From Haloarcula nitratireducens (GTDB lineage Archaea; Halobacteriota; Halobacteria; Halobacteriales; Haloarculaceae), in the NCBI RefSeq assembly GCF_019599505.1, contig NZ_RKLT01000007.1, positions 1 through 64,000 on the forward strand: 64,000 nt of DNA, in the 5' to 3' direction. Under the pieces are notes generated by a model. It did not search any database, was not told the origin of the DNA, and saw nothing but the letters and a program-made list of their open reading frames with translations. Below, piece by piece: positions 1-64,000 of this stretch. Within the stretch, counting starts at the first letter, position 1. Each line of letters starts with the position of its first letter. Made by a program: the position numbers and the translations under genes.

Positions 1-321
1 CGCCCGGAGGACCTGACGCTCCACGACGACCCGACCGGCGGCCACGAGTTCGAGGCCGTCGTCGACGTCGTCGAACCGATGGGCAGCATCTCCTACGTCT
101 ACCTGCAACCGAGACAGCAGGACCACGAACAGACGTTCATCGCGGAGACGGACGGCCAGCGCCCCATCAGCGAGGGGTCGGAGGTCTACGTCGAGATACC
201 CGACGACGACGTCCACCTCTTCGACGCTCAGTCCGGTGAGACCATCCACCAGCGCAAGCTCGACGAACGGGCCGAAGTCGCCCTCGAAGAGCGGATGCAG
301 ACGGTCAGTTCCTCGGACTGA
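1..321 (+). CDS. Sugar ABC transporter ATP-binding protein, C-terminal part (MalK/UgpC type)
   Basis: Only the last 106 codons are inside the window; the frame is open from base 1, so the gene starts upstream. The visible part is the C-terminal regulatory (TOBE/OB-fold) region of a carbohydrate importer ATPase. It begins at the R-P-E-D of the usual IRPEH motif and contains V-V-E-P-M-G-S-I-S-Y-V-Y, matching the V-V-E-P-M-G-E-V-T-Y-A-Y of the complete paralogue at 44644-45771. The ATPase domain is not visible. Permeases and binding protein presumably lie to the left. Family assignment is sound; the substrate is unknown. Confidence 0.85.
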   Translation, partial: RPEDLTLHDDPTGGHEFEAVVDVVEPMGSISYVYLQPRQQDHEQTFIAETDGQRPISEGSEVYVEIPDDDVHLFDAQSGETIHQRKLDERAEVALEERMQTVSSSD

Positions 322-527
322 GCCGGTCGTGCCGGGCTGCTGTCGACCGGCTCTTCGAAGACTCGGAGCACCGAACCGAGTCGTCGGCGAATCACGTCTG
401 TTGTCCACCGCTGCTGCCGAAAACGGCGATATTCGAGCGGTCAGTCTCGCACGCTGGCAGCGAGGACGTAGTAAGTATCCCGCCGCTCGTCCGTCCGTAA
501 TAGAAATACCCGAGCTTTGCCGGTATC

Positions 528-536
528 TTTATAATC
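528..536 (+). promoter_or_regulatory. TATA-like element before the alcohol dehydrogenase
   Basis: TTTATAATC, centred about 35 bp before the ATG at 567, implies a very short leader. No other element is evident in the 245-bp gap after the ABC ATPase. Inference from position and composition. Confidence 0.5.
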
Positions 537-566
537 AATCACGGCCACGTTTCACTCGATCTCAGT

Positions 567-1595
567 ATGAAGAGCGCAGTACTGACCGACCAGCGAGAGG
601 TCACAGTTTCGGATCGAGAGCGCCCGAGTCCCGGAGATGACGACGTAATCGTCGAGATCGGGGCGTGTGGCGTGTGCATGACCGACTATCACCTGTATCA
701 CGGGACGTTCCCGGCGGAGTTCCCCGTGGTCCCCGGTCACGAGAGTGCGGGCGAAGTGGTCGCCACCGGTGACGGCGTCTCGAACTTCGAGGAGGGCGAC
801 CGGGTCGCGGTCTTCCCGGGGATCCCCTGCGGCGAATGCGACTTCTGTAAGGAGGGAAAACAGAACCTCTGTGAGAACACGGTCTCGATGGGCGGCGCGG
901 GCGACGAGATACTCGACGGCGCGTTCGCGGAGTATCTGCGTGCACCCGCCCAGTGTCTCCAGGACATCGGCGACCTCTCGTACTCGGCAGCCGCCTTCGC
1001 GGAACCGCTCGCCTGCTGCATTCACGGGGTCGACCGGGCCGACATCGAGAGCGGTGACACCATCGTGATCGTGGGTGCCGGACCGATAGGGCTGCTCTTG
1101 CTCCAAGCGTTTCGCGCGAGCGGAGCGGGGACGATCATCGTCTCCGAAATCGTCGACGAGCGTCGAGAGATCGCGACCCAGTTGGGCGCTGACTACGTCG
1201 TCGACCCGACAGCGGAATCACTAGCGGACCAGGTCGACGAACTGGTCGACCGAGTCGACGTCGCCGTCGAGGCCGTCGGGCTTCCGGCGACGATTGAAGA
1301 GGCGCATTCGCTCACGTCACCCGGTGGAACGACGCTCGTGTTCGGCGTGCCGCCACAGAACGAGAGCATCAAGATCGACCCGTTCGAACTCTACTACCGA
1401 GAGCTCGAGATGGTTGGCGTGTTCGCACTCACGCAAAACACCTTCTCACGCGCGGTGACGCTGCTGCAAGGCGACCGGATCGAGACGGAGCGACTCGTCA
1501 CCGACGAGCTCGGACTCGACGGGCTCCAAACCGCCTTCGATCAGATGGAGAACAACGAGGGACTCAAGAAGATGATCTATCCCAACGGGAGATAG
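567..1595 (+). CDS. Zinc-dependent medium-chain alcohol/polyol dehydrogenase
   Basis: 342 aa, full length for the MDR superfamily (sorbitol/threonine dehydrogenase branch), which oxidises secondary alcohols of polyols or sugar acids with NAD(P). Catalytic zinc ligands sit in C-G-V-C-M-T-D-Y-H and the G-H-E-S motif. The structural-zinc lobe is C-G-E-C-D-F-C-K-E-G-K-Q-N-L-C. The Rossmann motif G-A-G-P-I-G-L lies near residue 171. It is followed by a cyclase-family hydrolase and the PdxA2/DUF1537 pair, so it probably acts on a hydroxylated acid or sugar of the same pathway. Substrate and cofactor cannot be read from the sequence. Confidence 0.88.
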   Translation: MKSAVLTDQREVTVSDRERPSPGDDDVIVEIGACGVCMTDYHLYHGTFPAEFPVVPGHESAGEVVATGDGVSNFEEGDRVAVFPGIPCGECDFCKEGKQNLCENTVSMGGAGDEILDGAFAEYLRAPAQCLQDIGDLSYSAAAFAEPLACCIHGVDRADIESGDTIVIVGAGPIGLLLLQAFRASGAGTIIVSEIVDERREIATQLGADYVVDPTAESLADQVDELVDRVDVAVEAVGLPATIEEAHSLTSPGGTTLVFGVPPQNESIKIDPFELYYRELEMVGVFALTQNTFSRAVTLLQGDRIETERLVTDELGLDGLQTAFDQMENNEGLKKMIYPNGR

Positions 1596-1766
1596 CGGCT
1601 CGCGGGTCGAAATCGGTGGAATTCCGCGCGTTGGCGATCACGTTATCGGGAAGCGGACCCGATCGGTCGCTCACGAGTAGCATCTACGGAGGAGTAGCGG
1701 TGACAGAATCCCCGGATCCCAGGCTGCAGTGCGAACGTCGGTCTCGCATCCGAGCGAGCACAATGC

Positions 1767-1776
1767 TTATTTTTTA
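1767..1776 (+). promoter_or_regulatory. TATA-like element, leaderless promoter for the cyclase gene
   Basis: TTATTTTTTA centred about 25 bp before the ATG at 1796. This is the spacing expected when transcription starts at or next to the start codon. Confidence 0.5.
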
Positions 1777-1795
1777 GTGGACTGTCGACTCTATC

Positions 1796-2494
1796 ATGTT
1801 CGATTCGAAGGAAGTCGTCGAACTGTCCAACCCGATCAGTGAGCAGATCCCCGTATGGCCGAGTTTTCCGCCGGTCGAACTCGAACAGACCGCTCTCGCC
1901 GCACGCGACGGGTTCACCATGGAGCGACTGGAGATGCGGAGCCACACGGCGACCCACATCGACGCTCCGGCGCACTTCATCCCGGAGGGCAAGACCGTCG
2001 ACGACTTCTCCATCGAGCGGTTCATGGGCGAGGGCGTGGTGATCGACCTGACGCCGAAAGAGCCCGAAGAGGCGATTACCCGCGCCGATATCGAGGCCTA
2101 CGAGTCGGATATCCGGCCCGGCGACGTGGTGATGCTCCACACCGGCTGGGACGAGCACTACGGGCAGACGCCCGAGTACCTCTTCGAGTTCCCCTATCTG
2201 ACCGGCGAGGCCGCGGAGTACGTCGTCTCGCTCGACCCGAAGGCGGTCGGGACGGAGGGAGCGAGCGTCGGCGGCTGGTACGACGAGGTGCCGGCTCACG
2301 GCCCGTCGACCGACGTCCACCCGGCCGACTCGCATCTGCCCCTGCTCGAGAACGACGTCATCCCCATCGAGGAGTTGCGGAATCTCGACCAGGTCCTCGA
2401 CGGCGCGGAGAGTCGGCGCGCGGACTTCTTCTTCCCGCCGCTCAACGTCCAGGGGGCGGGCGGGTGTTCGGTTCGCGCCTTCGCGCTGGTGTAG
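1796..2494 (+). CDS. Cyclase-family (kynurenine formamidase-like) metal-dependent hydrolase
   Basis: 232 aa. The signature H-T-A-T-H-I-D-A-P-A-H-F near residue 51 is the metal-binding motif of the cyclase/KynB family (HxGTHxDxPxH). H-T-G-W-D-E-H-Y and G-T-E-G-A-S-V-G-G follow as usual. Characterised members hydrolyse amides or lactone-like substrates; others act as isatin hydrolases. No tryptophan genes are nearby. Its place between a polyol dehydrogenase and a four-carbon-acid kinase/dehydrogenase pair suggests hydrolysis of a lactone or ester in sugar-acid breakdown, which is inference. It has its own TATA-like element and a 200-bp spacer to the dehydrogenase. Confidence 0.82.
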   Translation: MFDSKEVVELSNPISEQIPVWPSFPPVELEQTALAARDGFTMERLEMRSHTATHIDAPAHFIPEGKTVDDFSIERFMGEGVVIDLTPKEPEEAITRADIEAYESDIRPGDVVMLHTGWDEHYGQTPEYLFEFPYLTGEAAEYVVSLDPKAVGTEGASVGGWYDEVPAHGPSTDVHPADSHLPLLENDVIPIEELRNLDQVLDGAESRRADFFFPPLNVQGAGGCSVRAFALV

Positions 2495-2563
2495 TCAGCC
2501 GAGCGAGCGTCCGCGCCGGAGGTGACAGCGCGATAGGACAGAGGTGACAGAAGGGAACCGCGT

Positions 2564-3559
2564 CTATCGGGCGAGTCTGACGGCCGTCGATACCGCGTCG
2601 ATCATGCTCTGTTCGGAGGCGACCCCTTCGCCGGCGATGTCGAAGGCGGTGCCGTGGTCGACGCTCGTCCGGACGATCGGGAGTCCGATGGTGACGTTGA
2701 CGCCGCTCACCGCGTCGCCGTCGCCGGTGAAGCCGAGCATCTTGATCGGGATGTGGCCCTGGTCGTGATACATGGAGACGACGCAGTCGAACTCGCCCGA
2801 CGCGGCTCGAACGTAGACCGTGTCCGGTGGCAGAGGACCGGTCACGTCGACGTCCGTCTCGGCCGCCCGGTCGACCGCCGGTTCGATGACCTCGGCTTCC
2901 TCGTCGCCGAGGAGGCCACCGTCGCTCGCGTGCGGATTCAACCCCGCGACGGCGACGGAGGGGTCGTCGATACCGAGGTCGCGTAGCGCTTCGTCCGTGA
3001 CGGAAATCGTCGACGCGACGTCGTCGACGTCGAGGTCGCAGGCCTCCCGCAACGGGATGTGCGTACTGACGTGCGTCACCGTCAGGTCGTCCTCGATCAG
3101 CATCATCGAGTAGTCGTCGGTCCCCGTGTAGTCCGCGAGCATCCCCGTGTGGCCCGCGTACTCGCTCCCGGCCATCCGGGTCGCCTGCTTGTTGATGGGG
3201 GCGGTGGTTATCGCGTCGATCTCGCCGGCCTGTGCCAGTTCGATAGCCCGCTCGACGTACTCGAGGCTCGCCGCGCCGTTCGCTTGCGAGAGTTCTCCGT
3301 ACTCGTGGTCAGACACGTTGTCGAGGTCGATTACCGGCAGCGTCTCAGGGTCAGCCTCCGCCTCGAGCGGCGAGTCGACGCGACGGACGGTGAGGCCGGA
3401 CGCGAACCGCTCCGCCGCGTCCTCCAAGACGGACGCGTCGCCGATGACGACGACGGTCGCCGTCTCGACCAGCGTCGGGTACGACTTGACGATGACTTCG
3501 CTTCCGATGCCCGCGGGGTCACCCATGGTAACGCCTACGGTGGGAGTTCGATCACTCAT
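2564..3559 (-). CDS. PdxA-family 4-phosphate dehydrogenase (PdxA2-like)
   Basis: About 331 aa. Motifs of the family: T-M-G-D-P-A-G-I-G near the N terminus, T-A-P-I-N-K, H-T-G-M-L-A, and metal-ligand histidines in S-T-H-I-P-L, L-N-P-H-A-S-D-G and Y-H-D-Q-G-H. PdxA oxidises 4-phosphohydroxy-threonine for PLP synthesis. PdxA2 paralogues next to DUF1537 kinases instead oxidise and decarboxylate 4-phospho-D-threonate or D-erythronate to dihydroxyacetone phosphate. The neighbour here is such a kinase, overlapping by a few bases, so the catabolic role is favoured. A GTG codon directly precedes the ATG used as start. Confidence 0.85.
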   Translation of the reverse strand: MSDRTPTVGVTMGDPAGIGSEVIVKSYPTLVETATVVVIGDASVLEDAAERFASGLTVRRVDSPLEAEADPETLPVIDLDNVSDHEYGELSQANGAASLEYVERAIELAQAGEIDAITTAPINKQATRMAGSEYAGHTGMLADYTGTDDYSMMLIEDDLTVTHVSTHIPLREACDLDVDDVASTISVTDEALRDLGIDDPSVAVAGLNPHASDGGLLGDEEAEVIEPAVDRAAETDVDVTGPLPPDTVYVRAASGEFDCVVSMYHDQGHIPIKMLGFTGDGDAVSGVNVTIGLPIVRTSVDHGTAFDIAGEGVASEQSMIDAVSTAVRLAR

Positions 3560-4820
3560 CACGAAGACCGAGACGAGCGAGGGACTTAATTATTGCCTGC
3601 TCGTCTCCGAAGCCGCCGGCTTTCGTGACAGCCGCCGCCCCGTCTGCGACGCCCCCTTCGACGGTCGCGAGCGGTATTCCCGGAGCGACGCTTTCGCCGG
3701 CCATGCGGAGCGCCGTCGCGTCGAGGCCGTCGAGAACCGCCCGAGCGGTCTCCCCGCCGGTGAGAAAGAGGTTCGACGCCAAGCCGTCACCGGCGACCTC
3801 AGCCGCGCCCGCAGCGAGCGCGTCCGTGATCCGCCGTCGCACCGTCGCTCCGTCGACGCCCGCTCGCTCACCGGCCGCCATCGCCCGGTCGACGTCGCCG
3901 CGTTCGTCGGCGCTGTGGAGTAGCACGCCCCCGTGTTCGCCGACGGCAGTGATTCCACGGGACGCCAGTTCGGCCCCCGCACCAGACGGGTCCGTGACCG
4001 CCGTCTCGACGTCGAGATGTCGCCGCTGGCCCTGTGGCACCGCTTCGAGCTGTTCGAGCGTCTCCGGTGCGACGCTCCCCGAGACGCCGACTACGGGCCG
4101 GGTCGGGTCGACGTCGATTCCCGCTCCCGACGGCGTCCCCGGGACGGCGACGTGGCGTGCGAGACCACCGCTACCGACGTATAGACATCGCCCGGAGAGG
4201 CTATCAGCCGCCGTGGCGATAGCCGCGAGGTGGCTGTCCGTGACGGCGTCGCAGGTGACGATGACAGGTCCGTCCGTCGAGGTCGCCGACTCGAAGGCCT
4301 CGCGTACGGCGGCCGTGCCGCGAGCGACGGTGTCGACACCGATCCGTTCGACGGGATACTCACTCGACGCGAAGAGTTCGGGAAGCGAGTCGTGTGTGGG
4401 TGGTCGTTCCTCGTCGTTGCCGGGCGGCGAGTCGGTCACTAACTGACCGTCGACGAGGTGATACCCACAGGCTGTCAGCCGTCCGTTGTCCGGAAACGCC
4501 GGCGCGACGACGACGAGGGCGGGGGCGGTCGCTCGCGTCGCGGCGTCGATCTCCGCGCGGACGTTGCCGCGAAGCGTCGAATCGACCTTCTTGAACGCGA
4601 CCGAGGGGTCGGCGTCTTGGAGAACCGCCCGAACGCGGTCGGCGGCGACAGCGGGTTCCTCGTAGCGTGACTCGGTGTTATACACCGCAACGTCACCCCG
4701 TGTCGTCGTGTCAGTCTGTGCAGAGAGCACGACGCTGGTGTCGTAGCCGCGCGTCGCGAACTCGTGACCGGCGTCGCAACTCCCGGTCAGATCGTCCGCG
4801 ACGACGAGACAGCGGGTCAT
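3552..4820 (-). CDS. Four-carbon acid sugar kinase (DUF1537, DtnK/OtnK type)
   Basis: 422 aa from M-T-R-C-L-V-V-A-D-D-L-T-G-S. That motif is the family's N-terminal signature, so the start is placed here; the frame stays open 31 codons further upstream without family sequence. The C-terminal nucleotide-binding domain carries L-F-L-T-G-G-E-T-A and a G-I-P-L-A-T-V-E-G-G loop. Members phosphorylate D-threonate, L-threonate or D-erythronate with ATP. The stop codon overlaps the start of the PdxA2-like gene, so kinase and dehydrogenase are co-translated and likely form a two-step route from a C4 sugar acid to DHAP. The exact stereochemistry of the substrate is not determinable. Confidence 0.87.
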   Translation of the reverse strand: MTRCLVVADDLTGSCDAGHEFATRGYDTSVVLSAQTDTTTRGDVAVYNTESRYEEPAVAADRVRAVLQDADPSVAFKKVDSTLRGNVRAEIDAATRATAPALVVVAPAFPDNGRLTACGYHLVDGQLVTDSPPGNDEERPPTHDSLPELFASSEYPVERIGVDTVARGTAAVREAFESATSTDGPVIVTCDAVTDSHLAAIATAADSLSGRCLYVGSGGLARHVAVPGTPSGAGIDVDPTRPVVGVSGSVAPETLEQLEAVPQGQRRHLDVETAVTDPSGAGAELASRGITAVGEHGGVLLHSADERGDVDRAMAAGERAGVDGATVRRRITDALAAGAAEVAGDGLASNLFLTGGETARAVLDGLDATALRMAGESVAPGIPLATVEGGVADGAAAVTKAGGFGDEQAIIKSLARLGLRDE

Positions 4821-4978
4821 CGGCGAATCCCTCTCCGTAATCGCGTACGCTGGGCTTGAACGTGAGCGTCCATGGTCCGTATGGCGCGGCGCTCCGTAAA
4901 GAAACATTCGCACGGGAACCGACGGCTGCGCGAAAGGGACAACACATAAGGTCCAGATGGGCTTTAGTACGCGTATCC
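4821..4978. promoter_or_regulatory. Divergent promoter region between DUF1537 kinase and LarA-like gene
   Basis: 158 bp separate two genes reading apart. It holds short AT-rich tracts (AACACATAAG near 4941; CTTTAGTAC near 4962) but no strong palindrome that I can see. Shared regulation of the two sides is plausible, not shown. Confidence 0.4.
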
Positions 4979-6292
4979 ATGGAGTTCGAGTTTCCGGACC
5001 GTGACCGTTTGGAGGCCGCCAACGACGCCGACGTGGCCGACCTGCCCCGCGCCTACCGTGTCAGTCGCACCCGGGATCACCCTACCGTCCCCGACGTCAC
5101 GGAAGCCTCGATAGACGCCGTGACAGATATCCCCGAACTCGACGACCTGGAACCGGGGAGCACCGTCGGCATCACCGCCGGGAGCAGAGGTATCGAGGTT
5201 CTCCCGGAAGTCCTCGAAGCGACCGTTGCGGAACTACAGTCTCGGGGCCTCGAACCGTTCGTCTTCCCCGCGATGGGCAGCCACGGCGGAGCGACCCCCG
5301 AGGGCCAGCGCGAGACGCTCGCGACGCTCGGTATCACGTCCGAGCGACTCGGGTGCGAGATCCGGTCCTCGCTCGCCGTCGAACAGGTCGGAACCGACTC
5401 GACCGATCGGCCGGTGTACGCCGCCGAAGACGCGCTCGAAGCCGACGCGGTCCTGCTCGTCAACCGCGTCAAACTCCACACGGACTTCGAGGGCGACGTC
5501 GAGAGCGGGCTCTGTAAGATGGCCGTCGTCGGCCTGGGCAAACAGCGCGGCGCCGACAACATGCACAACGCCGCGCTCGAACGCGGATTCCACGAGGTAA
5601 TCCCGGAGTGGGCCGGCATCCTGATCGAAGAGACACCGATAATCGGCGGCGTGGGCATCATCGAGAACGCCGCGGAACAGGCGGCCGAGATCCACGGCGT
5701 CTCCGCCGCCGATCTCTTAGTGGAGGAGCCGAGGCTGCTGGAGCGCTCGAAGGAGTTCTTCCCCGAACTCCCGGTCGACGACCTCGATTTGCTCGTCGTC
5801 GACGCGATGGGCAAGGAGATCAGCGGGACCGGACTCGATACGAACGTTATCGGCCGAGTCCGGTTCCACAATCAGGCGGAGGTCGACGAGCCGTCGATCA
5901 CCCGGATCTACGTGCGGTCGCTGACACCGGCGTCACACGGAAACGCCCTCGGGATGGGTCTCGCCGACCTCGTTCACCAAGATCTCGCGTCGACCGTCGA
6001 CTTCGAGGACACGTACGTCAACATCGTGACCAGCGGCGAACCGAACCGGGCGAAGCTACCCTTCGTCGTCCCGAGCGACGCGACGGCGTTCGTGCTCTCG
6101 GCGTCGATGACCGGCGTCGCCGGCGCGGGCGATCTCCGAATCGCCCGTATCGAGAACACGATGGAACCCGGAGAACTGTGGGTATCCGAACCGGTCGCCG
6201 AAGAACTCGCCGACCGGGACGACGTCCAGATCCACGGAGACGAACCGTGGCAGTTCGACGAGCACGGCGAGCTCGCGATGTCCTGGGAGTGA
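4979..6292 (+). CDS. LarA-like (DUF2088) nickel-pincer racemase family protein
   Basis: 437 aa from M-E-F-E-F-P-D-R-D; the open frame continues 41 codons upstream but those residues look like spacer. Blocks typical of the LarA/DUF2088 superfamily are present: M-G-S-H-G-G-A-T, V-N-R-V-K-L-H-T-D-F-E-G, E-S-G-L-C-K-M and V-G-L-G-K-Q-R-G-A. Characterised LarA enzymes racemise 2-hydroxy acids using a nickel-pincer nucleotide made by LarB/C/E, none of which is in this window. Divergent from the C4-acid kinase pair, so an epimerisation of a hydroxy acid before or after phosphorylation is an attractive idea. Reaction unproven. Confidence 0.75.
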   Translation: MEFEFPDRDRLEAANDADVADLPRAYRVSRTRDHPTVPDVTEASIDAVTDIPELDDLEPGSTVGITAGSRGIEVLPEVLEATVAELQSRGLEPFVFPAMGSHGGATPEGQRETLATLGITSERLGCEIRSSLAVEQVGTDSTDRPVYAAEDALEADAVLLVNRVKLHTDFEGDVESGLCKMAVVGLGKQRGADNMHNAALERGFHEVIPEWAGILIEETPIIGGVGIIENAAEQAAEIHGVSAADLLVEEPRLLERSKEFFPELPVDDLDLLVVDAMGKEISGTGLDTNVIGRVRFHNQAEVDEPSITRIYVRSLTPASHGNALGMGLADLVHQDLASTVDFEDTYVNIVTSGEPNRAKLPFVVPSDATAFVLSASMTGVAGAGDLRIARIENTMEPGELWVSEPVAEELADRDDVQIHGDEPWQFDEHGELAMSWE

Positions 6293-6370
6293 GGCCAGAC
6301 GGTCCATCGACGGCCGCGGCGTACCCCCGGAGTGATGACGCCGCGGACGGGGCGCGTACTCCATCACCAA

Positions 6371-6385
6371 AATTTATTTATATTG
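6371..6385 (+). promoter_or_regulatory. TATA-like element before the Rbs-type ATPase
   Basis: TTTATTTATATTGG-like tract about 50 bp before the ATG at 6432, in an otherwise GC-rich spacer. Confidence 0.45.
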
Positions 6386-6431
6386 GTAGTGGAGATATGG
6401 TGTCAGGCCGACTCATACATAACCACCAGCC

Positions 6432-7262
6432 ATGACCACAGACAGTTCACAGCCACGGATCGAAGTGGAACACGTCAAGAAGCGCTTTGGCACCGTCGAG
6501 GCGCTCTCGGACGTTTCTCTCGCGCTCAAAGACAACGAAGTCCTCTCGCTCGTCGGCGACAACGGCGCCGGCAAGTCGACGCTCATCAAGATGCTCGTCG
6601 GCATCCACCAACCGGATGGCGGCGAGATACGGTTCAACGGTGAACCGGTCACCATCGACGGCCCGAAACACGCCCGAAAGCTCGGGGTCGGGACGGTGTA
6701 TCAGGACCTCGCGCTCGTCGACGAACTCTCCGTCGCGGAGAACCTGTTCCTCGGCCGAATGCCGGTGAGAAAGGTCGGCGGACTCGTCCCAGTCGTCGAT
6801 CAGGAGTACATGGCCGAGGAGGCCGAGCGCATCCTGAGCGAGCACCTCAACATCCACGTCGACCCGGACACGCCGGTCGAATTCCTCTCCGGTGGGGAAC
6901 GACAGGCAGTCGCTATCGGACGCGCTCTGGTTACCGACCCGGATATCGTCCTGCTCGACGAGCCGACGTCGGCGCTCTCTAAGGCAGCCGTCGAACACGT
7001 CGAAGAACTCGTAGAACGATTGCGCGATAGCGGCCACTCGGTCATCCTCATCGACCACAACCTCGAGGAAGTCCTGTCCATGAGCGACCGCGTCGCGGTG
7101 CTCTTTCAGGGCCGAATCGTCGACGTGGTCGACGCCGCGGACGTCACCCGCGACGACGTGGTCAGCATGATGGTCTCCGGGCACCGCGCCAACGAGGACG
7201 CAGACGACGAACTGGCCGGCGATGGATCGGACATATCCTCGTCGCGTTCGTCCACAGCCTGA
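6432..7262 (+). CDS. Sugar ABC transporter ATP-binding protein, single-domain Rbs/Frc type
   Basis: 276 aa. One complete ABC domain: Walker A G-D-N-G-A-G-K-S-T near residue 43, signature L-S-G-G-E-R-Q, Walker B I-V-L-L-D-E-P-T-S-A-L-S, switch His in L-I-D-H-N-L-E-E. The D-N-G-A-G-K-S and P-T-S-A-L-S forms are those of the CUT2 (ribose/xylose/fructose) class. RbsA and XylG have two fused ABC domains (about 500 aa); this has one, as in FrcA, and would act as a homodimer. The binding protein and one permease follow on the same strand. It powers monosaccharide or sugar-acid uptake. Confidence 0.88.
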   Translation: MTTDSSQPRIEVEHVKKRFGTVEALSDVSLALKDNEVLSLVGDNGAGKSTLIKMLVGIHQPDGGEIRFNGEPVTIDGPKHARKLGVGTVYQDLALVDELSVAENLFLGRMPVRKVGGLVPVVDQEYMAEEAERILSEHLNIHVDPDTPVEFLSGGERQAVAIGRALVTDPDIVLLDEPTSALSKAAVEHVEELVERLRDSGHSVILIDHNLEEVLSMSDRVAVLFQGRIVDVVDAADVTRDDVVSMMVSGHRANEDADDELAGDGSDISSSRSSTA

Positions 7263-7741
7263 GTTCTATCGGGTGAGAAGGTAGTTCTGTCCCGTCCCAG
7301 CGCAGTGGCGTACATCTCACCCGACGCCACGTTCCCCATCGTTCTCTGGAACTCTAATGCCTCAGCTTCAATCGCTTTATCTACCGTGCTCCGCGTCGAG
7401 TCCCCTCATCAAGTCACTCGTAGGGGTCTTTTCGACGCCGATTGACGTCGTTCAGGGGGCTCAGCTCCGGTCTCTAGGACGGCACGGGATCCTCTATCTC
7501 TCGTCTGCTGTCCCGTGGTCGCGGGCTCTTCGGCCGCACCACGACCGCTGACTCACGATGTCATTTGGCTAACTTCTCGGACGACTGTGAACTGGAGAAC
7601 CCGGTTGTGCACGCGAACGAGGACCCGTAAGTCTCCCAAGACTGTGATACTCTCCTATCGTGCCTCGACCTCGCTGGCCGCTTTGGCGAAACCCTTAAGT
7701 ACCATTACTCGAGAGGTAGGGTTGGAACTCAATCAAAGACC
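7263..7741. other. 479-bp spacer ending in a strong promoter
   Basis: No convincing gene on either strand; the short open frames here lack family features. Near its right end CGAAACCCTTAAGTA (7686-7700) has the form of a strong haloarchaeal BRE/TATA promoter, about 42 bp before the binding-protein ATG. This suggests that the binding protein is transcribed more strongly than, or separately from, the ATPase. Confidence 0.5.
7686..7700 (+). promoter_or_regulatory. BRE/TATA promoter of the Rbs-type binding protein
   Basis: CGAAAC followed by CTTAAGTA, the classic haloarchaeal BRE plus TATA arrangement. Predicted start near 7722, leaving a leader of roughly 20 nt before 7742. Confidence 0.6.
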
Positions 7742-8956
7742 ATGATTAGTAGACGCAACCTTGTTCGAGCAGTCGGAGCGGCAGGTATCGCCGGTCTCGC
7801 CGGATGTTCGGGCGGCGGAGACGGTGACCAGTCAGGTGGCAGCGACGGCGGTTCTAGTGACGGCACTTCGACAGGCGACGGCAGCAGTGACGGTTCGAGC
7901 GGCGACACCCAGCGGTTCGCGGTTTCGACGAAGTCGATGGGGCAGGCCGGCCTGTTCGTGCAAGGCCAGGCCGCGAAGTGGTACACCAGAGACAGGGACG
8001 ACGTTGAGATTACGATTCTGGATGCCGAATTCGACGCTTCGAAGCAGACCCAAGACGCGATCAACGCGATCAACCAGGGACTCGACGGGATTCTGCTGAA
8101 CCCCTTCGACGCCAAGGCGTCGAGAAAGATCGTCGAGGCGGCGACCGAGGACGACATCCCAGTGATGAACTTCGACACCGCGACGCTGTCGGAGGACATC
8201 CTCATGGGTGCCCTCTTCGGTCAGTACGCCGGCGGGCAGGTCGCTGGTGAACGGTTCACAGAAATGATCGACGAGAAGGGTATCGAGAACCCGAAGGTCA
8301 TCACGAGCGTCTTCAATTTCGAATCCACGACGAGTCAGGCGCGCCTGTTCGGGTTCACCGAGAACATCCCGGACAGCGTCGAAGTCGTCAACCGAATCGA
8401 GAGCGACGGGACGCCCGAGGACTCTGCCCCACAGACACAGAGTGCGCTGCAGGCCAACCCCGACGTCGACGCCATCTACTCCAACAACGTCGGCAGTGGA
8501 ATGGGTGCCCTGACGGCGCTCAAGCAGATGGACATGTACCACAAGAAAGACAGCGAGGACCACGTCATGGCCTTCGGTATCGACGGCGGTCCCGAACTCA
8601 ACAAGCGGATCGGGAGCGGGTACTACGACTTCGCGATCGACCAGCCGCTTCACATGTACGCACCGCTGACCCTCGAGTTGATGTGGGGCTATCTCGAGAA
8701 CGGAGAGAGTGCACTCCCACAGGTGGGAGACACGGTCACGCCCGGCGAGAGCCTCTCGATCCAGAACAAGACGGTCGAGGGAATCCAGCCGTGGTCCGAG
8801 CAGTTCTGGGGCCCTGCCGAGATGACTGAGTACGAAGCCGAGGACACCACGTGGTGGCCGTGGCTGAAGTGTCAGCACGCGACGATTACTCAGGACAATG
8901 CCGACGCCTCCTACCTCTACGGTAACGTCTACCGAGAGATCGAGGGGTCGAACTAA
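7742..8956 (+). CDS. Sugar ABC transporter substrate-binding lipoprotein (CUT2/RbsB type)
   Basis: 404 aa. The N terminus has twin arginines (S-R-R-N-L-V-R-A), a short hydrophobic stretch and a lipobox L-A-G-C, then a Gly/Ser/Asp-rich linker to about residue 55: a Tat-exported lipoprotein anchored outside the membrane. The mature part reads as a type-I periplasmic-binding fold, with the repeating A-I-N-A-I-N-Q-G-L-D-G-I-L-L-N-P segment typical of ribose/xylose-type binding proteins. A CUT2 permease follows 21 bp later and a CUT2 ATPase lies upstream, so together they form one importer. Ligand unknown; the surrounding genes suggest a sugar or sugar acid. Confidence 0.88.
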   Translation: MISRRNLVRAVGAAGIAGLAGCSGGGDGDQSGGSDGGSSDGTSTGDGSSDGSSGDTQRFAVSTKSMGQAGLFVQGQAAKWYTRDRDDVEITILDAEFDASKQTQDAINAINQGLDGILLNPFDAKASRKIVEAATEDDIPVMNFDTATLSEDILMGALFGQYAGGQVAGERFTEMIDEKGIENPKVITSVFNFESTTSQARLFGFTENIPDSVEVVNRIESDGTPEDSAPQTQSALQANPDVDAIYSNNVGSGMGALTALKQMDMYHKKDSEDHVMAFGIDGGPELNKRIGSGYYDFAIDQPLHMYAPLTLELMWGYLENGESALPQVGDTVTPGESLSIQNKTVEGIQPWSEQFWGPAEMTEYEAEDTTWWPWLKCQHATITQDNADASYLYGNVYREIEGSN

Positions 8957-8977
8957 GCCAAATCACCTGAAGAGACG

Positions 8978-10015
8978 ATGAGTACACTATCTGACGTAAG
9001 TTCGGCGATCTCTGAACTCCAGGAGGACCGGACGCGGATGATGCTGTTCGCGCTGGACAATCTCATCTGGCCCATCCTGTTAGTGGCATTTATCGTGTTC
9101 TCGATCCTCCTCCCGGAGATATTCACCCAGTACCGGAACATCGAGTTCCTGCTGTACACGAGTGCGGGACTCGGGGCCATCACTCTCGCGGAGGCCATCT
9201 GCCTCATCAGCGGGAACTTCGACCTCTCGGTCGGGTCCGTCGCGGGGTTCTCGTCGATGTTCACCGCACTGGCCCTCACGAGTTGGTTCCCGGCGATTCC
9301 GGGAGTCGCGGGCATCCTGATCGTCCTCGCGGTCGGCGGGGCGATCGGCTTCCTGAACGGGTTCTTCATCGCGAAGTTCGACGTGAATCCGTTCCTTCAG
9401 ACCCTGTCGGCCCTCATCGTCTTCGAGGGGGGGATCCTGGTCCTGTCGACGCGATCCGTCTACGATCTCCCAGCTAGCTACCTCTGGCTGGGCGGTGAAG
9501 ACGTCTCGCTCGGCGGACTGCTCCCACAGTCGGTTCCCGTCGCCGTCCTCTTCATGCTCGCACTCTTCGTCACGGTGTGGTTCGTCCTGGTGAAGACTCG
9601 GTTCGGGCGAGCAGTGTACGCGGTCGGTGGCGACGAAGAGTCGTCGGCCGAAGCCGGCATCGACACGGACCGCATCGTCATCGCCGTTTTCGTGCTGTCG
9701 GGGATGCTGGCCGCGACGGGGGGCCTGCTCCTGACCGGGTTCAACGGTGGGGCGACGCCGACGCTCGGAACCGCACAGCTGTTCCCCGCCTTCACCGCTG
9801 CCGTTATCGGTGGGGTGAGCCTGTTCGGAGGCCGAGGTAACGTGTTCAACGCACTCGGCGGGGTTCTGTTGCTCAGCACCATCGCGGCCGGACTCGTGAT
9901 GCTGAACATCGACCCGCAGATCGTCCAGACGATCAACGGCCTCGTCCTCTTCGCAGCGATCCTGCTGTACACGTTCGTCCAGCGATTTCGGGGCCGACTG
10001 CTCTCGGACCTCTGA
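8978..10015 (+). CDS. Sugar ABC transporter permease (CUT2/RbsC type)
   Basis: 345 aa, hydrophobic throughout, with 8-10 likely membrane segments. The run I-S-G-N-F-D-L-S-V-G-S-V-A-G and the E-S-S-A-E-A-G-I-D-T-D-R cytoplasmic loop are characteristic of RbsC-like permeases, as is the C-terminal G-G-V-S-L-F-G-G-R-G motif. It follows the binding protein by 21 bp. Only one permease gene is present, which fits a homodimer as in other CUT2 systems. It converges on the PfkB-type kinase gene. Confidence 0.87.
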   Translation: MSTLSDVSSAISELQEDRTRMMLFALDNLIWPILLVAFIVFSILLPEIFTQYRNIEFLLYTSAGLGAITLAEAICLISGNFDLSVGSVAGFSSMFTALALTSWFPAIPGVAGILIVLAVGGAIGFLNGFFIAKFDVNPFLQTLSALIVFEGGILVLSTRSVYDLPASYLWLGGEDVSLGGLLPQSVPVAVLFMLALFVTVWFVLVKTRFGRAVYAVGGDEESSAEAGIDTDRIVIAVFVLSGMLAATGGLLLTGFNGGATPTLGTAQLFPAFTAAVIGGVSLFGGRGNVFNALGGVLLLSTIAAGLVMLNIDPQIVQTINGLVLFAAILLYTFVQRFRGRLLSDL

Positions 10016-10136
10016 ACCCCGACGAAACATCTTTCTCCCGAAACTGACCGTGTCGACTCTCGGTCGCGATACGCCTTCGCATCCCTCCGGGTTCGACCTT
10101 ACTGCCGAGGTTGGCAACTGAAAAACGGTTCGCGTA

Positions 10137-11267
10137 CTACTCGAACTGTGCGTCGTAACTGGTGACGGCCGAGACGACGTCGTCGTAGGACGGCGTCTCG
10201 CCGGTCCGGACGAACTCGCGAGCGAGCGCGTTGCCGAGCACGACGGCGGCCGCTTCCGGGAGGCCCTCGACGAGACCGAGGGACAGTCCCGCGTTGAAGT
10301 GGTCGCCGGCACTGGTGGTCAACTCCGGAGAGTCGACGGGAGTGACGCTCACGCTCGTCGTCCCTCCGTCGCTTACGACCACGGACTCCGTCACGCTGTG
10401 GCCGACGAACCGGTCGACGGCCAGTGAGTCGAACGCGACGCGAGCGTCCGCGACGATATCCTCGCTCGTGTGCGCGCCGAGGACGGCCGCGAGCTCCTTC
10501 GTCTCGTAGCGGTTCGCCGAGACGGTTACCTCAACCTCCTCTGCGAGACGGCGCGTCGCCGCGAGGATCGGTTCCAGTACCTCCTCGTCGAGTTCCCGGA
10601 TGTCCGCGGGGTCGAGCAAGACGTGCTCTGGCGGGTCCGAGAGCTTCGGAAAGACCTTCTCTCGAAGTCCGTCGATGATACCCGCTAGTTCGGGAATCAC
10701 CGCCCAGTAACCGATTCCGAGGAGTCTCGCGCCATCGAGTTCGTCGACCAGCGTCTCGATACCGACGCGCGACTCGATCGTCTCCCAGTCCAGCGTCGCG
10801 GCACCGCCGCTCTCCATCAGCATGAGCTTCCCGTCGTCGAATTCGACGGCGTCGGTGATCCCCGGGTCCCCCAGCGAGTACACGGTACACGCCTCGAATT
10901 CCCGCTCGAAGATGTCCAGAACCGGATCTCCGCACATCCCGACGAGCGTCGGATCGAACCCGAGGGTCCGGTACGCGCGAGACAGGTGGCTGACGTGCCC
11001 TCCGGTTCGCTGGCCGTGGCGCTCCCACGAGATGGCGAGCGAGCTGTCGGCGGCCGCCGACGTAACGATCTCCTCGCCGAACTCGCGAAGCGTCGTGATG
11101 CGTTCGTCGCTCGACGAACCGGCGTTCGTTCCCGCTCGTCGGACGTTATCGACGAACCCGTCGAAGCCGAACACGACCTTCCCGCCGCTCAGTTCCGTCG
11201 GGAGGTGATCCCGGCACGACGCCACCGCGTCACGCGTCTGTGGATCCGGATCGCTAGTCGGCGACAT
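10137..11267 (-). CDS. PfkB/ribokinase-family carbohydrate kinase
   Basis: 376 aa from M-S-P-T-S-D-P-D-P. The C-terminal T-S-A-G-D-H-F-N-A-G is the PfkB signature with the catalytic Asp of the anion-hole motif (normally GAGD; here SAGD). G-G-H-V-S-H-L-S-R-A-Y and an N-terminal F-G-F-D-G-F-V-D-N strand also fit the ribokinase fold. Family members phosphorylate ketoses, nucleosides or 2-keto-3-deoxy sugar acids. It faces the CUT2 importer, so it may phosphorylate the imported sugar. Its promoter appears to lie about 240 bp upstream, with a possible leader ORF between (see 11254-11478). Confidence 0.82.
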   Translation of the reverse strand: MSPTSDPDPQTRDAVASCRDHLPTELSGGKVVFGFDGFVDNVRRAGTNAGSSSDERITTLREFGEEIVTSAAADSSLAISWERHGQRTGGHVSHLSRAYRTLGFDPTLVGMCGDPVLDIFEREFEACTVYSLGDPGITDAVEFDDGKLMLMESGGAATLDWETIESRVGIETLVDELDGARLLGIGYWAVIPELAGIIDGLREKVFPKLSDPPEHVLLDPADIRELDEEVLEPILAATRRLAEEVEVTVSANRYETKELAAVLGAHTSEDIVADARVAFDSLAVDRFVGHSVTESVVVSDGGTTSVSVTPVDSPELTTSAGDHFNAGLSLGLVEGLPEAAAVVLGNALAREFVRTGETPSYDDVVSAVTSYDAQFE

Positions 11268-11478
11268 TCGTTTCAACTCCGTCGGCTGCCTGTGTTCGTA
11301 CCCGGAGCACTTCCGGGGCAGAAACGGTGACGTAGGGGCTCTCTGTTGTCCCTGAGAGATGCTCTGTGGGGTGCCTCGATGCTTCGGGTTCAACCGGGCA
11401 ACACGGAGTACGTCGATCGCTGTCGAGTCGGTTTAGTTCGAGTACTGCCGGTACCCGAGACGCTGCTAACAGACGCAT
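11254..11478 (-). CDS. Candidate 74-aa leaderless ORF overlapping the PfkB kinase start
   Basis: Possible small gene. Its ATG at 11478 lies 27-28 nt after the centre of the minus-strand TATA CTTTTATATC (11501-11510), exactly where a leaderless start is expected. Its stop overlaps the kinase start by 14 bp, which would allow coupled translation. The peptide (starting M-R-L-L-A-A-S-R-V-P) has no recognisable family, a Pro/Arg/Ser-rich composition and two adjacent cysteines. It could equally be a non-coding leader. No function is proposed. Confidence 0.3.
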   Translation of the reverse strand: MRLLAASRVPAVLELNRLDSDRRTPCCPVEPEASRHPTEHLSGTTESPYVTVSAPEVLRVRTQAADGVETNVAD

Positions 11479-11500
11479 GTGTAGCGTTACATCTGGGGAT

Positions 11501-11510
11501 GATATAAAAG
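11501..11510 (-). promoter_or_regulatory. TATA element of the PfkB kinase transcript
   Basis: Reads CTTTTATATC on the minus strand; predicted start near 11478. No closer TATA-like element is visible before the kinase ATG at 11267. Confidence 0.5.
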
Positions 11511-11536
11511 ATTATGCCGCGATGCTGTGTGAAGAC

Positions 11537-11554
11537 CTACCGACATTTCGGTAG
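11537..11554. repeat. Inverted repeat CTACCGA-N4-TCGGTAG upstream of the kinase promoter
   Basis: Perfect 7-bp arms separated by CATT, about 27 bp upstream of the kinase TATA. Candidate activator site; alternatively a small hairpin in a rightward transcript. Confidence 0.4.
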
Positions 11555-12007
11555 TCCGAACCAGGGGCACGAGTCATCTATATCTACTTATCGTCACTTT
11601 GTGTTTAAATAGTGAATATTTGATATTGTATACCGACTTCTTCCGCCAAATCTGCAGATATGATATCTAATAGGCATATTCTTATATATACAGATATATT
11701 GTCCGCGTTTTGTTCTTATATTTCGTCTATATTCATATGCCCATATCTAAATCGGGATAGTGGTAGACAGCCGTCGTCGTCGTTTCCGCGGACGACGCGA
11801 ACGAGGATACGACGCCGCAGTCGAACTACAGTCGACCGTCGGCGAAGGATCGATCATCAGTAAATCGGAAGAGCGATTCACGGGCGGAGGTCCGGAAGAC
11901 AGAGATAGCTATCCCCGTATGTGTCCCTCAGACGTACTATTCGTCGGACACTTTATATCGTCACTTGGCCCAAGAATTTATCCCGAGACCACGGCTGTCT
12001 ATTGACG
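11555..12007. other. AT-rich spacer before the cysteine-synthase-like gene
   Basis: From about 11570 to 11760 the sequence is markedly AT-rich, with many ATAT-type runs, unlike the coding neighbours. No supported gene. A TATA-like CTTTATATC at 11951-11959 lies about 50 bp before the ATG at 12008 and is the likely promoter for that gene. Confidence 0.45.
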
Positions 12008-13096
12008 ATGGGTGAGGAGCCTTCGTACGACGATGTACTGGACGGCAGCAGCCCCGCCGAAACGATGGGACACGCCTCGGAGGCCCGCCGTCGCTCCGAC
12101 GCCGACGTAGACCCCGAGGACGATCTCGACGTTACTTTTCTCGACGTAGAAGCAGCGGACGACGTACCCTTTCCCCGCATCGCCCGCGACCCGGTGCTCC
12201 GCGAGATCGGAAACACGCCGCTGGTCCCCCACCCCGAGAACGAGCAGATCGTCTGCAAGATGGAGCGCGAGAACCCGACGCTGAGTCACAAGGACCGCCT
12301 CGGTGCGGGAATGATACTCGGGCTCCGACAGATGGGCGAGCTCGACGAGGGTCAGCGCGTCGTCGAGGCCAGTTCCGGCAACACGGCCGGCGGCGTGGCG
12401 CTCGCCGCCAATCGCCTCGGACATCCCTGTACGATCGTCATGCGCGAGACGACCAGCCCCGTCAAGCAGGGCTTCGTCAAATCGCTCGGGGCCGAAGTCG
12501 TCACCGCTCCGGACGTGGGCCACGAAGAGCACTTCTATTACCAGAAGGTCGCACGCCGCTACGCCGACGAGCACGACGCCGTCTACCTCAACCAGTACGA
12601 ACGGCCGCTCAACCGCCACGTCCACTACGAGTGGACCGGACCGGAGCTGTACGACCAGATAGAGGGGGAAGGCGTCACGCACGTCGTCGGTGCCGTCAGC
12701 ACGTGCGGATTCATGACCGGCGTCGCCGAGTACCTGAAGGAGAGGGAACCGGCGATTCGAACGGTGGGCGTAGACGGCGAGGAGTCGAACGTCCACCGGA
12801 CGTTCCACGACAACGAACTCGGCCAGTACGACGTCGACGTCGAGGGACTGGGACAGTGGCGCGTGACCGACGTGGGCAACCTCGCTGCCCTCGACGACGT
12901 TCGAACGGTGCCCGACTCGACGGCGATCTCCCGCTCGAAGCACGAGAGCGCCGACAACGGTCTGCTGATGGGGCTGAGTTCCGGCGCGGCGATGGAAGTC
13001 GCCCAGACGATCACGCAGGAGGACGACGATGCGCGGGTCGTCACGGTCGTCCACGACGGCGCGGAGCAGTACTTCCACGACGTCGAAGGGTGGTAG
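12008..13096 (+). CDS. Cysteine synthase / cystathionine beta-synthase-family PLP enzyme
   Basis: 362 aa. The PLP lysine is K95 in N-P-T-L-S-H-K-D-R; the phosphate/substrate loop S-S-G-N-T-A-G-G follows at about 122-129, and V-S-T-C-G-F-M-T-G plus G-L-S-S-G-A-A complete the fold-type II signature. Canonical cysteine synthases read N-P-x-x-S-x-K-D-R, so the active site is intact. An acidic N-terminal extension of about 60 residues (to I-G-N-T-P-L) is not part of the core. Likely makes cysteine or a related beta-substituted amino acid. No serine acetyltransferase is nearby. It stands alone, flanked by AT-rich spacers and a sensor kinase. Confidence 0.8.
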   Translation: MGEEPSYDDVLDGSSPAETMGHASEARRRSDADVDPEDDLDVTFLDVEAADDVPFPRIARDPVLREIGNTPLVPHPENEQIVCKMERENPTLSHKDRLGAGMILGLRQMGELDEGQRVVEASSGNTAGGVALAANRLGHPCTIVMRETTSPVKQGFVKSLGAEVVTAPDVGHEEHFYYQKVARRYADEHDAVYLNQYERPLNRHVHYEWTGPELYDQIEGEGVTHVVGAVSTCGFMTGVAEYLKEREPAIRTVGVDGEESNVHRTFHDNELGQYDVDVEGLGQWRVTDVGNLAALDDVRTVPDSTAISRSKHESADNGLLMGLSSGAAMEVAQTITQEDDDARVVTVVHDGAEQYFHDVEGW

Positions 13097-13288
13097 ACGA
13101 GAGGCCGACTCGCGGGCCGTCTCCGATATCGTATCCGATTCCTATCCGTATAACTGTCTTTCGCGGATGTTTCTCTGGTCTCCGCTCATAGATGTCGCGT
13201 AGATGTAGACATACGGATGATTACGCATGTAGACAGACAGTTGTACAGCTGTTGCAGAGAGCCGTCGACGTAATGCGGCGAACGCTCC

Positions 13289-16228
13289 CTACGTGTCCTC
13301 TCCGATACACCTGAACTCGAAGCGCGCGCCGCCGGATTCGCTCTCGGTGATGCGGCACTCCCACCCGTACGCCTCGGTCAGCTCCCTGACGAACGCTAAT
13401 CCGAGACCGGTGCCGCCCTGCTCGGCAGCCGTCGTGTAGCCGACTTCGAACACCGAGTCCCGGTCGTCTTCTGGGATTCCAATTCCGTCGTCTTCGACGT
13501 AGAATCCCGACGACAGTTCGCCGACGGCGATCGAGACATCCTCGCCGCCGTGCTCGACCGCGTTCCGATAGAGGTTCGCGAACAAGTGCTGGAGGTACGT
13601 CTCGTCTGCCTGTACCGTCATGTCGAGGTCGATGTCGAGCGACGCCGACAACCCGCCTACGTCGTCCCACGCTTCGCGCGCCATCTCCGCCAGATTCACC
13701 GATTCGGTCGTATCGACGGCGTCGTTGCCTCGGGCCAGGACCAACATCACGTCGATCATCGTCTCGATGCGGTCGAACGCATCCGTGACGTATTCGACCG
13801 CGTCGGAATCGGTCTCGTCCGGCAGCTGTCGACTGTAGATGTGGCCGATCGTGACCGGATTTCGGAGTTCGTGCGCGAGCATGCTCGCGAAGCTTTCGAG
13901 CCGTTCGTTGGACGCTTCGAGTTCCGCGACCAGCTCCTCCAGCTCGGTCTGGTAGGCGTGGCGTTCGATGGCCTCAGCGAGGATGTTAGCGACGCTCTGG
14001 ACGAACGTGACGTCCTCGTCGGTGAACGACTTCCGTTCGGTGTCGTGCGTGCCGAGGATACCCCACGGATCGTCGTAGGATCCGATGATCGTACTGATGC
14101 CGCTACTGACGCCGTGCGCGCGAAGTAAGTCGGGACCCGAAAAGCGCGACTCGGTCGCTAGATCGTCGACGACGACGGGTTCCTTCGAGCGGAGCGTATA
14201 CGACGCCTGCGAGTCGTCTTCGATCGCCGAGACCGTCCCGGTACCGACGATTCCGTCGTCCCAGCCGACGCCCTGTCGGAGGAGCAGTTCGTCGTTGGAC
14301 TGATCGAGGTCGAGAACCTTCGCGTACTCGTTGTCGAGGACGTCGGCGACCAGTCTGGCCGCTCCCTCGAAGAGCGCATCGAGGTCCGTGTCCTCGAGCG
14401 CGCGCCGACTGAGTTCGGAGACGACCCACTGCTGACGGGCGCGGGCTTCGAGTTCTCGCTCGGACTCGACGCGTTCGGTCACGTCCCGGACGTAGATCGA
14501 CATCCCCGTCTCCGAGGGATAGGCGTGAATCTCCACCCAGGCTTCGAGCGACTCGTTGTACCAATCGAAGCTGACCGGTTCCTGAGTCTCCATCGCCTCG
14601 TGGGCCTTCTCCCAGACGACCCCCGTCTCCGCCTGGGGGAACGCCTCCCAGACGCTCTCGCCGAGCACCGCCGCTTCCTCCCGTTCGATAAGTTCCTCGG
14701 CGGCTTCGTTGACGTGGGTGAAGCGCCACTCCTCGTCGAGAGCGATGAACCCGTCGGTTATCCGGTCGTACACCTCGTCGAGTTCGGCCTCGAGTTCGGC
14801 GCGTTGGCGTTCGAGTTGCTCGGCCTGGGTCCTCAGTTTCGTGATGTCCTTGACGGCGAGGACGACGTGCTCGGGCGGCGATTCGTCGCCGAACGGCACA
14901 GCGGTCACGGACATCCACGCCCGTCCGCCGGGTAGGTCGATTTGACCCTCCCAGTCGGTAACCGGATCGCCGGTCTCGAACACCCGCATATAGGGCCGCT
15001 CCGACAGCGGAATCGGGTCGCCGTCCGCGTCGTAGACGAGTTGGTCACCGATAGCGTACTCGCCGGATTCCTCGAGACCGAGGCGGTTCCGGGCGCGCTG
15101 GTTCAGTTTCTCGATACTCCCGTCGCGGTTCACGACGAGGATACTCAGCGGGGCGGCAGCGAGAATCTGATCGACGAAATCCCGCTCTCGCCGGAGTTGG
15201 GCCTCTTGACGTTTGAGTTCGGTGATGTCCTCGCTGGCGGAGATTATCCGTTCGAGCGAGCCTTCCGAGTCGAACTGCGGGACGGTGTTGACCGAAATCC
15301 AGAGGCGGTCCCGTCCGGGGCGGTCGATGGCGATCTCCTCGTTGAACAGCGCCTCACCGGTCTCGTAGACGCGAGCCATCGGCGTTTCGCTGGGAGCGAG
15401 AGGGTTACCGTCGCCGTCGTAAAACTCCCACTCGTCGCGATCCGCGGGATCGCCGACGATCTCCTGCTCGGAGAGACCGAGGACGTCCTGTGCGCGCTGA
15501 TTGGCCATGACCGTCTCGCCGTCGCCGTCCTGTACGGTGATGGCGACCGGTGCCGTCCTCAAGAGATGTTCGGTCAGCTCGTTCTCTCGGCGGAGTTCCT
15601 CCTCGCGTTGCTTTCGCTCGGTCAGGTCCCGGGTGACTTTCGTGAACCCCTTTAGCGAGCCGTCGTCGTCCCGGATCGCGGTGATAGTGACGTTCGCCCA
15701 GAACTCCGAGCCGTCGTTTCGAACGCGCCACCCCTCGGATTCGATACGGCCGCTCGCCTCGGCGGCCGCCAAGTTCCGCTCCGGGACCCCGCGTTCGGTG
15801 TCTTCGTCGGTGTAGAACGTCGAGAAGTGCTCGCCGACGATCTCGTCCGCGTCGTACCCCTTGATTCGCTTGGCTCCGTCGTTCCAGCTGGCGACGTACC
15901 CCTTCGGATCGAGGACGAAAATCGCGTAATCTTCCACCGAACGGACGAACTCGGCGAACTGGTCGTCCTCGTCCCACGGCGAATCGATATCGGTGGTCGC
16001 GGTAGCTTCCGCTGGATGCCACCAGATGCGGCTTTCGGGACCAGTTTCCTTCGTCTGGAGCACTCCTCGATCGACGAGTCGGTCGAGCGATCGGCGGGCA
16101 CGCTGACGGTGACAATCGAGCGCATCGGCGACTTCGGCCGTCGTCAGCGGCGTCGATGACTGTTCCAGTCGCTCGAAGACCGCCAGCGTGTCCGCGACGG
16201 TGACGTCAGCCCCTTCCCCGGATCCCAT
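13289..16228 (-). CDS. Multi-PAS/GAF sensor histidine kinase with N-terminal winged helix
   Basis: 979 aa from M-G-S-G-E-G-A-D; the frame stays open 73 codons further upstream but a TATA-like element (16266-16272) sits in that stretch, so the shorter start is used. Approximate order: winged-helix module (8-70), four PAS domains (about 90-205, 215-340, 345-465, 480-595), GAF (600-750), HisKA with phospho-acceptor H in M-L-A-H-E-L-R-N-P (about 770), and HATPase_c with N-box N-L-Y-R-N-A-V-E-H and G-box D-D-G-I-G-I-P. No membrane segment, so it is a cytoplasmic sensor of redox, light or small ligands. No response regulator is adjacent, as often in haloarchaea. Confidence 0.9.
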   Translation of the reverse strand: MGSGEGADVTVADTLAVFERLEQSSTPLTTAEVADALDCHRQRARRSLDRLVDRGVLQTKETGPESRIWWHPAEATATTDIDSPWDEDDQFAEFVRSVEDYAIFVLDPKGYVASWNDGAKRIKGYDADEIVGEHFSTFYTDEDTERGVPERNLAAAEASGRIESEGWRVRNDGSEFWANVTITAIRDDDGSLKGFTKVTRDLTERKQREEELRRENELTEHLLRTAPVAITVQDGDGETVMANQRAQDVLGLSEQEIVGDPADRDEWEFYDGDGNPLAPSETPMARVYETGEALFNEEIAIDRPGRDRLWISVNTVPQFDSEGSLERIISASEDITELKRQEAQLRRERDFVDQILAAAPLSILVVNRDGSIEKLNQRARNRLGLEESGEYAIGDQLVYDADGDPIPLSERPYMRVFETGDPVTDWEGQIDLPGGRAWMSVTAVPFGDESPPEHVVLAVKDITKLRTQAEQLERQRAELEAELDEVYDRITDGFIALDEEWRFTHVNEAAEELIEREEAAVLGESVWEAFPQAETGVVWEKAHEAMETQEPVSFDWYNESLEAWVEIHAYPSETGMSIYVRDVTERVESERELEARARQQWVVSELSRRALEDTDLDALFEGAARLVADVLDNEYAKVLDLDQSNDELLLRQGVGWDDGIVGTGTVSAIEDDSQASYTLRSKEPVVVDDLATESRFSGPDLLRAHGVSSGISTIIGSYDDPWGILGTHDTERKSFTDEDVTFVQSVANILAEAIERHAYQTELEELVAELEASNERLESFASMLAHELRNPVTIGHIYSRQLPDETDSDAVEYVTDAFDRIETMIDVMLVLARGNDAVDTTESVNLAEMAREAWDDVGGLSASLDIDLDMTVQADETYLQHLFANLYRNAVEHGGEDVSIAVGELSSGFYVEDDGIGIPEDDRDSVFEVGYTTAAEQGGTGLGLAFVRELTEAYGWECRITESESGGARFEFRCIGEDT

Positions 16229-16439
16229 GGTAGCGCGTAATAGCTGTAATGTACCCGCCAGCGTTCTTAAACCTGTGGTGCGTCGGGGTTTCGGGTAATC
16301 GTAGTGTAGCCCGTCTCCCGTCTCGGCCGCTATCGTCGTATCGGAAATTACTGATCGGAACAGTGCACTAGAACTACCGAAATGGCTACAGACGAGATAT
16401 GGGCGAGAGAATATAGATATGTAGAATTGCGTTTTGAAT
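16229..16439. other. Spacer upstream of the histidine kinase
   Basis: Contains a minus-strand TATA-like CTTAAAC complement at 16266-16272 appropriate for the kinase transcript. Composition becomes AT-rich from about 16370 toward the origin. Confidence 0.4.
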
Positions 16440-16693
16440 TTCGCCATATATAATTATATATACACTTTTCATGGACATATAATGCCTATGTAGAGATATA
16501 AGGAGGGATATAGGTACGTTTTTGACAATAAGAATATATTTACTCTAATCCAGATACTAAAAAGAGCATAAATACAATCTTCGGAAGCTGCGAAGACGTA
16601 TACGAGTCGAAGAGTGGTTCGTGGGAACTCCGCTTTCGAAAGCGATAGATCACCGGTTCGCTCGGTGACCTCGTTCGAGGGAAGACACAGACA

Positions 16694-16711
16694 CCCCTCT
16701 ATCGATGTGTT
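16694..16711 (-). repeat. Origin iteron L1
   Basis: CCCCTCTATCGATGTGTT on the plus strand, exact match to the left-cluster consensus, reverse orientation. Confidence 0.8.
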
Positions 16712-16800
16712 CCGACTGTTAGGGGAGTGTGGTGTCGACCGGGACTCGTGGAAAGCACAAAGACGATCGAAGGACGTGTTCGAACCGTGTGGGACACACA

Positions 16801-16818
16801 CCCCTCTATCGATGTGTT
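16801..16818 (-). repeat. Origin iteron L2
   Basis: Exact copy in reverse orientation, preceded by GACACACA that extends the G-side TGTGTG tail seen at other copies. Confidence 0.8.
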
Positions 16819-17046
16819 CTGACCGACTGTGTAGGGGGGACCGTCGAGCGGAGAGCCGGTAACGAGCGACGTCCCACCGTACAGAGAATGTGCCGGAAGT
16901 CGAGAGAGAGCGGCGAAAACTATAGAAATGGCGAAGAGACTCTAAAGCGGCTCTACAGTGGTGTCGAGAGCTACTACGGAAAGTGTACGATCCGGCTGCT
17001 TCGTTTCTACCTCCAGAGTGAGGATCCCACCCCTCGGAACACATCG

Positions 17047-17064
17047 AACACATCGATAGAGGGG
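17047..17064 (+). repeat. Origin iteron L3
   Basis: AACACATCGATAGAGGGG exact, followed by a TGTGTGTGTGT tail and preceded by a partial second copy (AACACATCG at about 17038). Confidence 0.8.
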
Positions 17065-17251
17065 TGTGTGTGTGTTGTCGCTAGTAAGCTAGAAGAAAGA
17101 AGAAGAAGAACGAATATCGAAGTGTGAGAGGTTCTACATTCTATATTTCGGCTTCTAGCGTTAGAGGTGAGGACACGGCTCTCTCTACCGAATCTGTTTT
17201 GACCGCTCTCTCGATGAACCCGCTCGAACCCCCACCCCTTCCTTTCGCTCG

Positions 17252-17269
17252 AACACATCGATAGAGGGG
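17252..17269 (+). repeat. Origin iteron L4
   Basis: Exact copy, with the TGTGTGTG tail. Confidence 0.8.
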
Positions 17270-17378
17270 TGTGTGTGTCCCTTTTTTCCCGAACATATCG
17301 TCACTACTTCTGTCTCCTCTCGCATCCGGGAAGCGCGAAATCGCATTAACGCGCTACTGACGAACTCAATAACGGAAT

Positions 17379-17396
17379 CACACATCGATAGAGGTG
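17379..17396 (+). repeat. Origin iteron L5 (degenerate)
   Basis: CACACATCGATAGAGGTG, two mismatches, 37 bp before the orc1/cdc6 start. Its position suggests that it overlaps the gene's promoter and could mediate autoregulation. Confidence 0.7.
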
Positions 17397-17433
17397 AGTA
17401 ACGTTTTTCCCCCCTGAACGTGTCGGTTCGGTC

Positions 17434-19110
17434 ATGGACGCTGACGACTCTGAGACTGACGACACCACCGAGTCGTCGAGGCCGGACGATTCCGAAGCGA
17501 CGACACAGTCTGATCTCCTGGCGAGCGCGGACGAGCGAACCACGGCCGACGAGGCCGAGTCCGCAGGCGAACTCGACCCGGTTTCTGATTCGAATGCAAC
17601 TCGGACGAATACAGAGCCGGCTCCGACGACCGAGTCCAGCGAGGAACAGTCGTCATCGACCGAAGATAGAGAACTGTCGTCACCCGAAGAGGGAGAACCG
17701 TCGTCTCCCGCTGAGAGCGAGACGTCAGCTCCCGATGCCAGTACGTCGATCTCGACCGAAAATAGCGAGTCAGTCTCTCTCGACGGCGAGGAATCGTCGG
17801 CTCGCGACAGCGACGGCTCGCAGTCTATCGAGGACATGCTTCTCGAGTTCGAGGAGCAGGAGGGGCTGATTCGCGACCGCTCGCTGCTCGATCCCAACCA
17901 CGTCGTCGAGGAAGACCGCATCGTCGGCCGCGACCGGCAGCTCCAGGAAGTAACGAAGATGCTCCGGGTCGCACTCGGTGACAACCGACCGCCGAATCTC
18001 TTTCTATACGGTCCCTCGGGGACGGGGAAGTCCCTCATCACCAAGGCCGTCTGTAAGAACATCAGTCAGATCTGTTCGTCGAGGGACATCCGATTCGGGA
18101 CGGTCGAAGTCAACTGCCAGGACCTCGATACGCTCGGTATCGCCGTCTACGAACTCGGTCGCCGCGCCGCCGACGAAGCGGACGTCGACATCGAGGTACC
18201 GAAACACGGCGTCGCCACGAAGGAGAAGTGGGACGAGCTGTATCGCATCGTCAACGAGAACTTCGATTCCGTGGTGTTCGTTCTCGACGAACTCGACATG
18301 CTCGTCGGCCGCCGCGACAAACAGGACCCCGCGTTCTCGCGGCTCCTCTACCAGCTCTCGCGTGCGGGTGCCAACGACGAGATGACCGCTCACATCTCCG
18401 TCGTCGCCATCTCGAACGACACGAAGATGATGGAACTCGTCGGCAGTCGCGCGCTGAGTTCGTTCACCCCCGAGGACGTCCACTTCGACGATTACGACGC
18501 GAACCAACTGCAGTCGATCCTCCGGCGACGACAGGACGCCTTCCACGAGGACGTCCTCGACGACGGCGTCATCTCGCTGGCGGCGGCGTTCGCCGCACAG
18601 ACCCACGGCGACGCGCGGAAAGCCATCGACCTGATTCGGGTCGCCGGCGAACTCGCGGAGCGGGAGGGCGATTCCAACGTCCGCGAACGACACGTCCGTG
18701 CGGCTCAGGACAAGGTCGAGAAGAACCGCGTGTTAGAGGTCGTCCGCGGCATCAGCACGCAGAAGAAGCTCTGTCTGTACGCGACCGCGGCGGTTGCAAC
18801 GGAGACGGAAGACGAAACCGCCCGGAGCACGACGGGGTATCGCGTCTATCAGTTCCTCACCGACTCCATCGACGCCGACCAGTATCACCAGGAGACGTAC
18901 GTCAACAAGATGAAGGAGATGACGACCTACTCGCTCGTGGACTTCGAGCGGCGGAGCCACGGTCCGAGCTCGGGGATGTTCTTGGAGTTCCAGTTCGGCG
19001 AGCGGCCACGGACCATCCTCGAAACTCTCAGGGAAGACTCTCGACTGGAGATGGTCGCCGCCGATGAGGTGCAGTCCGTCGTCAGGGCGCAGGTCCGAAA
19101 CGAGGCGTAA
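17434..19110 (+). CDS. Orc1/Cdc6-type replication initiator
   Basis: 558 aa. AAA+ core: Walker A G-P-S-G-T-G-K-S (193-200), Walker B V-F-V-L-D-E-L-D (281-288), sensor 1 near N328, sensor-2 Arg in H-G-D-A-R-K-A-I (about 395), then a C-terminal winged helix (about 430-558) for DNA binding. The family binds origin repeats and loads the MCM helicase. Iterons flank the gene on both sides, so it almost certainly recognises them. Archaeal homologues are usually near 400 aa; the surplus is an N-terminal acidic, Ser/Glu/Asp-rich, low-complexity segment of about 130 residues before S-I-E-D-M-L-L-E-F-E. Confidence 0.95.
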   Translation: MDADDSETDDTTESSRPDDSEATTQSDLLASADERTTADEAESAGELDPVSDSNATRTNTEPAPTTESSEEQSSSTEDRELSSPEEGEPSSPAESETSAPDASTSISTENSESVSLDGEESSARDSDGSQSIEDMLLEFEEQEGLIRDRSLLDPNHVVEEDRIVGRDRQLQEVTKMLRVALGDNRPPNLFLYGPSGTGKSLITKAVCKNISQICSSRDIRFGTVEVNCQDLDTLGIAVYELGRRAADEADVDIEVPKHGVATKEKWDELYRIVNENFDSVVFVLDELDMLVGRRDKQDPAFSRLLYQLSRAGANDEMTAHISVVAISNDTKMMELVGSRALSSFTPEDVHFDDYDANQLQSILRRRQDAFHEDVLDDGVISLAAAFAAQTHGDARKAIDLIRVAGELAEREGDSNVRERHVRAAQDKVEKNRVLEVVRGISTQKKLCLYATAAVATETEDETARSTTGYRVYQFLTDSIDADQYHQETYVNKMKEMTTYSLVDFERRSHGPSSGMFLEFQFGERPRTILETLREDSRLEMVAADEVQSVVRAQVRNEA

Positions 19111-19134
19111 CCGACGCACGTCGGATCCGACAGA

Positions 19135-19152
19135 CCCCTCTATCGAAGTGTT
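19135..19152 (-). repeat. Origin iteron R1
   Basis: CCCCTCTATCGAAGTGTT, right-cluster consensus, 24 bp after the orc1/cdc6 stop. Confidence 0.8.
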
Positions 19153-19166
19153 CTCTGATAACCACA

Positions 19167-19184
19167 CCCCTCTATCGAAGTGTA
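19167..19184 (-). repeat. Origin iteron R2
   Basis: CCCCTCTATCGAAGTGTA, one mismatch, preceded by CCACA. Confidence 0.8.
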
Positions 19185-19358
19185 GATCTCGTTCAAAGGC
19201 GCTCTAGTGCCGATATCTCTCAGTGCCGAAGGGTCGGATCTGTCGTCCTCCGGATAGTAATAGGCGAGCTCGAGGCGCTCTCCGTTTCCAAGTAGACCGA
19301 CGTTCGGGTCGCCCTCTCCGTCGAGGGTTTCGCCGACCGGTTCGCTCTGACGGTCACC

Positions 19359-19376
19359 CCCCTCTATCGAAGTGTT
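19359..19376 (-). repeat. Origin iteron R3
   Basis: Exact right-cluster copy, with a lengthened C run. Confidence 0.8.
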
Positions 19377-19402
19377 TTCGCCGATTAGTTCCTTCAGCCA
19401 CG

Positions 19403-19498
19403 CTCCCCCCTATCGATGTGTTCTCCCGACGATTTCTCCGAGTAGTCACGCTCCCCCCTATCGATGTGTTCTCCCGACGATTTCTCCGAGTAGTCACC
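19403..19498. repeat. Tandem 48-bp duplication containing iterons R4 and R5
   Basis: Bases 19403-19450 and 19451-19498 are identical except for the last position. Each unit holds CCCCCCTATCGATGTGTT (iterons at 19405-19422 and 19453-19470, reverse) plus a CTCCCGACGATTTCTCCGAG spacer. A recent duplication enlarging the array. Confidence 0.85.
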
Positions 19499-19516
19499 CT
19501 CCCCTATCGAAGTGTC
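19499..19516 (-). repeat. Origin iteron R6 (degenerate)
   Basis: CTCCCCTATCGAAGTGTC, keeps the TATCGAAGTGT core and the 46-bp phase of the array. Confidence 0.65.
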
Positions 19517-19543
19517 TTTTCGACGAGTCCGTTCGGACGGTCT

Positions 19544-19561
19544 CCCCTCTATCGAAGTGTT
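19544..19561 (-). repeat. Origin iteron R7
   Basis: CCCCTCTATCGAAGTGTT exact, starting 45 bp after R6. Confidence 0.8.
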
Positions 19562-19707
19562 CGGTTCCTTCTGCTGTTACCCCGTGTTCGGCCGAAACCG
19601 ATAGTGAGAGGTTCACTGTACTGATCTCGATTCGATACTGGTCCGTCCACTCCCGATCGATCGACCGGTGTGTCGGAATTCTCGCTGGCGGTCGTTTCCG
19701 GTTGCCC

Positions 19708-19725
19708 AACACTTCGATAGAGGGG
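19708..19725 (+). repeat. Origin iteron R8, inverted outer copy
   Basis: AACACTTCGATAGAGGGG exact with a TGTGTG tail; the only forward copy on the right side, marking the outer boundary. Confidence 0.8.
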
Positions 19726-19838
19726 TGTGTGACCTCGTTCGATTTCGATACCCACGGGTCAGCGCACGTCTGAGAGGCGAACGACAACAGAGCGACGCCA
19801 GCGAGAAAGAGAGGGAGAGAAAGCCGGAAAGAGTGGAC

Positions 19839-20024
19839 TCAACGGAGTGACCGATCGACCACGACAGTTTCACAGCGCGGACAGAGCAACCGGTCGGAAT
19901 CGATCGAGACGTCGGACAGCCACTCACCGTCTATCGGGCTCTCGTGGTCGCAGGCGGGACAGAACAAGACTGTCTTCGAGTCTCTCCGATCGGGCTCTCG
20001 CGAGCGCGGTCGTTCCAGACTCAT
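19839..20024 (-). CDS. Small zinc-ribbon protein
   Basis: 61 aa, M-S-L-E-R-P-R-S-R-E start. Two CxxC knuckles, C-P-A-C-D and C-P-R-C-E, 25-30 residues apart, form a likely zinc ribbon. Its ATG overlaps the TGA of the preceding membrane-protein gene (ATGA), so the two are co-translated. Such haloarchaeal small zinc proteins mostly have no assigned function. The frame is open further upstream, but that part runs antiphase through the membrane gene and is not used. Confidence 0.65.
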   Translation of the reverse strand: MSLERPRSREPDRRDSKTVLFCPACDHESPIDGEWLSDVSIDSDRLLCPRCETVVVDRSLR

Positions 20025-20278
20025 CTGCCCGGCGAGTAGTTCTGCCCGAAGGCGGCACACACGACGTTCAGAACGAACAGACTGCCGACGAAGTGTGGTG
20101 AGGACGCGACGACGCCGGTCAGCAGCGTCATCGAGATGACGATCGGAAGGAGGATCGTCGCCCAGAAGGCGAGGCCCCGAACGGTCGTCACGAGCGCCTC
20201 GATGGTGGTGACTGCCGCCGACTGAACGACGGCGACGATCGCGGGCGGGCGTGGAAGCGAGGAGGATGCGGTCGACAT
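20021..20278 (-). CDS. Small membrane protein coupled to the zinc-ribbon protein
   Basis: 85 aa. Two probable membrane segments, about residues 35-58 (G-L-A-F-W-A-T-I-L-L-P-I-V-I-S-M) and 62-80 (F-V-G-S-L-F-V-L-N-V-V). No recognised family. A TATA-like element (20317-20325, minus strand) lies about 40 bp upstream. Its stop overlaps the zinc-ribbon start. The pair sits next to the origin, but any link with replication is speculation. Confidence 0.6.
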   Translation of the reverse strand: MSTASSSLPRPPAIVAVVQSAAVTTIEALVTTVRGLAFWATILLPIVISMTLLTGVVASSPHFVGSLFVLNVVCAAFGQNYSPGR

Positions 20279-20559
20279 GGGTGGGTTCCTTACTCCGACC
20301 TATCAACGCATATCATCATATAAGCGCCAGATGATTGGTATCGTTTCAGATTTGTTTACAAAGAAGATCCCGTTTCACCCCATTTTAGCCACTTTCTGAA
20401 ACTGACGAGGATCGCTTAGATTCCAGGAGACGTTTTAAAGCCGAACCAGAGGCGATAGATGTCGGAACAACCCGATCTATCCCTGTGTCACGATCACGCT
20501 CGCCACGGGTACCGGCTCGACCTATCAAAAATGCGGATAAAATCCTCGAAGAGCGGTGA

Positions 20560-21045
20560 CTACGCTCGGTCGCGGACGAACGTCACCGGGCAGGGAGCGT
20601 TCAACATCACCGTCTGGGCGGTGCTACCGAATACCGCTTTGCCGGCCGGCGACCGCTGGCGACCGCCGACGACGACGCGGTCGGCGTCCACCTCCTCGGC
20701 GATCTCGACGATCCCTTCCCCGCGTCTCCCGGTCGTGGCGCGCGCGTAACAGTCGATGGAGTCGTCGGCCAGTTCTTCGGTTACGACCCGCGTGACGCCC
20801 ATCTCCGCGGCGAGTTCGTCGGGTTCGATGTCTGCCGTCTCGGCGTCCAGTATCCGCTCCACCGCTTCGCGATAGGACCCGTTATCGAAGACGTGAGCGA
20901 TCACGACGGTCGCGTCGTTCGGCGGGGCGATCTCGCGAACGGTCGTCACGAGCGAGTCGATACGCGTCCCGTCGCGACCCCCGATGGCGAGCAGTACCGT
21001 TTCTAGTCCCGCGCTCGACCTCTCTGCCGTGGGTTCTGCGCTCAT
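20560..21045 (-). CDS. Universal stress protein (UspA family)
   Basis: 161 aa with about 15 extra N-terminal residues. The UspA fold is shown by the first strand V-L-L-A-I-G-G-R-D, the middle A-D-R-V-V-V-G-G-R-Q-R-S and the nucleotide-binding G-(x)-G-S-T-A-Q motif in G-K-A-V-F-G-S-T-A-Q, followed by A-P-C-P-V-T-F-V. The G-x2-G-x9-G(S/T) form fits an ATP-binding member. Its TATA-like GTATTTTACG sits about 28 bp upstream, suggesting a leaderless transcript. Role in stress signalling is known only at family level. Confidence 0.88.
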   Translation of the reverse strand: MSAEPTAERSSAGLETVLLAIGGRDGTRIDSLVTTVREIAPPNDATVVIAHVFDNGSYREAVERILDAETADIEPDELAAEMGVTRVVTEELADDSIDCYARATTGRRGEGIVEIAEEVDADRVVVGGRQRSPAGKAVFGSTAQTVMLNAPCPVTFVRDRA

Positions 21046-21155
21046 CCTATCGGCGTAGAAACGACCGAGGCGTAAAATACTGGCCCCGATTTACTATTAT
21101 TATAGTAATTATTTGTGCCGGGGGATAGCCTCCCGTAGAGCGCGCTTTCCGGTCT

Positions 21156-21260
21156 TTACGCGCCCAGTTTCTCTTCGTGGTTCTCTTCTCGGTGGTCGTT
21201 CAGTCCGCTCACGCTCTCGAACGTCGCATCGCAGTACTGACACTGATACTGATCTGTCAC
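21156..21260 (-). CDS. 34-aa C2H2 zinc-finger micro-protein
   Basis: A GTG-initiated ORF encoding one classical finger: C-Q-Y-C-D-A-T-F, then L-N-D-H-R-E-E-N-H, i.e. C-x2-C-x12-H-x4-H with the conserved aromatic and Leu. GGAGG six bases before the GTG supports this start; no ATG is in frame upstream before a stop. It lies between the Bat-type regulator (84 bp upstream) and uspA, all on the same strand. Tiny C2H2 proteins are common in haloarchaea and some have regulatory roles; the role here is unknown. It is short enough to be dropped by length filters. Confidence 0.7.
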   Translation of the reverse strand: MTDQYQCQYCDATFESVSGLNDHREENHEEKLGA

Positions 21261-21344
21261 GAGTTCCCTCCGGCCGGAGCTACGCTGCGCGTCGATGCGA
21301 ACCTTCCGTGCGAATATTCAGGTCTTCCTTGGGGAGAAACGGTG

Positions 21345-22043
21345 TCACTCGTCGTCGCTCGCTTCCTCTACGGCGGTGGGTAGCGCGCTGCTGATGAGCT
21401 TCTCGTGTCCGCGTCGGAGTCGCTCGGAAACCGACTGCGCCGAGACGTCGAGCTTCTCGGCGAGTTCTTCGACGGTCGTCTCGCGCGGCACTTCGAAGTA
21501 TCCCTCACGGTGGGCCGTGATGAGGGTCGTGTACTGGACCTCGGAGAGCCCGAACTGCGTGCCCGGTTCGCTCTCCATCTGCGTGACGCTCTCGATCTCC
21601 ATCGTCAGGTCCTCTTCCTGACAGAATTGGTACGTCCGCGAGAGCGCGTCCGTGTCGGGGAAGACGATTCGGAAGCTCCACCGGTCGTTCCTCCCGTGGG
21701 CGTCCGTGATCGTCCCCTCTTCGTAGACGAGCGATTGGACCACGGCTGCGATATCGTCGACCCACGCCATCCGATAGAGCCACTCGTCGTCCAGGTCGAC
21801 GAGCAACTCCTCGTCCTCGACGCTCGGGTCGGCGTCGAACGCGTCGGTGATCTCGTCGAGTTCGGCACCGCTGGCCCAGAGAATCGGCATCACGCGGGCC
21901 TCACCGTGGGCTACCACTCGCTCGACGTCGAACACGACATCCGGTATTCGTGTGAACGTCTCCCAGAGAGCGAACTCCTCCGCCGGGAGACTGATCTCTG
22001 CGGCTGTTGCCATCTCATCGGACGGGACGGCCAGCAGTGACAT
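21345..22043 (-). CDS. Bat-type (HTH_10) transcriptional regulator
   Basis: 232 aa from M-S-L-L-A-V-P-S-D-E; M-A-T-A-A-E-I-S ten codons later is an alternative. The N-terminal half is the bacterio-opsin-activator-like sensor region (F-A-L-W-E-T-F). The last 55 residues hold the HTH_10 domain: G-L-S-E-V-Q-Y-T-T-L, Y-F-E-V-P-R, and T-V-E-E-L-A-E-K-L-D-V-S-A-Q-S-V-S-E-R-L-R-R. This family is abundant in haloarchaea. It is divergent from the binding-protein/APC-permease operon and may control it, which is inference from position. Confidence 0.85.
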   Translation of the reverse strand: MSLLAVPSDEMATAAEISLPAEEFALWETFTRIPDVVFDVERVVAHGEARVMPILWASGAELDEITDAFDADPSVEDEELLVDLDDEWLYRMAWVDDIAAVVQSLVYEEGTITDAHGRNDRWSFRIVFPDTDALSRTYQFCQEEDLTMEIESVTQMESEPGTQFGLSEVQYTTLITAHREGYFEVPRETTVEELAEKLDVSAQSVSERLRRGHEKLISSALPTAVEEASDDE

Positions 22044-22154
22044 AGGCGTGTGGGTGTCACGGGCGAATCGACCGGGCGGAATACGCGGTGATGACTTAAG
22101 TAGCCTGAATGATTCAGCACAGGGCATGTCCGGCTAAGTACCCAAAACTAAGTC

Positions 22155-23822
22155 GTGACAGAGAGTACAGACAGTGAGACCGGCGACCGGAACGAGGAGT
22201 CACTGCGGTCGCCAGACAACACGAGAGGCCTGAGTCGTCGGCGGTTATTGACGGGGCTCGGGACGGCAGGAGCGACGGCGCTCGCGGGCTGTTCGGCGAA
22301 TCCGACGACGCCCGACGGCGGCGACCTCCGTATCGGGACACTCCACCCGCCCGTCACGCTGGACCCGATCGAGATCCGCGACGTCGGCTCGGCGCAGATG
22401 GCCGAGAAGATCTTCGACAGTCTCTACGCGTACGACGAGTCGACCGAGCTCGTTCCGCAGATCGCGACCGGTCGACCGCAGACTGACGAGAGCGACCGGC
22501 GCTATACGGTCGAGATACGGGAGGACGCCACGTTTCAGAACGGGCAGTCGGTGCTGGCGGAGGACGTGAAATACTCGTTCGAGGCCCCGGTCGAGGAGGA
22601 CACGCCCAAGAGCTGGCGGTTCGACATGATCGAGTCGATCGAGACGCCCGACGACCGAACCGTTCGGTTCAATCTGGCGTATCCGTACCCGGCGTTCACT
22701 CACTCCCTGACGCACGAGATCGTGCCGAAGTCGGTTCGCGAAGCGGGCAGGGAGAAGTTCGCGGAGGAACCGGTGGGAGCCGGTCCGTTCGAGGTGCGGC
22801 ACTTCTCGAAGGAGAAGAAGGCCAAGGTCGTCCGATGGAAGGACTACTGGGGCGAGCCCAAACCCGCTATCGCGAAGATAACCGCCATTCATCAGGAGTC
22901 GCCGATAACCCGGATGATGAGTCTCGTCTCCGGACGAAACAGGATCATCGAACCCGTCTCTCCCCGAATCCGGGATCTCCTTTCGAAGCGGAACGGTACG
23001 AACGTCGGCCTGCGGGAGGGGCACAGTACCTATCACATCGGATTCAATCTGAACGACGGGCCGACCACCGACGAGACGGTCCGGAAGGCCATCGACTACT
23101 GTATCGACATGGACAAGGAGGTCGAGAAGTTCATCGCACCGGTCGGCGAGCGGGTGCACAGCCCGCTGCCCGAGGAGATGGCCGAGGAGTGGGACATGCC
23201 GTTACAGAAGTGGCGCGACATGTCGGTCCCTCGGAACACCTCGAAGGCCGAACAGCTGTTCAGCGAGGCCGGCGTGAACAAGGAGATCGAGATTCTCGTC
23301 CCGAAGGACCCCAAGCGCAAGGAGATCGGGCGCAAGCTGGCGACCGGCATCCGCGAGGCCGGTCAGCGCGCCTCCGTGTCGCCGACGAGCTGGGAGGGGT
23401 ATCTCGAGAAACACGTCAGCGGTTCGGCGAGCGATTACATGGTCTACATCGACGGTACCCACGGCGGACCCGACCCGGATTCGTTCGTCTATCAGACGCT
23501 TCATCACGACCAGGAAGGGAAGACTCAGGGGATATTCTACGACAACGCGGATCTCATGGAACGCATCAAGCGCGCGCGGAAGACGAGCGATCGGGAGAAG
23601 CGACGGGGACTCTACGAGTCCATTATCACCGAAGCCCTCGAAGATCGGGCTCTCCTCCCGGCGTACTCCTACCAGAACAGTTTCGGATACAAGGACACGG
23701 TCGAGGGATTCCGGATTCATCCGAACGCGCAGCTCAACCCGCGCGTCGTGAGTCCGAACAACGTGATATCGATAGACGACACTGACTTCCTCGGTAGCGA
23801 CCAGGGCGGTGGTTCGCGATGA
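22155..23822 (+). CDS. Peptide/nickel-type solute-binding lipoprotein (SBP_bac_5)
   Basis: 555 aa, GTG start. Twin-Arg segment G-L-S-R-R-R-L-L-T-G and lipobox L-A-G-C place it as a Tat lipoprotein outside the membrane. The mature part fits the DppA/OppA family: R-I-G-T-L-H-P-P-V-T-L-D-P-I, F-Q-N-G-Q-S-V-L-A-E-D-V-K-Y-S-F-E and P-V-G-A-G-P-F-E. No dipeptide permease or ATPase genes follow. Instead its TGA overlaps the ATG of an APC-family secondary transporter, an unusual partner for an ABC binding protein. Ligand is likely a peptide, amino acid or amine. Confidence 0.88.
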   Translation: MTESTDSETGDRNEESLRSPDNTRGLSRRRLLTGLGTAGATALAGCSANPTTPDGGDLRIGTLHPPVTLDPIEIRDVGSAQMAEKIFDSLYAYDESTELVPQIATGRPQTDESDRRYTVEIREDATFQNGQSVLAEDVKYSFEAPVEEDTPKSWRFDMIESIETPDDRTVRFNLAYPYPAFTHSLTHEIVPKSVREAGREKFAEEPVGAGPFEVRHFSKEKKAKVVRWKDYWGEPKPAIAKITAIHQESPITRMMSLVSGRNRIIEPVSPRIRDLLSKRNGTNVGLREGHSTYHIGFNLNDGPTTDETVRKAIDYCIDMDKEVEKFIAPVGERVHSPLPEEMAEEWDMPLQKWRDMSVPRNTSKAEQLFSEAGVNKEIEILVPKDPKRKEIGRKLATGIREAGQRASVSPTSWEGYLEKHVSGSASDYMVYIDGTHGGPDPDSFVYQTLHHDQEGKTQGIFYDNADLMERIKRARKTSDREKRRGLYESIITEALEDRALLPAYSYQNSFGYKDTVEGFRIHPNAQLNPRVVSPNNVISIDDTDFLGSDQGGGSR

Positions 23823-25126
23823 GCAACCAGTTCGGACTGCCGACGAGCGTCGCGCTCGGCGTCGGCGGAATCGTCGGCGGCGGGATCTACGCGGCGATCG
23901 GCATCGTCGTGGCGGCCGCCGGCGTCCTGACGTGGCTCTCGTACACCCTCGCGACTATCGTCGTGCTCTGTGCGGCGTACTCCTACACTAACGTCAACCA
24001 GATCACGGACAGCGAGGGCGGCTCGGTCAGTTACATCGAGGAACTGACAGGCTGGTCGACGGGCGCGGCGGTCGTCGGCTGGACGCTCGTCGTCGGTTAC
24101 ATCGGCACGATGGCGATGTACTCCTACGCGTTCGGGGCGTTCGCCGAGATGATGATCGGGGCCGCCTATCTCGGGGGCTTCCCGATGCGACGCGTCCTCT
24201 CGGTCGGAATGGTCGCCCTGTTCATCGGTATCAACCTCCTCGGGGCGGGTTCGTCGACCTCCATCGAGCGCTGGCTGGTCCTCGCACAGGCCGGCATCAT
24301 CAGCGTCTTCGCTATCTGGGCGGTGTTCTTCGGCTTCAGCAATCAGAGCCTCACCCTCGGCCTCTCCGAGTTCGGCATCAACGCGTTCATCGCGGCGTCG
24401 GTCTCGTTCGTCTCCTTCGAGGGATGGCAACTACAGCTCTACAGTCAAGACGAGTTCGAGAACCCGAAAGAGACGCTGAAACGCGGAATCTACATCTCTA
24501 TCGGTATCGCCGCGTTCATCTACATCCTCGTCGGGTTCGTCATCACGAGCCTGCTGCCGCCAGCGACGGTCGGCGCACAGCCGGAGGCGGCGCTGCTCTT
24601 CGCCTCCCTGGAGATAAATCAGTACCTCGCGCTCGCGGTCGGCATCTCGGCGCTGGTTTCGACCGCCAGCGCGGTCAACTCGACGCTGTTCAACAGCGCC
24701 ATCTTCGCGGACAACCTGGCGTCTGAGGACATTCTCCCCGAGGAGATGGGGGCGCACGGCGATCGGTCGGTACCGATATACGCGGTCCTCGTCATCGGCG
24801 TCCTGACGGCGCTGTTCACGAGCTTCGGGAGCTTGGAGGCGGTCGTGGAGTTCGCGTCGCTGATGTACATCGTGGTGTTCGGCTCGGTCTGCGCGCTCGC
24901 CTTCCTGTACCGCGACGAGGCCGACATCTCCGCGATTCCGCCTCTCGTCGGCGTCGCCGGCTGCGCGTTCTTCTTCTGTGCGCTGCTCTGGTACCTCTAC
25001 ACGCAGCTGTACTCGGTGTTCGTCCTCGTCGTCGCCATCGCCATCGTCGTGTTCGCCGTCGAAGCGCTGTACTTCAAGCGCGACGCGATCGGCGAGGGAA
25101 TCAAACAGGTTCAGGAGGACATATGA
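23819..25126 (+). CDS. APC-superfamily amino acid permease
   Basis: 435 aa, about 12 membrane segments. The first segment carries G-V-G-G-I-V-G-G-G-I-Y, the glycine-rich APC substrate-binding motif, and F-E-G-W-Q-L-Q-L-Y precedes the E-F-E-N-P-K-E-T loop typical of amino acid permeases. It would import amino acids or amines with a cation. ATGA overlap with the upstream binding protein and with the downstream 25-aa ORF places it in the middle of a tightly coupled operon. Confidence 0.88.
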   Translation: MSNQFGLPTSVALGVGGIVGGGIYAAIGIVVAAAGVLTWLSYTLATIVVLCAAYSYTNVNQITDSEGGSVSYIEELTGWSTGAAVVGWTLVVGYIGTMAMYSYAFGAFAEMMIGAAYLGGFPMRRVLSVGMVALFIGINLLGAGSSTSIERWLVLAQAGIISVFAIWAVFFGFSNQSLTLGLSEFGINAFIAASVSFVSFEGWQLQLYSQDEFENPKETLKRGIYISIGIAAFIYILVGFVITSLLPPATVGAQPEAALLFASLEINQYLALAVGISALVSTASAVNSTLFNSAIFADNLASEDILPEEMGAHGDRSVPIYAVLVIGVLTALFTSFGSLEAVVEFASLMYIVVFGSVCALAFLYRDEADISAIPPLVGVAGCAFFFCALLWYLYTQLYSVFVLVVAIAIVVFAVEALYFKRDAIGEGIKQVQEDI

Positions 25127-25200
25127 CGACCGAACTCACGAGCGAGCCCGTCGGAGTACGACCGACGGCCGAACGACCGAACGGAGGGTCGAGCCGATGA
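25123..25200 (+). CDS. 25-aa micro-ORF linking permease and SPW protein
   Basis: ATG overlaps the permease stop (ATGA at 25123-25126) and its own TGA overlaps the next ATG (ATGA at 25197-25200). AGGAGG at 25113-25118, four bases before the start, is a strong ribosome site. The peptide begins M-T-T-E-L-T-S-E-P-V and ends N-G-G-S-S-R, hydrophilic with no known family. Either a functional micro-protein or a pure translation-coupling relay. The reading frame and both overlaps are directly seen; function is unknown. Confidence 0.55.
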   Translation: MTTELTSEPVGVRPTAERPNGGSSR

Positions 25201-25745
25201 ACACGGCGCCGCTGATCAAGTGGCTCTCGGCCGTGGTCGTCGCGGTCGGGTGCTGGCTGATCGTCGGGCCGCCCTTCCTCTACGAAGCCCCATTCGCGGA
25301 CTTCTGGAGCGACCTCATCGTCGGTGTCGTGCTCGTCGGCCTCGCGGCGTACACCTACGCGAGACGCGACCAGTCGACGAGTCAGTGGAGCGCGGCGGCG
25401 ATCGCGGTGTTCGGCGCTTGGTTGGTCGTCGCCGCCGTGCTCTGGCAGACGAGCGCCGTGCTCCACTGGAACGACGTCGCCGCCGGCGTCGGCGTCGCGC
25501 TCGCCGGCGGTATCAGCGCCTACGGGAGCCGCGTCGAGTACGCGTCGAGCGACGATTCGGGCGATTCGAACGGCGACTCGTCGGACGATTCGAGCGATTC
25601 GGGCGGTAGTTCGGACGGCTCCGATAGCGACTCGGACGATAGCGATTCGAACGAGGACAGTTCGAACGACAGCGATTCAGACGATAGCGACTCGAACGGA
25701 AATTCGGCAGACGATTCGGACGACGGGGAACAGAGCGGTAACTGA
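25197..25745 (+). CDS. SPW-repeat-like membrane protein with Ser/Asp/Asn-rich tail
   Basis: 182 aa. Four hydrophobic helices in the first 110 residues, in two related halves (W-S-D-L-I-V-G-V-V-L-V and W-N-D-V-A-A-G-V-G-V-A), as in SPW-repeat proteins. The remaining 65 residues are almost only Ser, Asp, Asn, Gly and Glu, an acidic disordered tail encoded by a GA(C/T)-TCG-rich tract. GGAGG lies nine bases before the ATG. Last member of the ATGA-coupled chain. The function of SPW proteins is unknown; a role as accessory membrane subunit of the permease is only a suggestion. Confidence 0.7.
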   Translation: MNTAPLIKWLSAVVVAVGCWLIVGPPFLYEAPFADFWSDLIVGVVLVGLAAYTYARRDQSTSQWSAAAIAVFGAWLVVAAVLWQTSAVLHWNDVAAGVGVALAGGISAYGSRVEYASSDDSGDSNGDSSDDSSDSGGSSDGSDSDSDDSDSNEDSSNDSDSDDSDSNGNSADDSDDGEQSGN

Positions 25746-25848
25746 CGCCGAACGGCGCGAACGCGGTGCGGTTCGCCCTCATCGCCGTTGCAGGTACTAC
25801 ACATCAAATGCTCAGTGATAAGTGCAGTTACAACAGGGGTGTGGGACC

Positions 25849-27420
25849 ATGACTAACTACCTCCAGGTCGGTCACAACGTCGGACGAGCGCTCACTCGCC
25901 TCGCCCCCGTGATGGGAACGTTGGTCGTTATCTCCCTCTACTACGGGGAATACTACGCGATACCGGGGACGCTCCTTACCATGGGAATCGTCTTCGCCGT
26001 CGGCTGGACGCTGACGCGGCTCTGCTCGGCGGCCGACGACGCCTCGAAGGCGGAGGTGTTCGCCTCCGCTGGGGCGGTCTGGTTCGTCGCCGCGCTGGCG
26101 GGAACGCTCCCCTTCCTCACTGTCGCGTGGACGGTCGCCCTCGACCCGGCCGTCCTCCCGATACCGGCGTCAGCGACCGATCCCACGCTTCGGGCGTTCC
26201 GCCGGCCGGTCAACGCGTGGTTCGAGTCGATGAGCGGCCTCACCGGGAGCGGGCTGACGATGGCGCGAAGGGAGAGCGAGTTCCCGCATACGCTCCTGTG
26301 GTGGCGCTCGCTCTCCCAGTGGCTCGGCGGCCTCGGCGTGATCGTGTTCACGGTCGCCATCGTGAACCAGTCCGGGAACTCCATGCTCACCCAGTTCTAC
26401 GAGTCCCGGTCGCCGCTCGGCCAGTTCCAGTCGGGCGACCGGTCGAACTCGCCGAAGCTACTGGTGGGGGTGTTCGCCGCCGTGACGCTCCTGTCCGCCG
26501 CCCTCTTCTGGGCCGTCGGTATGCCCGCGTGGGCGGCACTCAACCACGCGATGACGGGATTAGCGACCGGCGGCTTCGTCGTCACCGATACGAGCTTCAA
26601 GGCTTACGGTCCGCAGGTCCGGGCGGCGGCGCTGCCGATAATGTTCGTCGGCGCGATTCCCCTACCCGCGTACTACCTGCTGTACAAGCGGAACTTCTCG
26701 GACCTCCTCACCGACTCGCAGATCCGGTGGCTGGCCATCACCATCTGCGGCGGAACGGCCCTCGTCCTCGGAAACCTCGCCACTCACACCGTGTACCCCT
26801 CTCTCTCTAAGTCGGCGCTCCGCGCGGTCTTCCAGTTCGTCTCGGCGAACTCGGGAACGGGATTTTACACCGTCTCGAGCGTCGGTCGGAAGTGGCCGAC
26901 CATCTCGATACTGCTGTTGACGATGGCGATGGCCCTCGGCGGCGCGTCGGGGTCGACGGCGAGCGGTATCAAGATCATCCGCGGGATCAGTATCAGCCGC
27001 GGACTCCGGTCGCGCATTCGAGACCCGTTTCCGGACGAGACGCTCTCCGACTCCATCGACAAGTCCGTCTCGGGGCAACACTCCTCGGAGAACTACGGTA
27101 ACGCAGTGACTATCACGATTCTCTGGGCGGCGGTCTACTTACTGGGCGTGTTCGTCCTCCTCGTCCTGCTACCGATCGGACCGGAGGGGGTTCCGCTGCG
27201 GAACGTGCTGTTCACGGTCGCCAGCGCGCAGGGGAACGTCGGGCTGGTCAGCGGCATCGTGACGCCCTCGTCGCTCTCGAAGCCGGCGGTGGCGGCCGGC
27301 GTGAAGCTGATGCTGACCGTCAACATGTGGATGGGCCGACTCGAGATCATCCCGCTGCTCGTCTTCTTCCGAGGAGTGCTGAACGAGGTCGAACCGAGCG
27401 GCCAGTCCCAATCCGGCTGA
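25849..27420 (+). CDS. trkH: TrkH-family potassium transporter
   Basis: 523 aa from M-T-N-Y-L-Q-V-G. Four membrane-pore-membrane repeats with selectivity-type loops: S-M-S-G-L-T-G-S-G near 130, G-L-A-T-G-G-F near 245, V-S-A-N-S-G-T-G-F near 340 and A-Q-G-N-V-G-L near 460. S-L-S-Q-W-L-G-G-L-G is a standard TrkH segment. TrkH moves K+ together with the NAD-binding TrkA ring; no trkA gene is adjacent, but haloarchaea often encode several elsewhere. Consistent with the high internal K+ of salt-in haloarchaea. Confidence 0.9.
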   Translation: MTNYLQVGHNVGRALTRLAPVMGTLVVISLYYGEYYAIPGTLLTMGIVFAVGWTLTRLCSAADDASKAEVFASAGAVWFVAALAGTLPFLTVAWTVALDPAVLPIPASATDPTLRAFRRPVNAWFESMSGLTGSGLTMARRESEFPHTLLWWRSLSQWLGGLGVIVFTVAIVNQSGNSMLTQFYESRSPLGQFQSGDRSNSPKLLVGVFAAVTLLSAALFWAVGMPAWAALNHAMTGLATGGFVVTDTSFKAYGPQVRAAALPIMFVGAIPLPAYYLLYKRNFSDLLTDSQIRWLAITICGGTALVLGNLATHTVYPSLSKSALRAVFQFVSANSGTGFYTVSSVGRKWPTISILLLTMAMALGGASGSTASGIKIIRGISISRGLRSRIRDPFPDETLSDSIDKSVSGQHSSENYGNAVTITILWAAVYLLGVFVLLVLLPIGPEGVPLRNVLFTVASAQGNVGLVSGIVTPSSLSKPAVAAGVKLMLTVNMWMGRLEIIPLLVFFRGVLNEVEPSGQSQSG

Positions 27421-27451
27421 CACTCGACAGGTCGATGCGGCCGGTATCGCG

Positions 27452-27733
27452 TCACCCCTGTCGTTCCAACGCGTCGGCGATCGCCCGAAGCTGGGCCTTC
27501 CGGAAGGGACGTTCGGCCTGTGACGGGTCGTCGTCGTCTAACTCACCGATCCGCCAGAGGATTCCGGCTCGCATCTGCGGCTTGGGCGGGAGCGCGTTCG
27601 AGTCGACGTCGTACCCGACGGCATCGCAGATAGCGGCGAGAGCTTCCTTGGTGAAGGCGGTCGATTCGACGCGCTCGTAGCGCCCGACGGCCTGTCTGAT
27701 CTCGTTTCGGAGGTCGTCGACGGTCTGTGCCAT
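27452..27733 (-). CDS. Small hypothetical protein
   Basis: 93 aa, M-A-Q-T-V-D-D-L-R-N start chosen because upstream residues of the open frame are antisense-like. Mostly helical, with a patterned N terminus (L-R-N-E-I-R-Q-A-V-G-R-Y) and A-L-R-A-I-A-D-A-L-style C terminus. No family recognised. It lies 59 bp downstream of the zinc-ribbon membrane protein and may share its transcript. Confidence 0.6.
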   Translation of the reverse strand: MAQTVDDLRNEIRQAVGRYERVESTAFTKEALAAICDAVGYDVDSNALPPKPQMRAGILWRIGELDDDDPSQAERPFRKAQLRAIADALERQG

Positions 27734-27792
27734 GCCCGGAGGGGCGGGCGGGTCCGTTGTGTGTATTCCGGTTCCCTTTCGCTCCGCCGGAC

Positions 27793-28065
27793 TCAGGCGC
27801 CGGGACCTTCTTTCGGGTACTGCCCGGTCACGACGTTGTAGGTCGCTTCGAGGCCGGCGAGCGCCATCACGAACAGCAGGTTGAACCGCGCGTTCGGCGT
27901 TCTGGTTCTCGTTCGGTATATCTGACTGTCGCACGCGGGGCAGGTCGTGCGGGCGGTGTCGAACGTCGTCCCGCAGACGCTGCACTCGCGGTCGGTCCGC
28001 TCGTCGTGACCGATGCCTGTGTCGTCGTCTCGGCCGAACAGCGTATCGAGTATGGTCAGTATCAC
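27793..28065 (-). CDS. Zinc-ribbon protein with C-terminal membrane helix
   Basis: 90 aa, GTG start. C-S-V-C-G-T-T-F and C-P-A-C-D-S-Q-I-Y form a two-knuckle zinc ribbon (residues about 28-48), followed by a hydrophobic segment L-L-F-V-M-A-L-A-G-L. A TATA-like CGTTATACGA (minus strand) lies about 47 bp upstream, separating it from the formate dehydrogenase operon. Unknown function. Confidence 0.62.
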   Translation of the reverse strand: MILTILDTLFGRDDDTGIGHDERTDRECSVCGTTFDTARTTCPACDSQIYRTRTRTPNARFNLLFVMALAGLEATYNVVTGQYPKEGPGA

Positions 28066-28168
28066 GGGTAGTGTGCTCGCCGTTACCGTACCGTCCGCGC
28101 GGCGGTCGTATAACGTTGCCGCCGCGCCGCCCGCGCGTCGCCGGTGTTCGCGTTCGGTTCTCTCTCGG

Positions 28169-28507
28169 CTACTGCCGCTCCCCGGGCTCCTCGTGGCCGC
28201 CCTCTTCCGGAATCTCCTCGTACTCGACGGCCTCGTGTCGCGCTTCCGCGGCGTAGGACTGCCAGAAGTGGATCCCCTCGTCGGTGACGCCCTCTATCGC
28301 GCCGATGGGCGCGCCGGCGAGCACCTCGCCGTTCGCCCGCTTCGACGTCGTCTCGGAGACCTTGATGTCGCTGCGGAGCCCCTCGCCTATCTCGTCGTCG
28401 AGCTCGATGTAGATCGTGGGATAGTCGATCGCCCGGAGCGTGCCGATTCGGTTCCCCTCGGCGGTGAGCACGGGTTTGTCGATGTCGTCCGCTGTTACGT
28501 CTCTCAT
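28169..28507 (-). CDS. PRC-barrel domain protein
   Basis: 112 aa. The N-terminal 90 residues fit a PRC barrel: D-K-P-V-L-T-A-E-G-N-R-I-G-T-L, a central D-Y-P-T-I-Y-I-E-L and later G-A-P-I-G-A-I-E-G. The C terminus is Glu-rich. PRC barrels act in RNA processing, photosynthetic reaction centres and many unknown contexts. It starts 18 bp after the formate dehydrogenase stop, so it is likely cotranscribed and may serve that enzyme. Confidence 0.72.
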   Translation of the reverse strand: MRDVTADDIDKPVLTAEGNRIGTLRAIDYPTIYIELDDEIGEGLRSDIKVSETTSKRANGEVLAGAPIGAIEGVTDEGIHFWQSYAAEARHEAVEYEEIPEEGGHEEPGERQ

Positions 28508-28524
28508 TGTGAAGTCCTCGCTGG

Positions 28525-30927
28525 TCAGTCGTCCGACGGTGCGTCCGCGTCGGTCTCGTCCGTGGCGTCGGGGTTCGAGACGCGGACGACGGAGCCGTCC
28601 GCGTCGGCGTCGGCGAGCGAGATCTGGACGTCCGTGACCTTGTACTCGGGCGTCCGCGCCGGGCCGTCGAGCGGTTCCTCCTTCGTCAGGTTGTTCGCGC
28701 CGCCCTCGAGATAGTGCATCGGGATGAAGATCTCGCCCTCGCTCGGGCGCGTCGTGAGCTGTGCCATCGCCGTCGTCTCGCCGTGGCGGGACGTGATTCG
28801 GAGCATATCGTCCTGGGAGACCCCGTACTCCGCGGCGGTGTCGGGATGGATCTCGACGAAGCTCCTGTCGTTGTAGGACATGTCGCCCTCCTCCCGGAAC
28901 GTCATCGTCCCGGTGTGGTACTGATACAGGACCCGTCCGGAGGTCATCACGAGCGGGTAGTCCTCGTCGGGCGTCTCCGAGGGATCGACCGTGTCACAGA
29001 CGTGCATGTGGGCCAACCCGGACGGCGTCTGGAACTCGTCCTCGTAGGTGTACGGCGTTCCCGGGTGGTCATCCTCCCAGACGGGCCACTGGAGGCCGTC
29101 GCCGTCGTCTAAGTTCTCCAGTCGCTCGTGGGTGATACCGCCGTATATCGGTACGAGGTCGTTGACCTCGTCCATGATGTCGCTCGGGTGGTCGTACTCC
29201 CACTCGTAGCCGAACTCGGCGGCGAGCTCTTTCGTTATCTGCCAGTCGGGTTTCGCGTTCCCGACGGGGTCGACGGCCCGTTTGACCAACTGGACGTGAC
29301 GAGTCGAGGACGTGTACGTGCCGTTGGACTCCAGCGAGGAGGTGGCCGGCAACACCACGTCGGCGTGCTCGGCGGTCTCGGTCAGGAAGATGTCCTGTAC
29401 GGCGAGGAAGTCCAGCCCTTCGAGGGCCTGCTTCGCGTGCCCGCTGTTCGGTTCCGAGGTGACGGGGTTCTCGCCCTGGATGAACATCCCGCGGAGGTCG
29501 TCCTCGCCGACGGCGAGGAACATGTCCGTGAGCCGGTACCCCTCCTCGCGGGGCATGTCGTCGACGTCCATGTCGTAGGCGTCGGCGAACTTCCGCCGGT
29601 ACTCCTCGTCGGCGACCGGCTGGTAGCCGGGGAAGTTGTTCGGGAGCGGCCCCATGTCCCCGCCGCCGCCCTGCACGTTGTTCTGGCCGCGGAACGGCGA
29701 GACGCCGGACTTGGGGCTTCCGATGTGGCCCGTCACGAGCGCGAGGTTCGCTATCGCGTAGATGTTCTCCGTCCCGTGGGAGTGCTCGGTCAGGCCGAGC
29801 GTCCAGCCGAAGACGCAGGAGTCGGCCTCGGCGATGGTCTCGGCGGCGTTGGCTATCTCCTCGGGCGGGACGCCCGCCTTCTCCTCGACGAACTCCGGCG
29901 TGAACTTCTGGACGGTCTCCTCGATCTGCTCGAAGCCGGTGGTCCGCTCCTCGATGAACTCCTCGTCGTGGAGGTCGTTCTCGATGATGTAGCGGGTCAG
30001 GCCGTTGAGCCACGTCGTGTCGTAGCCGGGTTCGACGCGGGAGTACTGGTCGGCGTACTCGGCGATCTGGACCTTCCGCGGGTCGAAGACGAACAGGTCG
30101 GCGTCGTTGTCCTTGACGTTCTGCTTGATCCGCGTCGCCAAGACGGGGTGGGCTTCGGTCGTGTTCGACCCGGTGAGCAGGTAGCAGTCCGTCTCTTCGA
30201 GCGCCTCCAGCCCGACCGACGCGGCCCCGAACCCGAACGTGCTGGAGAGCCCCGACACCGTCGAAGAGTGACAGAGCCGGTTGCAGTTGTCGATGTTGTT
30301 CGTCCCGATGACCTCGCGGGCGAACCGCTGCATCACGTAGTTGTCCTCGTTGGTCGCCTTCGAGGAGGCGACGAAGCTCAGCGCGTCCGGACCGTCTTCC
30401 TCGCGGATCTCGTCGAGCCCTTCGGCGACCCGCGCGAGCGCCTCGTCCCACGACGCCTCGCGGAACTCGCCGTCCTCTTTCACGAGCGGCTGGGTCAGTC
30501 GGTCGTCGCTGTTGACGTAACTGTGACTGAACTTCCCCTTCACACAGGTCGAGATGCCGTTTATCGGCGCTTTATCGGGGTTCGGCCGCTTCCCGAGGAT
30601 CTCGCCGTCCTTCGAGTAGACGTCGAACCGACAGCCGACGGCACAGAACTCGCAGGTCGTGTCCGTGACGTCGATCTCGTTGAGCTGGTAGTCGCTGACG
30701 GCGTCCGCGACCGAGAAGAGCCGCCCCTCCGACATCGCGTTGCCGGCGAAGTCAGACACCTTGTGTTCGAACGGGCGGACGACGTGCTCGTTGACGGCGT
30801 CTTTCGCCCGCGACTGCACGTGTTCCTCGACGGCGTCTCTCGCCTGCGACTGCGCCTGTTCGCGCGCGCGTGCCATGAAGCCCGCGACGCCCTCTTTCTC
30901 GGTGTCCGGCGTCTCGTCGTCGCTCAT
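28525..30927 (-). CDS. Formate dehydrogenase catalytic subunit (Mo/W-bis-MGD, Cys form)
   Basis: 800 aa. A [4Fe-4S] site C92-x2-C95-x3-C99-x28-C128 is followed by the active-site C219-H220 in N-C-N-R-L-C-H-S-S, the Cys counterpart of Sec-His in FdhF. Pterin-binding segments follow: G-S-N-T-T-E-A-H-P, N-N-V-Q-G-G-G-D-M-G and a C-terminal molydopterin dinucleotide-binding domain from L-V-M-T-S-G-R. The first 75 residues form an extra, highly charged, probably helical or coiled segment (R-E-Q-A-Q-S-Q-A-R) absent from standard FdhF. No Tat signal, so cytoplasmic. Overlaps by ATGA the iron-sulfur subunit upstream. Oxidises formate (or reduces CO2). Confidence 0.88.
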   Translation of the reverse strand: MSDDETPDTEKEGVAGFMARAREQAQSQARDAVEEHVQSRAKDAVNEHVVRPFEHKVSDFAGNAMSEGRLFSVADAVSDYQLNEIDVTDTTCEFCAVGCRFDVYSKDGEILGKRPNPDKAPINGISTCVKGKFSHSYVNSDDRLTQPLVKEDGEFREASWDEALARVAEGLDEIREEDGPDALSFVASSKATNEDNYVMQRFAREVIGTNNIDNCNRLCHSSTVSGLSSTFGFGAASVGLEALEETDCYLLTGSNTTEAHPVLATRIKQNVKDNDADLFVFDPRKVQIAEYADQYSRVEPGYDTTWLNGLTRYIIENDLHDEEFIEERTTGFEQIEETVQKFTPEFVEEKAGVPPEEIANAAETIAEADSCVFGWTLGLTEHSHGTENIYAIANLALVTGHIGSPKSGVSPFRGQNNVQGGGGDMGPLPNNFPGYQPVADEEYRRKFADAYDMDVDDMPREEGYRLTDMFLAVGEDDLRGMFIQGENPVTSEPNSGHAKQALEGLDFLAVQDIFLTETAEHADVVLPATSSLESNGTYTSSTRHVQLVKRAVDPVGNAKPDWQITKELAAEFGYEWEYDHPSDIMDEVNDLVPIYGGITHERLENLDDGDGLQWPVWEDDHPGTPYTYEDEFQTPSGLAHMHVCDTVDPSETPDEDYPLVMTSGRVLYQYHTGTMTFREEGDMSYNDRSFVEIHPDTAAEYGVSQDDMLRITSRHGETTAMAQLTTRPSEGEIFIPMHYLEGGANNLTKEEPLDGPARTPEYKVTDVQISLADADADGSVVRVSNPDATDETDADAPSDD

Positions 30928-31868
30928 AGCCAGTCGTCCTCCGCGGTCGCCGCCGGTTCCGGCCTGGACACGCGCGGCTCGTTTCGGGTGTCGCCCTCCC
31001 GTTTCATCGGCGTCATCTGCGTCTGCTGGTGCTCGTAGTCCTCGCCGACGATGCCCTCGGCGGAGTTCTTGTGCGTGAAGCCGGGCACGGGCAGCGTCGT
31101 CGCGTCCACCAGTCCCTGCTCGACGAGCGCCCCGGTCGGACAGACCGTCGCGCAGTGGCCACAGGAGACGCAGGTCGAGTCCATCATCGTGTCCGCGTCG
31201 TTCTGGAAACCGATGCGGGTCTCGCCGCCGGACTCCTCCATCCGGAGGACGCCCTCGACCTGCACGTCGTTGCAGGCTTCGACACAGCGGTTACAGAGGA
31301 TGCACTTGTTGCGGTCGATCTGGATGAACGGCGAGGAGTCGTCTATGGGCTCCAGCTGGCTCCGGTCGTGTAACACGCCGTAGCGCGGCTCCTCGACGTC
31401 GTTCTCGATAGCGACGTCCTGTAAGTCACAGCGGCCGTTGGCCCCGCAGGTCGTACACAGTAAGTTGTGGTTCGAGAGGATGAGGTCCAAGTTCACGTCC
31501 CGGGCCTCGCTTGCCGCCTCGGTGTCCGTTGAGACCGTCATGTCGTCCTCGACGGGGAAGCTACAGGACGGGACGATACCGTGTTCCTCCGTCTCGACCA
31601 TGCAGGTCCGGCACTCGCTGCGCGGGCCGATCTGCTCCTCGTCGTCGTACGAACAGAGCGCGAGCACGTCGCCGTCCGTCTCGACGGCCTCGCAGGCGTC
31701 GAGCAGCGTCGAACCCGCGCTGGCTTCGACGGTCTGGCCGTCGACGGTCAGCGTCGCGTCCTCCGTCGCGCCGGCGGGCGGGTCGTTCGCCGTCCCTGGC
31801 GCGATATCTTCGGTCAGCGGGACGTCGGCTCCGGTCGTCGTGTCCTCCCAGATCGGGTCAGTACTCAT
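30924..31868 (-). CDS. Iron-sulfur electron-transfer subunit of formate dehydrogenase (NuoG-N/HoxU type)
   Basis: 314 aa. Starts with a plant-type [2Fe-2S] domain (C-S-Y-D-D-E then C-R-T-C and a later Cys), then the D-L-I-L-S-N-H-N-L-L-C-T-T-C-G segment of NuoG/HoxU and two ferredoxin-like motifs, C-I-L-C-N-R-C-V-E-A-C and C-V-S-C-G-H-C-A-T-V-C-P. It would carry electrons between the catalytic subunit and the NuoF-like protein. ATGA overlap with the catalytic gene. About 40 acidic residues at the N terminus and a charged C-terminal tail flank the core. Confidence 0.85.
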   Translation of the reverse strand: MSTDPIWEDTTTGADVPLTEDIAPGTANDPPAGATEDATLTVDGQTVEASAGSTLLDACEAVETDGDVLALCSYDDEEQIGPRSECRTCMVETEEHGIVPSCSFPVEDDMTVSTDTEAASEARDVNLDLILSNHNLLCTTCGANGRCDLQDVAIENDVEEPRYGVLHDRSQLEPIDDSSPFIQIDRNKCILCNRCVEACNDVQVEGVLRMEESGGETRIGFQNDADTMMDSTCVSCGHCATVCPTGALVEQGLVDATTLPVPGFTHKNSAEGIVGEDYEHQQTQMTPMKREGDTRNEPRVSRPEPAATAEDDWL

Positions 31869-31943
31869 CGAACCCCTCGCACGCTGCAGCGTCGCTGATC
31901 GGTCGGTTCGAGACGTCGAGACGTCGGCGTGGTGTAGCTAAAC

Positions 31944-33491
31944 TCATAGTTTCGTACACGTCCCGCTCGGACAGCGGCCGTCGGCGTGGGCGTGAAATTC
32001 GGTTTCGAAAACGTCGATAGTCGTCGTCACTGGTCTCGCGGCGTCGCTCCCGAACCCGCAGAGGCTGGTCTCGCGCATCGTGCGGCCGAGTTCGCGGAGC
32101 ATCCCGTCCTCGAACTCGCCGTCGTAGACGTCCCGGAGGAGGTCGACGAGCTGTTTCGACCCCTCTCGGCAGGGACCGCAGCGCCCGCAGTTCTCCTCGC
32201 GGGCGAACTTCGCTCGCTCGCCGGCGAGCGCGACCATGCAGGTCGCCTCGCCGACCAGTTCGACGACGCCGTTGGTCCCGAGGCGCGCGCTCTCGAGGCC
32301 GGGCGCGCTCGCGGGCACGTCGAGCGAACGGGTCACGCCGCCGAAGACGCCCCCGACACAGGCGGCTTTCCGGGATCCTTCGAGTTCGACCGCCGGCAGG
32401 GCGTCCGAGAGCGTCGCGTCCGTCGGGAGTTCGACCGTCGCCGGGGCGGCGACGTCACCGCTGACCGTGAGTAGGCGCGTCCCGGGGTCGGCCGGCACGC
32501 CGCCGAGATCCCTCTCAGCGAGGACGCGACCGACCTGTGCGAGCGTCCGCGGCGTGTGAACCAGCGTCGGTCGGCCGTTCAGCCCGTACTCGCTCGGGCC
32601 GGGCGGCCGCCGTCGGGCCTCGATCCGATGGTTGCCCTCGATGGCTTCGAGCGCCATCGTCGGCTCGCCCGCCTTGTATTCGTCCGGGCCGACGACGACG
32701 CGGAGCGAGGCCTCGGGGTCGCGCGCTTCGACCAGCGCGTCGGCGGCCGCCCGCACCCGCTCGCGGGCGAGGTCCGCGTCCTCCGAGAGGTAGGCCACGA
32801 CGTCGGTTGCGCCGAGCGCGTCCGCCGCGGTCAACGCCGGGGCGAGCACCGAGAGCGGCGCACTTTCGAGCAGGAGTCCGTCGCCGGCGGCGGCGTCGTC
32901 GGCCTCGTTCGCGTTGACGACGACGACGGGATCTCCCGCCGCCTCGCTCGCAGTCGCCCACTCGTCGGCGACGGAGGCGTCGGCGGTCGCGTCGCCGCGG
33001 CCGCGGCCGCGGAGGCCGGTCTCGCGGAGCCGCGACAGCGCGTCGGCGAGGTCGAGGTCCGTCGGGGGCGAGCCCGCTCCCGCGCGGTAGTCCTCGATAC
33101 TTCCCGGGACCGCCCAGCCGCACGGGCCGAGCACCCCGCGTTCACCGACGGCCAGCGGCCCTTCGTCCGGGACGGGCAGTGTCGCGGTCCCCGGTTCGTG
33201 TTCGACTACTGCCGCCGCGTCCTCGGACGGGAGCGTCCCGTCGTCGAGCGCCTCGGTCAGGGAGCGCGTTCGCCCGGGTGAACACTCGGTGAAAAACGCC
33301 GTTTCGCCGTCGAGCGTCGCCGTGACGAGCGGCTCCAGTCCGACGTGCCCGGTCGGTCCGACGGCCGCCGTCGCGACCGACGCGTCGGCGTCCCGCGCCG
33401 CCTCGAGCACCACTCGGCCCTGCGAGCGGTTCTCACTACCGGTGGAAACACGAACGGCTGGGTCCGACTCGATGATTCGCTGTCCGGTCAC
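31944..33491 (-). CDS. NuoF/HoxF-like subunit with degenerate FMN/NADH motifs
   Basis: 515 aa, GTG start. The C-terminal [4Fe-4S] region is clear: E-N-C-G-R-C-G-P-C-R-E-G near residue 430 and a later S-L-C-G-F-G. A SLBB-like segment precedes it. In the N-terminal half, canonical G-R-G-G-A-G-F-P-T-G is replaced by R-G-R-G-R-G-D-A-T-A, and C-G-E-E-T-A-L by A-G-E-P-T-M-A-L, although alignment to the family can still be followed (N-A-N-E-A-D-D). In known soluble formate dehydrogenases this subunit reduces NAD+. Here FMN/NAD binding may be altered or lost. First gene of the operon, 75 bp before the Fe-S subunit. Confidence 0.8.
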   Translation of the reverse strand: MTGQRIIESDPAVRVSTGSENRSQGRVVLEAARDADASVATAAVGPTGHVGLEPLVTATLDGETAFFTECSPGRTRSLTEALDDGTLPSEDAAAVVEHEPGTATLPVPDEGPLAVGERGVLGPCGWAVPGSIEDYRAGAGSPPTDLDLADALSRLRETGLRGRGRGDATADASVADEWATASEAAGDPVVVVNANEADDAAAGDGLLLESAPLSVLAPALTAADALGATDVVAYLSEDADLARERVRAAADALVEARDPEASLRVVVGPDEYKAGEPTMALEAIEGNHRIEARRRPPGPSEYGLNGRPTLVHTPRTLAQVGRVLAERDLGGVPADPGTRLLTVSGDVAAPATVELPTDATLSDALPAVELEGSRKAACVGGVFGGVTRSLDVPASAPGLESARLGTNGVVELVGEATCMVALAGERAKFAREENCGRCGPCREGSKQLVDLLRDVYDGEFEDGMLRELGRTMRETSLCGFGSDAARPVTTTIDVFETEFHAHADGRCPSGTCTKL

Positions 33492-34459
33492 GGCCTAAAG
33501 CGTATTGCGCGAGCGTAATCAATGTATGGGAGGTGTGCTCTTCCGTAGGCGGAAACCGACGAGCGAATGCGTCGCTCGGAGCGGCCCGGCGGGCCGACCC
33601 GCGGCTCGGCTCTCGACGGTTCGACTCTGTTCATGCGCTCGACGATACCTCCTTGGTGTGTGCCATCGCCATCCGATAGCGCTCCCGGCGTCGCGGAGGT
33701 CTCGGTCCCTAAATCGATCCAGTCGGATACTTGCTATAGCATGCGTGTAATTGAGTACCACGGAATATACGATACTCTCGAACTCGGTTGATTTATCCAG
33801 GTTATGAATTGGTATCTTGATGTGACGTATCAGCCGGTTCGTCACGGAGCGTCGGCGTCCGTTTCGTCGAGCGACCAACGAACCGGAAGCGGCTCCGTTC
33901 CGCCGCTCTACGTCGTGACCGACCCGTTCGGGCGTTACAGTAATGTACGTACCTTTGTTATCTCATTTGTATTAGATTATATATGATAGACCGAGGAGGC
34001 GTCGTTCGGGCGTGCTATCGTCTCATCCGTCTGAAAGGACGGCGGGACATTCGCAAGGGGTACAACTAACAGCCGTCTCGGCTCGGACCTCGCTCGTGTT
34101 AGATATCGAGAAAATATGAGTACGATATTTCGAACCCACAATACAGGCAACGGGCGAGTGAACCCCGGGTTCGCTACCGCGGTCTCCCTCGTGAACGCGA
34201 CGAGACGGGGTTCAGAGGCGGACTCGCAGACGGTGCGATCTCCGACGAGAGGCGTCGTTCGGGGCCGTGACGGCTCCCATAGCTTCTCCGGACGCGGGTC
34301 GGCGGGTGCTCGACTCGAACCTGCTCACGTCCGGAATCAGACGCGTCGGCTCCCGCGGAATCAGCGCTTCGACTTCCCGGCCTCGAGATTCTCGCGATCA
34401 TCGGTGAGACAGTCAGTCTACAGCACGAAGGCAGGGAAAGACTCGGTTGGACGTCCACG
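33492..34459. other. 968-bp region without a supported gene
   Basis: Short open frames on both strands lack family features and codon bias. The part near 33940-33985 is AT-rich (TTATCTCATTTGTATTAG-like) and could hold a promoter. A minus-strand leaderless promoter for the NuoF-like gene may lie near 33516. I see no tRNA cloverleaf, transposase or repeat here. A decayed gene or a non-coding RNA cannot be excluded. Confidence 0.4.
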
Positions 34460-35749
34460 TCAGTCGGTCGTCGCAGCGGTGCCCGCTCCAGTTTTACCCG
34501 GGTTCTGGAGTTTCCCGATTCGCCACCGGAGAACGAGCACAGTGAGCAGTCCGACGACGAGTGCAGCGTTCATTACGTATAGCGCACTCGTGTAGTTCCC
34601 CGTCGTCTCGAGGATGACCGAGGCGATTTGGGGGCCAGCCACGCCGGCGACTCCCCACGCCGTGAGGGCGTACCCGTGGATCGCGCTGACCTCGGCCGTC
34701 CCGAAGAGGTCGCTGAGATACGCCGGCAGGCAGGCGAATCCGCCGCCGTAGCAGGTGATAACTAGGAAGATGGTTCCCGCCAGGACCCAAACGCCGACGA
34801 GTTGGGGCATCACGAAGAAGGCGCCGATTTGAATGACCATGAACGCTCCGTACGTGGTCGTTCGACCGACGTAGTCCGAGAGCGTCGACCAGAAGATACG
34901 GCCGCCGCCGTTGAAAATCCCGATGTATCCCGTGATGAACGCGGCCGTCGTTGCGGTCGCGCCGGCGACCTGTTGGAGCATCGGCGACGCGAACGCGAGC
35001 AGCATGATACCCGCGGAGACGTTGATGAAGATGATGAGCCAGACCATCCAGAAGCGCGGGGTCGTGCGCGCTTCGGCAGCCGTCAGGTTCTCCAGTCCCG
35101 ACAGGGCGCTCTTCGCCTTCTCGTGTGCGTTCTCCTCGTCTTCCATCCCTTCGGGAAGCCAGTTCTCCGGTGGTTTCGCGAGGTAACTCGCTCCGAGCGA
35201 CATCAGGACGAAGTACAGGGCACCGAGGGCGTAGAACGCCATCGCGACACCGAAGTTCTGGATGAGATAGTTACCCAGGGGACCGGTCAGTAACGCACCG
35301 GCCCCGAAGCCCATCACGGCGAGACCCGTCGCCATCCCCCGTCGGTCGGGGAACCACTCGACGAGAGTCCCGATGGGAGAGATGTATCCGAGACCGATCC
35401 CCATTCCGCCGATGACCCCGAACGTGACGAGAAACATCGGGAGAATTTCCAACTGGACGCTGAGCCCCGAGCCAATCATCCCGAGACCGTACAGGACTGC
35501 CGCGGACAGACCGGACAGTCGCGGCCCGTACTTCTCGACGGATTTCCCGAGGAAAGCGGCGGTAAAACCGAGCACCAAGACCGCTATAGAGAACGCGAGC
35601 GTGACGTTTCCCGTGGACCAGCCGAGAGCTTCGTTCAGGGGTATCTGATAGATACTGTACGCATATATACTACCAATCGACAGATGAATTGCGATTGCTG
35701 ATGCTGCGATTAACCACCGGTTCTTATCGGCCTCTATGGATGACATCAT
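34460..35749 (-). CDS. OFA-family MFS transporter (oxalate/formate antiporter-like)
   Basis: 429 aa, 12 predicted membrane segments with a central charged loop (about residues 195-225). The N terminus I-G-S-I-Y-A-Y-S-I-Y-Q-I-P-L and the S-P-I-G-T-L-V-E-W-F-P-D-R-R-G segment between helices 4 and 5 are signatures of the oxalate:formate antiporter family. Members move small monocarboxylates or dicarboxylates. The nearest metabolic operon is formate dehydrogenase, about 1 kb downstream, so formate or oxalate transport is plausible but unproven. Confidence 0.85.
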   Translation of the reverse strand: MMSSIEADKNRWLIAASAIAIHLSIGSIYAYSIYQIPLNEALGWSTGNVTLAFSIAVLVLGFTAAFLGKSVEKYGPRLSGLSAAVLYGLGMIGSGLSVQLEILPMFLVTFGVIGGMGIGLGYISPIGTLVEWFPDRRGMATGLAVMGFGAGALLTGPLGNYLIQNFGVAMAFYALGALYFVLMSLGASYLAKPPENWLPEGMEDEENAHEKAKSALSGLENLTAAEARTTPRFWMVWLIIFINVSAGIMLLAFASPMLQQVAGATATTAAFITGYIGIFNGGGRIFWSTLSDYVGRTTTYGAFMVIQIGAFFVMPQLVGVWVLAGTIFLVITCYGGGFACLPAYLSDLFGTAEVSAIHGYALTAWGVAGVAGPQIASVILETTGNYTSALYVMNAALVVGLLTVLVLRWRIGKLQNPGKTGAGTAATTD

Positions 35750-36312
35750 CTATCATGTTAAAGTCTGATATGAAAAAGGCGTGTGTAGAGTAGACCGCTT
35801 ACCTTTTCCCAAGGACTTATAAAAAATAATCGGGTTTTGACAAATTTATTTGTTTTATAGAAAACCATATCCTTCTACTTCGTCACGCCATCGACGCTCC
35901 GCCTCGCGGAGACGCGATAATAAATGACAGTCGCCGCGATAGGGCAGTAATCCGGCAATCCGGCGCTGGTAGATCGCCGGACGGCGTCGCTCCCGGAGCG
36001 ACCTGTGGGTGCCCCGTGAACCGCCGAGAACGCCCGGACTCCACAGGTGGTCCTCCCGCGGCGAATGTGCTGGTACTAGGCGCGTCGCTGACCGTCGACG
36101 AGACGTCACCGAACCACACCGGCTCACAGGCGGTACGTATCGCGACCGAACGACTCGATATATGCGCACAGTGTCGAAAGATGGATGTCTCTGACCGCAA
36201 TCCAAATATAAAAGGTTTGATATACGTCTACTACGTATATACACGGGAATAGATCGGCTCGGAACACCCGTATGTGAAGAACTTGCGGGAATCCAAATCT
36301 CAGCGACGTCCT
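35750..36312. other. 563-bp non-coding region with an orphan promoter-like site
   Basis: Separates the OFA transporter from the end of the thiamine operon. AT-rich at 35815-35870 (ATTTATTTGTTTTATAG) and at 36200-36245. The latter holds a strong TATA and inverted repeat, listed separately. No supported gene. Confidence 0.45.
36205..36240 (+). promoter_or_regulatory. TATA box plus inverted repeat with no gene downstream
   Basis: AAATATAAAAGG (36205-36214) is a near-ideal archaeal TATA; ATATACGT-CTACT-ACGTATAT (36220-36240) is a perfect 8-bp inverted repeat where a rightward transcript would start. Rightward of it lies only the convergent 3' end of the AIR-synthase-like gene, so an antisense or small RNA is possible. 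A leftward role toward the OFA transporter would need a long leader. Confidence 0.45.
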
Positions 36313-37326
36313 CTATTCCTCTTCCCGGGAGAACCGAGCGAAGACGTCCCACGAGGGATCGCTCTCGGGAGCAGTGATTCGGTCGCCGTCGGCGAAGACG
36401 CCCTCTCCCGGCGTGACTTCGCCGACCACGGCGGCGGGCGTCCCGCGGTCTCTGATCGCCTCGACGACGGCGGTTCCACGGCCCGATTCGACGGCGAGCA
36501 ACAGCGTACCCGCGCTCGTCACGGTCCACGGGTCCACCTCGACCGCCTCGCACACGGCCTCGACGCCGTCCGCGAGCGGGACGGCCTCGGTATCGACGTC
36601 GAAGCGCACGTCGGCTCCGCGTGCCATCTCGACGAGCCCGCCGGCGACGCCGCCCTCCGTCGCGTCGTGCATCGCGGTGACGCCGCCGGCGTCGAAGGCC
36701 GCGCGAGCGTCCGCGACGGCCGCGATGTCCTCGACGCGCTCCTGCGCCGTCGCGACGGTCTCGGGCGGGAGTCCCAACTGCTCGGGAAACAGCGTCGCGA
36801 GCAGACCCGTGATCTCCGCGGCGGGACCCGTCGTCACGACGATCTCGTCGCCGACGTTCGCTCCGTCCGGCCGGACGACCGCCTCGCGGTCGCCGACGCC
36901 GAGGACGGTGGCCCCGCCGACCCACGAGCTCTCGATGCCGGGGTAGCGCGCCGTGTGCCCGGAGACGATGCTCACGCCGAGGCGCTCTGCGTGCGAGGCG
37001 AGCCCGGTCCACGCCTTCGCCAAGTCCTCGTCGCTCCACGAGGGGGGCAGGGTCAGATTTATCGCCAGATGCGTCGGCGCGACGCCCGAGACGGCGACGT
37101 CGGTCAGCACGATCTCCAGCGCGAGTCTCCCCGCCCGCTCGAGACCGAGGTCCGGTAGCAGCGAGATGGGGTCGGTGGCGATCACGACCGCTTGCTCCCC
37201 GAAGTCGAGGACGCCGAAGTCGACGCCGTGTCGCGGCCCGACGGCCACGTCGTCCCGACGCGCACCCAGTTCCGGATAGATTATCTCCTCGAACACCTCG
37301 CGGTCGATTTTCCCCAGATCGCTCAT
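36313..37326 (-). CDS. AIR-synthase-related protein (PurM/ThiL/HypE superfamily)
   Basis: 337 aa. N-terminal ATP-site strand V-V-I-A-T-D-P-I-S-L-L-P, then D-V-A-V-S-G-V-A-P-T-H-L, matching the PurM/HypE fold (D-x-A-A-S-G-x-P). The C-terminal domain has M-H-D-A-T-E-G-G-V-A-G-G-L-V-E-M, the HypE/ThiL hallmark. Superfamily members transfer phosphate or build ATP-activated intermediates; ThiL phosphorylates thiamine phosphate. The ATGA overlap with the thiamine-type importer ATPase upstream suggests a thiamine-related step, but HypE-like or unknown chemistry is also possible. Last gene of the operon. Confidence 0.8.
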   Translation of the reverse strand: MSDLGKIDREVFEEIIYPELGARRDDVAVGPRHGVDFGVLDFGEQAVVIATDPISLLPDLGLERAGRLALEIVLTDVAVSGVAPTHLAINLTLPPSWSDEDLAKAWTGLASHAERLGVSIVSGHTARYPGIESSWVGGATVLGVGDREAVVRPDGANVGDEIVVTTGPAAEITGLLATLFPEQLGLPPETVATAQERVEDIAAVADARAAFDAGGVTAMHDATEGGVAGGLVEMARGADVRFDVDTEAVPLADGVEAVCEAVEVDPWTVTSAGTLLLAVESGRGTAVVEAIRDRGTPAAVVGEVTPGEGVFADGDRITAPESDPSWDVFARFSREEE

Positions 37327-38420
37327 CGCGTTTCCCTCCGGCGGGCGCGGCTAAACTCCCCCTGATTTCGGAGAGCGGTCGCGTCCGCGCTGTCGAACCG
37401 GAGCGTCACGTCGCCCGCTGGCGGCTCGGTCGCGCCGGTCTTGACGACGACCGTCCGGTCGTTCCACAGGCAGTGGACGCGGTAGGCGTCGCCGAGGAAC
37501 TCGGTCGTCCGGACCGTCGCGTCGAGCGTCGTCTCGCCCCCGGTCGCGCCGCCGTTGCCCTCGAGTGAAATAGATTCGGGTCGGACCGAGAGGGCCGCGG
37601 ACTCCCCGTCCCGCGCGTCGACCTCGCTCGGCAGCGGCAGGGTCGCGCCCCCGACGTCGAGCCCTGACCCGCCCCGCGTAACCTCACCGGCGAACACGTT
37701 GTTGTCGCCGACGAACTCGGCCACGAACGGGGACGCCGGGTCGCGGTACACCGTCTCCGGCGTCGCCACCTGTTCGACGGCCCCGTCCTGCACGACCGCG
37801 ATGCGGTCGCTGATCGCCAGCGCCTCGGCCTGGTCGTGCGTGACGTACACCGTCGTGATGTCCAACTCCCGCTGGAGGGTCTTGATCTGCACCCGGAGCC
37901 GTTCGCGCAACTGGGCGTCGAGCGCCGAGAGCGGTTCGTCGAGGAGGAGCACGTCCGGCTCCGGGGCGAGCGCTCTGGCGAGCGCGACCCGCTGTCGTTG
38001 CCCGCCCGACAGCTGCGTCGGTTCGCGGTCGCCGAACGACGCTAGATCGACCAGTTCGAGCAGCTCCGAGACGCGTTCGTCCGCCTCGCGCCCGTCGCCG
38101 AGGTCGTGAAACTGCAGGCCGTAGGCGACGTTCTCGCGCACGCTCATGTGCGGAAAGAGCGCGTAGTTCTGAAACACCATGCCTACGTTCCGGTTCTCCG
38201 TCGGCTCGTCGGTCACGTCGCGGCCGTCGATAGCGATGCGGCCGGCAGACGGCTTTTCCAGTCCGGCGATCGAGCGCAGCAGCGTCGTCTTCCCGCAGCC
38301 CGACGGGCCGACGAGCGTGAAGAACTCACCTTCCTCTATCGACAGCGAGACCCCTTCGAGCGCGGTCACGCCGTCGTACGCAACCGCGAGGTCGTCCACG
38401 TCGACGCCGGCGGTTCTCAT
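37323..38420 (-). CDS. Thiamine/iron-type ABC transporter ATP-binding protein
   Basis: 365 aa from M-R-T-A-G-V-D-V-D-D. Complete ABC domain (Walker A G-P-S-G-C-G-K-T-T near 42, Q-loop M-V-F-Q-N-Y-A-L-F-P-H-M-S-V, signature L-S-G-G-Q-R-Q-R-V-A, Walker B V-L-L-L-D-E-P-L-S-A-L-D, switch His in V-T-H-D-Q-A-E-A), then a TOBE domain with S-V-R-P-E-S-I. Overlaps both neighbours by ATGA: permease before, AIR-synthase-like gene after. The frame stays open antiphase through the permease, hence the need to pick this start. Confidence 0.9.
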   Translation of the reverse strand: MRTAGVDVDDLAVAYDGVTALEGVSLSIEEGEFFTLVGPSGCGKTTLLRSIAGLEKPSAGRIAIDGRDVTDEPTENRNVGMVFQNYALFPHMSVRENVAYGLQFHDLGDGREADERVSELLELVDLASFGDREPTQLSGGQRQRVALARALAPEPDVLLLDEPLSALDAQLRERLRVQIKTLQRELDITTVYVTHDQAEALAISDRIAVVQDGAVEQVATPETVYRDPASPFVAEFVGDNNVFAGEVTRGGSGLDVGGATLPLPSEVDARDGESAALSVRPESISLEGNGGATGGETTLDATVRTTEFLGDAYRVHCLWNDRTVVVKTGATEPPAGDVTLRFDSADATALRNQGEFSRARRRETR

Positions 38421-40201
38421 CGTTCCCACCGTCCGCCGACGCGGTCGATGATCACGAAGCTGACGGTCGTCACCGCCAGCAGCACCGTCCCCATCGCCGT
38501 CGCCGGGCCGAGGTTCGGTCCCAGCGACCGGTTGCCGATGTAGCGTTCGAGCGCGACCGGCATCGTCGCGCTGTCGAGACCCTCCGCGAGCAGGACCGTC
38601 GAGTCGAACTCGCCGACGCTGATGGCGAAGGCGAAGGCGGCACCGGCGACGAGCGCCGGCGCGACCAAGGGCAGCTCGATGTCGGTGAGGACGGCGGTCC
38701 GGTCGGCCCCGAGCGCCCGCGCGGCCTCGCCGAGGCGGTCGTCGACGCCCGAGAGCGCCGGGGTGACGTTCCGCGAGACGAACGGATAGCCGGCGACGGC
38801 GTGCGCGGCGACGATGGCGACCGGGCCCGTGAGCGTGATGCGATGACCGAAGACGGTCGTGCCGAAGACGAGCGTCCGGAGCATGCCCAGTCCGAGGACG
38901 ATGCCGCTGACAGCGAGCGGTGCGGTCAACAGCGCCTCGGCGAGTCGCGACCCGCGCCCGTCGCGCGTGGCGACGACGGAGACGACGACGCCCATCGGCA
39001 ACGCCAGCAGTAACGCGCCCGCACCGAACAGCAGCGAGTTGACGATGGCCGGCAGGGGACGGGTCGTCCCCGCCGCCGCGGAGGACTGCTGGGACAGTAA
39101 GAACGCGTAGTAGTCGAGGGTCAGTCGGCCCGACGGCGTCGTCACGCTCTCGATAACGAGGCTCGCCAGGGGACCGACGAACAGCACCAGCACGACGGCA
39201 CCGTACGCCAGCAGCCCCAGCCGTCTGGGGTCGAGGAGCGACCGCCAACCGTCGAGGAGGGGCGTCCGAGCCAGCCCGCGGCTCTCGCCCCGGGAGCGTA
39301 TCTGCATGGCCTCGAAGCGCAGATAGACGTAGACGAGCCCGAGCGAGAGCGCGGTCTCCAGCGCGCCGAGCGTCGCCGCCTCGGTCAGCGCGAGGTCCCG
39401 GACGCGGGCGTACAGCCAGACCTCGACCGTCGCGAGCTGGAGGCCGCCGAGCGCGAGCACGAGCGGGAACGACATGAAGGTGAAGACGAACGTGAGCACC
39501 GACGCGGTCAGCAGCGCCGGCAGAAGCTGCGGAAGCGTCACGTCGCGGAACGCCCGGCGGGGCGTGGCCCCGAGCGTCCGCGCCGTCTCGACGCGGTCGG
39601 CGTCCACCGATTCCCAGGCCGCCGTCACCAGCCGCGTGACCAGCGGAGCGTTGTAGAAGGCGTGCGCGAGGACGATGAGTTCGAGCGTGAACGTCAACTC
39701 CAGGGGACCGAGTCCGACGACGCCGAGCAGATCGTTGAGCAGGCCGGTCCGGCCGAACATCGCCAGGAAGCCGACCGCGACCATGATCGAGGGGAGGACG
39801 AACGGGAGGATCGTCACCGAACGGACGAACCGCCGTCCCGGGAACTCGAAACGGGCGAGCAGGTACGCCCCGGGCAACCCGACGGCGACGCTCGCGAGCG
39901 TCGAGAGAAGCGCCTGATACGCCGTGAAACCGAACAGACCCAACCGAACCGACGGCGTCCCGGAACCGACCCAGCGAACGAAACCGCGCGGGACCGTCGT
40001 CGGCTCGGTCACGAGCGAGTGGAACGCGCCCGTGTAAAAGGGGTCGCCGAGCACGGCCACGAGCGGGGAGAGCGTGAGACGACCGCCGACGGAGACGGCG
40101 CTGGCGAGGACGCTCCCGACGGGGTAGTAGAACACCGCGACGAGCGTCAGCAGCGTCGCTGCGACGCCGACCGGCAGCGCCCAATCGCCCCGGACCCGCA
40201 T
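38417..40201 (-). CDS. ABC permease with two fused membrane domains (ThiP/FbpB type)
   Basis: 594 aa, about 12 membrane segments as two tandem BPD-transporter domains. Each carries the EAA-like cytoplasmic loop: E-T-A-R-T-L-G-A-T-P-R-R-A-F in the first half and E-A-A-R-A-L-G-A-D-R-T-A-V in the second. Fused permeases of this size serve thiamine (ThiP) and ferric-ion systems. The binding protein lies 2 bp upstream and the ATPase overlaps downstream, so ligand choice rests on the binding protein, which resembles thiamine-binding proteins. Confidence 0.88.
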   Translation of the reverse strand: MRVRGDWALPVGVAATLLTLVAVFYYPVGSVLASAVSVGGRLTLSPLVAVLGDPFYTGAFHSLVTEPTTVPRGFVRWVGSGTPSVRLGLFGFTAYQALLSTLASVAVGLPGAYLLARFEFPGRRFVRSVTILPFVLPSIMVAVGFLAMFGRTGLLNDLLGVVGLGPLELTFTLELIVLAHAFYNAPLVTRLVTAAWESVDADRVETARTLGATPRRAFRDVTLPQLLPALLTASVLTFVFTFMSFPLVLALGGLQLATVEVWLYARVRDLALTEAATLGALETALSLGLVYVYLRFEAMQIRSRGESRGLARTPLLDGWRSLLDPRRLGLLAYGAVVLVLFVGPLASLVIESVTTPSGRLTLDYYAFLLSQQSSAAAGTTRPLPAIVNSLLFGAGALLLALPMGVVVSVVATRDGRGSRLAEALLTAPLAVSGIVLGLGMLRTLVFGTTVFGHRITLTGPVAIVAAHAVAGYPFVSRNVTPALSGVDDRLGEAARALGADRTAVLTDIELPLVAPALVAGAAFAFAISVGEFDSTVLLAEGLDSATMPVALERYIGNRSLGPNLGPATAMGTVLLAVTTVSFVIIDRVGGRWER

Positions 40202-40203
40202 CG

Positions 40204-41316
40204 TCAGTTACTCGCGATCTGGCGCGCCCACTCCTCTATCCATCCGCCGACGTTGCCCGAGAGCTCCTCGTAACTGAACGTCACGGCTTCCGGCGGTTCG
40301 AGCGCGTACTTCCCGAACGTGCCGCCGGGCTCGACGCCCTCGACGGCCGGGAACTGGACGTTTCGCACCGCGATTTCGGCCTGGGCCTCGTCGGTGAGGA
40401 CGAACGACATGAACTCGCGGGCCAGCTCGGGATTCTCGGCGTCGGCGAACTGCGCCATCCCCTCGGGGTTGGCGTACCCTTGGTCGTCGAGGAAGCCGAT
40501 CTGATGGCGGGACATGTCGACGCCCTCGCCGTGGTAGTACACCTGGTCGGTGGAGTAGGAGACGACCATCGGTGCCTCCTCGTTCATGTAGGCCTGGTAG
40601 GCGGGCTCCCAGTCCGAGAGGATCTGGACGCCGTTGTCGACCAACTGCTGCCAGTAGTCGAGATAGCCGTCCGTCCCCTGCTGTTTGATGCTCCAGAGCA
40701 GGAACGCGCGTCCGGGGTCGGACTGCTGGGCGTTCTGGACGATGAGGCCGTCCTCGTAGGCCGGTTCCAGCAGCGAGTCGAACGTCTGCGGTTCGTCGAC
40801 CGCCCCCTCGTCGTACACGAGGCTGATGTAGCCCGTATCGTAGGGAATTACCCGGCCGTTCGGGTCGAACTGGAGCGACGGCTTCACCGAGTCGGCACCC
40901 TCGACCCGCTCGCTCGCCGCCGCGAACAGCCGGTCGTCTAACTGCTGATCGACGCGCACCAGTTCGCCGGTGTTCAGCCCGACGAAGAGGTCGGCGTCGA
41001 TCGGCGCGCCCTGGAATTTCCGCTGGATGTACTGGTTGACGCCGCTGTCCGGTGTCTGGAACTCGACGGTGACATCCGACCGCTCGGACTCGAACGTCGA
41101 TTTGAGCCAGTTCCCGGCCGTGTCTTCCCCGGTGAACGAGGAATACGTGGCGACCGTGAGCGTCCCGCCGCTCGAACTGGCGGTCCCAGTCTTCCCGCCC
41201 GTCTCAGACGTCATCGTCCCGCCGTCCGGATCCGATGAACCGCCCATACAGCCCGTCAGTGCCGTCAGTCCCGCGACGCCGACGCCGGCGCGCGAGAGGA
41301 ACGTTCGTCGTTTCAT
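40204..41316 (-). CDS. Thiamine-type ABC transporter substrate-binding lipoprotein
   Basis: 370 aa. Tat-like N terminus (M-K-R-R-T-F-L-S-R-A) with lipobox L-T-G-C, then a Ser/Gly/Thr linker. The mature domain resembles ThiB/TbpA: L-T-V-A-T-Y-S-S-F, D-A-D-L-F-V-G-L-N-T-G-E, P-Y-D-T-G-Y-I-S-L-V-Y-D, S-D-W-E-P-A-Y-Q-A-Y and V-V-S-Y-S-T-D-Q-V-Y-Y. Thiamine, a thiamine precursor or a phosphate ester is the likely ligand. First gene of a four-gene overlapping operon; an 18-bp palindrome lies 42 bp before its start. Confidence 0.83.
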   Translation of the reverse strand: MKRRTFLSRAGVGVAGLTALTGCMGGSSDPDGGTMTSETGGKTGTASSSGGTLTVATYSSFTGEDTAGNWLKSTFESERSDVTVEFQTPDSGVNQYIQRKFQGAPIDADLFVGLNTGELVRVDQQLDDRLFAAASERVEGADSVKPSLQFDPNGRVIPYDTGYISLVYDEGAVDEPQTFDSLLEPAYEDGLIVQNAQQSDPGRAFLLWSIKQQGTDGYLDYWQQLVDNGVQILSDWEPAYQAYMNEEAPMVVSYSTDQVYYHGEGVDMSRHQIGFLDDQGYANPEGMAQFADAENPELAREFMSFVLTDEAQAEIAVRNVQFPAVEGVEPGGTFGKYALEPPEAVTFSYEELSGNVGGWIEEWARQIASN

Positions 41317-41357
41317 CTGTCGGTGGTTACACCGAGTAATACTTGAACCACTCGCTC

Positions 41358-41375
41358 TCGAGAGTTAACTCTCGA
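41358..41375. promoter_or_regulatory. Perfect 18-bp palindrome TCGAGAGTTAACTCTCGA
   Basis: Fully self-complementary, 42-59 bp upstream of the thiamine-type binding protein and about 108 bp before parA. Candidate operator for the thiamine operon, or a centromere-like site for ParA. A second GTTAAC lies in CTATACTGGTTAACTATAC (41421-41439) near the parA promoter. Confidence 0.5.
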
Positions 41376-41450
41376 ACCGATGACAATCCAGCCACGGACG
41401 GATAGCCCTCTCTGAAATAGCTATACTGGTTAACTATACCGTCTGACTAA

Positions 41451-41460
41451 CTTTTATGTC
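41451..41460 (+). promoter_or_regulatory. TATA-like element of parA
   Basis: CTTTTATGTC centred about 28 bp before the ATG at 41483; fits a leaderless transcript. Confidence 0.5.
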
Positions 41461-41482
41461 CGTATGCGGCAACTGACCGGAT

Positions 41483-42328
41483 ATGTTGACATACACGGTG
41501 TACAGCGAGGCAGGCGGGGTCGGGAAGACCACTCTAGCGGTGAACCTCGCCGTCGCGGACGCTCGCGCGGGCCGGGACGTCCTCGCGATCGACATGGACC
41601 CACAGGAGGGCAGTCTCTCGTATCTCCTCGACGTGGGCGACAGACGCACCGACTCCGACGCGGACAGCCTCGTCCGCCATCTCGTCGAGCGACCGCGGGG
41701 TCAGTTCGAGGACCTCATCGAGACCTCCGAAGGCGTCGACGTCGTCCCGGCGCACAACTCGCTGGAAGTCCTCTCGAAGCACCTGCGCCGCCGCGAGGAG
41801 GAGGCCGCCGACTTCGGGGAGAACTGGAACCCGAACGTCCAGTTGCTCCGCGTGCTGAAGGAGGCAGACGTGCCCGCCGAGTACGATACCGTGATCGTCG
41901 ACCCGCCGGCGACGGCCGACGTGAAGCTGTACAACGCGATCCACGCCACGCGGAACCTCGTCATCCCGTTCGAACCGAGCGGGAAGGGCCAGCAGTCGGT
42001 CACCGGCCTCACCGACCTCGTGGACGGCCTCGAAGAGACGCTCGACATCAACGTCGGCGTCCTCGCCGCGGTGCCCAACCGCTACAAGGGGACCAACGAC
42101 CAGGAGGAGATGCTCGCGGAACTCGAAGCGATGGACTACGACGTGCCGGTCGTCTTCCGCGAGCGGACGTCGCTCCTAGAGGGCTGCTGGCGACAGCAGT
42201 GTTCGGCGTTCGCCTACGTCGAGGAACACCGCAGCCGGGAACGGGACTACGAACTGGAGACGCTCGAGCGGTTCGAGACGCTCGCTCGTCAGCTTCGAGA
42301 GACGCGCGAACAGGAGGTGACGGCATGA
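41483..42328 (+). CDS. parA: ParA/Soj-family partition ATPase
   Basis: 281 aa. Deviant Walker A with two lysine-side features, S-E-A-G-G-V-G-K-T-T-L (residues about 8-18; the usual first Lys is replaced by Glu-Ala context), Walker A' D-M-D-P-Q-E-G-S-L-S and Walker B D-T-V-I-V-D-P-P-A. ParA proteins segregate plasmids and chromosomes by ATP-driven DNA binding. The ATGA overlap with a small acidic partner gives a typical two-gene partition cassette. Supports the idea that the window lies on a replicon with its own maintenance system. Confidence 0.85.
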   Translation: MLTYTVYSEAGGVGKTTLAVNLAVADARAGRDVLAIDMDPQEGSLSYLLDVGDRRTDSDADSLVRHLVERPRGQFEDLIETSEGVDVVPAHNSLEVLSKHLRRREEEAADFGENWNPNVQLLRVLKEADVPAEYDTVIVDPPATADVKLYNAIHATRNLVIPFEPSGKGQQSVTGLTDLVDGLEETLDINVGVLAAVPNRYKGTNDQEEMLAELEAMDYDVPVVFRERTSLLEGCWRQQCSAFAYVEEHRSRERDYELETLERFETLARQLRETREQEVTA

Positions 42329-42774
42329 AAGCCGGCTCCGGCGACGACCCGTTCGCGGAGATCGAGGAGCGAGAGGAGACGACGAAAGCGGAGGACGCGG
42401 CCGACGAAGCGGCGGAGGCGACGGCCGAGACGACCGGTCGACGGACCGAGCCGCTGGGAGGGGACGGTGACGATCAGTCCGACGCGAACGGCGACGACGC
42501 CGACGACACCGACGGCACGACCGCCGAGTCCGCGTCGCCGTCGATCCCCTACAAGTTCCGGCGGTCCTCTGTCAAGGAAGGGCGGACGCAGCGACCGATA
42601 TTCGTCCGTCCGCACGTCGAAGAGCGCGAGAGCGACTTCCTCCGAGAACTCGAAGACGACCTCGGCGAAGACGTCTACAAGACCGACGCGCTGGAAGCGG
42701 CGCTGGTCGTCGCTATGAACAACCCCGACCTCGTCGCCGACGAACTCCGCGAGTGGGGATACGACTGGGACTGA
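42325..42774 (+). CDS. Acidic partner protein of ParA
   Basis: 149 aa. Residues 1-75 are acidic, Ala/Glu/Asp/Thr-rich and probably disordered. The C-terminal 75 residues look folded: I-P-Y-K-F-R-R-S-S-V-K, R-P-I-F-V-R-P-H-V-E, then a helical end with L-E-A-A-L-V-V-A-M-N. No classical ParB motif, but small proteins with a disordered N terminus and DNA-binding C terminus often accompany ParA in archaea. Translationally coupled to parA. A ParB-like or ParA-activating role is inference from position. Confidence 0.65.
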   Translation: MKAGSGDDPFAEIEEREETTKAEDAADEAAEATAETTGRRTEPLGGDGDDQSDANGDDADDTDGTTAESASPSIPYKFRRSSVKEGRTQRPIFVRPHVEERESDFLRELEDDLGEDVYKTDALEAALVVAMNNPDLVADELREWGYDWD

Positions 42775-42808
42775 CCGCGAGAGCGGCCGCCCTCTCTACC
42801 GTTCTCCG

Positions 42809-43138
42809 CTATTCGCCGAGACGCGGGCCGGGTTTCCAGGTGTTGCCTTCGAGGACGACGAGATCGTACCGTTCGAGCACCTGGCACGTCTCGACGACCG
42901 CCTCGGCGTCGAAATCGGCGGTCATCTCCGGCGGGAGCTGGTCCGCGATGGCGCTTCGCGTCCCGCCGCCCATCCGCTCGACGGTCTCTAAGAGCAACTG
43001 GACGTCGCCCAGCAGCGGACCGACCGCGTCTCGCTCCGTGGTGCTGGACTTCAGCTTCGAGATCACGTCGTCGTAGGGACCCGTGACTTCCATCGATACC
43101 GAGACGCCGTCCGCGTTTTCGTCTTCGTCGTGTGCCAT
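42809..43138 (-). CDS. Small hypothetical protein, possible winged helix
   Basis: 109 aa from M-A-H-D-E-D-E-N-A-D. The minus-strand TATA CTATTAAGCC at 43161-43170 lies about 28 bp before this ATG, supporting the start. The middle and end (L-L-L-E-T-V-E-R-M-G-G-G-T-R-S-A-I-A, then V-L-E-R-Y-D-L-V-V-L-E-G-N) resemble a helix-turn-helix followed by a wing, but I cannot assign a family. Converges on the ParA partner gene. Confidence 0.58.
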   Translation of the reverse strand: MAHDEDENADGVSVSMEVTGPYDDVISKLKSSTTERDAVGPLLGDVQLLLETVERMGGGTRSAIADQLPPEMTADFDAEAVVETCQVLERYDLVVLEGNTWKPGPRLGE

Positions 43139-43809
43139 ATCGGTGATATGGGAACACATTGGCTTAATAGTTTCTATATCTCGGCGATATATGCCCACTC
43201 GTGGGCGTCGATAACGTTCACTCGCGCGATTTCACAGCTGAATGTTCGCATCGATTTCCCGATACGGCCCACCGGCTGTCAGTAGTGTCGGCCCGTGACT
43301 CGATCCCGCGCTCGGCCGCACACCGGTCACGCAATCCGGCCGCCGGCCGTCGGTCGCTGGCCGCCGACCGGCCTCGCCGTTCCACTGCGTATGCGATCAC
43401 CGCTGATCTCCTGTCGAATAATTTGTGTACTCTTGTTATCCAAGGATCGTCGGTTCGGTCCGCACGAGTCGAAGCCCACGCTATCCCAGGGCGGTGCCGC
43501 ACTACGTGTTTGCGAGACGTAAATAAGACCGCCGAGATATCGTTCGAATCCAGCGATTTTCCGGCGCTTACGACCGTACAAGCGGATACTATCCGGAAAG
43601 TGAAAGCCAATGTAGTATCGGTGTCCGGGAGAAGCGGCGTATTCGGTCTTCCGGGTGGCTACGACCAAGTTTTCACCACTCGTAAACGGCCTCGCCGATG
43701 AGACTGGCGACCCGTGCGAACGAATCCCGGCCGAAGCGTCGGAGCGAGGCGACACGAGGCATGTATCGAGTAGAAGCGGGAGAGGGATGCGTTTGGCTCT
43801 CGTTAACTA
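43139..43809. other. 671-bp region without a supported gene
   Basis: Left end holds the promoter of the small hypothetical gene. Several short frames on both strands lack family features. I see nothing else recognisable. Confidence 0.4.
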
Positions 43810-44589
43810 TCAGACCTGCGTGGCGTTGACTTCGATGACGTTGGCGGCGCCCTGTACGATTTCGGGCAGTTCCTCGTGAAATCGCTCGCCCTTGAACCGG
43901 TTGGTCGGTCCGGAGATGCTGATCGCCCCGTGGAGATTCCCCTTCGGATGTTCGATGGGTGCGGCGATACAGCGCAGTCCCTGCAGGATCTCCTCGTCGT
44001 CGAAGGCGACGCCGCGTTCGCGGATCTCCTCTAGGTTCTCGAAGAGTTCCTCGCGGGTCGTGACGGTCTTCTCCGTCCGCGCGGGGAGACCGTGGCGTTC
44101 GATGACCTCGTCCACTTCCGACTCGGGCAGCTGCGAGAGGATCGCCTTCCCGAGCGCGGTGCAGTGGAGGTCCTTCCGATTCCCGGTGTAGGAGGCCGTC
44201 TGAATCGCGTTCTCGCCGCTGGCCTTGTGGAGGTAGACGCCGCGACCGTGCTCTTTGACCATGAACTGCGCGACTTCACCGGTCTCTTCGGCGAGCCGGT
44301 CGACCTCTTTGACGGCGATGTCGTGGATATCGACCTGACTCTTGGCGTACTCGCCGATATCGACGAAACGGAGGCTGATCTCGTAGGTGCCGCCGCGCTT
44401 GACGACGAACTCGTTGTCCATCAGCGTCGCCAGATGACCGTGAATCGTCGCCTTCGACCAGTCGAGCTCGTCCGCCAGTTCCGAGATCCCGGCACCGTCG
44501 AGGTCTCGAAGCGCTTCGAGAATCTCACAGGACGTATCGACCGCCTGTATCCGCCGTCCGGCGTCGTTCGCTGCCGTTGGTTCGGGCAT
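43810..44589 (-). CDS. IclR-family transcriptional regulator
   Basis: 259 aa. N-terminal winged helix (about 14-75: I-S-E-L-A-D-E-L-D-W-S-K-A-T-I-H-G-H-L) and the IclR effector domain (about 90-255) with L-H-C-T-A-L-G-K-A-I-L-S and R-C-I-A-A-P-I and G-A-I-S-I-S-G. Haloarchaeal IclR proteins often control sugar breakdown; XacR of Haloferax volcanii activates pentose genes. Located at the edge of the pentose/sugar-acid region, it may play that role here. The minus-strand TATA near 44612-44625 gives a leaderless start. Confidence 0.88.
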   Translation of the reverse strand: MPEPTAANDAGRRIQAVDTSCEILEALRDLDGAGISELADELDWSKATIHGHLATLMDNEFVVKRGGTYEISLRFVDIGEYAKSQVDIHDIAVKEVDRLAEETGEVAQFMVKEHGRGVYLHKASGENAIQTASYTGNRKDLHCTALGKAILSQLPESEVDEVIERHGLPARTEKTVTTREELFENLEEIRERGVAFDDEEILQGLRCIAAPIEHPKGNLHGAISISGPTNRFKGERFHEELPEIVQGAANVIEVNATQV

Positions 44590-44643
44590 GCCCGACGCTA
44601 GGGACAGCGACCACTTAATTGTTTGCGAGAGGTAAACGCCCTT

Positions 44644-45771
44644 TCAGACCTGCGGCGTGTCGACTTTCTCGCCCAGATTGCTGTTCTTGACCGCCTCGCC
44701 GGTTCGCCCGTCGAAAACGTGGATCTTCTCCTCGGGGAAGACGACGTGGACCCTCTCGTCCGCCTGGATCCGCCGCTCGCCCTCGATACTCGCGGTGTAG
44801 GTCTCCCCGCCGATCTGGAAGTAGGCGTAAGTGACCTCGCCCATGGGCTCGACGACCTCGATAGTGGTCTCGACGGCGTTCTGATCGCCGCTCTCGCCCA
44901 GCCGGATGTGCTCCGGGCGGATACCGAGGGTGAGGTCGTCGCTGGCGTCCGCGATGGCGTCGCGGGTCATCTCGGTGATGTGGTAGGTAAACTCCTCGTG
45001 GGAGAGCACGTCGCCCTCGCGGCGGACCGAGAGGAAGTTCATCGACGGCGACCCGATGAACCCCGCGACGAAGCGGTTCTTGGGCTGGTGGTAACAGACC
45101 AGCGGCTCGCCGACCTGCTGGAGTTCCCCGTCGTTGAGGACGGCGATGCGGTCGCCCATCGTCATCGCCTCGGTCTGGTCGTGGGTGACGTAGATGGTCG
45201 TGATGTCCATGTCGCTCTGGAGCTGCTGGATCTCCGTCCGCATCGTCGTCCGGAGCTTCGCGTCTAAGTTCGACAGCGGCTCGTCCATCAGGAACACCTC
45301 GGGCTCGCGGATGATGGCCCGACCCAGCGCGACGCGCTGTTGCTGTCCGCCCGAGAGGTCCGACGGTTCCTTCTCGAGCAGGTCGCCGATTTCCAGCAGT
45401 TCGGCGGTCTGTTCGACGCGGTCGTTGATGTCGTCTTTCGGGAGATCAGTCGTTATCTTCAGCCCGTACCCGATGTTCTGGCGCACCGTCATGTGCGGGT
45501 AGAGCGCGTAGTTCTGGAACACCATCGCCATGTCGCGCTCCTTGGGCTTCTTGTAGGTGATGTCCCGGTCGTCGAGCGTTATCTGTCCCGACGTGGCGTG
45601 TTCGAGACCGGCGATACAGCGGAGCGTCGTGGACTTCCCGCAGCCCGACGGGCCGACGAGGACGAGGAAGTCCCCGTCCTCGACGGTGAGGTTCAGGTCG
45701 TTGACCGCGATGATCTCGTTGTCTCCGGAGTCGAACACCTTGGTCAGGTCGTTCAGTTGTAGGCGTCCCAT
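44644..45771 (-). CDS. Carbohydrate ABC transporter ATP-binding protein (MalK/UgpC type)
   Basis: 375 aa from M-G-R-L-Q-L-N-D-L. ABC domain with Walker A G-P-S-G-C-G-K-S-T-T, M-V-F-Q-N-Y-A-L-Y-P-H-M-T-V, L-S-G-G-Q-Q-Q-R-V-A, Walker B V-F-L-M-D-E-P-L-S-N-L-D and T-H-D-Q-T-E-A-M, then a TOBE region with I-R-P-E-H-I and the VVEPMGE block. CUT1-class importer ATPase. The matching permeases (50969-52832) and binding protein (56696-58063) are separated from it by several enzymes, so the system is dispersed over 14 kb. Its TATA (ATTTATTAACC, minus strand, about 45814-45824) implies a leader of some 20 nt. Confidence 0.88.
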   Translation of the reverse strand: MGRLQLNDLTKVFDSGDNEIIAVNDLNLTVEDGDFLVLVGPSGCGKSTTLRCIAGLEHATSGQITLDDRDITYKKPKERDMAMVFQNYALYPHMTVRQNIGYGLKITTDLPKDDINDRVEQTAELLEIGDLLEKEPSDLSGGQQQRVALGRAIIREPEVFLMDEPLSNLDAKLRTTMRTEIQQLQSDMDITTIYVTHDQTEAMTMGDRIAVLNDGELQQVGEPLVCYHQPKNRFVAGFIGSPSMNFLSVRREGDVLSHEEFTYHITEMTRDAIADASDDLTLGIRPEHIRLGESGDQNAVETTIEVVEPMGEVTYAYFQIGGETYTASIEGERRIQADERVHVVFPEEKIHVFDGRTGEAVKNSNLGEKVDTPQV

Positions 45772-45860
45772 TGTGTCACCATGTATCCGTGTCCCATGCT
45801 TTACCACGTCGGTTAATAAATCCACCTCTCCCACAGAGCCGTGAGCGAGCGGTTCGCGCC

Positions 45861-48203
45861 TCAGACGACCACGAGCAGTCCGTCTTCGGTCGCTGTCCAC
45901 TCGCCCGCGGCCGGAGCGGCGTCTACCTCGGCCGCCGCCTCGCCGTCGATGCGGACCCTCTCTGCCGTCCCGTCGCGGACGGTCACGCGGACGGTATCGG
46001 CGCTCACCGCGCCGATGTCGACGGAGAGCGTGCCGTCTTCGGCCGTCACACCCAGGTCACAGAGCTCGTCGGCGTCCACGTCGTAGAACCGGCCCGACGC
46101 CTCGCCGTCTGCGAGCGTCACGTCGAGTTCGAGTTCCTCGGGCGTTCCCGCCTGCACGGACTGGGTCGGTTCGCGCTGGGGCAGGACGCTCCCGGCCCGG
46201 ACGAACAGCGGCATCTCCTCCAGGGCGACGTCCATCTCGACGGTTCGGCCGCCCTCGTAGCGCTCGCCGGTCCAGTGGTCGCGCCACTCGCCTTCCGGGA
46301 GGTACACCGAGCGCGTCCCACTCGCGGTAAACACCGGTGCGACCAGCAGGTCCTCGCCGAGCAGGTACTGCGTGTCCATCCGGTGGACGCTGGGGTCGTC
46401 TTGGTATTCGAGGACGAGCGGGCGGACGACGGGCAGGCCCGTGCGCGCGGCCACCTCGGCGTAGGTGTAGACGTACGGCAGCAGGCGGTAGCGCAGGTCC
46501 GAGTATTCCCGGAAGACGTCCACGGCGTCCTCGCCGAACTCCCACGGCTCGCGCGGCGTGGTGCCGTGACAGCGGGCGTTCGAGGAGAGCAGGCCGAACT
46601 GCGCCCAGCGGACGTACAGCGGGGTAGAGGGCGTCCCGCGGAAGCCGCCGATATCGTGGCTCCAGAAGGCGATGCCCGAGAGCGACGCCGAGAGGCCGCC
46701 CCGCAGCGCCGCGCTCATCCCGTTCCAGCTGGTCTGAGGGTCCCCGCCCCAGTGCATCGGGAACCGCTGGCTGCCGGTCCAGGCCGACCGGCCCCAGACG
46801 ACGGCCTCCTCGTCGCCGTTGACCTCGCCGACCGTCTCGTAGACGGTCTCGTTGTAGAGGTAGGGGTAGAGGTTGTGCATCGACTTCCCGCTCTTCCCAT
46901 TGGCGAAGACGGCGTCCTCGGGGACGTACTCGCCGTAGTCGGTCTTGAAGACGGCGACGCCCTGTTCGAGCAGGCGGCGGTGCTTGTCCTTCCACCACTC
47001 GACGGCGTCGGGGTCGGTGAAGTCCACGAGCGCACCCCGATAGTCGCCCTGACAGGTGTTGTCCATCACGTAGGGCTTTCCGGTGCCGTCGGTGACGAAG
47101 TAGCCGTTCTCCGCGCCCTCGGCGAAGGCGTCGGTGCCGACGGGGACGTGGGGGTGTTCCCACAGCGAGAGGCGGAAGTCGTCCTCGCGCAACTCGGCTA
47201 TCATCCCCTCGGGGTCGGGGAACTGCTCGGTGTCCCACTCCATGTCACAGGAGGAGCGGTCGCGCATCCAGAAGGGGTCGAGGTGGAGCACGTCGCTGGG
47301 CAGCTCCTCCTCGCGCAGGCGCTCGGCCACCTCCTCCAGTTCCGCGCGGGACTCGTAGCCCAGTCGCGACATCCACGTCCCGAAACTCCACTTCGGCGGT
47401 CGGTCGGGACGGCCGGTGACGGCGGTGTACCGCTGGAGAATGTCCGTAAAGTCCGGTCCGTAGAAGAAGAGGAACGAGAACCGGTCGCCGTCGACGGCCA
47501 TCGACCCCGACGCGGTCGAGTGCTTCCCGAAGTCGTACCGGACGCGGTTCGTCGTGTCGAGCAGGAGGCCGTACCCCTGCGTCGAGAGGTGAAACGGGAT
47601 GTTCTTGTAGGCCCGGTCGGTCTCCGTGCCGAGCGGCTCCTCGTGCCAGAGGTGCAGTTCCCGGCCGCGGCGGTCGAACTCCACGAACTGCTCGCCCGCC
47701 CCGTATATCTTCTCGTCGGGTGAGAGCCGGAACGACGTGCCCGTCTCGGTCACCTTCCGGGGGTTGTGGTTGATTTCCTCCTGCGCGAAGCCGAGCGCCT
47801 CGACCCGCTGGCGGCCGAACACGTCGGGGTCGGCCCGCTGTTCTTCGAACACAGTCTCGCCGGTGTCGGCGTCGGTCACCGAGAACGACCACTCCTCCAG
47901 TCCGACCTCGACGGCCAGCGCGCCCGTCTCGACGGTCAGCGTGCCGTCGTCCTCGCGCGCGTCGAGCGTGAGGTCCGTAGCAACGGCGTCGGTGTCGAGT
48001 TTCGGGTACTCGCTCTCGACGGCGACCTCGGGGTTGGCCTGCAGTTCGAAGCGGAAGGTCCGCTCGTCGTAGAACGTCAGCGTCACGGGCACTGTCCGGG
48101 GCGTGACCGTCTCCGGGGCGTCGATCGCACAGTCGAAGCGGACCGCGTTGTCCTCGACTGCGTACTCCTCGACGGCGGCGACGGTGATGCGTTCGCTCGT
48201 CAT
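45861..48203 (-). CDS. GH31 alpha-glycosidase, probably alpha-xylosidase
   Basis: 780 aa, full length for GH31. Nucleophile Asp422 in F-K-T-D-Y-G-E, the form found in YicI-type alpha-xylosidases (KTDFGE). Acid/base Asp488 in H-W-G-G-D-P. Also W-S-F-G-T-W-M-S-R, H-L-D-P-F-W-M and F-W-S-H-D-I-G-G-F of the barrel, with the N-terminal beta-sandwich Y-G-A-G-E-Q-F-V-E-F. No export signal, so it cuts imported oligosaccharides in the cytoplasm, releasing xylose from xyloglucan-type fragments. A leaderless TATA (GATTTATTAGC, minus, near 48234) precedes it. Alpha-glucosidase activity remains possible. Confidence 0.87.
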   Translation of the reverse strand: MTSERITVAAVEEYAVEDNAVRFDCAIDAPETVTPRTVPVTLTFYDERTFRFELQANPEVAVESEYPKLDTDAVATDLTLDAREDDGTLTVETGALAVEVGLEEWSFSVTDADTGETVFEEQRADPDVFGRQRVEALGFAQEEINHNPRKVTETGTSFRLSPDEKIYGAGEQFVEFDRRGRELHLWHEEPLGTETDRAYKNIPFHLSTQGYGLLLDTTNRVRYDFGKHSTASGSMAVDGDRFSFLFFYGPDFTDILQRYTAVTGRPDRPPKWSFGTWMSRLGYESRAELEEVAERLREEELPSDVLHLDPFWMRDRSSCDMEWDTEQFPDPEGMIAELREDDFRLSLWEHPHVPVGTDAFAEGAENGYFVTDGTGKPYVMDNTCQGDYRGALVDFTDPDAVEWWKDKHRRLLEQGVAVFKTDYGEYVPEDAVFANGKSGKSMHNLYPYLYNETVYETVGEVNGDEEAVVWGRSAWTGSQRFPMHWGGDPQTSWNGMSAALRGGLSASLSGIAFWSHDIGGFRGTPSTPLYVRWAQFGLLSSNARCHGTTPREPWEFGEDAVDVFREYSDLRYRLLPYVYTYAEVAARTGLPVVRPLVLEYQDDPSVHRMDTQYLLGEDLLVAPVFTASGTRSVYLPEGEWRDHWTGERYEGGRTVEMDVALEEMPLFVRAGSVLPQREPTQSVQAGTPEELELDVTLADGEASGRFYDVDADELCDLGVTAEDGTLSVDIGAVSADTVRVTVRDGTAERVRIDGEAAAEVDAAPAAGEWTATEDGLLVVV

Positions 48204-48285
48204 CCTACTTTCGACGGGGACGCTCTCGCTAATAAATCTACTCCGTCCCGCCGGAGTTATGTCCTCGCTGGGCGAAGCGAGAACT

Positions 48286-48498
48286 ATGACTCAGCCGAGC
48301 ATCGCCCGTCTCGTCGAGCAGATGGAACTGCGGGCGAAGGTCGCGCAGTTGGGGACCGTGCGGGTCGGTGACTTGCTGGAGGACAGAGGGTTCTCGCGCG
48401 AGCGCGCCCGAGAGGTAATTCCTCACGGCGTCGGCCGCGTCACGCGCATCGGCCGCTCGCCGACGCGTCCGTACGCGAGTGACCACCACAATCTTTAA
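48286..48498 (+). pseudogene. Truncated GH3 beta-glycosidase N terminus
   Basis: About 60 residues match the start of a GH3 beta-glucosidase/xylosidase: I-A-R-L-V-E-Q-M, K-V-A-Q-L-G-T-V-R-V-G, and F-S-R-E-R-A-R-E-V-I-P-H-G-V-G-R-V-T-R-I-G. Homology stops near 48465 and a stop follows at 48498; the remaining roughly 700 residues of a normal GH3 enzyme are absent. It sits between the alpha-xylosidase and the enolase-superfamily dehydratase. A deletion joined its 5' end to the next gene's promoter region. A short functional peptide is unlikely. Confidence 0.65.
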
Positions 48499-48499
48499 C
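48490..48499 (+). promoter_or_regulatory. TATA-like element of the enolase-superfamily gene
   Basis: ATCTTTAACG centred about 30 bp before the ATG at 48525; overlaps the end of the GH3 remnant. Confidence 0.5.
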
Positions 48500-48524
48500 G
48501 TCGGCTTCCGCGACAGGGCAGACG

Positions 48525-49790
48525 ATGACGCAAGACGACCAACCGGACTATCGTATTCCGCAGGGCGGCGGCGTGCCGTGGCGGGACATGGGCATGGAGG
48601 AGGACCACCGACCGGCCGACCGGGACGTAGAGATAACCGGCATCGAGACGATGGCTATCGCGGGCAACTTCACGTGGGGCATCGTCAAGGTCGAGACCGA
48701 CGCGGGCGTCTACGGTCTCGGCGAGACGTTCCGCGCGGAGGCCGCCCTCGACATGGCGGGGCGGATGGACGTGGACTTAGAGGGCGAGAACCCGCTGGAT
48801 ACGAGTCGTATCCGCGAACTGCTCGAACAGCGTTATACGGGTACGGGCCGCATCGGGCAGGCCGCTTTCACCGCCATCGAGACGGCCTGTTTCGACATCA
48901 AGGGCAAGCTGTTCGACGTGCCGGTCTACGAACTGCTGGGCGGGAAGTACCGCGACGAGATCAAGATCTACTGCGACACTCACGGCGGCGAGTCGCTGGG
49001 CGAGGCCAGCCAGCACGACCCGCAGGACGTCTACACGCCCGAATCCTACGCCCGCGCGGCCCGAGAGGTCGTCGACGAGGGGTTCGAGGCGCTGAAGTTC
49101 GACCTCGACGTACCGACACACGCCGAGTACGACGAGGCCAACCGCCGGATGGACAACGAGGCGCTCGAACACAAGGTCAGCCTCGTCGAGGCCGTTCGGG
49201 ACGAGATCGGCTACGACGTCGACCTCGGGATGGACCTCCACTGGAACTTCACGACGGAGACGGCCATCCGATTGGGGAAGAAACTCGAACGCTTCGACCT
49301 CGCGTGGCTCGAAGACCCGGTCCCGCCGGAGAAGACCGAGTCCCAGAAGCGCGTGACCGAGGCGCTCGATATGCCGGTGCTGACCGGCGAGAACCTCGTG
49401 ACGACGAGCCAGTTCAACGACGCCGCCCGCGAGGGCATGATGGACATCGCCGCGCCCGACGTGAACAAGTGCGGGGGGCTGGGCGAGTACGTCGACATCG
49501 CCACCGTCTGTGACCTCTACGGCGTCCCCATCGCCTCGCACAACATATCCTCGCCGCTCGGCACTATCGCCGGCGCGCACGTCTCGGCGGCCATCCCGAA
49601 CTTCCTCTGCATGGAGTGGCACTCCCGCGACGTGCCGTGGTGGAACGACATGGTCGACCGCGTCGAGGGCTCCGGTCCAATCCTCGACGACGGTTACATC
49701 GACCTCCCCGAAGGCCCGGGACTGGGCGTCGAGTTGAACCGCGACCTCTGTGAGGAGTACCTCGTGGACGGCTACGACCTCGTCATCTGA
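48525..49790 (+). CDS. Enolase-superfamily sugar-acid dehydratase (xylonate/gluconate dehydratase-like)
   Basis: 421 aa. Mandelate-racemase/muconate-lactonising subgroup: substrate-side K in A-L-K-F-D-L-D, metal ligands D in M-D-L-H-W-N, E in L-E-D-P-V-P-P-E, E in T-G-E-N-L, and the general base His in S-H-N-I-S-S-P-L-G. The segment K-L-F-D-V-P-V-Y-E-L-L-G-G-K-Y-R-D is shared with haloarchaeal xylonate dehydratase. It would convert a C5 or C6 aldonate to the 2-keto-3-deoxy acid. A D-xylose-dehydrogenase-like gene lies in the same region, favouring xylonate. The 2-hydroxyacid dehydrogenase follows after 21 bp. Confidence 0.83.
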   Translation: MTQDDQPDYRIPQGGGVPWRDMGMEEDHRPADRDVEITGIETMAIAGNFTWGIVKVETDAGVYGLGETFRAEAALDMAGRMDVDLEGENPLDTSRIRELLEQRYTGTGRIGQAAFTAIETACFDIKGKLFDVPVYELLGGKYRDEIKIYCDTHGGESLGEASQHDPQDVYTPESYARAAREVVDEGFEALKFDLDVPTHAEYDEANRRMDNEALEHKVSLVEAVRDEIGYDVDLGMDLHWNFTTETAIRLGKKLERFDLAWLEDPVPPEKTESQKRVTEALDMPVLTGENLVTTSQFNDAAREGMMDIAAPDVNKCGGLGEYVDIATVCDLYGVPIASHNISSPLGTIAGAHVSAAIPNFLCMEWHSRDVPWWNDMVDRVEGSGPILDDGYIDLPEGPGLGVELNRDLCEEYLVDGYDLVI

Positions 49791-49811
49791 TTCCCGCGTT
49801 CACAAACCACT

Positions 49812-50774
49812 ATGTCACAACACACCGTCGTCGTCACGGATCACGACTTCGAGGACTTGTCGATCGAACGCGAGGGTCTCGCCGATATCGCCGACGTGAT
49901 CGAACTTACCGGCGACGTGGGCGAGGACGCCGCCGACGCCCACGCGACCCTCGCCGAGGCGGACGCGGTCATCAACCTCCGTTACGACCTGGACGAAGCG
50001 GCCATCGACGCCCTGGAGGACTGTCGGGTCATCTCCCGGTACGGCATCGGCGTCGACAACATCGCCGTCGACGCGGCGAGCGACCGCGGGATTCCGGTCA
50101 CGAACGTCCCCGACTACTGTCTGGAGGAGGTCTCGGTTCACGCGCTGACGCTGTACCTCGCGCTCGCCCGCGGCCTCAAGGCCTACGACGCCGACGTGGC
50201 CGACGGCGGCTGGGACCGCTCAGTCGCCGCGCCTATTCATCGCCTCTCGACCAGGACGGTCGGCGTCGTCGGCTACGGCGCTATCGGCCGCGCCGTCGGC
50301 GAACATGCCGACGCTCTCGGAGCCGACGTCGTCGCCAGCGACCCCTTTCTCTCCGCGGAAGACGTAGCGGACGACCCCGCCGACCTCGTCGAGTTCGAAG
50401 AGGTACTGGAGCGGGCCGATTTCGTCACCGTCCACTCCCCGCTGACGCCCGACACGCGCGAGCTGTTCGACGCCGACGCGTTCTCCCGCATGCGCGAGGA
50501 CGCCTACTTCGTCAACGTCGCTCGCGGCCCCATCGTCGACACCGACGCGCTCTACGACGCGCTCGAAGCCGGCGAGATCGCCGGCGCTGGCCTCGACGTG
50601 TTCCCCGGGGAACCGCCCGCCGAAGATGACCCGCTTCGAGACCACCGGAAGACGCTCACGACGCCCCACGTCGCGTGGTACAGCGAGGAGGCCAACGACC
50701 AGCGTCGACGTACCGTCACCGACATCGTCCGCTCCGTGCTCTTGGGTGAGGAGCCGTACAACGTCGTGAACTGA
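49812..50774 (+). CDS. D-isomer-specific 2-hydroxyacid dehydrogenase
   Basis: 320 aa. Rossmann motif V-G-Y-G-A-I-G-R-A-V (about 153-162) and catalytic Arg in N-V-A-R-G-P-I-V-D, Glu in V-F-P-G-E-P-P and His in T-P-H-V-A-W-Y-S. The C-terminal-binding-protein/phosphoglycerate-dehydrogenase branch reduces 2-keto acids with NAD(P)H or the reverse. Cotranscribed with the dehydratase, so it may act on a 2-keto-3-deoxy acid or a downstream glycolate-like product. Specific substrate unknown. Confidence 0.85.
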   Translation: MSQHTVVVTDHDFEDLSIEREGLADIADVIELTGDVGEDAADAHATLAEADAVINLRYDLDEAAIDALEDCRVISRYGIGVDNIAVDAASDRGIPVTNVPDYCLEEVSVHALTLYLALARGLKAYDADVADGGWDRSVAAPIHRLSTRTVGVVGYGAIGRAVGEHADALGADVVASDPFLSAEDVADDPADLVEFEEVLERADFVTVHSPLTPDTRELFDADAFSRMREDAYFVNVARGPIVDTDALYDALEAGEIAGAGLDVFPGEPPAEDDPLRDHRKTLTTPHVAWYSEEANDQRRRTVTDIVRSVLLGEEPYNVVN

Positions 50775-50968
50775 GGACCGCCCCGACTGCTGCTTTCGCG
50801 CCCCTCGGCGTCTCGCTCTCGGTGTTTCTGTGAACAGTCGAGGGCTCCGCCCGCTCGATTACCTCGGCCCGCTGTCGGGCGTTCCGGCTCTCCGAACCGC
50901 TACTGACGGCTCGAACTGAGTGATACCCGACGGAAGAAAGACGGAAAAAGGGAACCGAAGCCGCTAGC

Positions 50969-51835
50969 TCAGGCCTTCCCCGTAGCGGTCAGTCCTTCGA
51001 CGACCTTCCGCTGGAAGAACAGCATGAACAGGATGAGCGGGATGACGGACATCGTGACGGCCGCGGAGATCGTCCCCCACGGGTACTGGAACTCGCCCTG
51101 GTAGAGGGCGATCCCGACCGTGATGGTCCGCATCGAGTCCTCGGTCATGAACGTCAGCGCGAAGAGGAACTCGTTCCACGCGTAGATGAAGACGATGATG
51201 GCGGCCGTCGCCATCGCGGGCGCGGAGACGGGGAGGATGATGCGGAAGAGGACGCCGACCCGCGAGAGGCCGTCCATCAGGCCCGCCTCCTCCAGCGAGT
51301 CGGGGAGCTCCTTGAAGTACGCCTGGAAGATCCAGACCGCGAACGGCAACTGGAAGGCGGCGTACGGGATGATGAGACCGAGGTAGCTGTTCAGCAGGCC
51401 CCACGACCGCGCCAGCGAGAACAGCGGGATGAGCCGCGCGATGAAGGGCAACATCGCCGTCCCGAGGATGAGCAACAGGACGGGCAGTTTGAACCGGAAG
51501 CGGAGCCGCGAGAGCGCGTAGCCGGCGAGCGAGCCGAGGAACACGTCCAGGATGGCCGTCCCGCTGGCGACGACGAAGCTGTTGAACAGGTACCGCAGGA
51601 ACGGGGCCTGTTCGAGGGCCGCGCGGTAGTTCTCCAGCGTCGGGTCCTGCGGGACGTACTGCACCGGGAACTGGACGACGTTACCGGGTTGTTTCAGCGA
51701 CGTGATGAGCATCCAGAGGATGGGGAACACCGACACCAGCGCGATGATGAAGATGCTCCCGTAGAAGCCGACCTTCTTGCCGACCCACTGGAACGTCTCG
51801 ATCTCGAAGCCGCGGTCGCGGTCGCTCGTCGCCAT
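50969..51835 (-). CDS. Carbohydrate ABC transporter permease (MalG/CUT1 type)
   Basis: 288 aa, six membrane segments. EAA loop in the C-terminal half, E-A-G-L-M-D-G-L-S-R-V-G-V-L-F, and C-terminal F-F-Q-R-K-V-V-E-G-L typical of MalG-like permeases. Starts 1 bp after the stop of the MalF-type partner. Works with the ATPase at 44644-45771 and the binding protein at 56696-58063 by inference. Confidence 0.9.
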   Translation of the reverse strand: MATSDRDRGFEIETFQWVGKKVGFYGSIFIIALVSVFPILWMLITSLKQPGNVVQFPVQYVPQDPTLENYRAALEQAPFLRYLFNSFVVASGTAILDVFLGSLAGYALSRLRFRFKLPVLLLILGTAMLPFIARLIPLFSLARSWGLLNSYLGLIIPYAAFQLPFAVWIFQAYFKELPDSLEEAGLMDGLSRVGVLFRIILPVSAPAMATAAIIVFIYAWNEFLFALTFMTEDSMRTITVGIALYQGEFQYPWGTISAAVTMSVIPLILFMLFFQRKVVEGLTATGKA

Positions 51836-51836
51836 C

Positions 51837-52832
51837 TCAGCGCACCTCCGGTTCGTACAGCGTACCGACGTAGAGCATGGCGATGGCGAGCGCGATGAGC
51901 GTGATGACCGTCGCGGCGGCCGACCCCTCGCCGAAGGAGAGGCGGTTGAACGTCAGCTGGTGGTCGAACAGCACCAGCGTCGTCGTCGCGCTCGCGGGGC
52001 CGCCCCCGGTCAGGCCGTAGGGCAGGCCGAACGCCTGGAACGCCGGGAGCGTCCGGAAGATGAGCGCGACCAGCAGCGTGGGTTTCAGCAGCGGCAGGGT
52101 GACGTCCTTGAACTGGCGGAGCCGAGAGGCCCCGTCCATCCGTGCGGCCTCGTAGAGGTGGCCCGGGATCGACTGGAGACCGGCGAGCAGGATGAGCGCC
52201 ATGAACGAACTGGTCTTCCAGATGGTGATGAACAGCATCGCGCCCAGCGCCGCGTCCGGCTTCGCCAGGAACGGGAACGGATTCGCGATGATACCGAGGC
52301 GGACGAGCAGGTCGTTGACGACGCCGTACTGGCCGTTGAACATCCACGCCCAGATGCGGGCGTTGATGACCGTCGGGATGGCCCACGGGAACAGGATGGC
52401 GGCCTGCGCGAAGTACTTCCCCTTGAACTCGCGGTTGAGCAGGAGCGCGAGTCCCAGTCCCAACACGAGCTCGACGGGGACGCTGACGACGGTGTAGATG
52501 AGCGACACCCGCAGCGCGTTCCAGAAGCCGTCGCCGTTCAGGAACTGATCCAGCAGCGGACCGCTCCCGTACAGGCTCCGATAGTTCTCGAGGCCGACGA
52601 ACTCGCGCGGCTCGATCTCCAGCACGTAGCCGGTGTGGAGGCTCGCCATCACGGTGTCGAAGATGGGGTAAAACGACACCGCGAGCAGGAACGAGACGAC
52701 GGGGGTCAACAGGATGACCGCCAGTTCCTCCTCGGTGAATCTGAGGTCGCGGTACCGCTCGAATCTGTTTTGCCGCCCGGCTGCCGGGTCTTGCGCGGCT
52801 GCGCCGGACGCAGTTTCGGCTGTGTCTGCCAT
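51837..52832 (-). CDS. Carbohydrate ABC transporter permease (MalF/CUT1 type)
   Basis: 331 aa from M-A-D-T-A-E-T-A. Six to seven membrane segments; EAA loop E-A-A-R-M-D-G-A-S-R-L-R-Q-F and late G-L-P-Y-G-L-T-G-G-G-P. The TATA GGTTTAATAATCG complement (52856-52868 region, minus strand) lies about 30 bp upstream, giving a leaderless transcript for the permease pair. Possible extra start codons five codons upstream are not favoured. Confidence 0.9.
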   Translation of the reverse strand: MADTAETASGAAAQDPAAGRQNRFERYRDLRFTEEELAVILLTPVVSFLLAVSFYPIFDTVMASLHTGYVLEIEPREFVGLENYRSLYGSGPLLDQFLNGDGFWNALRVSLIYTVVSVPVELVLGLGLALLLNREFKGKYFAQAAILFPWAIPTVINARIWAWMFNGQYGVVNDLLVRLGIIANPFPFLAKPDAALGAMLFITIWKTSSFMALILLAGLQSIPGHLYEAARMDGASRLRQFKDVTLPLLKPTLLVALIFRTLPAFQAFGLPYGLTGGGPASATTTLVLFDHQLTFNRLSFGEGSAAATVITLIALAIAMLYVGTLYEPEVR

Positions 52833-52946
52833 TCGTATACGTGGCACTCTCGTCGTCGATTATTAAACCTGTGGGACCCGCGTGCGACGCGAGCGGCGGT
52901 GCGGACGGCGTACTTTTATGTAGATGCCCCGCACCCGTTCTCGTAC

Positions 52947-53084
52947 ATGGACGTCATCGGTTCGAGCAGCAGTGCCCGGAGCCTCGTCGCTCGCTGTCGT
53001 CGCCGGGTCGCAGCGGCGGACCGCGGCTGGAAGGCAACCGCGCTCGGCGTCGCCATCGTCGCCGCGACCGCGCTGGTCCCCTGA
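52947..53084 (+). CDS. 45-aa single-helix micro-protein before the YeiH-type gene
   Basis: ATG at 52947 lies about 30 bp after the TATA-like CTTTTATGTAG (52912-52922), so it is the first codon expected on this transcript. Its TGA overlaps the next ATG (TGATG at 53082-53086). Sequence: basic middle (V-A-R-C-R-R-R-V-A-A-A-D-R-G-W) and a C-terminal hydrophobic stretch (A-L-G-V-A-I-V-A-A-T-A-L-V-P). No family recognised. Could be a small membrane partner of the transporter or only a leader peptide for coupled translation. Confidence 0.5.
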   Translation: MDVIGSSSSARSLVARCRRRVAAADRGWKATALGVAIVAATALVP

Positions 53085-54067
53085 TGCGGCCGGGCGTCCG
53101 GCTGCTACCGGGACTCGCGGTGTTGGGAGCGCTGGCCGTCGTCGCTCGCGCGATCGGCGGCGCGACCCCGCTGAGTCCGCTCGTCGTGGCCATCGGGAGC
53201 GGCGCGGCCGTCGCGGCGACCGTCGGCGCACCCGAGTGGGCCGAACCCGGTCTCGACCGACACAAGCTCCTCCTCGAAACCGGGATCGTCCTGTTGGGCG
53301 CGCAACTCACCCTCGGCCAACTGGCGAGTACGGGGCCGCTCGTCGTCGGACTGGCGGCGGGCGTCGTCGTCGTCGGCGTGGTGTTCACCGAGGTCGTCGG
53401 TCGCCAGGCGGGCATCGAGAGCCGAACCCGCTCGCTGTTAGCGGCGGGTGCGAGCGTCTGCGGCGTCTCTGCGGTGTTGGCCGTCGCGGGGAGCATCGAC
53501 GGCGACGAGGCGGATATCAGCTACGCCGCGGGGACGGTGCTGCTGTTCGACGCCGTCACGCTCGTCGTCTTCCCGATTCTCGGGTCGATGCTCGGTTTAC
53601 CGGAGCGCGCGTTCGGCGTCTGGGCGGGACTGAGCCTGTTCTCGACCGGTCCCACGGCCGCCGTCGGTTTCGCCGTCTCCGAGACGGCCGGCCAGTGGGC
53701 GACCGTGACGAAACTGGTCCGGAACACGTTCATCGGTTTCCTCGCCGTCGCGTACGCGCTCTACTACGCGGGCGAGAGTGAGAGCGGGAAGGCGGACGCC
53801 ACCGAGATCTGGTACCGCTTCCCCAAGTTCCTCGTCGGCTTCCTCGCCGTCGCCGCCATCGTCAACGCCGGCCTCGTCGGGAGCGAGACGCAAGCGGCCG
53901 TCGGCACCGTCAGCGACTGGCTGTTCGCGCTGGCGTTCGTCGGTCTCGGCTTCGAGTTGAACCCGAGACGACTCCGCGCGACCGGTCTCCGGCCCATCGC
54001 CGTCGTTCTCGCGCACTTCCTGACGGTGAGTCTGCTCGCTCTTGCCGCGGTGACGCTCCTGCTATAG
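53084..54067 (+). CDS. YeiH-family putative exporter (UPF0324, sulfate exporter-like)
   Basis: 327 aa, about 10 hydrophobic segments. K-L-L-L-E-T-G-I-V-L-L-G-A-Q, G-A-S-V-C-G-V-S-A-V-L-A-V and F-L-A-V-A-Y-A-L-Y-Y are typical YeiH/PSE family blocks, as is the E-I-W-Y-R-F-P-K-F-L-V-G-F segment. The family is annotated as putative sulfate exporters, with weak experimental support. Translationally coupled to the 45-aa ORF. Its relation to the sugar genes is unclear. Confidence 0.85.
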   Translation: MRPGVRLLPGLAVLGALAVVARAIGGATPLSPLVVAIGSGAAVAATVGAPEWAEPGLDRHKLLLETGIVLLGAQLTLGQLASTGPLVVGLAAGVVVVGVVFTEVVGRQAGIESRTRSLLAAGASVCGVSAVLAVAGSIDGDEADISYAAGTVLLFDAVTLVVFPILGSMLGLPERAFGVWAGLSLFSTGPTAAVGFAVSETAGQWATVTKLVRNTFIGFLAVAYALYYAGESESGKADATEIWYRFPKFLVGFLAVAAIVNAGLVGSETQAAVGTVSDWLFALAFVGLGFELNPRRLRATGLRPIAVVLAHFLTVSLLALAAVTLLL

Positions 54068-54116
54068 GTGTGACATGAGAAAACGTTATATGGTGGCGTG
54101 CACCTCATCGGAGTGT

Positions 54117-54440
54117 ATGCCCGACAGGTATCTACAGGTAGTCGAACCAACGGACAACGTCGCGACGGCGCTGCGCGAACTCGAAGCCGGCGAGACCGTT
54201 TCGGTCGGCGTCGGCGACGAGGAGCGGACCGTCGAGATCGCCGAAGACGTCATCTTCGGCCACAAGATCGCCATCGAGGACATCGCGTCCGGCGAGACGA
54301 TCACGAAGTACGGCAAGAGCATCGGTAACGCCACGGAGGACATCCCCGCGGGGACGTGGGTCCACGTCCACAACGTCGAATCGAACTACGGTCGCGGCGA
54401 CCTCGCCGACGACGACCAGGCGAAAGTCATCAGTGAGTAA
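54117..54440 (+). CDS. UxaA-family dehydratase, N-terminal SAF-domain subunit
   Basis: 107 aa, the small SAF domain that heads altronate/galactarate dehydratases: F-G-H-K-I-A-I-E-D-I-A-S-G-E and K-Y-G-K-S-I-G-N-A are its signature. In E. coli UxaA this domain is fused to the catalytic part; here they are separate genes five bases apart. TATA ACGTTATATGG (54082-54092) sits about 29 bp before the ATG, indicating a leaderless operon start. Confidence 0.87.
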   Translation: MPDRYLQVVEPTDNVATALRELEAGETVSVGVGDEERTVEIAEDVIFGHKIAIEDIASGETITKYGKSIGNATEDIPAGTWVHVHNVESNYGRGDLADDDQAKVISE

Positions 54441-54445
54441 CAGCA

Positions 54446-55612
54446 ATGAGTGAATTCCTCGGATACGAACGCGACGACGGCAGCGTCGGCATTCGCAACC
54501 ACACGGTCATCGTCTCGACCGCCCCCTACGCCAACGACACGGTCAAACGCGCGGCGGACATCGTCGAGGACGCGATTCCGATCACCCATCCCCTCGGGCG
54601 CTGTCAGACCAAGCCCGACGTCTTCCAGACCTACCGCACCCTCCTCGGATACGCGACCCATCCGAACACCTACGGCGCGGTGGTCGTCGCCCACGCCGGC
54701 GAGATCGTCGACGGCGACGAACTCGCAGACGACGTCGCCGAAACCGGCCGACCGAGTGCCTCGATCAATATCCACGAGGAGAAGGGCGTCATGAACGCGC
54801 TGAAGGCGACGGTCAACGCCGCCCAGGAGATGGCCCAGGACGCCAGCGCCCAGCACCGCGTCCCGGCCGACATGTCGAACCTCACCTTCGGCATCAACTG
54901 CGCCACCTCGGACACCACGAGCGGCCTCTGCCAGCATAAAGCGACCGCTGGAGCCGTCTGGCGGCTCATCGACGACTACGGCGGCCGCGGTTGCTTCGCC
55001 GAGACGCCCGAGTTCTTCGGCGGCGAGAACGAACTCGCAGAGCGCGCGATCAACGACGAGGTCAAAGAGGAGATCCTCGAACGGGTCGAACACTGGGACG
55101 AGCGACTGCAGGCGACCGGCTACGACGTCCGCGGCGCACAGCCGACCCCGGACAACATGGACGGCGGGCTCACCACCATCGAGGAGAAATCGCTGGGCGC
55201 GCTCGTCAAGTCCGGCGACGGGCCGATTCAGGACATCATCGACTACGGGGCGAAGATTCCCCGCGACTCGGGGATGTACATCATGGACACGCCCGGCCAC
55301 GGTGCCGAATCGGTGACCGGCATCGGCGCGGGCGGCGCGCACTTCATGGTTATCTCGACGGGACAGGGTCACACCCTCTCGAACGCAGTGATGCCGACGA
55401 TCAAGATCACCGGGAATCCGGGCAGCGCCGAGCGCGTCCCCGAGGAGACCGACGTCGACGTCAGCGAAGCGCTGGTCGGCGACGAGTCCTTCGACTGGGC
55501 GACCGACCAGCTCTGGGACGAGATCGAAGAGGTCGTCAACGGGAAAGTCACGCTGAGCGAGGCGCTGGGCGAGAGCCAGTTCGCCATCCACCGCATCGGC
55601 CCGTCCACGTAA
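54446..55612 (+). CDS. UxaA-family dehydratase, catalytic subunit (altronate/galactarate dehydratase-like)
   Basis: 388 aa. G-Y-E-R-D-D-G-S-V-G-I-R-N-H opens the D-galactarate/altronate dehydratase catalytic domain. Conserved Cys and His in G-R-C-Q-T, I-N-C-A-T-S-D-T-T-S-G and D-T-P-G-H-G-A-E-S-V-T-G are candidates for metal binding. The enzyme removes water from an aldonate or aldarate to form a 2-keto-3-deoxy acid. With the SAF subunit it makes a complete enzyme; the DapA-family and aldehyde dehydrogenase genes downstream could process the product. Substrate unresolved. Confidence 0.86.
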   Translation: MSEFLGYERDDGSVGIRNHTVIVSTAPYANDTVKRAADIVEDAIPITHPLGRCQTKPDVFQTYRTLLGYATHPNTYGAVVVAHAGEIVDGDELADDVAETGRPSASINIHEEKGVMNALKATVNAAQEMAQDASAQHRVPADMSNLTFGINCATSDTTSGLCQHKATAGAVWRLIDDYGGRGCFAETPEFFGGENELAERAINDEVKEEILERVEHWDERLQATGYDVRGAQPTPDNMDGGLTTIEEKSLGALVKSGDGPIQDIIDYGAKIPRDSGMYIMDTPGHGAESVTGIGAGGAHFMVISTGQGHTLSNAVMPTIKITGNPGSAERVPEETDVDVSEALVGDESFDWATDQLWDEIEEVVNGKVTLSEALGESQFAIHRIGPST

Positions 55613-55613
55613 G

Positions 55614-56618
55614 ATGAAACTCGACCGGTCACGTGCGGTCTCGGTCGCCGCCGCCGCCTTCCGCGCGCACGGTATCAGCGAGGCCGACGCCGAGCAGACG
55701 GCCGAGGTACTGGTGAGTGCGGACGCTCGCGGGAAGCACTCTCACGGCCTGCTACGCCTGCCGCGGTTCGTCCGCGGCATCGAGCACGGCAACGTCGACC
55801 CCGAGGGCGACATCGAAGTCGTCTCCGAGCGCGGCGGTACGGCGACGCTCAGTGGCGGGTCGCGTCTCGGCCCCGTCGTGGCGTCGACGGCGGTGGGCGT
55901 AGCGATGGACCGCGCCGACGAGTTCGGCGTCGGTGCGGTGGGCGTCCACGACTCGAACCACCTGGGCATGCTGGGCTACTACACGGACCAACTCCAGCGC
56001 GAGGGGTACGTCGGCATCGCGGTGACGAACACGGAGCCGGCGATGCCGCCCTACGGCGGCGCTGAGCCGGTGCTGGGAACGAACCCGATAGCGATCGGAT
56101 TGCCGACAGACCCCGTGTTCAACCTCGACATGTCCACCTCGGCTATCGCCCGCGGGACCATCTTCGAAAAGCGCGAGGCGGGCGAATCGATTCCCGAGGG
56201 GGTCGCGTTGGACGCCCAGGGCGAGCCGACGACGGACCCCGAAGCGGCGCTTGGGGGCACCATCCTGCCGTTCGGCGGGTCGAAAGGCTCCGGATTGGCG
56301 ATCGCCGTCGAGGTGCTGGCCGGCGGATTGGTCGGCGCGGCGATGGGTCAGGACGTGACCGGCACGTATCACACGGAGAATCCCTGCACGAAGGGCGACC
56401 TCTTCCTCGCTATCGACCCCGAGGCGCTCGGGGCGTCCGACTTCCCAGAGCGCGCGAGCGCGTTCCTGCGAGAGCTGACCGCGGGACCGACCGCGGCCCA
56501 CGTCGACGGTATTCGGCTGCCGGGACAGCACTCCGTCGAGCGGGACCGCAGCGCGACGACCGTCGAAATCGAAGACGACCTCTGGGACGAGGTGCGGTCG
56601 CTCGCCGGCGACGACTGA
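55614..56618 (+). CDS. Ldh2/malate-lactate-family NAD(P)-dependent oxidoreductase
   Basis: 334 aa. Family marks: D-A-R-G-K-H-S-H-G-L-L-R-L-P, catalytic His in V-H-D-S-N-H-L-G-M-L-G-Y-Y, N-T-E-P-A-M-P-P-Y-G-G, G-T-N-P-I-A-I-G and G-G-S-K-G-S-G-L-A. Members interconvert 2-keto acids and 2-hydroxy acids (malate, lactate, 2,3-diketogulonate, ureidoglycolate). One base separates it from the UxaA catalytic gene, so it probably reduces or oxidises a keto-acid of that pathway. Confidence 0.87.
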   Translation: MKLDRSRAVSVAAAAFRAHGISEADAEQTAEVLVSADARGKHSHGLLRLPRFVRGIEHGNVDPEGDIEVVSERGGTATLSGGSRLGPVVASTAVGVAMDRADEFGVGAVGVHDSNHLGMLGYYTDQLQREGYVGIAVTNTEPAMPPYGGAEPVLGTNPIAIGLPTDPVFNLDMSTSAIARGTIFEKREAGESIPEGVALDAQGEPTTDPEAALGGTILPFGGSKGSGLAIAVEVLAGGLVGAAMGQDVTGTYHTENPCTKGDLFLAIDPEALGASDFPERASAFLRELTAGPTAAHVDGIRLPGQHSVERDRSATTVEIEDDLWDEVRSLAGDD

Positions 56619-56660
56619 GCGAGCCCCCGTCTTCGTCAAACAGTCATTTGATATACAATA

Positions 56661-56670
56661 ACAATTAATA
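56661..56670 (+). promoter_or_regulatory. TATA-like element of the sugar-binding lipoprotein
   Basis: ACAATTAATA centred about 30 bp before the ATG at 56696, so the binding protein has its own promoter within the enzyme operon. Confidence 0.5.
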
Positions 56671-56695
56671 GGTGGGGTATTGAACGTGTGTGTGT

Positions 56696-58063
56696 ATGTC
56701 AGACGAGGTTTCGAGCGAACGCAGACGTAGATTTATCAAAACGATGGCCGGCGGGAGCGTCGCGCTCCTCGCCGGGTGCGGCGGTGACGGCGGCGACGGC
56801 GGTGATGGTGGTGATGGCGGTGATGGTGGAACGAGCGGCGACGGCGGGACGAGCAGCGGTGACGGCGGCGACGGCGGCAGCGGCGGCGGGTCCCTGACGT
56901 ACGTCTACCCCGGTTACTTCAGCAACGACGCGAAGAGCCTGGTACCGATGTTCGAGGAATCGGCGGGCAACATCACCGTCGAGTCCCAGCAGACGCCGTC
57001 GAACGCCTCCTCGACGCGCGAGTACTACGTCAACCAGTTCGTCTCCGGATCGTCGTCGTTCGACGTGGGGAACATGGACGTCATCTGGCCCGCCGAGTTC
57101 GCCCAGAACGGGTGGGCCGCCGAGATGAGCGACCCGCAGGGCCACACCGAGAACATGCTCCGGACGCCGCTCGACTCGGTGACGGTCGACGGGACGATGT
57201 ACGGCATGCCGGTCCACACGGACGCGAACGCCCTGTACTATCGGTCGGACCTGCTGGAGGAGTACGGCTACAGCGAACCGCCGAAGACGTACATGGAACT
57301 CGTCAACATGGCTCAGGACATCAAGAGCCAGTCAGATAAGCAACTCAACGGTTACATCTGGCAGGGCGGGGCGAACGAGGGACTGACCATCATGTGGCTC
57401 AACTGGCTCTGGGGCATGGGAGGAAGCGTCCGACAGGACGGCAACCTCGTCGTCAACACCGACAAGGGCGTCTCGGCGCTCCAGCACGCCGTCGATCTCA
57501 TCCACGAGTACAACGTCACGCCCGAGTCGATTCCGGCCTCGTCGACGGACCAGAACCGACAGACGTTCCAGCAGGGCAACACCATCTTCATGCGCAACTG
57601 GCCCTACGCCGTCTCGCTGATGAACGAGGACGGCTCGGCCGTCAAGGACAAGTTCGACGTGGCACCGATGCCCAAACAGGAGGGCAACCCCAACGCGGAG
57701 AACTCCTGTCTCGGCGGCTGGAACCTCTTCATCAACGCTAACGCCGAGAACGCCGAGGCCGCACAGAAGTTCGCGAGCTTCATGGCCTCGAAGGAGGCTC
57801 AGGAGACGATGGCGCTCGAACACAGTCGGCTGCCGGTCCGCAAGGAACTGTACAGCGACGAGTACTACGAGCAGGCCCCGCAGTTGGAGACGTTCGCGAC
57901 GATCGTCGATCAGACGAGCGCTCGGCCCGCGACGGCGAACTACTCGACGTTCTCCGAGATCGTCTACACGAACTGCAACGCGGCGCTCGTTCAGGAGAAG
58001 TCGCCTCAGCAGGCCCTCGACGACGCTCAACAGGAGATCGATAGCGAAGTCAACGACGCCTGA
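56696..58063 (+). CDS. Sugar ABC transporter substrate-binding lipoprotein (CUT1 type)
   Basis: 455 aa from M-S-D-E-V-S-S-E; a GTG two codons earlier is possible. R-R-R-R-F-I-K-T-M-A followed by lipobox L-A-G-C gives a Tat lipoprotein; then comes a 35-residue linker of repeated G-D-G-G units. The mature domain is a type-II binding fold for oligosaccharides (S-F-D-V-G-N-M-D-V-I-W-P-A-E-F, T-D-A-N-A-L-Y-Y-R-S-D-L-L, S-C-L-G-G-W-N-L-F-I-N). Pairs with the MalF/MalG permeases. Likely ligand: sugar or oligosaccharide of the pentose pathway. Confidence 0.88.
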   Translation: MSDEVSSERRRRFIKTMAGGSVALLAGCGGDGGDGGDGGDGGDGGTSGDGGTSSGDGGDGGSGGGSLTYVYPGYFSNDAKSLVPMFEESAGNITVESQQTPSNASSTREYYVNQFVSGSSSFDVGNMDVIWPAEFAQNGWAAEMSDPQGHTENMLRTPLDSVTVDGTMYGMPVHTDANALYYRSDLLEEYGYSEPPKTYMELVNMAQDIKSQSDKQLNGYIWQGGANEGLTIMWLNWLWGMGGSVRQDGNLVVNTDKGVSALQHAVDLIHEYNVTPESIPASSTDQNRQTFQQGNTIFMRNWPYAVSLMNEDGSAVKDKFDVAPMPKQEGNPNAENSCLGGWNLFINANAENAEAAQKFASFMASKEAQETMALEHSRLPVRKELYSDEYYEQAPQLETFATIVDQTSARPATANYSTFSEIVYTNCNAALVQEKSPQQALDDAQQEIDSEVNDA

Positions 58064-58279
58064 GTCAGACGCCGGCGGCCGCGACGATTTTCCGTCGGTT
58101 GCACCGCTCGTCCGTGCCGTTTTCTCTGCTCTCGATAGCTACAAGCGTGCGCTCTCGACCGGCGACCGCGACTCGGCTAGTGCGAAACCCGTCGGCGAAG
58201 CCGGTATTTCGACAGTCGTGTGAGAGAACCGCCGCCGGTGAAGCGTCGCTATCGAGAAGTCGCTATCGTCGCGTGAGCG

Positions 58280-59185
58280 CTACTGCTCGACGGTCTGCTC
58301 GTCGCGCTCTGCGACCCGTCGATAACTCGCCGAGAGCGACGCCCGCTCGTCGTCGGTCAGCTGCGGGAGCGGGGGAAGCGGTTCGCCGACGTCCAAACCG
58401 TCCAAATCGACGAGGTGTTTCAAGGCCGCGGCCGTCGGGAGGTCGCTGGTCGCGTTCACTATCGGCATGACGACCTCCCGCATGAGGCGGCGGGCGGTCG
58501 CGAGGTCGCCCCGTTCGTGAGCGTCGTAGAGCGCGACCACCGGCTCGGGGAAGACGTTCGCGGGACCGGCGATGAGACCGTCCGCACCCACGTCCAGCGA
58601 GGCCGTCGCCAGTTCCGTCGCGCCCTGAAAGACCGCGAAGTCGTCGGGCGTGGCCTCGATGGCCCGGTGGTGATACGTGAGGTTGCCGGAGGTGTCTTTC
58701 AGACCGACGATGGTCTCGTGGTCCGCGAGCGAGGCGACGAGGTCCACGCTCAGTTCGTTGCCGGTCAGCTGGGGGATGTTGTAGAGCAAGAGCGGAAGCG
58801 GGGAGTCGTCGGCGATGGAGCGAAAGAACCGCTCCAGTCCGGTCTGGGTCGTCCCGAGGTAGTACGGCGAGACGACGACGCCCGCGTCGGCACCGGCGGC
58901 CTCCGCGGCCTCGACGTTGTCCAGGATCTCGTCGACGCTCGTATCACAGCATCCCGCGAGGACCGTCGCGTCACCGTCGGCGGCTTCGACGACTGTCTCG
59001 ACGATCCGCCGGTTCTGTGCCGTCGTGAAGCTGGGAAACTCGCCGATGGAACTGCCCGGAAAGAGCCCGTGCGCGCCGGCGTCGACCAACCTCCGCGTAA
59101 ACTGGTCGAGAGCTTCGAAGTTCACTGCTCGCTGGTTCCCATGGGTAGGCGTAGCCATGGGAACGACTGTTCCCGAGAGGTGCAT
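58280..59185 (-). CDS. DapA-family aldolase/dehydratase (2-keto-3-deoxy sugar-acid type)
   Basis: 301 aa from M-H-L-S-G-T-V-V-P-M-A-T. Schiff-base Lys in I-V-G-L-K-D-T-S-G-N and catalytic Tyr in L-L-Y-N-I-P-Q-L-T-G, both in place; G-S-I-G-E-F-P-S is the substrate loop. In haloarchaea, DapA-family members split KDG/KDPG or dehydrate 2-keto-3-deoxypentonate to 2-oxoglutarate semialdehyde. The divergent aldehyde dehydrogenase would oxidise such a semialdehyde, so the dehydratase role is favoured. True dihydrodipicolinate synthase is unlikely in this context. TATA TTATAATTT (59211-59219) serves it. Confidence 0.82.
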   Translation of the reverse strand: MHLSGTVVPMATPTHGNQRAVNFEALDQFTRRLVDAGAHGLFPGSSIGEFPSFTTAQNRRIVETVVEAADGDATVLAGCCDTSVDEILDNVEAAEAAGADAGVVVSPYYLGTTQTGLERFFRSIADDSPLPLLLYNIPQLTGNELSVDLVASLADHETIVGLKDTSGNLTYHHRAIEATPDDFAVFQGATELATASLDVGADGLIAGPANVFPEPVVALYDAHERGDLATARRLMREVVMPIVNATSDLPTAAALKHLVDLDGLDVGEPLPPLPQLTDDERASLSASYRRVAERDEQTVEQ

Positions 59186-59334
59186 GGCTATGCGATGGGG
59201 GAGCACTCAGTTATAATTTGGGATGACTCCACACACCCGCAGTTCCGGGACTCGCCTCGAAACCGAGTGGCGGGGTCCCGCGTACGCGCGCACCTGCGTA
59301 ACACTTATGACTCCGATAACCGAGAGTCACCCAT
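59186..59334. promoter_or_regulatory. Divergent promoters between DapA-family and aldehyde dehydrogenase genes
   Basis: Minus-strand TATA at 59211-59219 and plus-strand ACACTTATGAC near 59302-59312, each about 28-30 bp from its start codon. Both transcripts look leaderless and could be controlled together. Confidence 0.5.
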
Positions 59335-60819
59335 ATGAGTCAGCAAGCAGCGACACGACTCGACAAGCAGATGCTCATCGGCGGCGAGTGGGTCGACGCC
59401 GACGAGCGGACGGACATCGTTCACCCCTACGACGGCGAAGTAGTCGGTTCGATTCCCAAAGCCAGCGAACAGCAGGTCGTCGATGCCATCGACGCCGCCG
59501 ACGAGGCGTTCGAGGCCTCCGACCTCTCGGCGTACCAGCGCTACGAACTCCTCTCGGAGGCGGCCCGCCAACTCGAAGACCGTGCAGACGAGGTCGCGCG
59601 TATCCTCACCAGCGAGCAGGGCAAACCGCTCTCGGAAGCTAAGGGCGAAGTCGACCGCGGGATTCAGACGCTGGACCTCTCCGCCGAGCAAGCAAAGCGG
59701 ATGTTCGGCGAGTACGTCCCGATGGACGCCCAGAAGGGCTTCGCCAAGGACCACTGTTTCACGCAGCGCGAACCGCTCGGCGTCGTCGCGGCCATCACGC
59801 CGTTCAACTTCCCGCTGAACCTGATGGCACACAAGGTCGGACCCGCCATCGCCGCGGGCAACGCCGTCGTCGGCAAGCCGGCCTCGAACACGCCGCTCAC
59901 GTCCATCGCGCTGTTCGAGTGCCTGGAGGCCGCCGCCGAGGAGATAGACGCCGACGTGCCCGACGGCCTGTTCAACGTCGTCACCGGAAGCGGCTCGACC
60001 GTCGGCGATACGATCCTCGGACACGACGCCGTCGAAGCGATCTCCTTTACCGGCTCGACCGGCGTCGGGAAGCACCTCGCGGACAACAGCGGCATGAAAG
60101 AGATGACCCTGGAACTGGGCGGGAACGACCCGACCATCGTCTGGGAGGACACGGACATCGAGCAGGCCGCAGAGCAGGTGGTCGGCGGCGCGTGTTCGAA
60201 CGCCGGGCAGGTCTGTAACAGCGTCGAGCGCGTGCTGGTCCACGAGAACGTCGAGGACGAGTTAGTCGACGCGCTGGTCGACGCCGCCGAGGGCCTGACC
60301 GTGGGCGACCCCTTCGAGGACGACACGGACATGGCCTCGATGGTCGACGACGAGCAGTTCGAGACGGTCGTCGACATCTTCGAGGACACGGTCGACGCGG
60401 GCGCGACCGTCGAGAGCGGCGGGAACTACGGCGGCGAGTTGGGCGAGCGGGTCTTCGAACCCACGGTGCTCTCGGGCGTCACGCCGGAGATGCGCGCCGC
60501 GAGGGAAGAGACGTTCGGCCCCCTCGTCCCTGTCATCACCGTCTCGGACTTCGACGACGCCATCGAGGAGGCGAACAACACGGAGTACGGACTCGAAGCG
60601 GGGCTGTTCACGCAGGACATCGACCGGGCGAAGCGCGCGGCCGACGAGATAGAAGCGGGAGGCGTCAACATCAACACGGTCAGCGGCTTCCGGGCCGACC
60701 ACATGCCCTACGGCGGGTTCAAGGACTCCGGCGTGGGCAAAGAGGGCATCAAGTACGCCGTCGAGCACTTCTCGAAGGCGAAACTCGTCGGCTTCCACGA
60801 CGGCTTCACCGACGCCTGA
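59335..60819 (+). CDS. Aldehyde dehydrogenase (semialdehyde dehydrogenase type)
   Basis: 494 aa. Glycine motif F-T-G-S-T-G-V-G-K, general-base Glu in L-E-L-G-G-N-D-P and catalytic Cys in N-A-G-Q-V-C-N-S; P-F-N-F-P-L-N-L and the C-terminal Y-G-G-F-K-D-S-G segment are as in succinate-semialdehyde-type enzymes. Divergent from the DapA-family gene. Probably oxidises 2-oxoglutarate semialdehyde (or a similar aldehyde acid) to 2-oxoglutarate, the last step of oxidative pentose breakdown. Other aldehydes cannot be excluded. Confidence 0.88.
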   Translation: MSQQAATRLDKQMLIGGEWVDADERTDIVHPYDGEVVGSIPKASEQQVVDAIDAADEAFEASDLSAYQRYELLSEAARQLEDRADEVARILTSEQGKPLSEAKGEVDRGIQTLDLSAEQAKRMFGEYVPMDAQKGFAKDHCFTQREPLGVVAAITPFNFPLNLMAHKVGPAIAAGNAVVGKPASNTPLTSIALFECLEAAAEEIDADVPDGLFNVVTGSGSTVGDTILGHDAVEAISFTGSTGVGKHLADNSGMKEMTLELGGNDPTIVWEDTDIEQAAEQVVGGACSNAGQVCNSVERVLVHENVEDELVDALVDAAEGLTVGDPFEDDTDMASMVDDEQFETVVDIFEDTVDAGATVESGGNYGGELGERVFEPTVLSGVTPEMRAAREETFGPLVPVITVSDFDDAIEEANNTEYGLEAGLFTQDIDRAKRAADEIEAGGVNINTVSGFRADHMPYGGFKDSGVGKEGIKYAVEHFSKAKLVGFHDGFTDA

Positions 60820-60860
60820 GCGACAGGCTTATTTTCACAGTCTCGCAACGCCTCGGCTGA

Positions 60861-61301
60861 ATGCCCCGCCCCGAACTCACCCGCCGCCGCGCCCTCCTGG
60901 CGACCGGAGCCCTCATCGCTGGCGGTCTTGGTGCCTCGCAGTACGCTCGCCGTGAGACGGTCCCGACAATTCACCTCCAAAACTTCCACGAAGAACCGAA
61001 GGACGTTGAGGTCCTCCTGTTGCGCGGCGACGAGGTCTCCCACTGGGAGGTCGTCTCCCTACCGGGGAACGAAGACGACGAGACGCCGCCGCCGACGCGT
61101 TTCCTAGACGACCTCCCCGAGGAGAGCGCGGCCTACACGCTGTACGCGTACGAGGAGGACCCGGATGACCGGCTCACTCATTCCCTCGACGGGGTCGAGT
61201 GTCTCGAAATCAGCGTCCTGTCTGGCGGCCCCCTCGACTTCTGGGCCAGGGAGCCCGAGCGGTGTCGCCGCGTCAGGGCGGCGACCGCGTCCAAGCGCTG
61301 A
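60861..61301 (+). CDS. Tat-exported hypothetical protein
   Basis: 146 aa. N terminus L-T-R-R-R-A-L-L-A-T-G-A-L-I-A-G-G is a Tat signal without a lipobox Cys, so a secreted or membrane-anchored protein. The mature part has alternating hydrophobic strands (P-T-I-H-L-Q-N-F, V-E-V-L-L-L-R-G) that suggest a small beta fold, and two Cys near the end. TATA GCTTATTTTC lies about 29 bp before the ATG. No family recognised. Converges on the Gfo/Idh gene. Confidence 0.68.
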   Translation: MPRPELTRRRALLATGALIAGGLGASQYARRETVPTIHLQNFHEEPKDVEVLLLRGDEVSHWEVVSLPGNEDDETPPPTRFLDDLPEESAAYTLYAYEEDPDDRLTHSLDGVECLEISVLSGGPLDFWAREPERCRRVRAATASKR

Positions 61302-61316
61302 GCCGCTGCAATCCGC

Positions 61317-62402
61317 TCACGCCACGTCCACCCACCGGTCCGACTCGGCGGCTTCGTAGATCGCCTCCATCGCGTGCATGTCCACGAGGCCGTGGTCGCC
61401 GTCGGGGTAGAGAGGAGCGTCACTGCGCAGTCGGTCGGCGAAGTAGTCGAACTCCTCTAACATCTGGTCGACTTTCTCCAGTTCGACGGTGGCCCGGCCG
61501 TCGCCGCGGGAGACGCGGAGCTTTCGCGGCTCGTCCTGAAAGAAGGCCGGTTCCACGCGGACCTGTCCCTCGGTCCCGGTAACGGTGATACCGGAGGACT
61601 GGCGGGCGTTGTGGCTGGCGTAACACTGGGCGTACACCTCCTCGGGGAACTCGACGGAGAAGGCGACGGTCTCGTCCACGTCCTCGAAGGCGTCGTGCGT
61701 GCTGGAGACGTTTCCGGTGACGGCCACCGGGTCGGCGTCCAGCAGGAAGCGAGCGGTGTTCAAGGGGTAGAGGCCGATGTCGAACAGCGCGCCGCCGCCG
61801 GCGAGCCACTCGTCGAGCCGCCACTGGTCGGGGTCCGGGTCGATACGCTCCAGCAAGCGCTGGGACATGTCGCCGGTGACGGACATCGGCTCGCCGACGT
61901 AGCCCGACGCGACGAGGTCGCGGGCGCGCCGGACCGCGGGCTCGGTGTGCATCCGGTAGGCGACCATTAACTCGACGCCGCCCTCGGCGGCCGCGTCGCG
62001 GAGTTCGGCCGCGCGGTCGCTGTCCCGTTCCATCGGCTTCTCACAGAGGACGTCCTTCCCGAGTTCGGCGGCCGTCTCGACGTACTCCAGATGGAGGGCG
62101 TTCGGCGTGACGATATAGACGGCGTCGTAGGCGTCGCTTTCGGCCCCGTCGTGGAACTCCTCGTAAGTGATGCCGTGCTCTGCGCCCGCCGTCTCCGCGG
62201 CGAGGTCGTTCGCCTTCTCGCGGTCGCTGCTGACGAGCACGGACGGCGTACACCGCTCGCTCGCTTCGAGCGCCGGGAGGGCTCGCCCCTTCGTGAACCA
62301 GCCCAGTCCGACGACGGCGAAGCGCACCGGTTCGACAGAATCCGGTTCGACCGTCTCCCAATCGCGTGCGCAGCTCTCCTCGACGATCGCACTCAGGTCC
62401 AT
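61317..62402 (-). CDS. Gfo/Idh/MocA oxidoreductase, D-xylose dehydrogenase-like
   Basis: 361 aa from M-D-L-S-A-I-V-E-E-S. Rossmann motif V-V-G-L-G-W-F-T-K near residue 28 and catalytic-region L-C-E-K-P-M. The stretch S-D-A-Y-D-A-V-Y-I-V-T-P-N-A-L-H-L and R-M-H-T-E-P-A-V-R-R-A, with D-P-D-Q-W-R-L-D, closely recalls the haloarchaeal D-xylose dehydrogenase (Haloarcula/Haloferax). It would oxidise D-xylose to xylonolactone, feeding the xylonate-dehydratase-like enzyme 12 kb away. A minus-strand TATA near 62431 supports the start. Other aldoses or inositols remain possible. Confidence 0.82.
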   Translation of the reverse strand: MDLSAIVEESCARDWETVEPDSVEPVRFAVVGLGWFTKGRALPALEASERCTPSVLVSSDREKANDLAAETAGAEHGITYEEFHDGAESDAYDAVYIVTPNALHLEYVETAAELGKDVLCEKPMERDSDRAAELRDAAAEGGVELMVAYRMHTEPAVRRARDLVASGYVGEPMSVTGDMSQRLLERIDPDPDQWRLDEWLAGGGALFDIGLYPLNTARFLLDADPVAVTGNVSSTHDAFEDVDETVAFSVEFPEEVYAQCYASHNARQSSGITVTGTEGQVRVEPAFFQDEPRKLRVSRGDGRATVELEKVDQMLEEFDYFADRLRSDAPLYPDGDHGLVDMHAMEAIYEAAESDRWVDVA

Positions 62403-62431
62403 ACGCGTGGTCACTGCCCCCGCCGACATAA

Positions 62432-62653
62432 ATGGCACTCCTTACCGAAACTGCTATCCGGGAATCGGTGCTCGTGGCTAGTGTGTCAGAGGACGAGCCA
62501 GACGTGTGTCCGTATCCGGGACACGACAGCGTCCGCTGTCCCGAGTGTCGGACCGATATTCCCGGCGTCGTGCCGGCCGGAACGCCGGAAGACCCGGCGG
62601 CCCGCTGCCCGGCGTGTGAAGAACTCATATCGACGGTCATCGTCGGCGAGTGA
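62432..62653 (+). CDS. Small double-CxxC zinc protein
   Basis: 73 aa from the ATG at 62432; a GTG at 62483 (56 aa, M-S-E-D-E-P-D) is an alternative favoured by a weak TATA-like CCTTACC about 28 bp upstream of it. Two knuckles, C-P-E-C-R and C-P-A-C-E, form a likely zinc ribbon, with an additional Cys and His (C-P-Y-P-G-H). Divergent from the xylose-dehydrogenase-like gene, which it overlaps in promoter space. Function unknown. Confidence 0.58.
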   Translation: MALLTETAIRESVLVASVSEDEPDVCPYPGHDSVRCPECRTDIPGVVPAGTPEDPAARCPACEELISTVIVGE

Positions 62654-62803
62654 CCGGGTACGGAACGGCGCTCGCGGGCGGCCAGCCGCGGTTCTCGGTA
62701 GCCGTTCGCCGTTTCTATTCGCACGAAGGAATTTACCCCGATGTGGCTGGCTTACCGCGTCGGAGGCAATCTTTATTGCCTCTCCGAGTGCCAGTATTTC
62801 ACA

Positions 62804-62810
62804 CGGAGGA
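62804..62810 (+). promoter_or_regulatory. Shine-Dalgarno site of glycerol kinase
   Basis: CGGAGGA eight to fourteen bases before the ATG. TATA AATCTTTATTG (62768-62778) lies about 45 bp upstream, so the mRNA has a short leader, unlike the leaderless genes around it. Confidence 0.55.
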
Positions 62811-62817
62811 ATTCAGT

Positions 62818-64000
62818 ATGCCAGACACGTACGTCGCTTCGATCGATCAGGGAACGACAGGCACGCGGTTCATGGTGTTCGACCACAGCGGACAGGTCGT
62901 CGCCAACGCCTACGAGAAACACGAACAGATCTACCCGGAACCGGGCTGGGTCGAACACGACCCGATCGAGATCTGGGAGAACACGCAGGACGTCGTCCGA
63001 CAGGGCCTCGAGGACGGCGGCATCGATGCGAGCCAACTCGAAGCGCTGGGCATCACGAACCAGCGCGAGACGACCGTCGTCTGGGATAAAGAGACCGGGA
63101 AACCCGTCCACAACGCCCTGGTCTGGCAGGACCGCCGGACCACCGACCGCGTCGAGGAGCTACAAGACGCCGATAAGGTCGAGTGGATCCGCGAGAAGAC
63201 GGGGTTGGAGGCGGACGCGTACTTCTCGGCGACGAAGACCGAGTGGATCCTCGACAACGCCGAACCGCTGAAGATGCAGAGCGCTCGCGGCGAGAGCCTC
63301 CGCGACCGCGCCGAGGCCGGCGAACTGATGATGGGGACGATCGACGCCTGGCTCATCTACAACCTCACGGGCAACCACATCACCGACGTCACCAACGCCT
63401 CCCGGACGATGCTGTACGACATCCGGGAGATGGAGTGGGACGAGGAACTCCTCGAAGAGTTCGGCGTTGACGAGTCGATGCTGCCCGAGGTACGGCCCTC
63501 GTCGGACGAAGAGTACTACGGCCACACCGACCCCGACGGCTTCCTCGGCGAGGAGATCCCCGTCGCCGGCGCGCTCGGTGACCAGCAGGCCGCGCTGTTC
63601 GGCCAGACCTGCTTCGACGCGGGCGACGCCAAGAACACCTACGGCACCGGTTCCTTCTTCCTGATGAACACCGGTAACGAGGCCGTCGCGTCCGAACACG
63701 GACTGCTGACCACTATCGGCTTTCAGATGTCCGGCGAACCCGTGCAGTATGCCCTCGAAGGCTCCATCTTCATCACCGGTGCCGCTATCGAGTGGCTCGA
63801 AGACGTCGACCTGATCAACAACGCCGCGCAGACGGCGGAACTCGCTCGTTCGGTCGATTCTACTGACGGCGTCTACATGGTGCCCGCGTTCACGGGACTG
63901 GGCGCGCCCCACTGGGACGGGCGCGCACGCGGGACCATCGTCGGGATGACCCGCGGCACCCGTAAGGAACACATCGTCCGGGCGACGCTGGAATCGATCG
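62818..64000 (+). CDS. glpK: Glycerol kinase (cut by window end)
   Basis: First 394 codons of a FGGY kinase of about 510 aa; the rest is beyond the window. S-I-D-Q-G-T-T-G-T-R is the N-terminal phosphate-binding loop, followed by T-N-Q-R-E-T-T, W-Q-D-R-R-T, L-G-D-Q-Q-A-A-L-F-G, Y-G-T-G-S-F and F-T-G-L-G-A-P-H-W-D, all canonical for GlpK. It makes glycerol-3-phosphate from glycerol, a main carbon source for haloarchaea (from Dunaliella). The glycerol-3-phosphate dehydrogenase operon usually follows. Confidence 0.95.
   Translation, partial: MPDTYVASIDQGTTGTRFMVFDHSGQVVANAYEKHEQIYPEPGWVEHDPIEIWENTQDVVRQGLEDGGIDASQLEALGITNQRETTVVWDKETGKPVHNALVWQDRRTTDRVEELQDADKVEWIREKTGLEADAYFSATKTEWILDNAEPLKMQSARGESLRDRAEAGELMMGTIDAWLIYNLTGNHITDVTNASRTMLYDIREMEWDEELLEEFGVDESMLPEVRPSSDEEYYGHTDPDGFLGEEIPVAGALGDQQAALFGQTCFDAGDAKNTYGTGSFFLMNTGNEAVASEHGLLTTIGFQMSGEPVQYALEGSIFITGAAIEWLEDVDLINNAAQTAELARSVDSTDGVYMVPAFTGLGAPHWDGRARGTIVGMTRGTRKEHIVRATLESI

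Follow-up and report, generated by a model that had tools for sequence, protein, structure and literature searches.

An initiator gene flanked by thirteen boxes

The 64-kb window (the whole stretch of DNA that was analyzed) contains an intact orc1/cdc6 gene at 17434–19110, whose 558-aa product belongs to the Orc1/Cdc6 initiator family, matching TIGR02928 over model positions 1–366 of 366 (E 3.4e-125; 417.7 bits against a cut-off of 181.3). Around this gene lie 13 matches to the box AACACWTCGATAGAGGGG at three or fewer mismatches, five upstream and eight downstream, and all of them fall inside 16694–19725. In 100 dinucleotide shuffles of the window the mean was 0.06 matches and the largest number 1, with none reaching 13. 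Eight copies have no mismatch, three (19167, 19405, 19453) have one, 17379 has two, and 19499 has three. The mismatch-tolerant scan and the shuffles thus confirm the copy number, the division between left and right, and the presence of both orientations on each side, all of which had been given in the initial annotation. Inverted ORB repeats with a G-string adjoining orc/cdc6, as found here, are the arrangement of orc/cdc6-associated haloarchaeal origins. The features of the locus are as follows.

16396..16580, no strand: AT-rich block left of all boxes, by AT content and stability
16694..16711, minus: ORB copy 1, plain upstream box, 0 mismatches
16801..16818, minus: ORB copy 2, last minus-strand box, 0 mismatches
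17037..17045, plus: half-box GAACACATC directly before the central ORB (TRF period 9 at 17037–17056)
17047..17064, plus: ORB copy 3, central box (+1) of the putative origin core, 0 mismatches, distinct conserved context
17065..17076, plus: TG run after the central box, seen in the sequence and also after the central copy in relatives
17081..17092, no strand: two CTAG sites (17081, 17089) between central box and purine tract, seen in the sequence
17091..17114, plus: GAA-rich purine tract with one pyrimidine; with CTAG, the putative unwinding element
17252..17269, plus: ORB copy 4 (+2), 0 mismatches
17379..17396, plus: ORB copy 5, GGTG variant joined to the orc promoter, 2 mismatches (GGTG end)
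17400..17409, plus: promoter-like AACGTTTTTC with its T run centered some 28 nt ahead of the ATG; putative promoter
17434..19110, plus: orc1/cdc6 initiator gene, 558 aa, intact, TIGR02928 match
19135..19152, minus: ORB copy 6, downstream array, 0 mismatches
19167..19184, minus: ORB copy 7, 1 mismatch
19359..19376, minus: ORB copy 8, 0 mismatches
19405..19422, minus: ORB copy 9, inside the 48-bp tandem unit, 1 mismatch
19453..19470, minus: ORB copy 10, inside the 48-bp tandem unit, 1 mismatch
19499..19516, minus: ORB copy 11, degenerate, 3 mismatches
19544..19561, minus: ORB copy 12, 0 mismatches
19708..19725, plus: ORB copy 13, outermost, opposite orientation, 0 mismatches

The eight copies in 19135–19725 form an array directly 3′ of the initiator gene, part of which (19359–19515) is made up by tandem duplication of a 48-bp unit. 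Plasmid origins of the iteron (Rep) type combine a Rep protein gene with direct-repeat iterons; the gene flanked here is orc1/cdc6 and the boxes occur in both orientations, so this type was rejected.

A box family linked to one Orc clade

Relatives of the window Orc were found at 76 genome loci, and 51 plasmid records match it with an identity of at least 60%; at related loci the box accompanies orc. We pooled the 76 loci with 17 fetched regions, three plasmid loci, and the window, leaving out L155 (32%) as well as L156 and L157, in which no Orc was matched. Collapsing proteins more than 98.5% identical reduced 67 clade-1 loci to 60 for the spacing, AT-content, purine- and CTAG-context, stability, pattern, and half-box counts, and the smaller n in the AT-content, context, stability, pattern, and half-box counts are the loci with the required upstream pattern. 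No collapsing was applied to the promoter-copy and A/T counts, the plasmid and H. amylolytica box comparison, the composites, or the CTAG clusters. Related loci share ancestry and are not independent, so the counts overstate significance.

A degenerate 16-mer form of the box occurs in 101 of 391 genomes of the class (Haloarchaea). Of the exact 16-mers, 56 of 57 lie clustered, in 10 of 13 genomes, each genome's copies falling in one stretch of less than 5 kb; reversed controls gave 0 in both searches. The random scatter across the genome that the initial annotation had named as speaking against its reading is therefore absent. In the sister clade (clade 2; Orc 67%–70% identical) the box is consistently changed to GAACAARTCGATAGRGGTG, and among loci of other Orc clades, no match at three or fewer mismatches was seen in 23 of 25, the other two holding three weak ones between them. 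ORB sequence is thus linked to Orc clade, and the pairing of motif class with initiator clade suggested earlier is borne out. The core, thought unusual at first, is what a widespread haloarchaeal Orc clade has as its standard box, and it also stands beside plasmid-borne relatives such as those of pL131 and pHLAC01. Nor are numerous or bilateral boxes out of the ordinary, both being described in PMC3528665 and PMC3936714. A literature search with the box strings returned no relevant paper, judged by titles.

The number of boxes per clade locus has a median of nine and a maximum of 13, reached in the window and in L142. The commonest upstream strand pattern is --+++ (32 of 60 non-redundant loci), and at least one downstream copy is present in 59 of 60 non-redundant clade-1 loci. 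In the window the core reads ATCGAT in 5/5 left copies and TTCGAT in 6/8 right copies, from which two sub-classes of differing affinity had been proposed. That division is clear in the window, L142, and L001, and partly so in L028, but it does not hold clade-wide: over 67 clade-1 loci the variable position is A in 125/138 upstream minus copies, in 99/119 upstream plus copies other than the last, and in 165/236 downstream copies, with T in 40/64 last upstream copies. T-rich arrays are confined to the window's near lineage, and we reject the A/T sub-classes as conserved affinity classes; on this sequence comparison they are lineage-specific. The conserved split instead sets a GGTG promoter copy against mostly GGGG elsewhere.

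Upstream spacings appeared helically phased by eye, an impression tested afterwards mostly on the loci that had suggested it. For spacing differences of at least 4 bp between nearest relatives (n = 31), the highest cosine mean among 21 periods tried was 0.33, at 10.5 bp (jitter p 0.0027), and control intervals gave −0.17, 0.01, −0.41, and −0.05. Only 16 of the 31 differences come within 2 bp of a 10.5-bp multiple, close to chance level. In scans of unique spacings two intervals showed peaks at 10.0 and 11.5, and the third none that was clear. Phasing is weak and plays no part in our explanation.

A conserved unit at the central box

The half-box precedes the central copy in 29 of 45 clade-1 loci (16/45 are without it). 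At other clade-1 copies it is nearly absent (+2, 1/45; promoter, 0/45; last minus, 1/42; downstream, 1/214), and none was found at the 23 clade-2 loci. CTAG is depleted in the window (24 against 210 expected), three sites lying at 17081, 17089, and 17155; with only two in 60 bp, the window itself falls below a cluster threshold of three CTAG in 60 bp. Clusters of at least three per 60 bp stand upstream of orc at 46 of 94 loci, versus one cluster in 657,163 bp elsewhere. Within 60 nt of the central copy CTAG is found at 26 of 42 loci, compared with 4, 7, and 2 of 42 for the other upstream classes and 23/214 for downstream copies; the 16 of 42 without it include the Halorubrum clade-1 loci. After the central copy, a purine run of at least 15 nt is present at 27 of 42 loci; the count is 0/42 for each other upstream class and 3/214 downstream. 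The other 15 of 42 have no such run, and L035 has a 0.87-AT stretch in its place.

The CTAG-purine composite occurs once in the window. In family loci 53 composites stand beside an upstream box and 33 elsewhere in 798,163 bp, and CTAG with purines recurs in the sister clade despite its different ORB. At least two CTAG precede orc at 27 of 50 other Orc loci. A purine flank next to CTAG was seen at only 2 of 50 non-family Orc loci, or with the same loose criterion as for the family at 5 of 25 loci of other Orc clades, and we rejected the composite as a general feature of haloarchaeal origins. Lag-3 identity within the tracts is 0.62 versus 0.50 (40 clade-1 tracts) and 0.56 versus 0.49 (20 clade-2 tracts). 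This periodicity is only partial and tracts with other spacings exist, so a strict GAA-triplet repeat was likewise rejected.

In both clades (n = 42 and 23) mean stacking energy reaches its lowest value at +20, immediately to the right of the copy corresponding to 17047, so that an easily melted stretch accompanies the ORBs as a clade-average minimum beside the central box. The initial annotation implied a different unwinding element, the AT-rich block at the far left. This block is real (0.74, 0.66, and 0.76 AT in 50-bp windows from 16430, 16480, and 16530), and nowhere in the window's intergenic region is the helix less stable (−1.10 kcal/mol/bp against −1.26 for the conserved element). Of four relatives compared, L142 and L001 keep it, but L028 and L030 lack it at that place (L028 has 0.60–0.64 AT further left), AT content left of the boxes averages 0.44–0.51 across relatives (n = 38), and the clade-average minimum adjoins the central box instead. 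We therefore regard it as unlikely that the AT-rich block replaces the CTAG-purine stretch as the unwinding element; it is a candidate for a secondary one, or for the promoter region of the divergent kinase gene.

The promoter copy and the remaining boxes

One box is joined to the orc promoter at 57 of 66 clade-1 loci, with T at the GGTG position in 56 of the 57 and AAC..TTTT after the box in relatives. The other nine of 66 have no promoter copy by our criteria; L015 shows one by eye, and some of these misses are thus the criterion's. In clade 2 a degenerate copy precedes a T-rich box in 22 of the 25 loci listed. We infer that the GGTG box at 17379 is an autoregulatory site. This prevalence could also suggest that the boxes serve mainly as operators, through which Orc or another regulator controls transcription of orc and its neighbors, rather than as an origin. 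Most boxes, though, stand away from the orc promoter, inverted upstream and arrayed downstream, and neighboring genes differ among three annotated plasmid relatives while the boxes stay constant, making an operator function in place of an origin very improbable. The remaining boxes, those of the downstream array included, look plain in context.

A model for the locus

The locus is most likely a start site of DNA copying (an origin) beside its own initiator gene, the thirteen boxes probably being binding sites of the initiator protein. The family match of the Orc and the clade-linked, clustered boxes support the initial annotation's Orc1/Cdc6-linked origin with ORB-type boxes as one of a known kind. 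We hold with good confidence that the origin would be Orc1/Cdc6-dependent, a single initiator reading one box family in three settings. By comparison with relatives the boxes are not equivalent but fall into central, promoter, and plain or array classes, a division that is apparently new and in which we infer sites of unwinding, autoregulation, and titration.

Orc would bind the half-box and the central plus box (17047) that follows it, inverted boxes standing to the left and plus boxes to the right. The CTAG and polypurine stretch (17081–17114) would melt, and MCM would be loaded there. Orc on the GGTG box at the orc promoter would block or tune its own transcription, and the eight boxes of the downstream array would take up surplus Orc and limit re-initiation, a role that genetic work has led to be proposed for oriC2D of H. 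hispanica (PMC3936714). CTAG is a known target of 4-methylcytosine methylation. A more tentative reading, less likely than not, is that the half-box, ORB, TG run, CTAG, and GAA-rich purine strand form one haloarchaeal basal unwinding element in which Orc on the tandem box directs melting of the purine tract, possibly gated by that methylation. The same Orc would then repress orc by way of a weakened promoter box, the array would act as buffer, and copy control would arise from graded box quality.

The cassette might alternatively be a dormant or relic origin carried along by recombination, with the replicon starting elsewhere. Predicted haloarchaeal origins without demonstrated activity have been reported (PMC3528665, PMC4441112), GC skew shows no clear switch at the locus, and in one relative (G117, L145) orc is broken up. 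Yet the Orc is intact here, conservation across genera of box positions, half-box, promoter copy, and purine tract suggests selection, and on pL131, one of the plasmids with a relative, there is only one orc (PMC3528665, Table 1). We consider a relic quite unlikely. An active origin of the kind modeled above would bear on where archaeal Orc melts DNA and on how haloarchaea limit initiation at their many origins, and the proposed division of labor, conserved in its box contexts across genera, points to the central unit (17037–17114), the promoter box (17379–17409), and the array (19135–19725).

Comparison with known systems

In bacteria, the DnaA-box and DnaA-trio unwinding element places a short, strand-asymmetric, repeat-like tract after an initiator box. 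The layout of box and then tract is the same here, with an unrelated initiator and only partial triplet periodicity. Across main texts, with few subscription journals among them, our literature search for CTAG-polypurine or trio-like elements, for phasing, and for autoregulation in archaeal origins returned no relevant reports besides the CTAG papers.

A close likeness in arrangement is to oriC2-cdc6E of H. hispanica, which has ORBs upstream of the initiator and a dense cluster directly downstream, oriC2D, with 11 ORBs in a 722-bp intergenic region (PMC3936714). By itself oriC2D does not replicate; it lowers origin activity, likely by titrating Cdc6E (PMC3936714). On indirect evidence from the H. 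amylolytica genome, the window initiator probably belongs to another Orc family than Cdc6E: the genus keeps oriC2-cdc6E (PMC4441112), and the nearest relative of the window Orc in this genome (L052) shares 68% identity with it and is followed by no more than three or four boxes. The consulted parts of the oriC2-cdc6E account mention neither a promoter box nor a CTAG-purine core (PMC3936714).

Wu et al. (2012) described origin families with family-specific ORBs carrying a G-string and sometimes flanking orc on both sides (PMC3528665). Both N. pharaonis pL131 and H. lacusprofundi pHLAC01 belong to their set, and because the Orcs of these plasmids are 85.0% and 87.5% identical to the window Orc over the aligned part, the present family may be among the origins they list; the parts consulted do not divide the boxes into classes with different roles. 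Enrichment of CTAG upstream of haloarchaeal orc1/cdc6, reported by Blow et al. (2016), is shared by the window's family (PMC4752239). CTAG methylation is suspected of a part in replication (PMC4752239), and here, unlike in the consulted parts of that report, CTAG has one defined spot beside the initiator box, flanked by a defined ORB on one side and a polypurine tract on the other.

The Box Array and Its Genes

The initial annotation described thirteen copies of an 18-bp repeat, a candidate Orc-binding box, on both sides of an initiator gene, and the array is as described: the 18-mer has 13 matches, five left and eight right of the ORF at 17434–19110 (shuffled expectation 0.06), whose protein matches Orc1/Cdc6 over the whole length of the model. 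The left neighbour of the array is as follows.

13289 to about 16229, minus strand, PAS-domain sensor kinase gene (start inferred)

No tRNA genes were found within the 64-kb window, and its least stable stretch is the AT block at the left, present also in two (L142 and L001) of four related orc loci checked. Collapsing near-identical proteins reduced 67 clade 1 loci (those with Orc at least 71% identical to that of the window) to 60, of which 59 have downstream copies and 32 share the commonest upstream orientation pattern, --+++. Copy number is highest in the window and in L142 (8 downstream and 13 in total; medians 4 and 9), and a tandemly duplicated 48-bp unit accounts for part of the growth of the window's downstream array. 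Upstream box spacings in clade 1 group around certain values, among them about 180, 190, and 203 bp; support for a putative helical phasing of them is weak and mixed.

The N-terminal part of the Orc protein (17434–17820) is long, acidic, and Ser/Glu-rich, with 24-bp coding repeats at 17644–17717, and alignments to most relatives start only at about residue 60–130. Megablast of 5000–29900 returned matches to plasmid records of Sinorhizobium (76) and Rhizobium (24). Because 20300–29900 matches haloarchaeal records only, the source of these matches lies to the left of 20300; it is perhaps a gene that bacteria also carry.

The Box Goes with the orc Gene

A scan found 76 haloarchaeal loci related to the window's orc gene. 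In a first survey of 52 clade 1 loci, upstream boxes were seen in all except L031 and L073, the latter truncated by a contig end, and downstream boxes within a 1.5-kb limit in all except L026 and L044, with more copies lying beyond that limit in L026. In a later set, L145 has no upstream box within reach; its orc is broken up and its boxes are farther out. The sister clade (clade 2, 67%–70% identity) carries a related, consistently changed box, GAACAARTCGATAGRGGTG (25 loci, 194 sites), and L047, grouped with it, has a single upstream copy. Among loci from other Orc clades, 23 of 25 are without a match at three mismatches, and most of the 25 carry different repeats. The pairing of motif and Orc clade that the initial annotation had proposed examining is thus borne out, with the box in clade 1, a changed box in clade 2, and mostly none elsewhere.

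The random scatter that, together with a failure of the initiator to bind, would have spoken against the origin reading was not seen in these genomes. The exact 16-mer core occurs 57 times in 10 of 13 whole genomes, with none in the three chosen for the sister clade and none for the reversed control in all 13; 56 of the 57 fall into a single cluster of <5 kb in each genome, and the remaining one is 45 kb off. Allowing one mismatch adds some stray sites. A degenerate 16-mer is present in 101 of 391 genomes of the class, in some just once or twice, and its reversed control in none of the 391. The box goes with the orc gene.

A few single boxes and paired cassettes were also noted. The two closest relatives share a lone exact box (G001:C34:71500 in L113; G345:C3:326358 in L115), downstream of orc at a distance of about 47 kb from the promoter copy. 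The surrounding DNA is syntenic (90% identity); in L113 the box is flanked by amphi-Trp and mechanosensitive-channel gene matches, and the equivalent position would be just beyond the window. The lone box of L133 (G110:C2:33519), on a contig of 130,989 bases, is separated from the origin cluster by about 61 kb, which places it roughly opposite, and is possibly due to chance. One replicon (G091:C1) carries the family's orc-origin cassette twice, at sites about 45 kb apart (L147 and L148).

A Divergent Copy at the Putative Promoter

In the window, the upstream box nearest orc has the variant GGTG; it passes into a promoter-like AAC..TTTT, which lies about 28 nt upstream of the ATG. By a set criterion, a promoter-linked copy is found in 57 of 66 clade 1 loci, one further locus being too short; none was scored in L015, L031, L041, L044, L045, L141, L145, L148, and L149, though in L015 it is visible by eye. 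The variant position is T in 56 of these 57 copies, and G in 205 of 257 other upstream and 142 of 236 downstream copies. At the equivalent place in the sister clade, 22 of the 25 loci printed have a copy that is degenerate in a different way, followed by a T-rich box; in 19 of the 22 it reads AAATCGACAGGGG. This suggests that the initiator has a weakened putative binding site at the promoter of its own gene.

The Central Copy and Its Flank

The third box from orc (17047), the central copy, is set in a distinct sequence context. In 29 of 45 clade 1 loci a 9-bp half-box stands before it, as against 1/45, 0/45, 1/42, and 1/214 for other box classes; the corresponding clade 2 copy has none in 23 loci. 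On its 3′ side a TG run comes first, then CTAG sites, then a purine tract. Purine runs of at least 15 nt lie past the central copy in 27 of 42 loci (0/42 for each other upstream class, 3/214 downstream), and CTAG in 26 of 42 (4, 7, and 2 of 42 for the other upstream classes; 23/214 downstream). Both follow the corresponding clade 2 copy in six of seven loci printed, L064 being weak. Mean stacking energy is lowest at +20 from the central copy in both clades (−1.22 in clade 1, n = 42; −1.20 in clade 2, n = 23).

In 46 of 94 loci, the 1.5 kb preceding orc contain a CTAG cluster, defined as at least three sites in 60 bp. Of the 49 such clusters, 40 lie 17–28 bp beyond a plus box; elsewhere there is one in 657,163 bp. 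The window falls below this threshold, having a pair of CTAG sites there and the next one 66 bp further. Over its 64 kb it has a single CTAG-purine composite, at 17091. In 53 of the 94 family loci such a composite adjoins one of the upstream boxes, and 33 more occur elsewhere in 798,163 bp. Outside the family, at least two CTAG stand close together upstream of 27 of 50 Orc loci (three clusters downstream, over a similar length). Since just two of these 50 have a flank that is at least 0.85 purine, and a looser composite criterion holds in 5 of 25 other-clade loci, the unit of box, CTAG, and purines marks the window's Orc family largely, not solely.

Comparison with Known Origins

Judged from sequence, the locus is a genuine origin, probably a functional one. 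Passages of PMC3936714 report that in H. hispanica each of three tested origins requires its own cdc6 gene, and that an eleven-ORB region downstream of cdc6E lowers origin activity, for which titration was proposed; those of PMC3528665 describe haloarchaeal ORB families that are specific to Orc, as well as ORBs on both sides. Motif clusters upstream of haloarchaeal orc1/cdc6 have been linked to an orphan methylase in sections of PMC4752239, where the motif is printed once as CATG in the text and as CTAG in a figure legend; CTAG methylation is discussed, its role doubted or left open, in portions of PMC5867850 and PMC6471742. An origin of this sort, boxes on both sides of orc, titration, and clustered CTAG sites are thus of already known kinds. 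The parts of the literature searched give no description of specialised boxes in the window's Orc family, and beside these known systems the box specialisation, with its putative roles, would be a new and testable feature.
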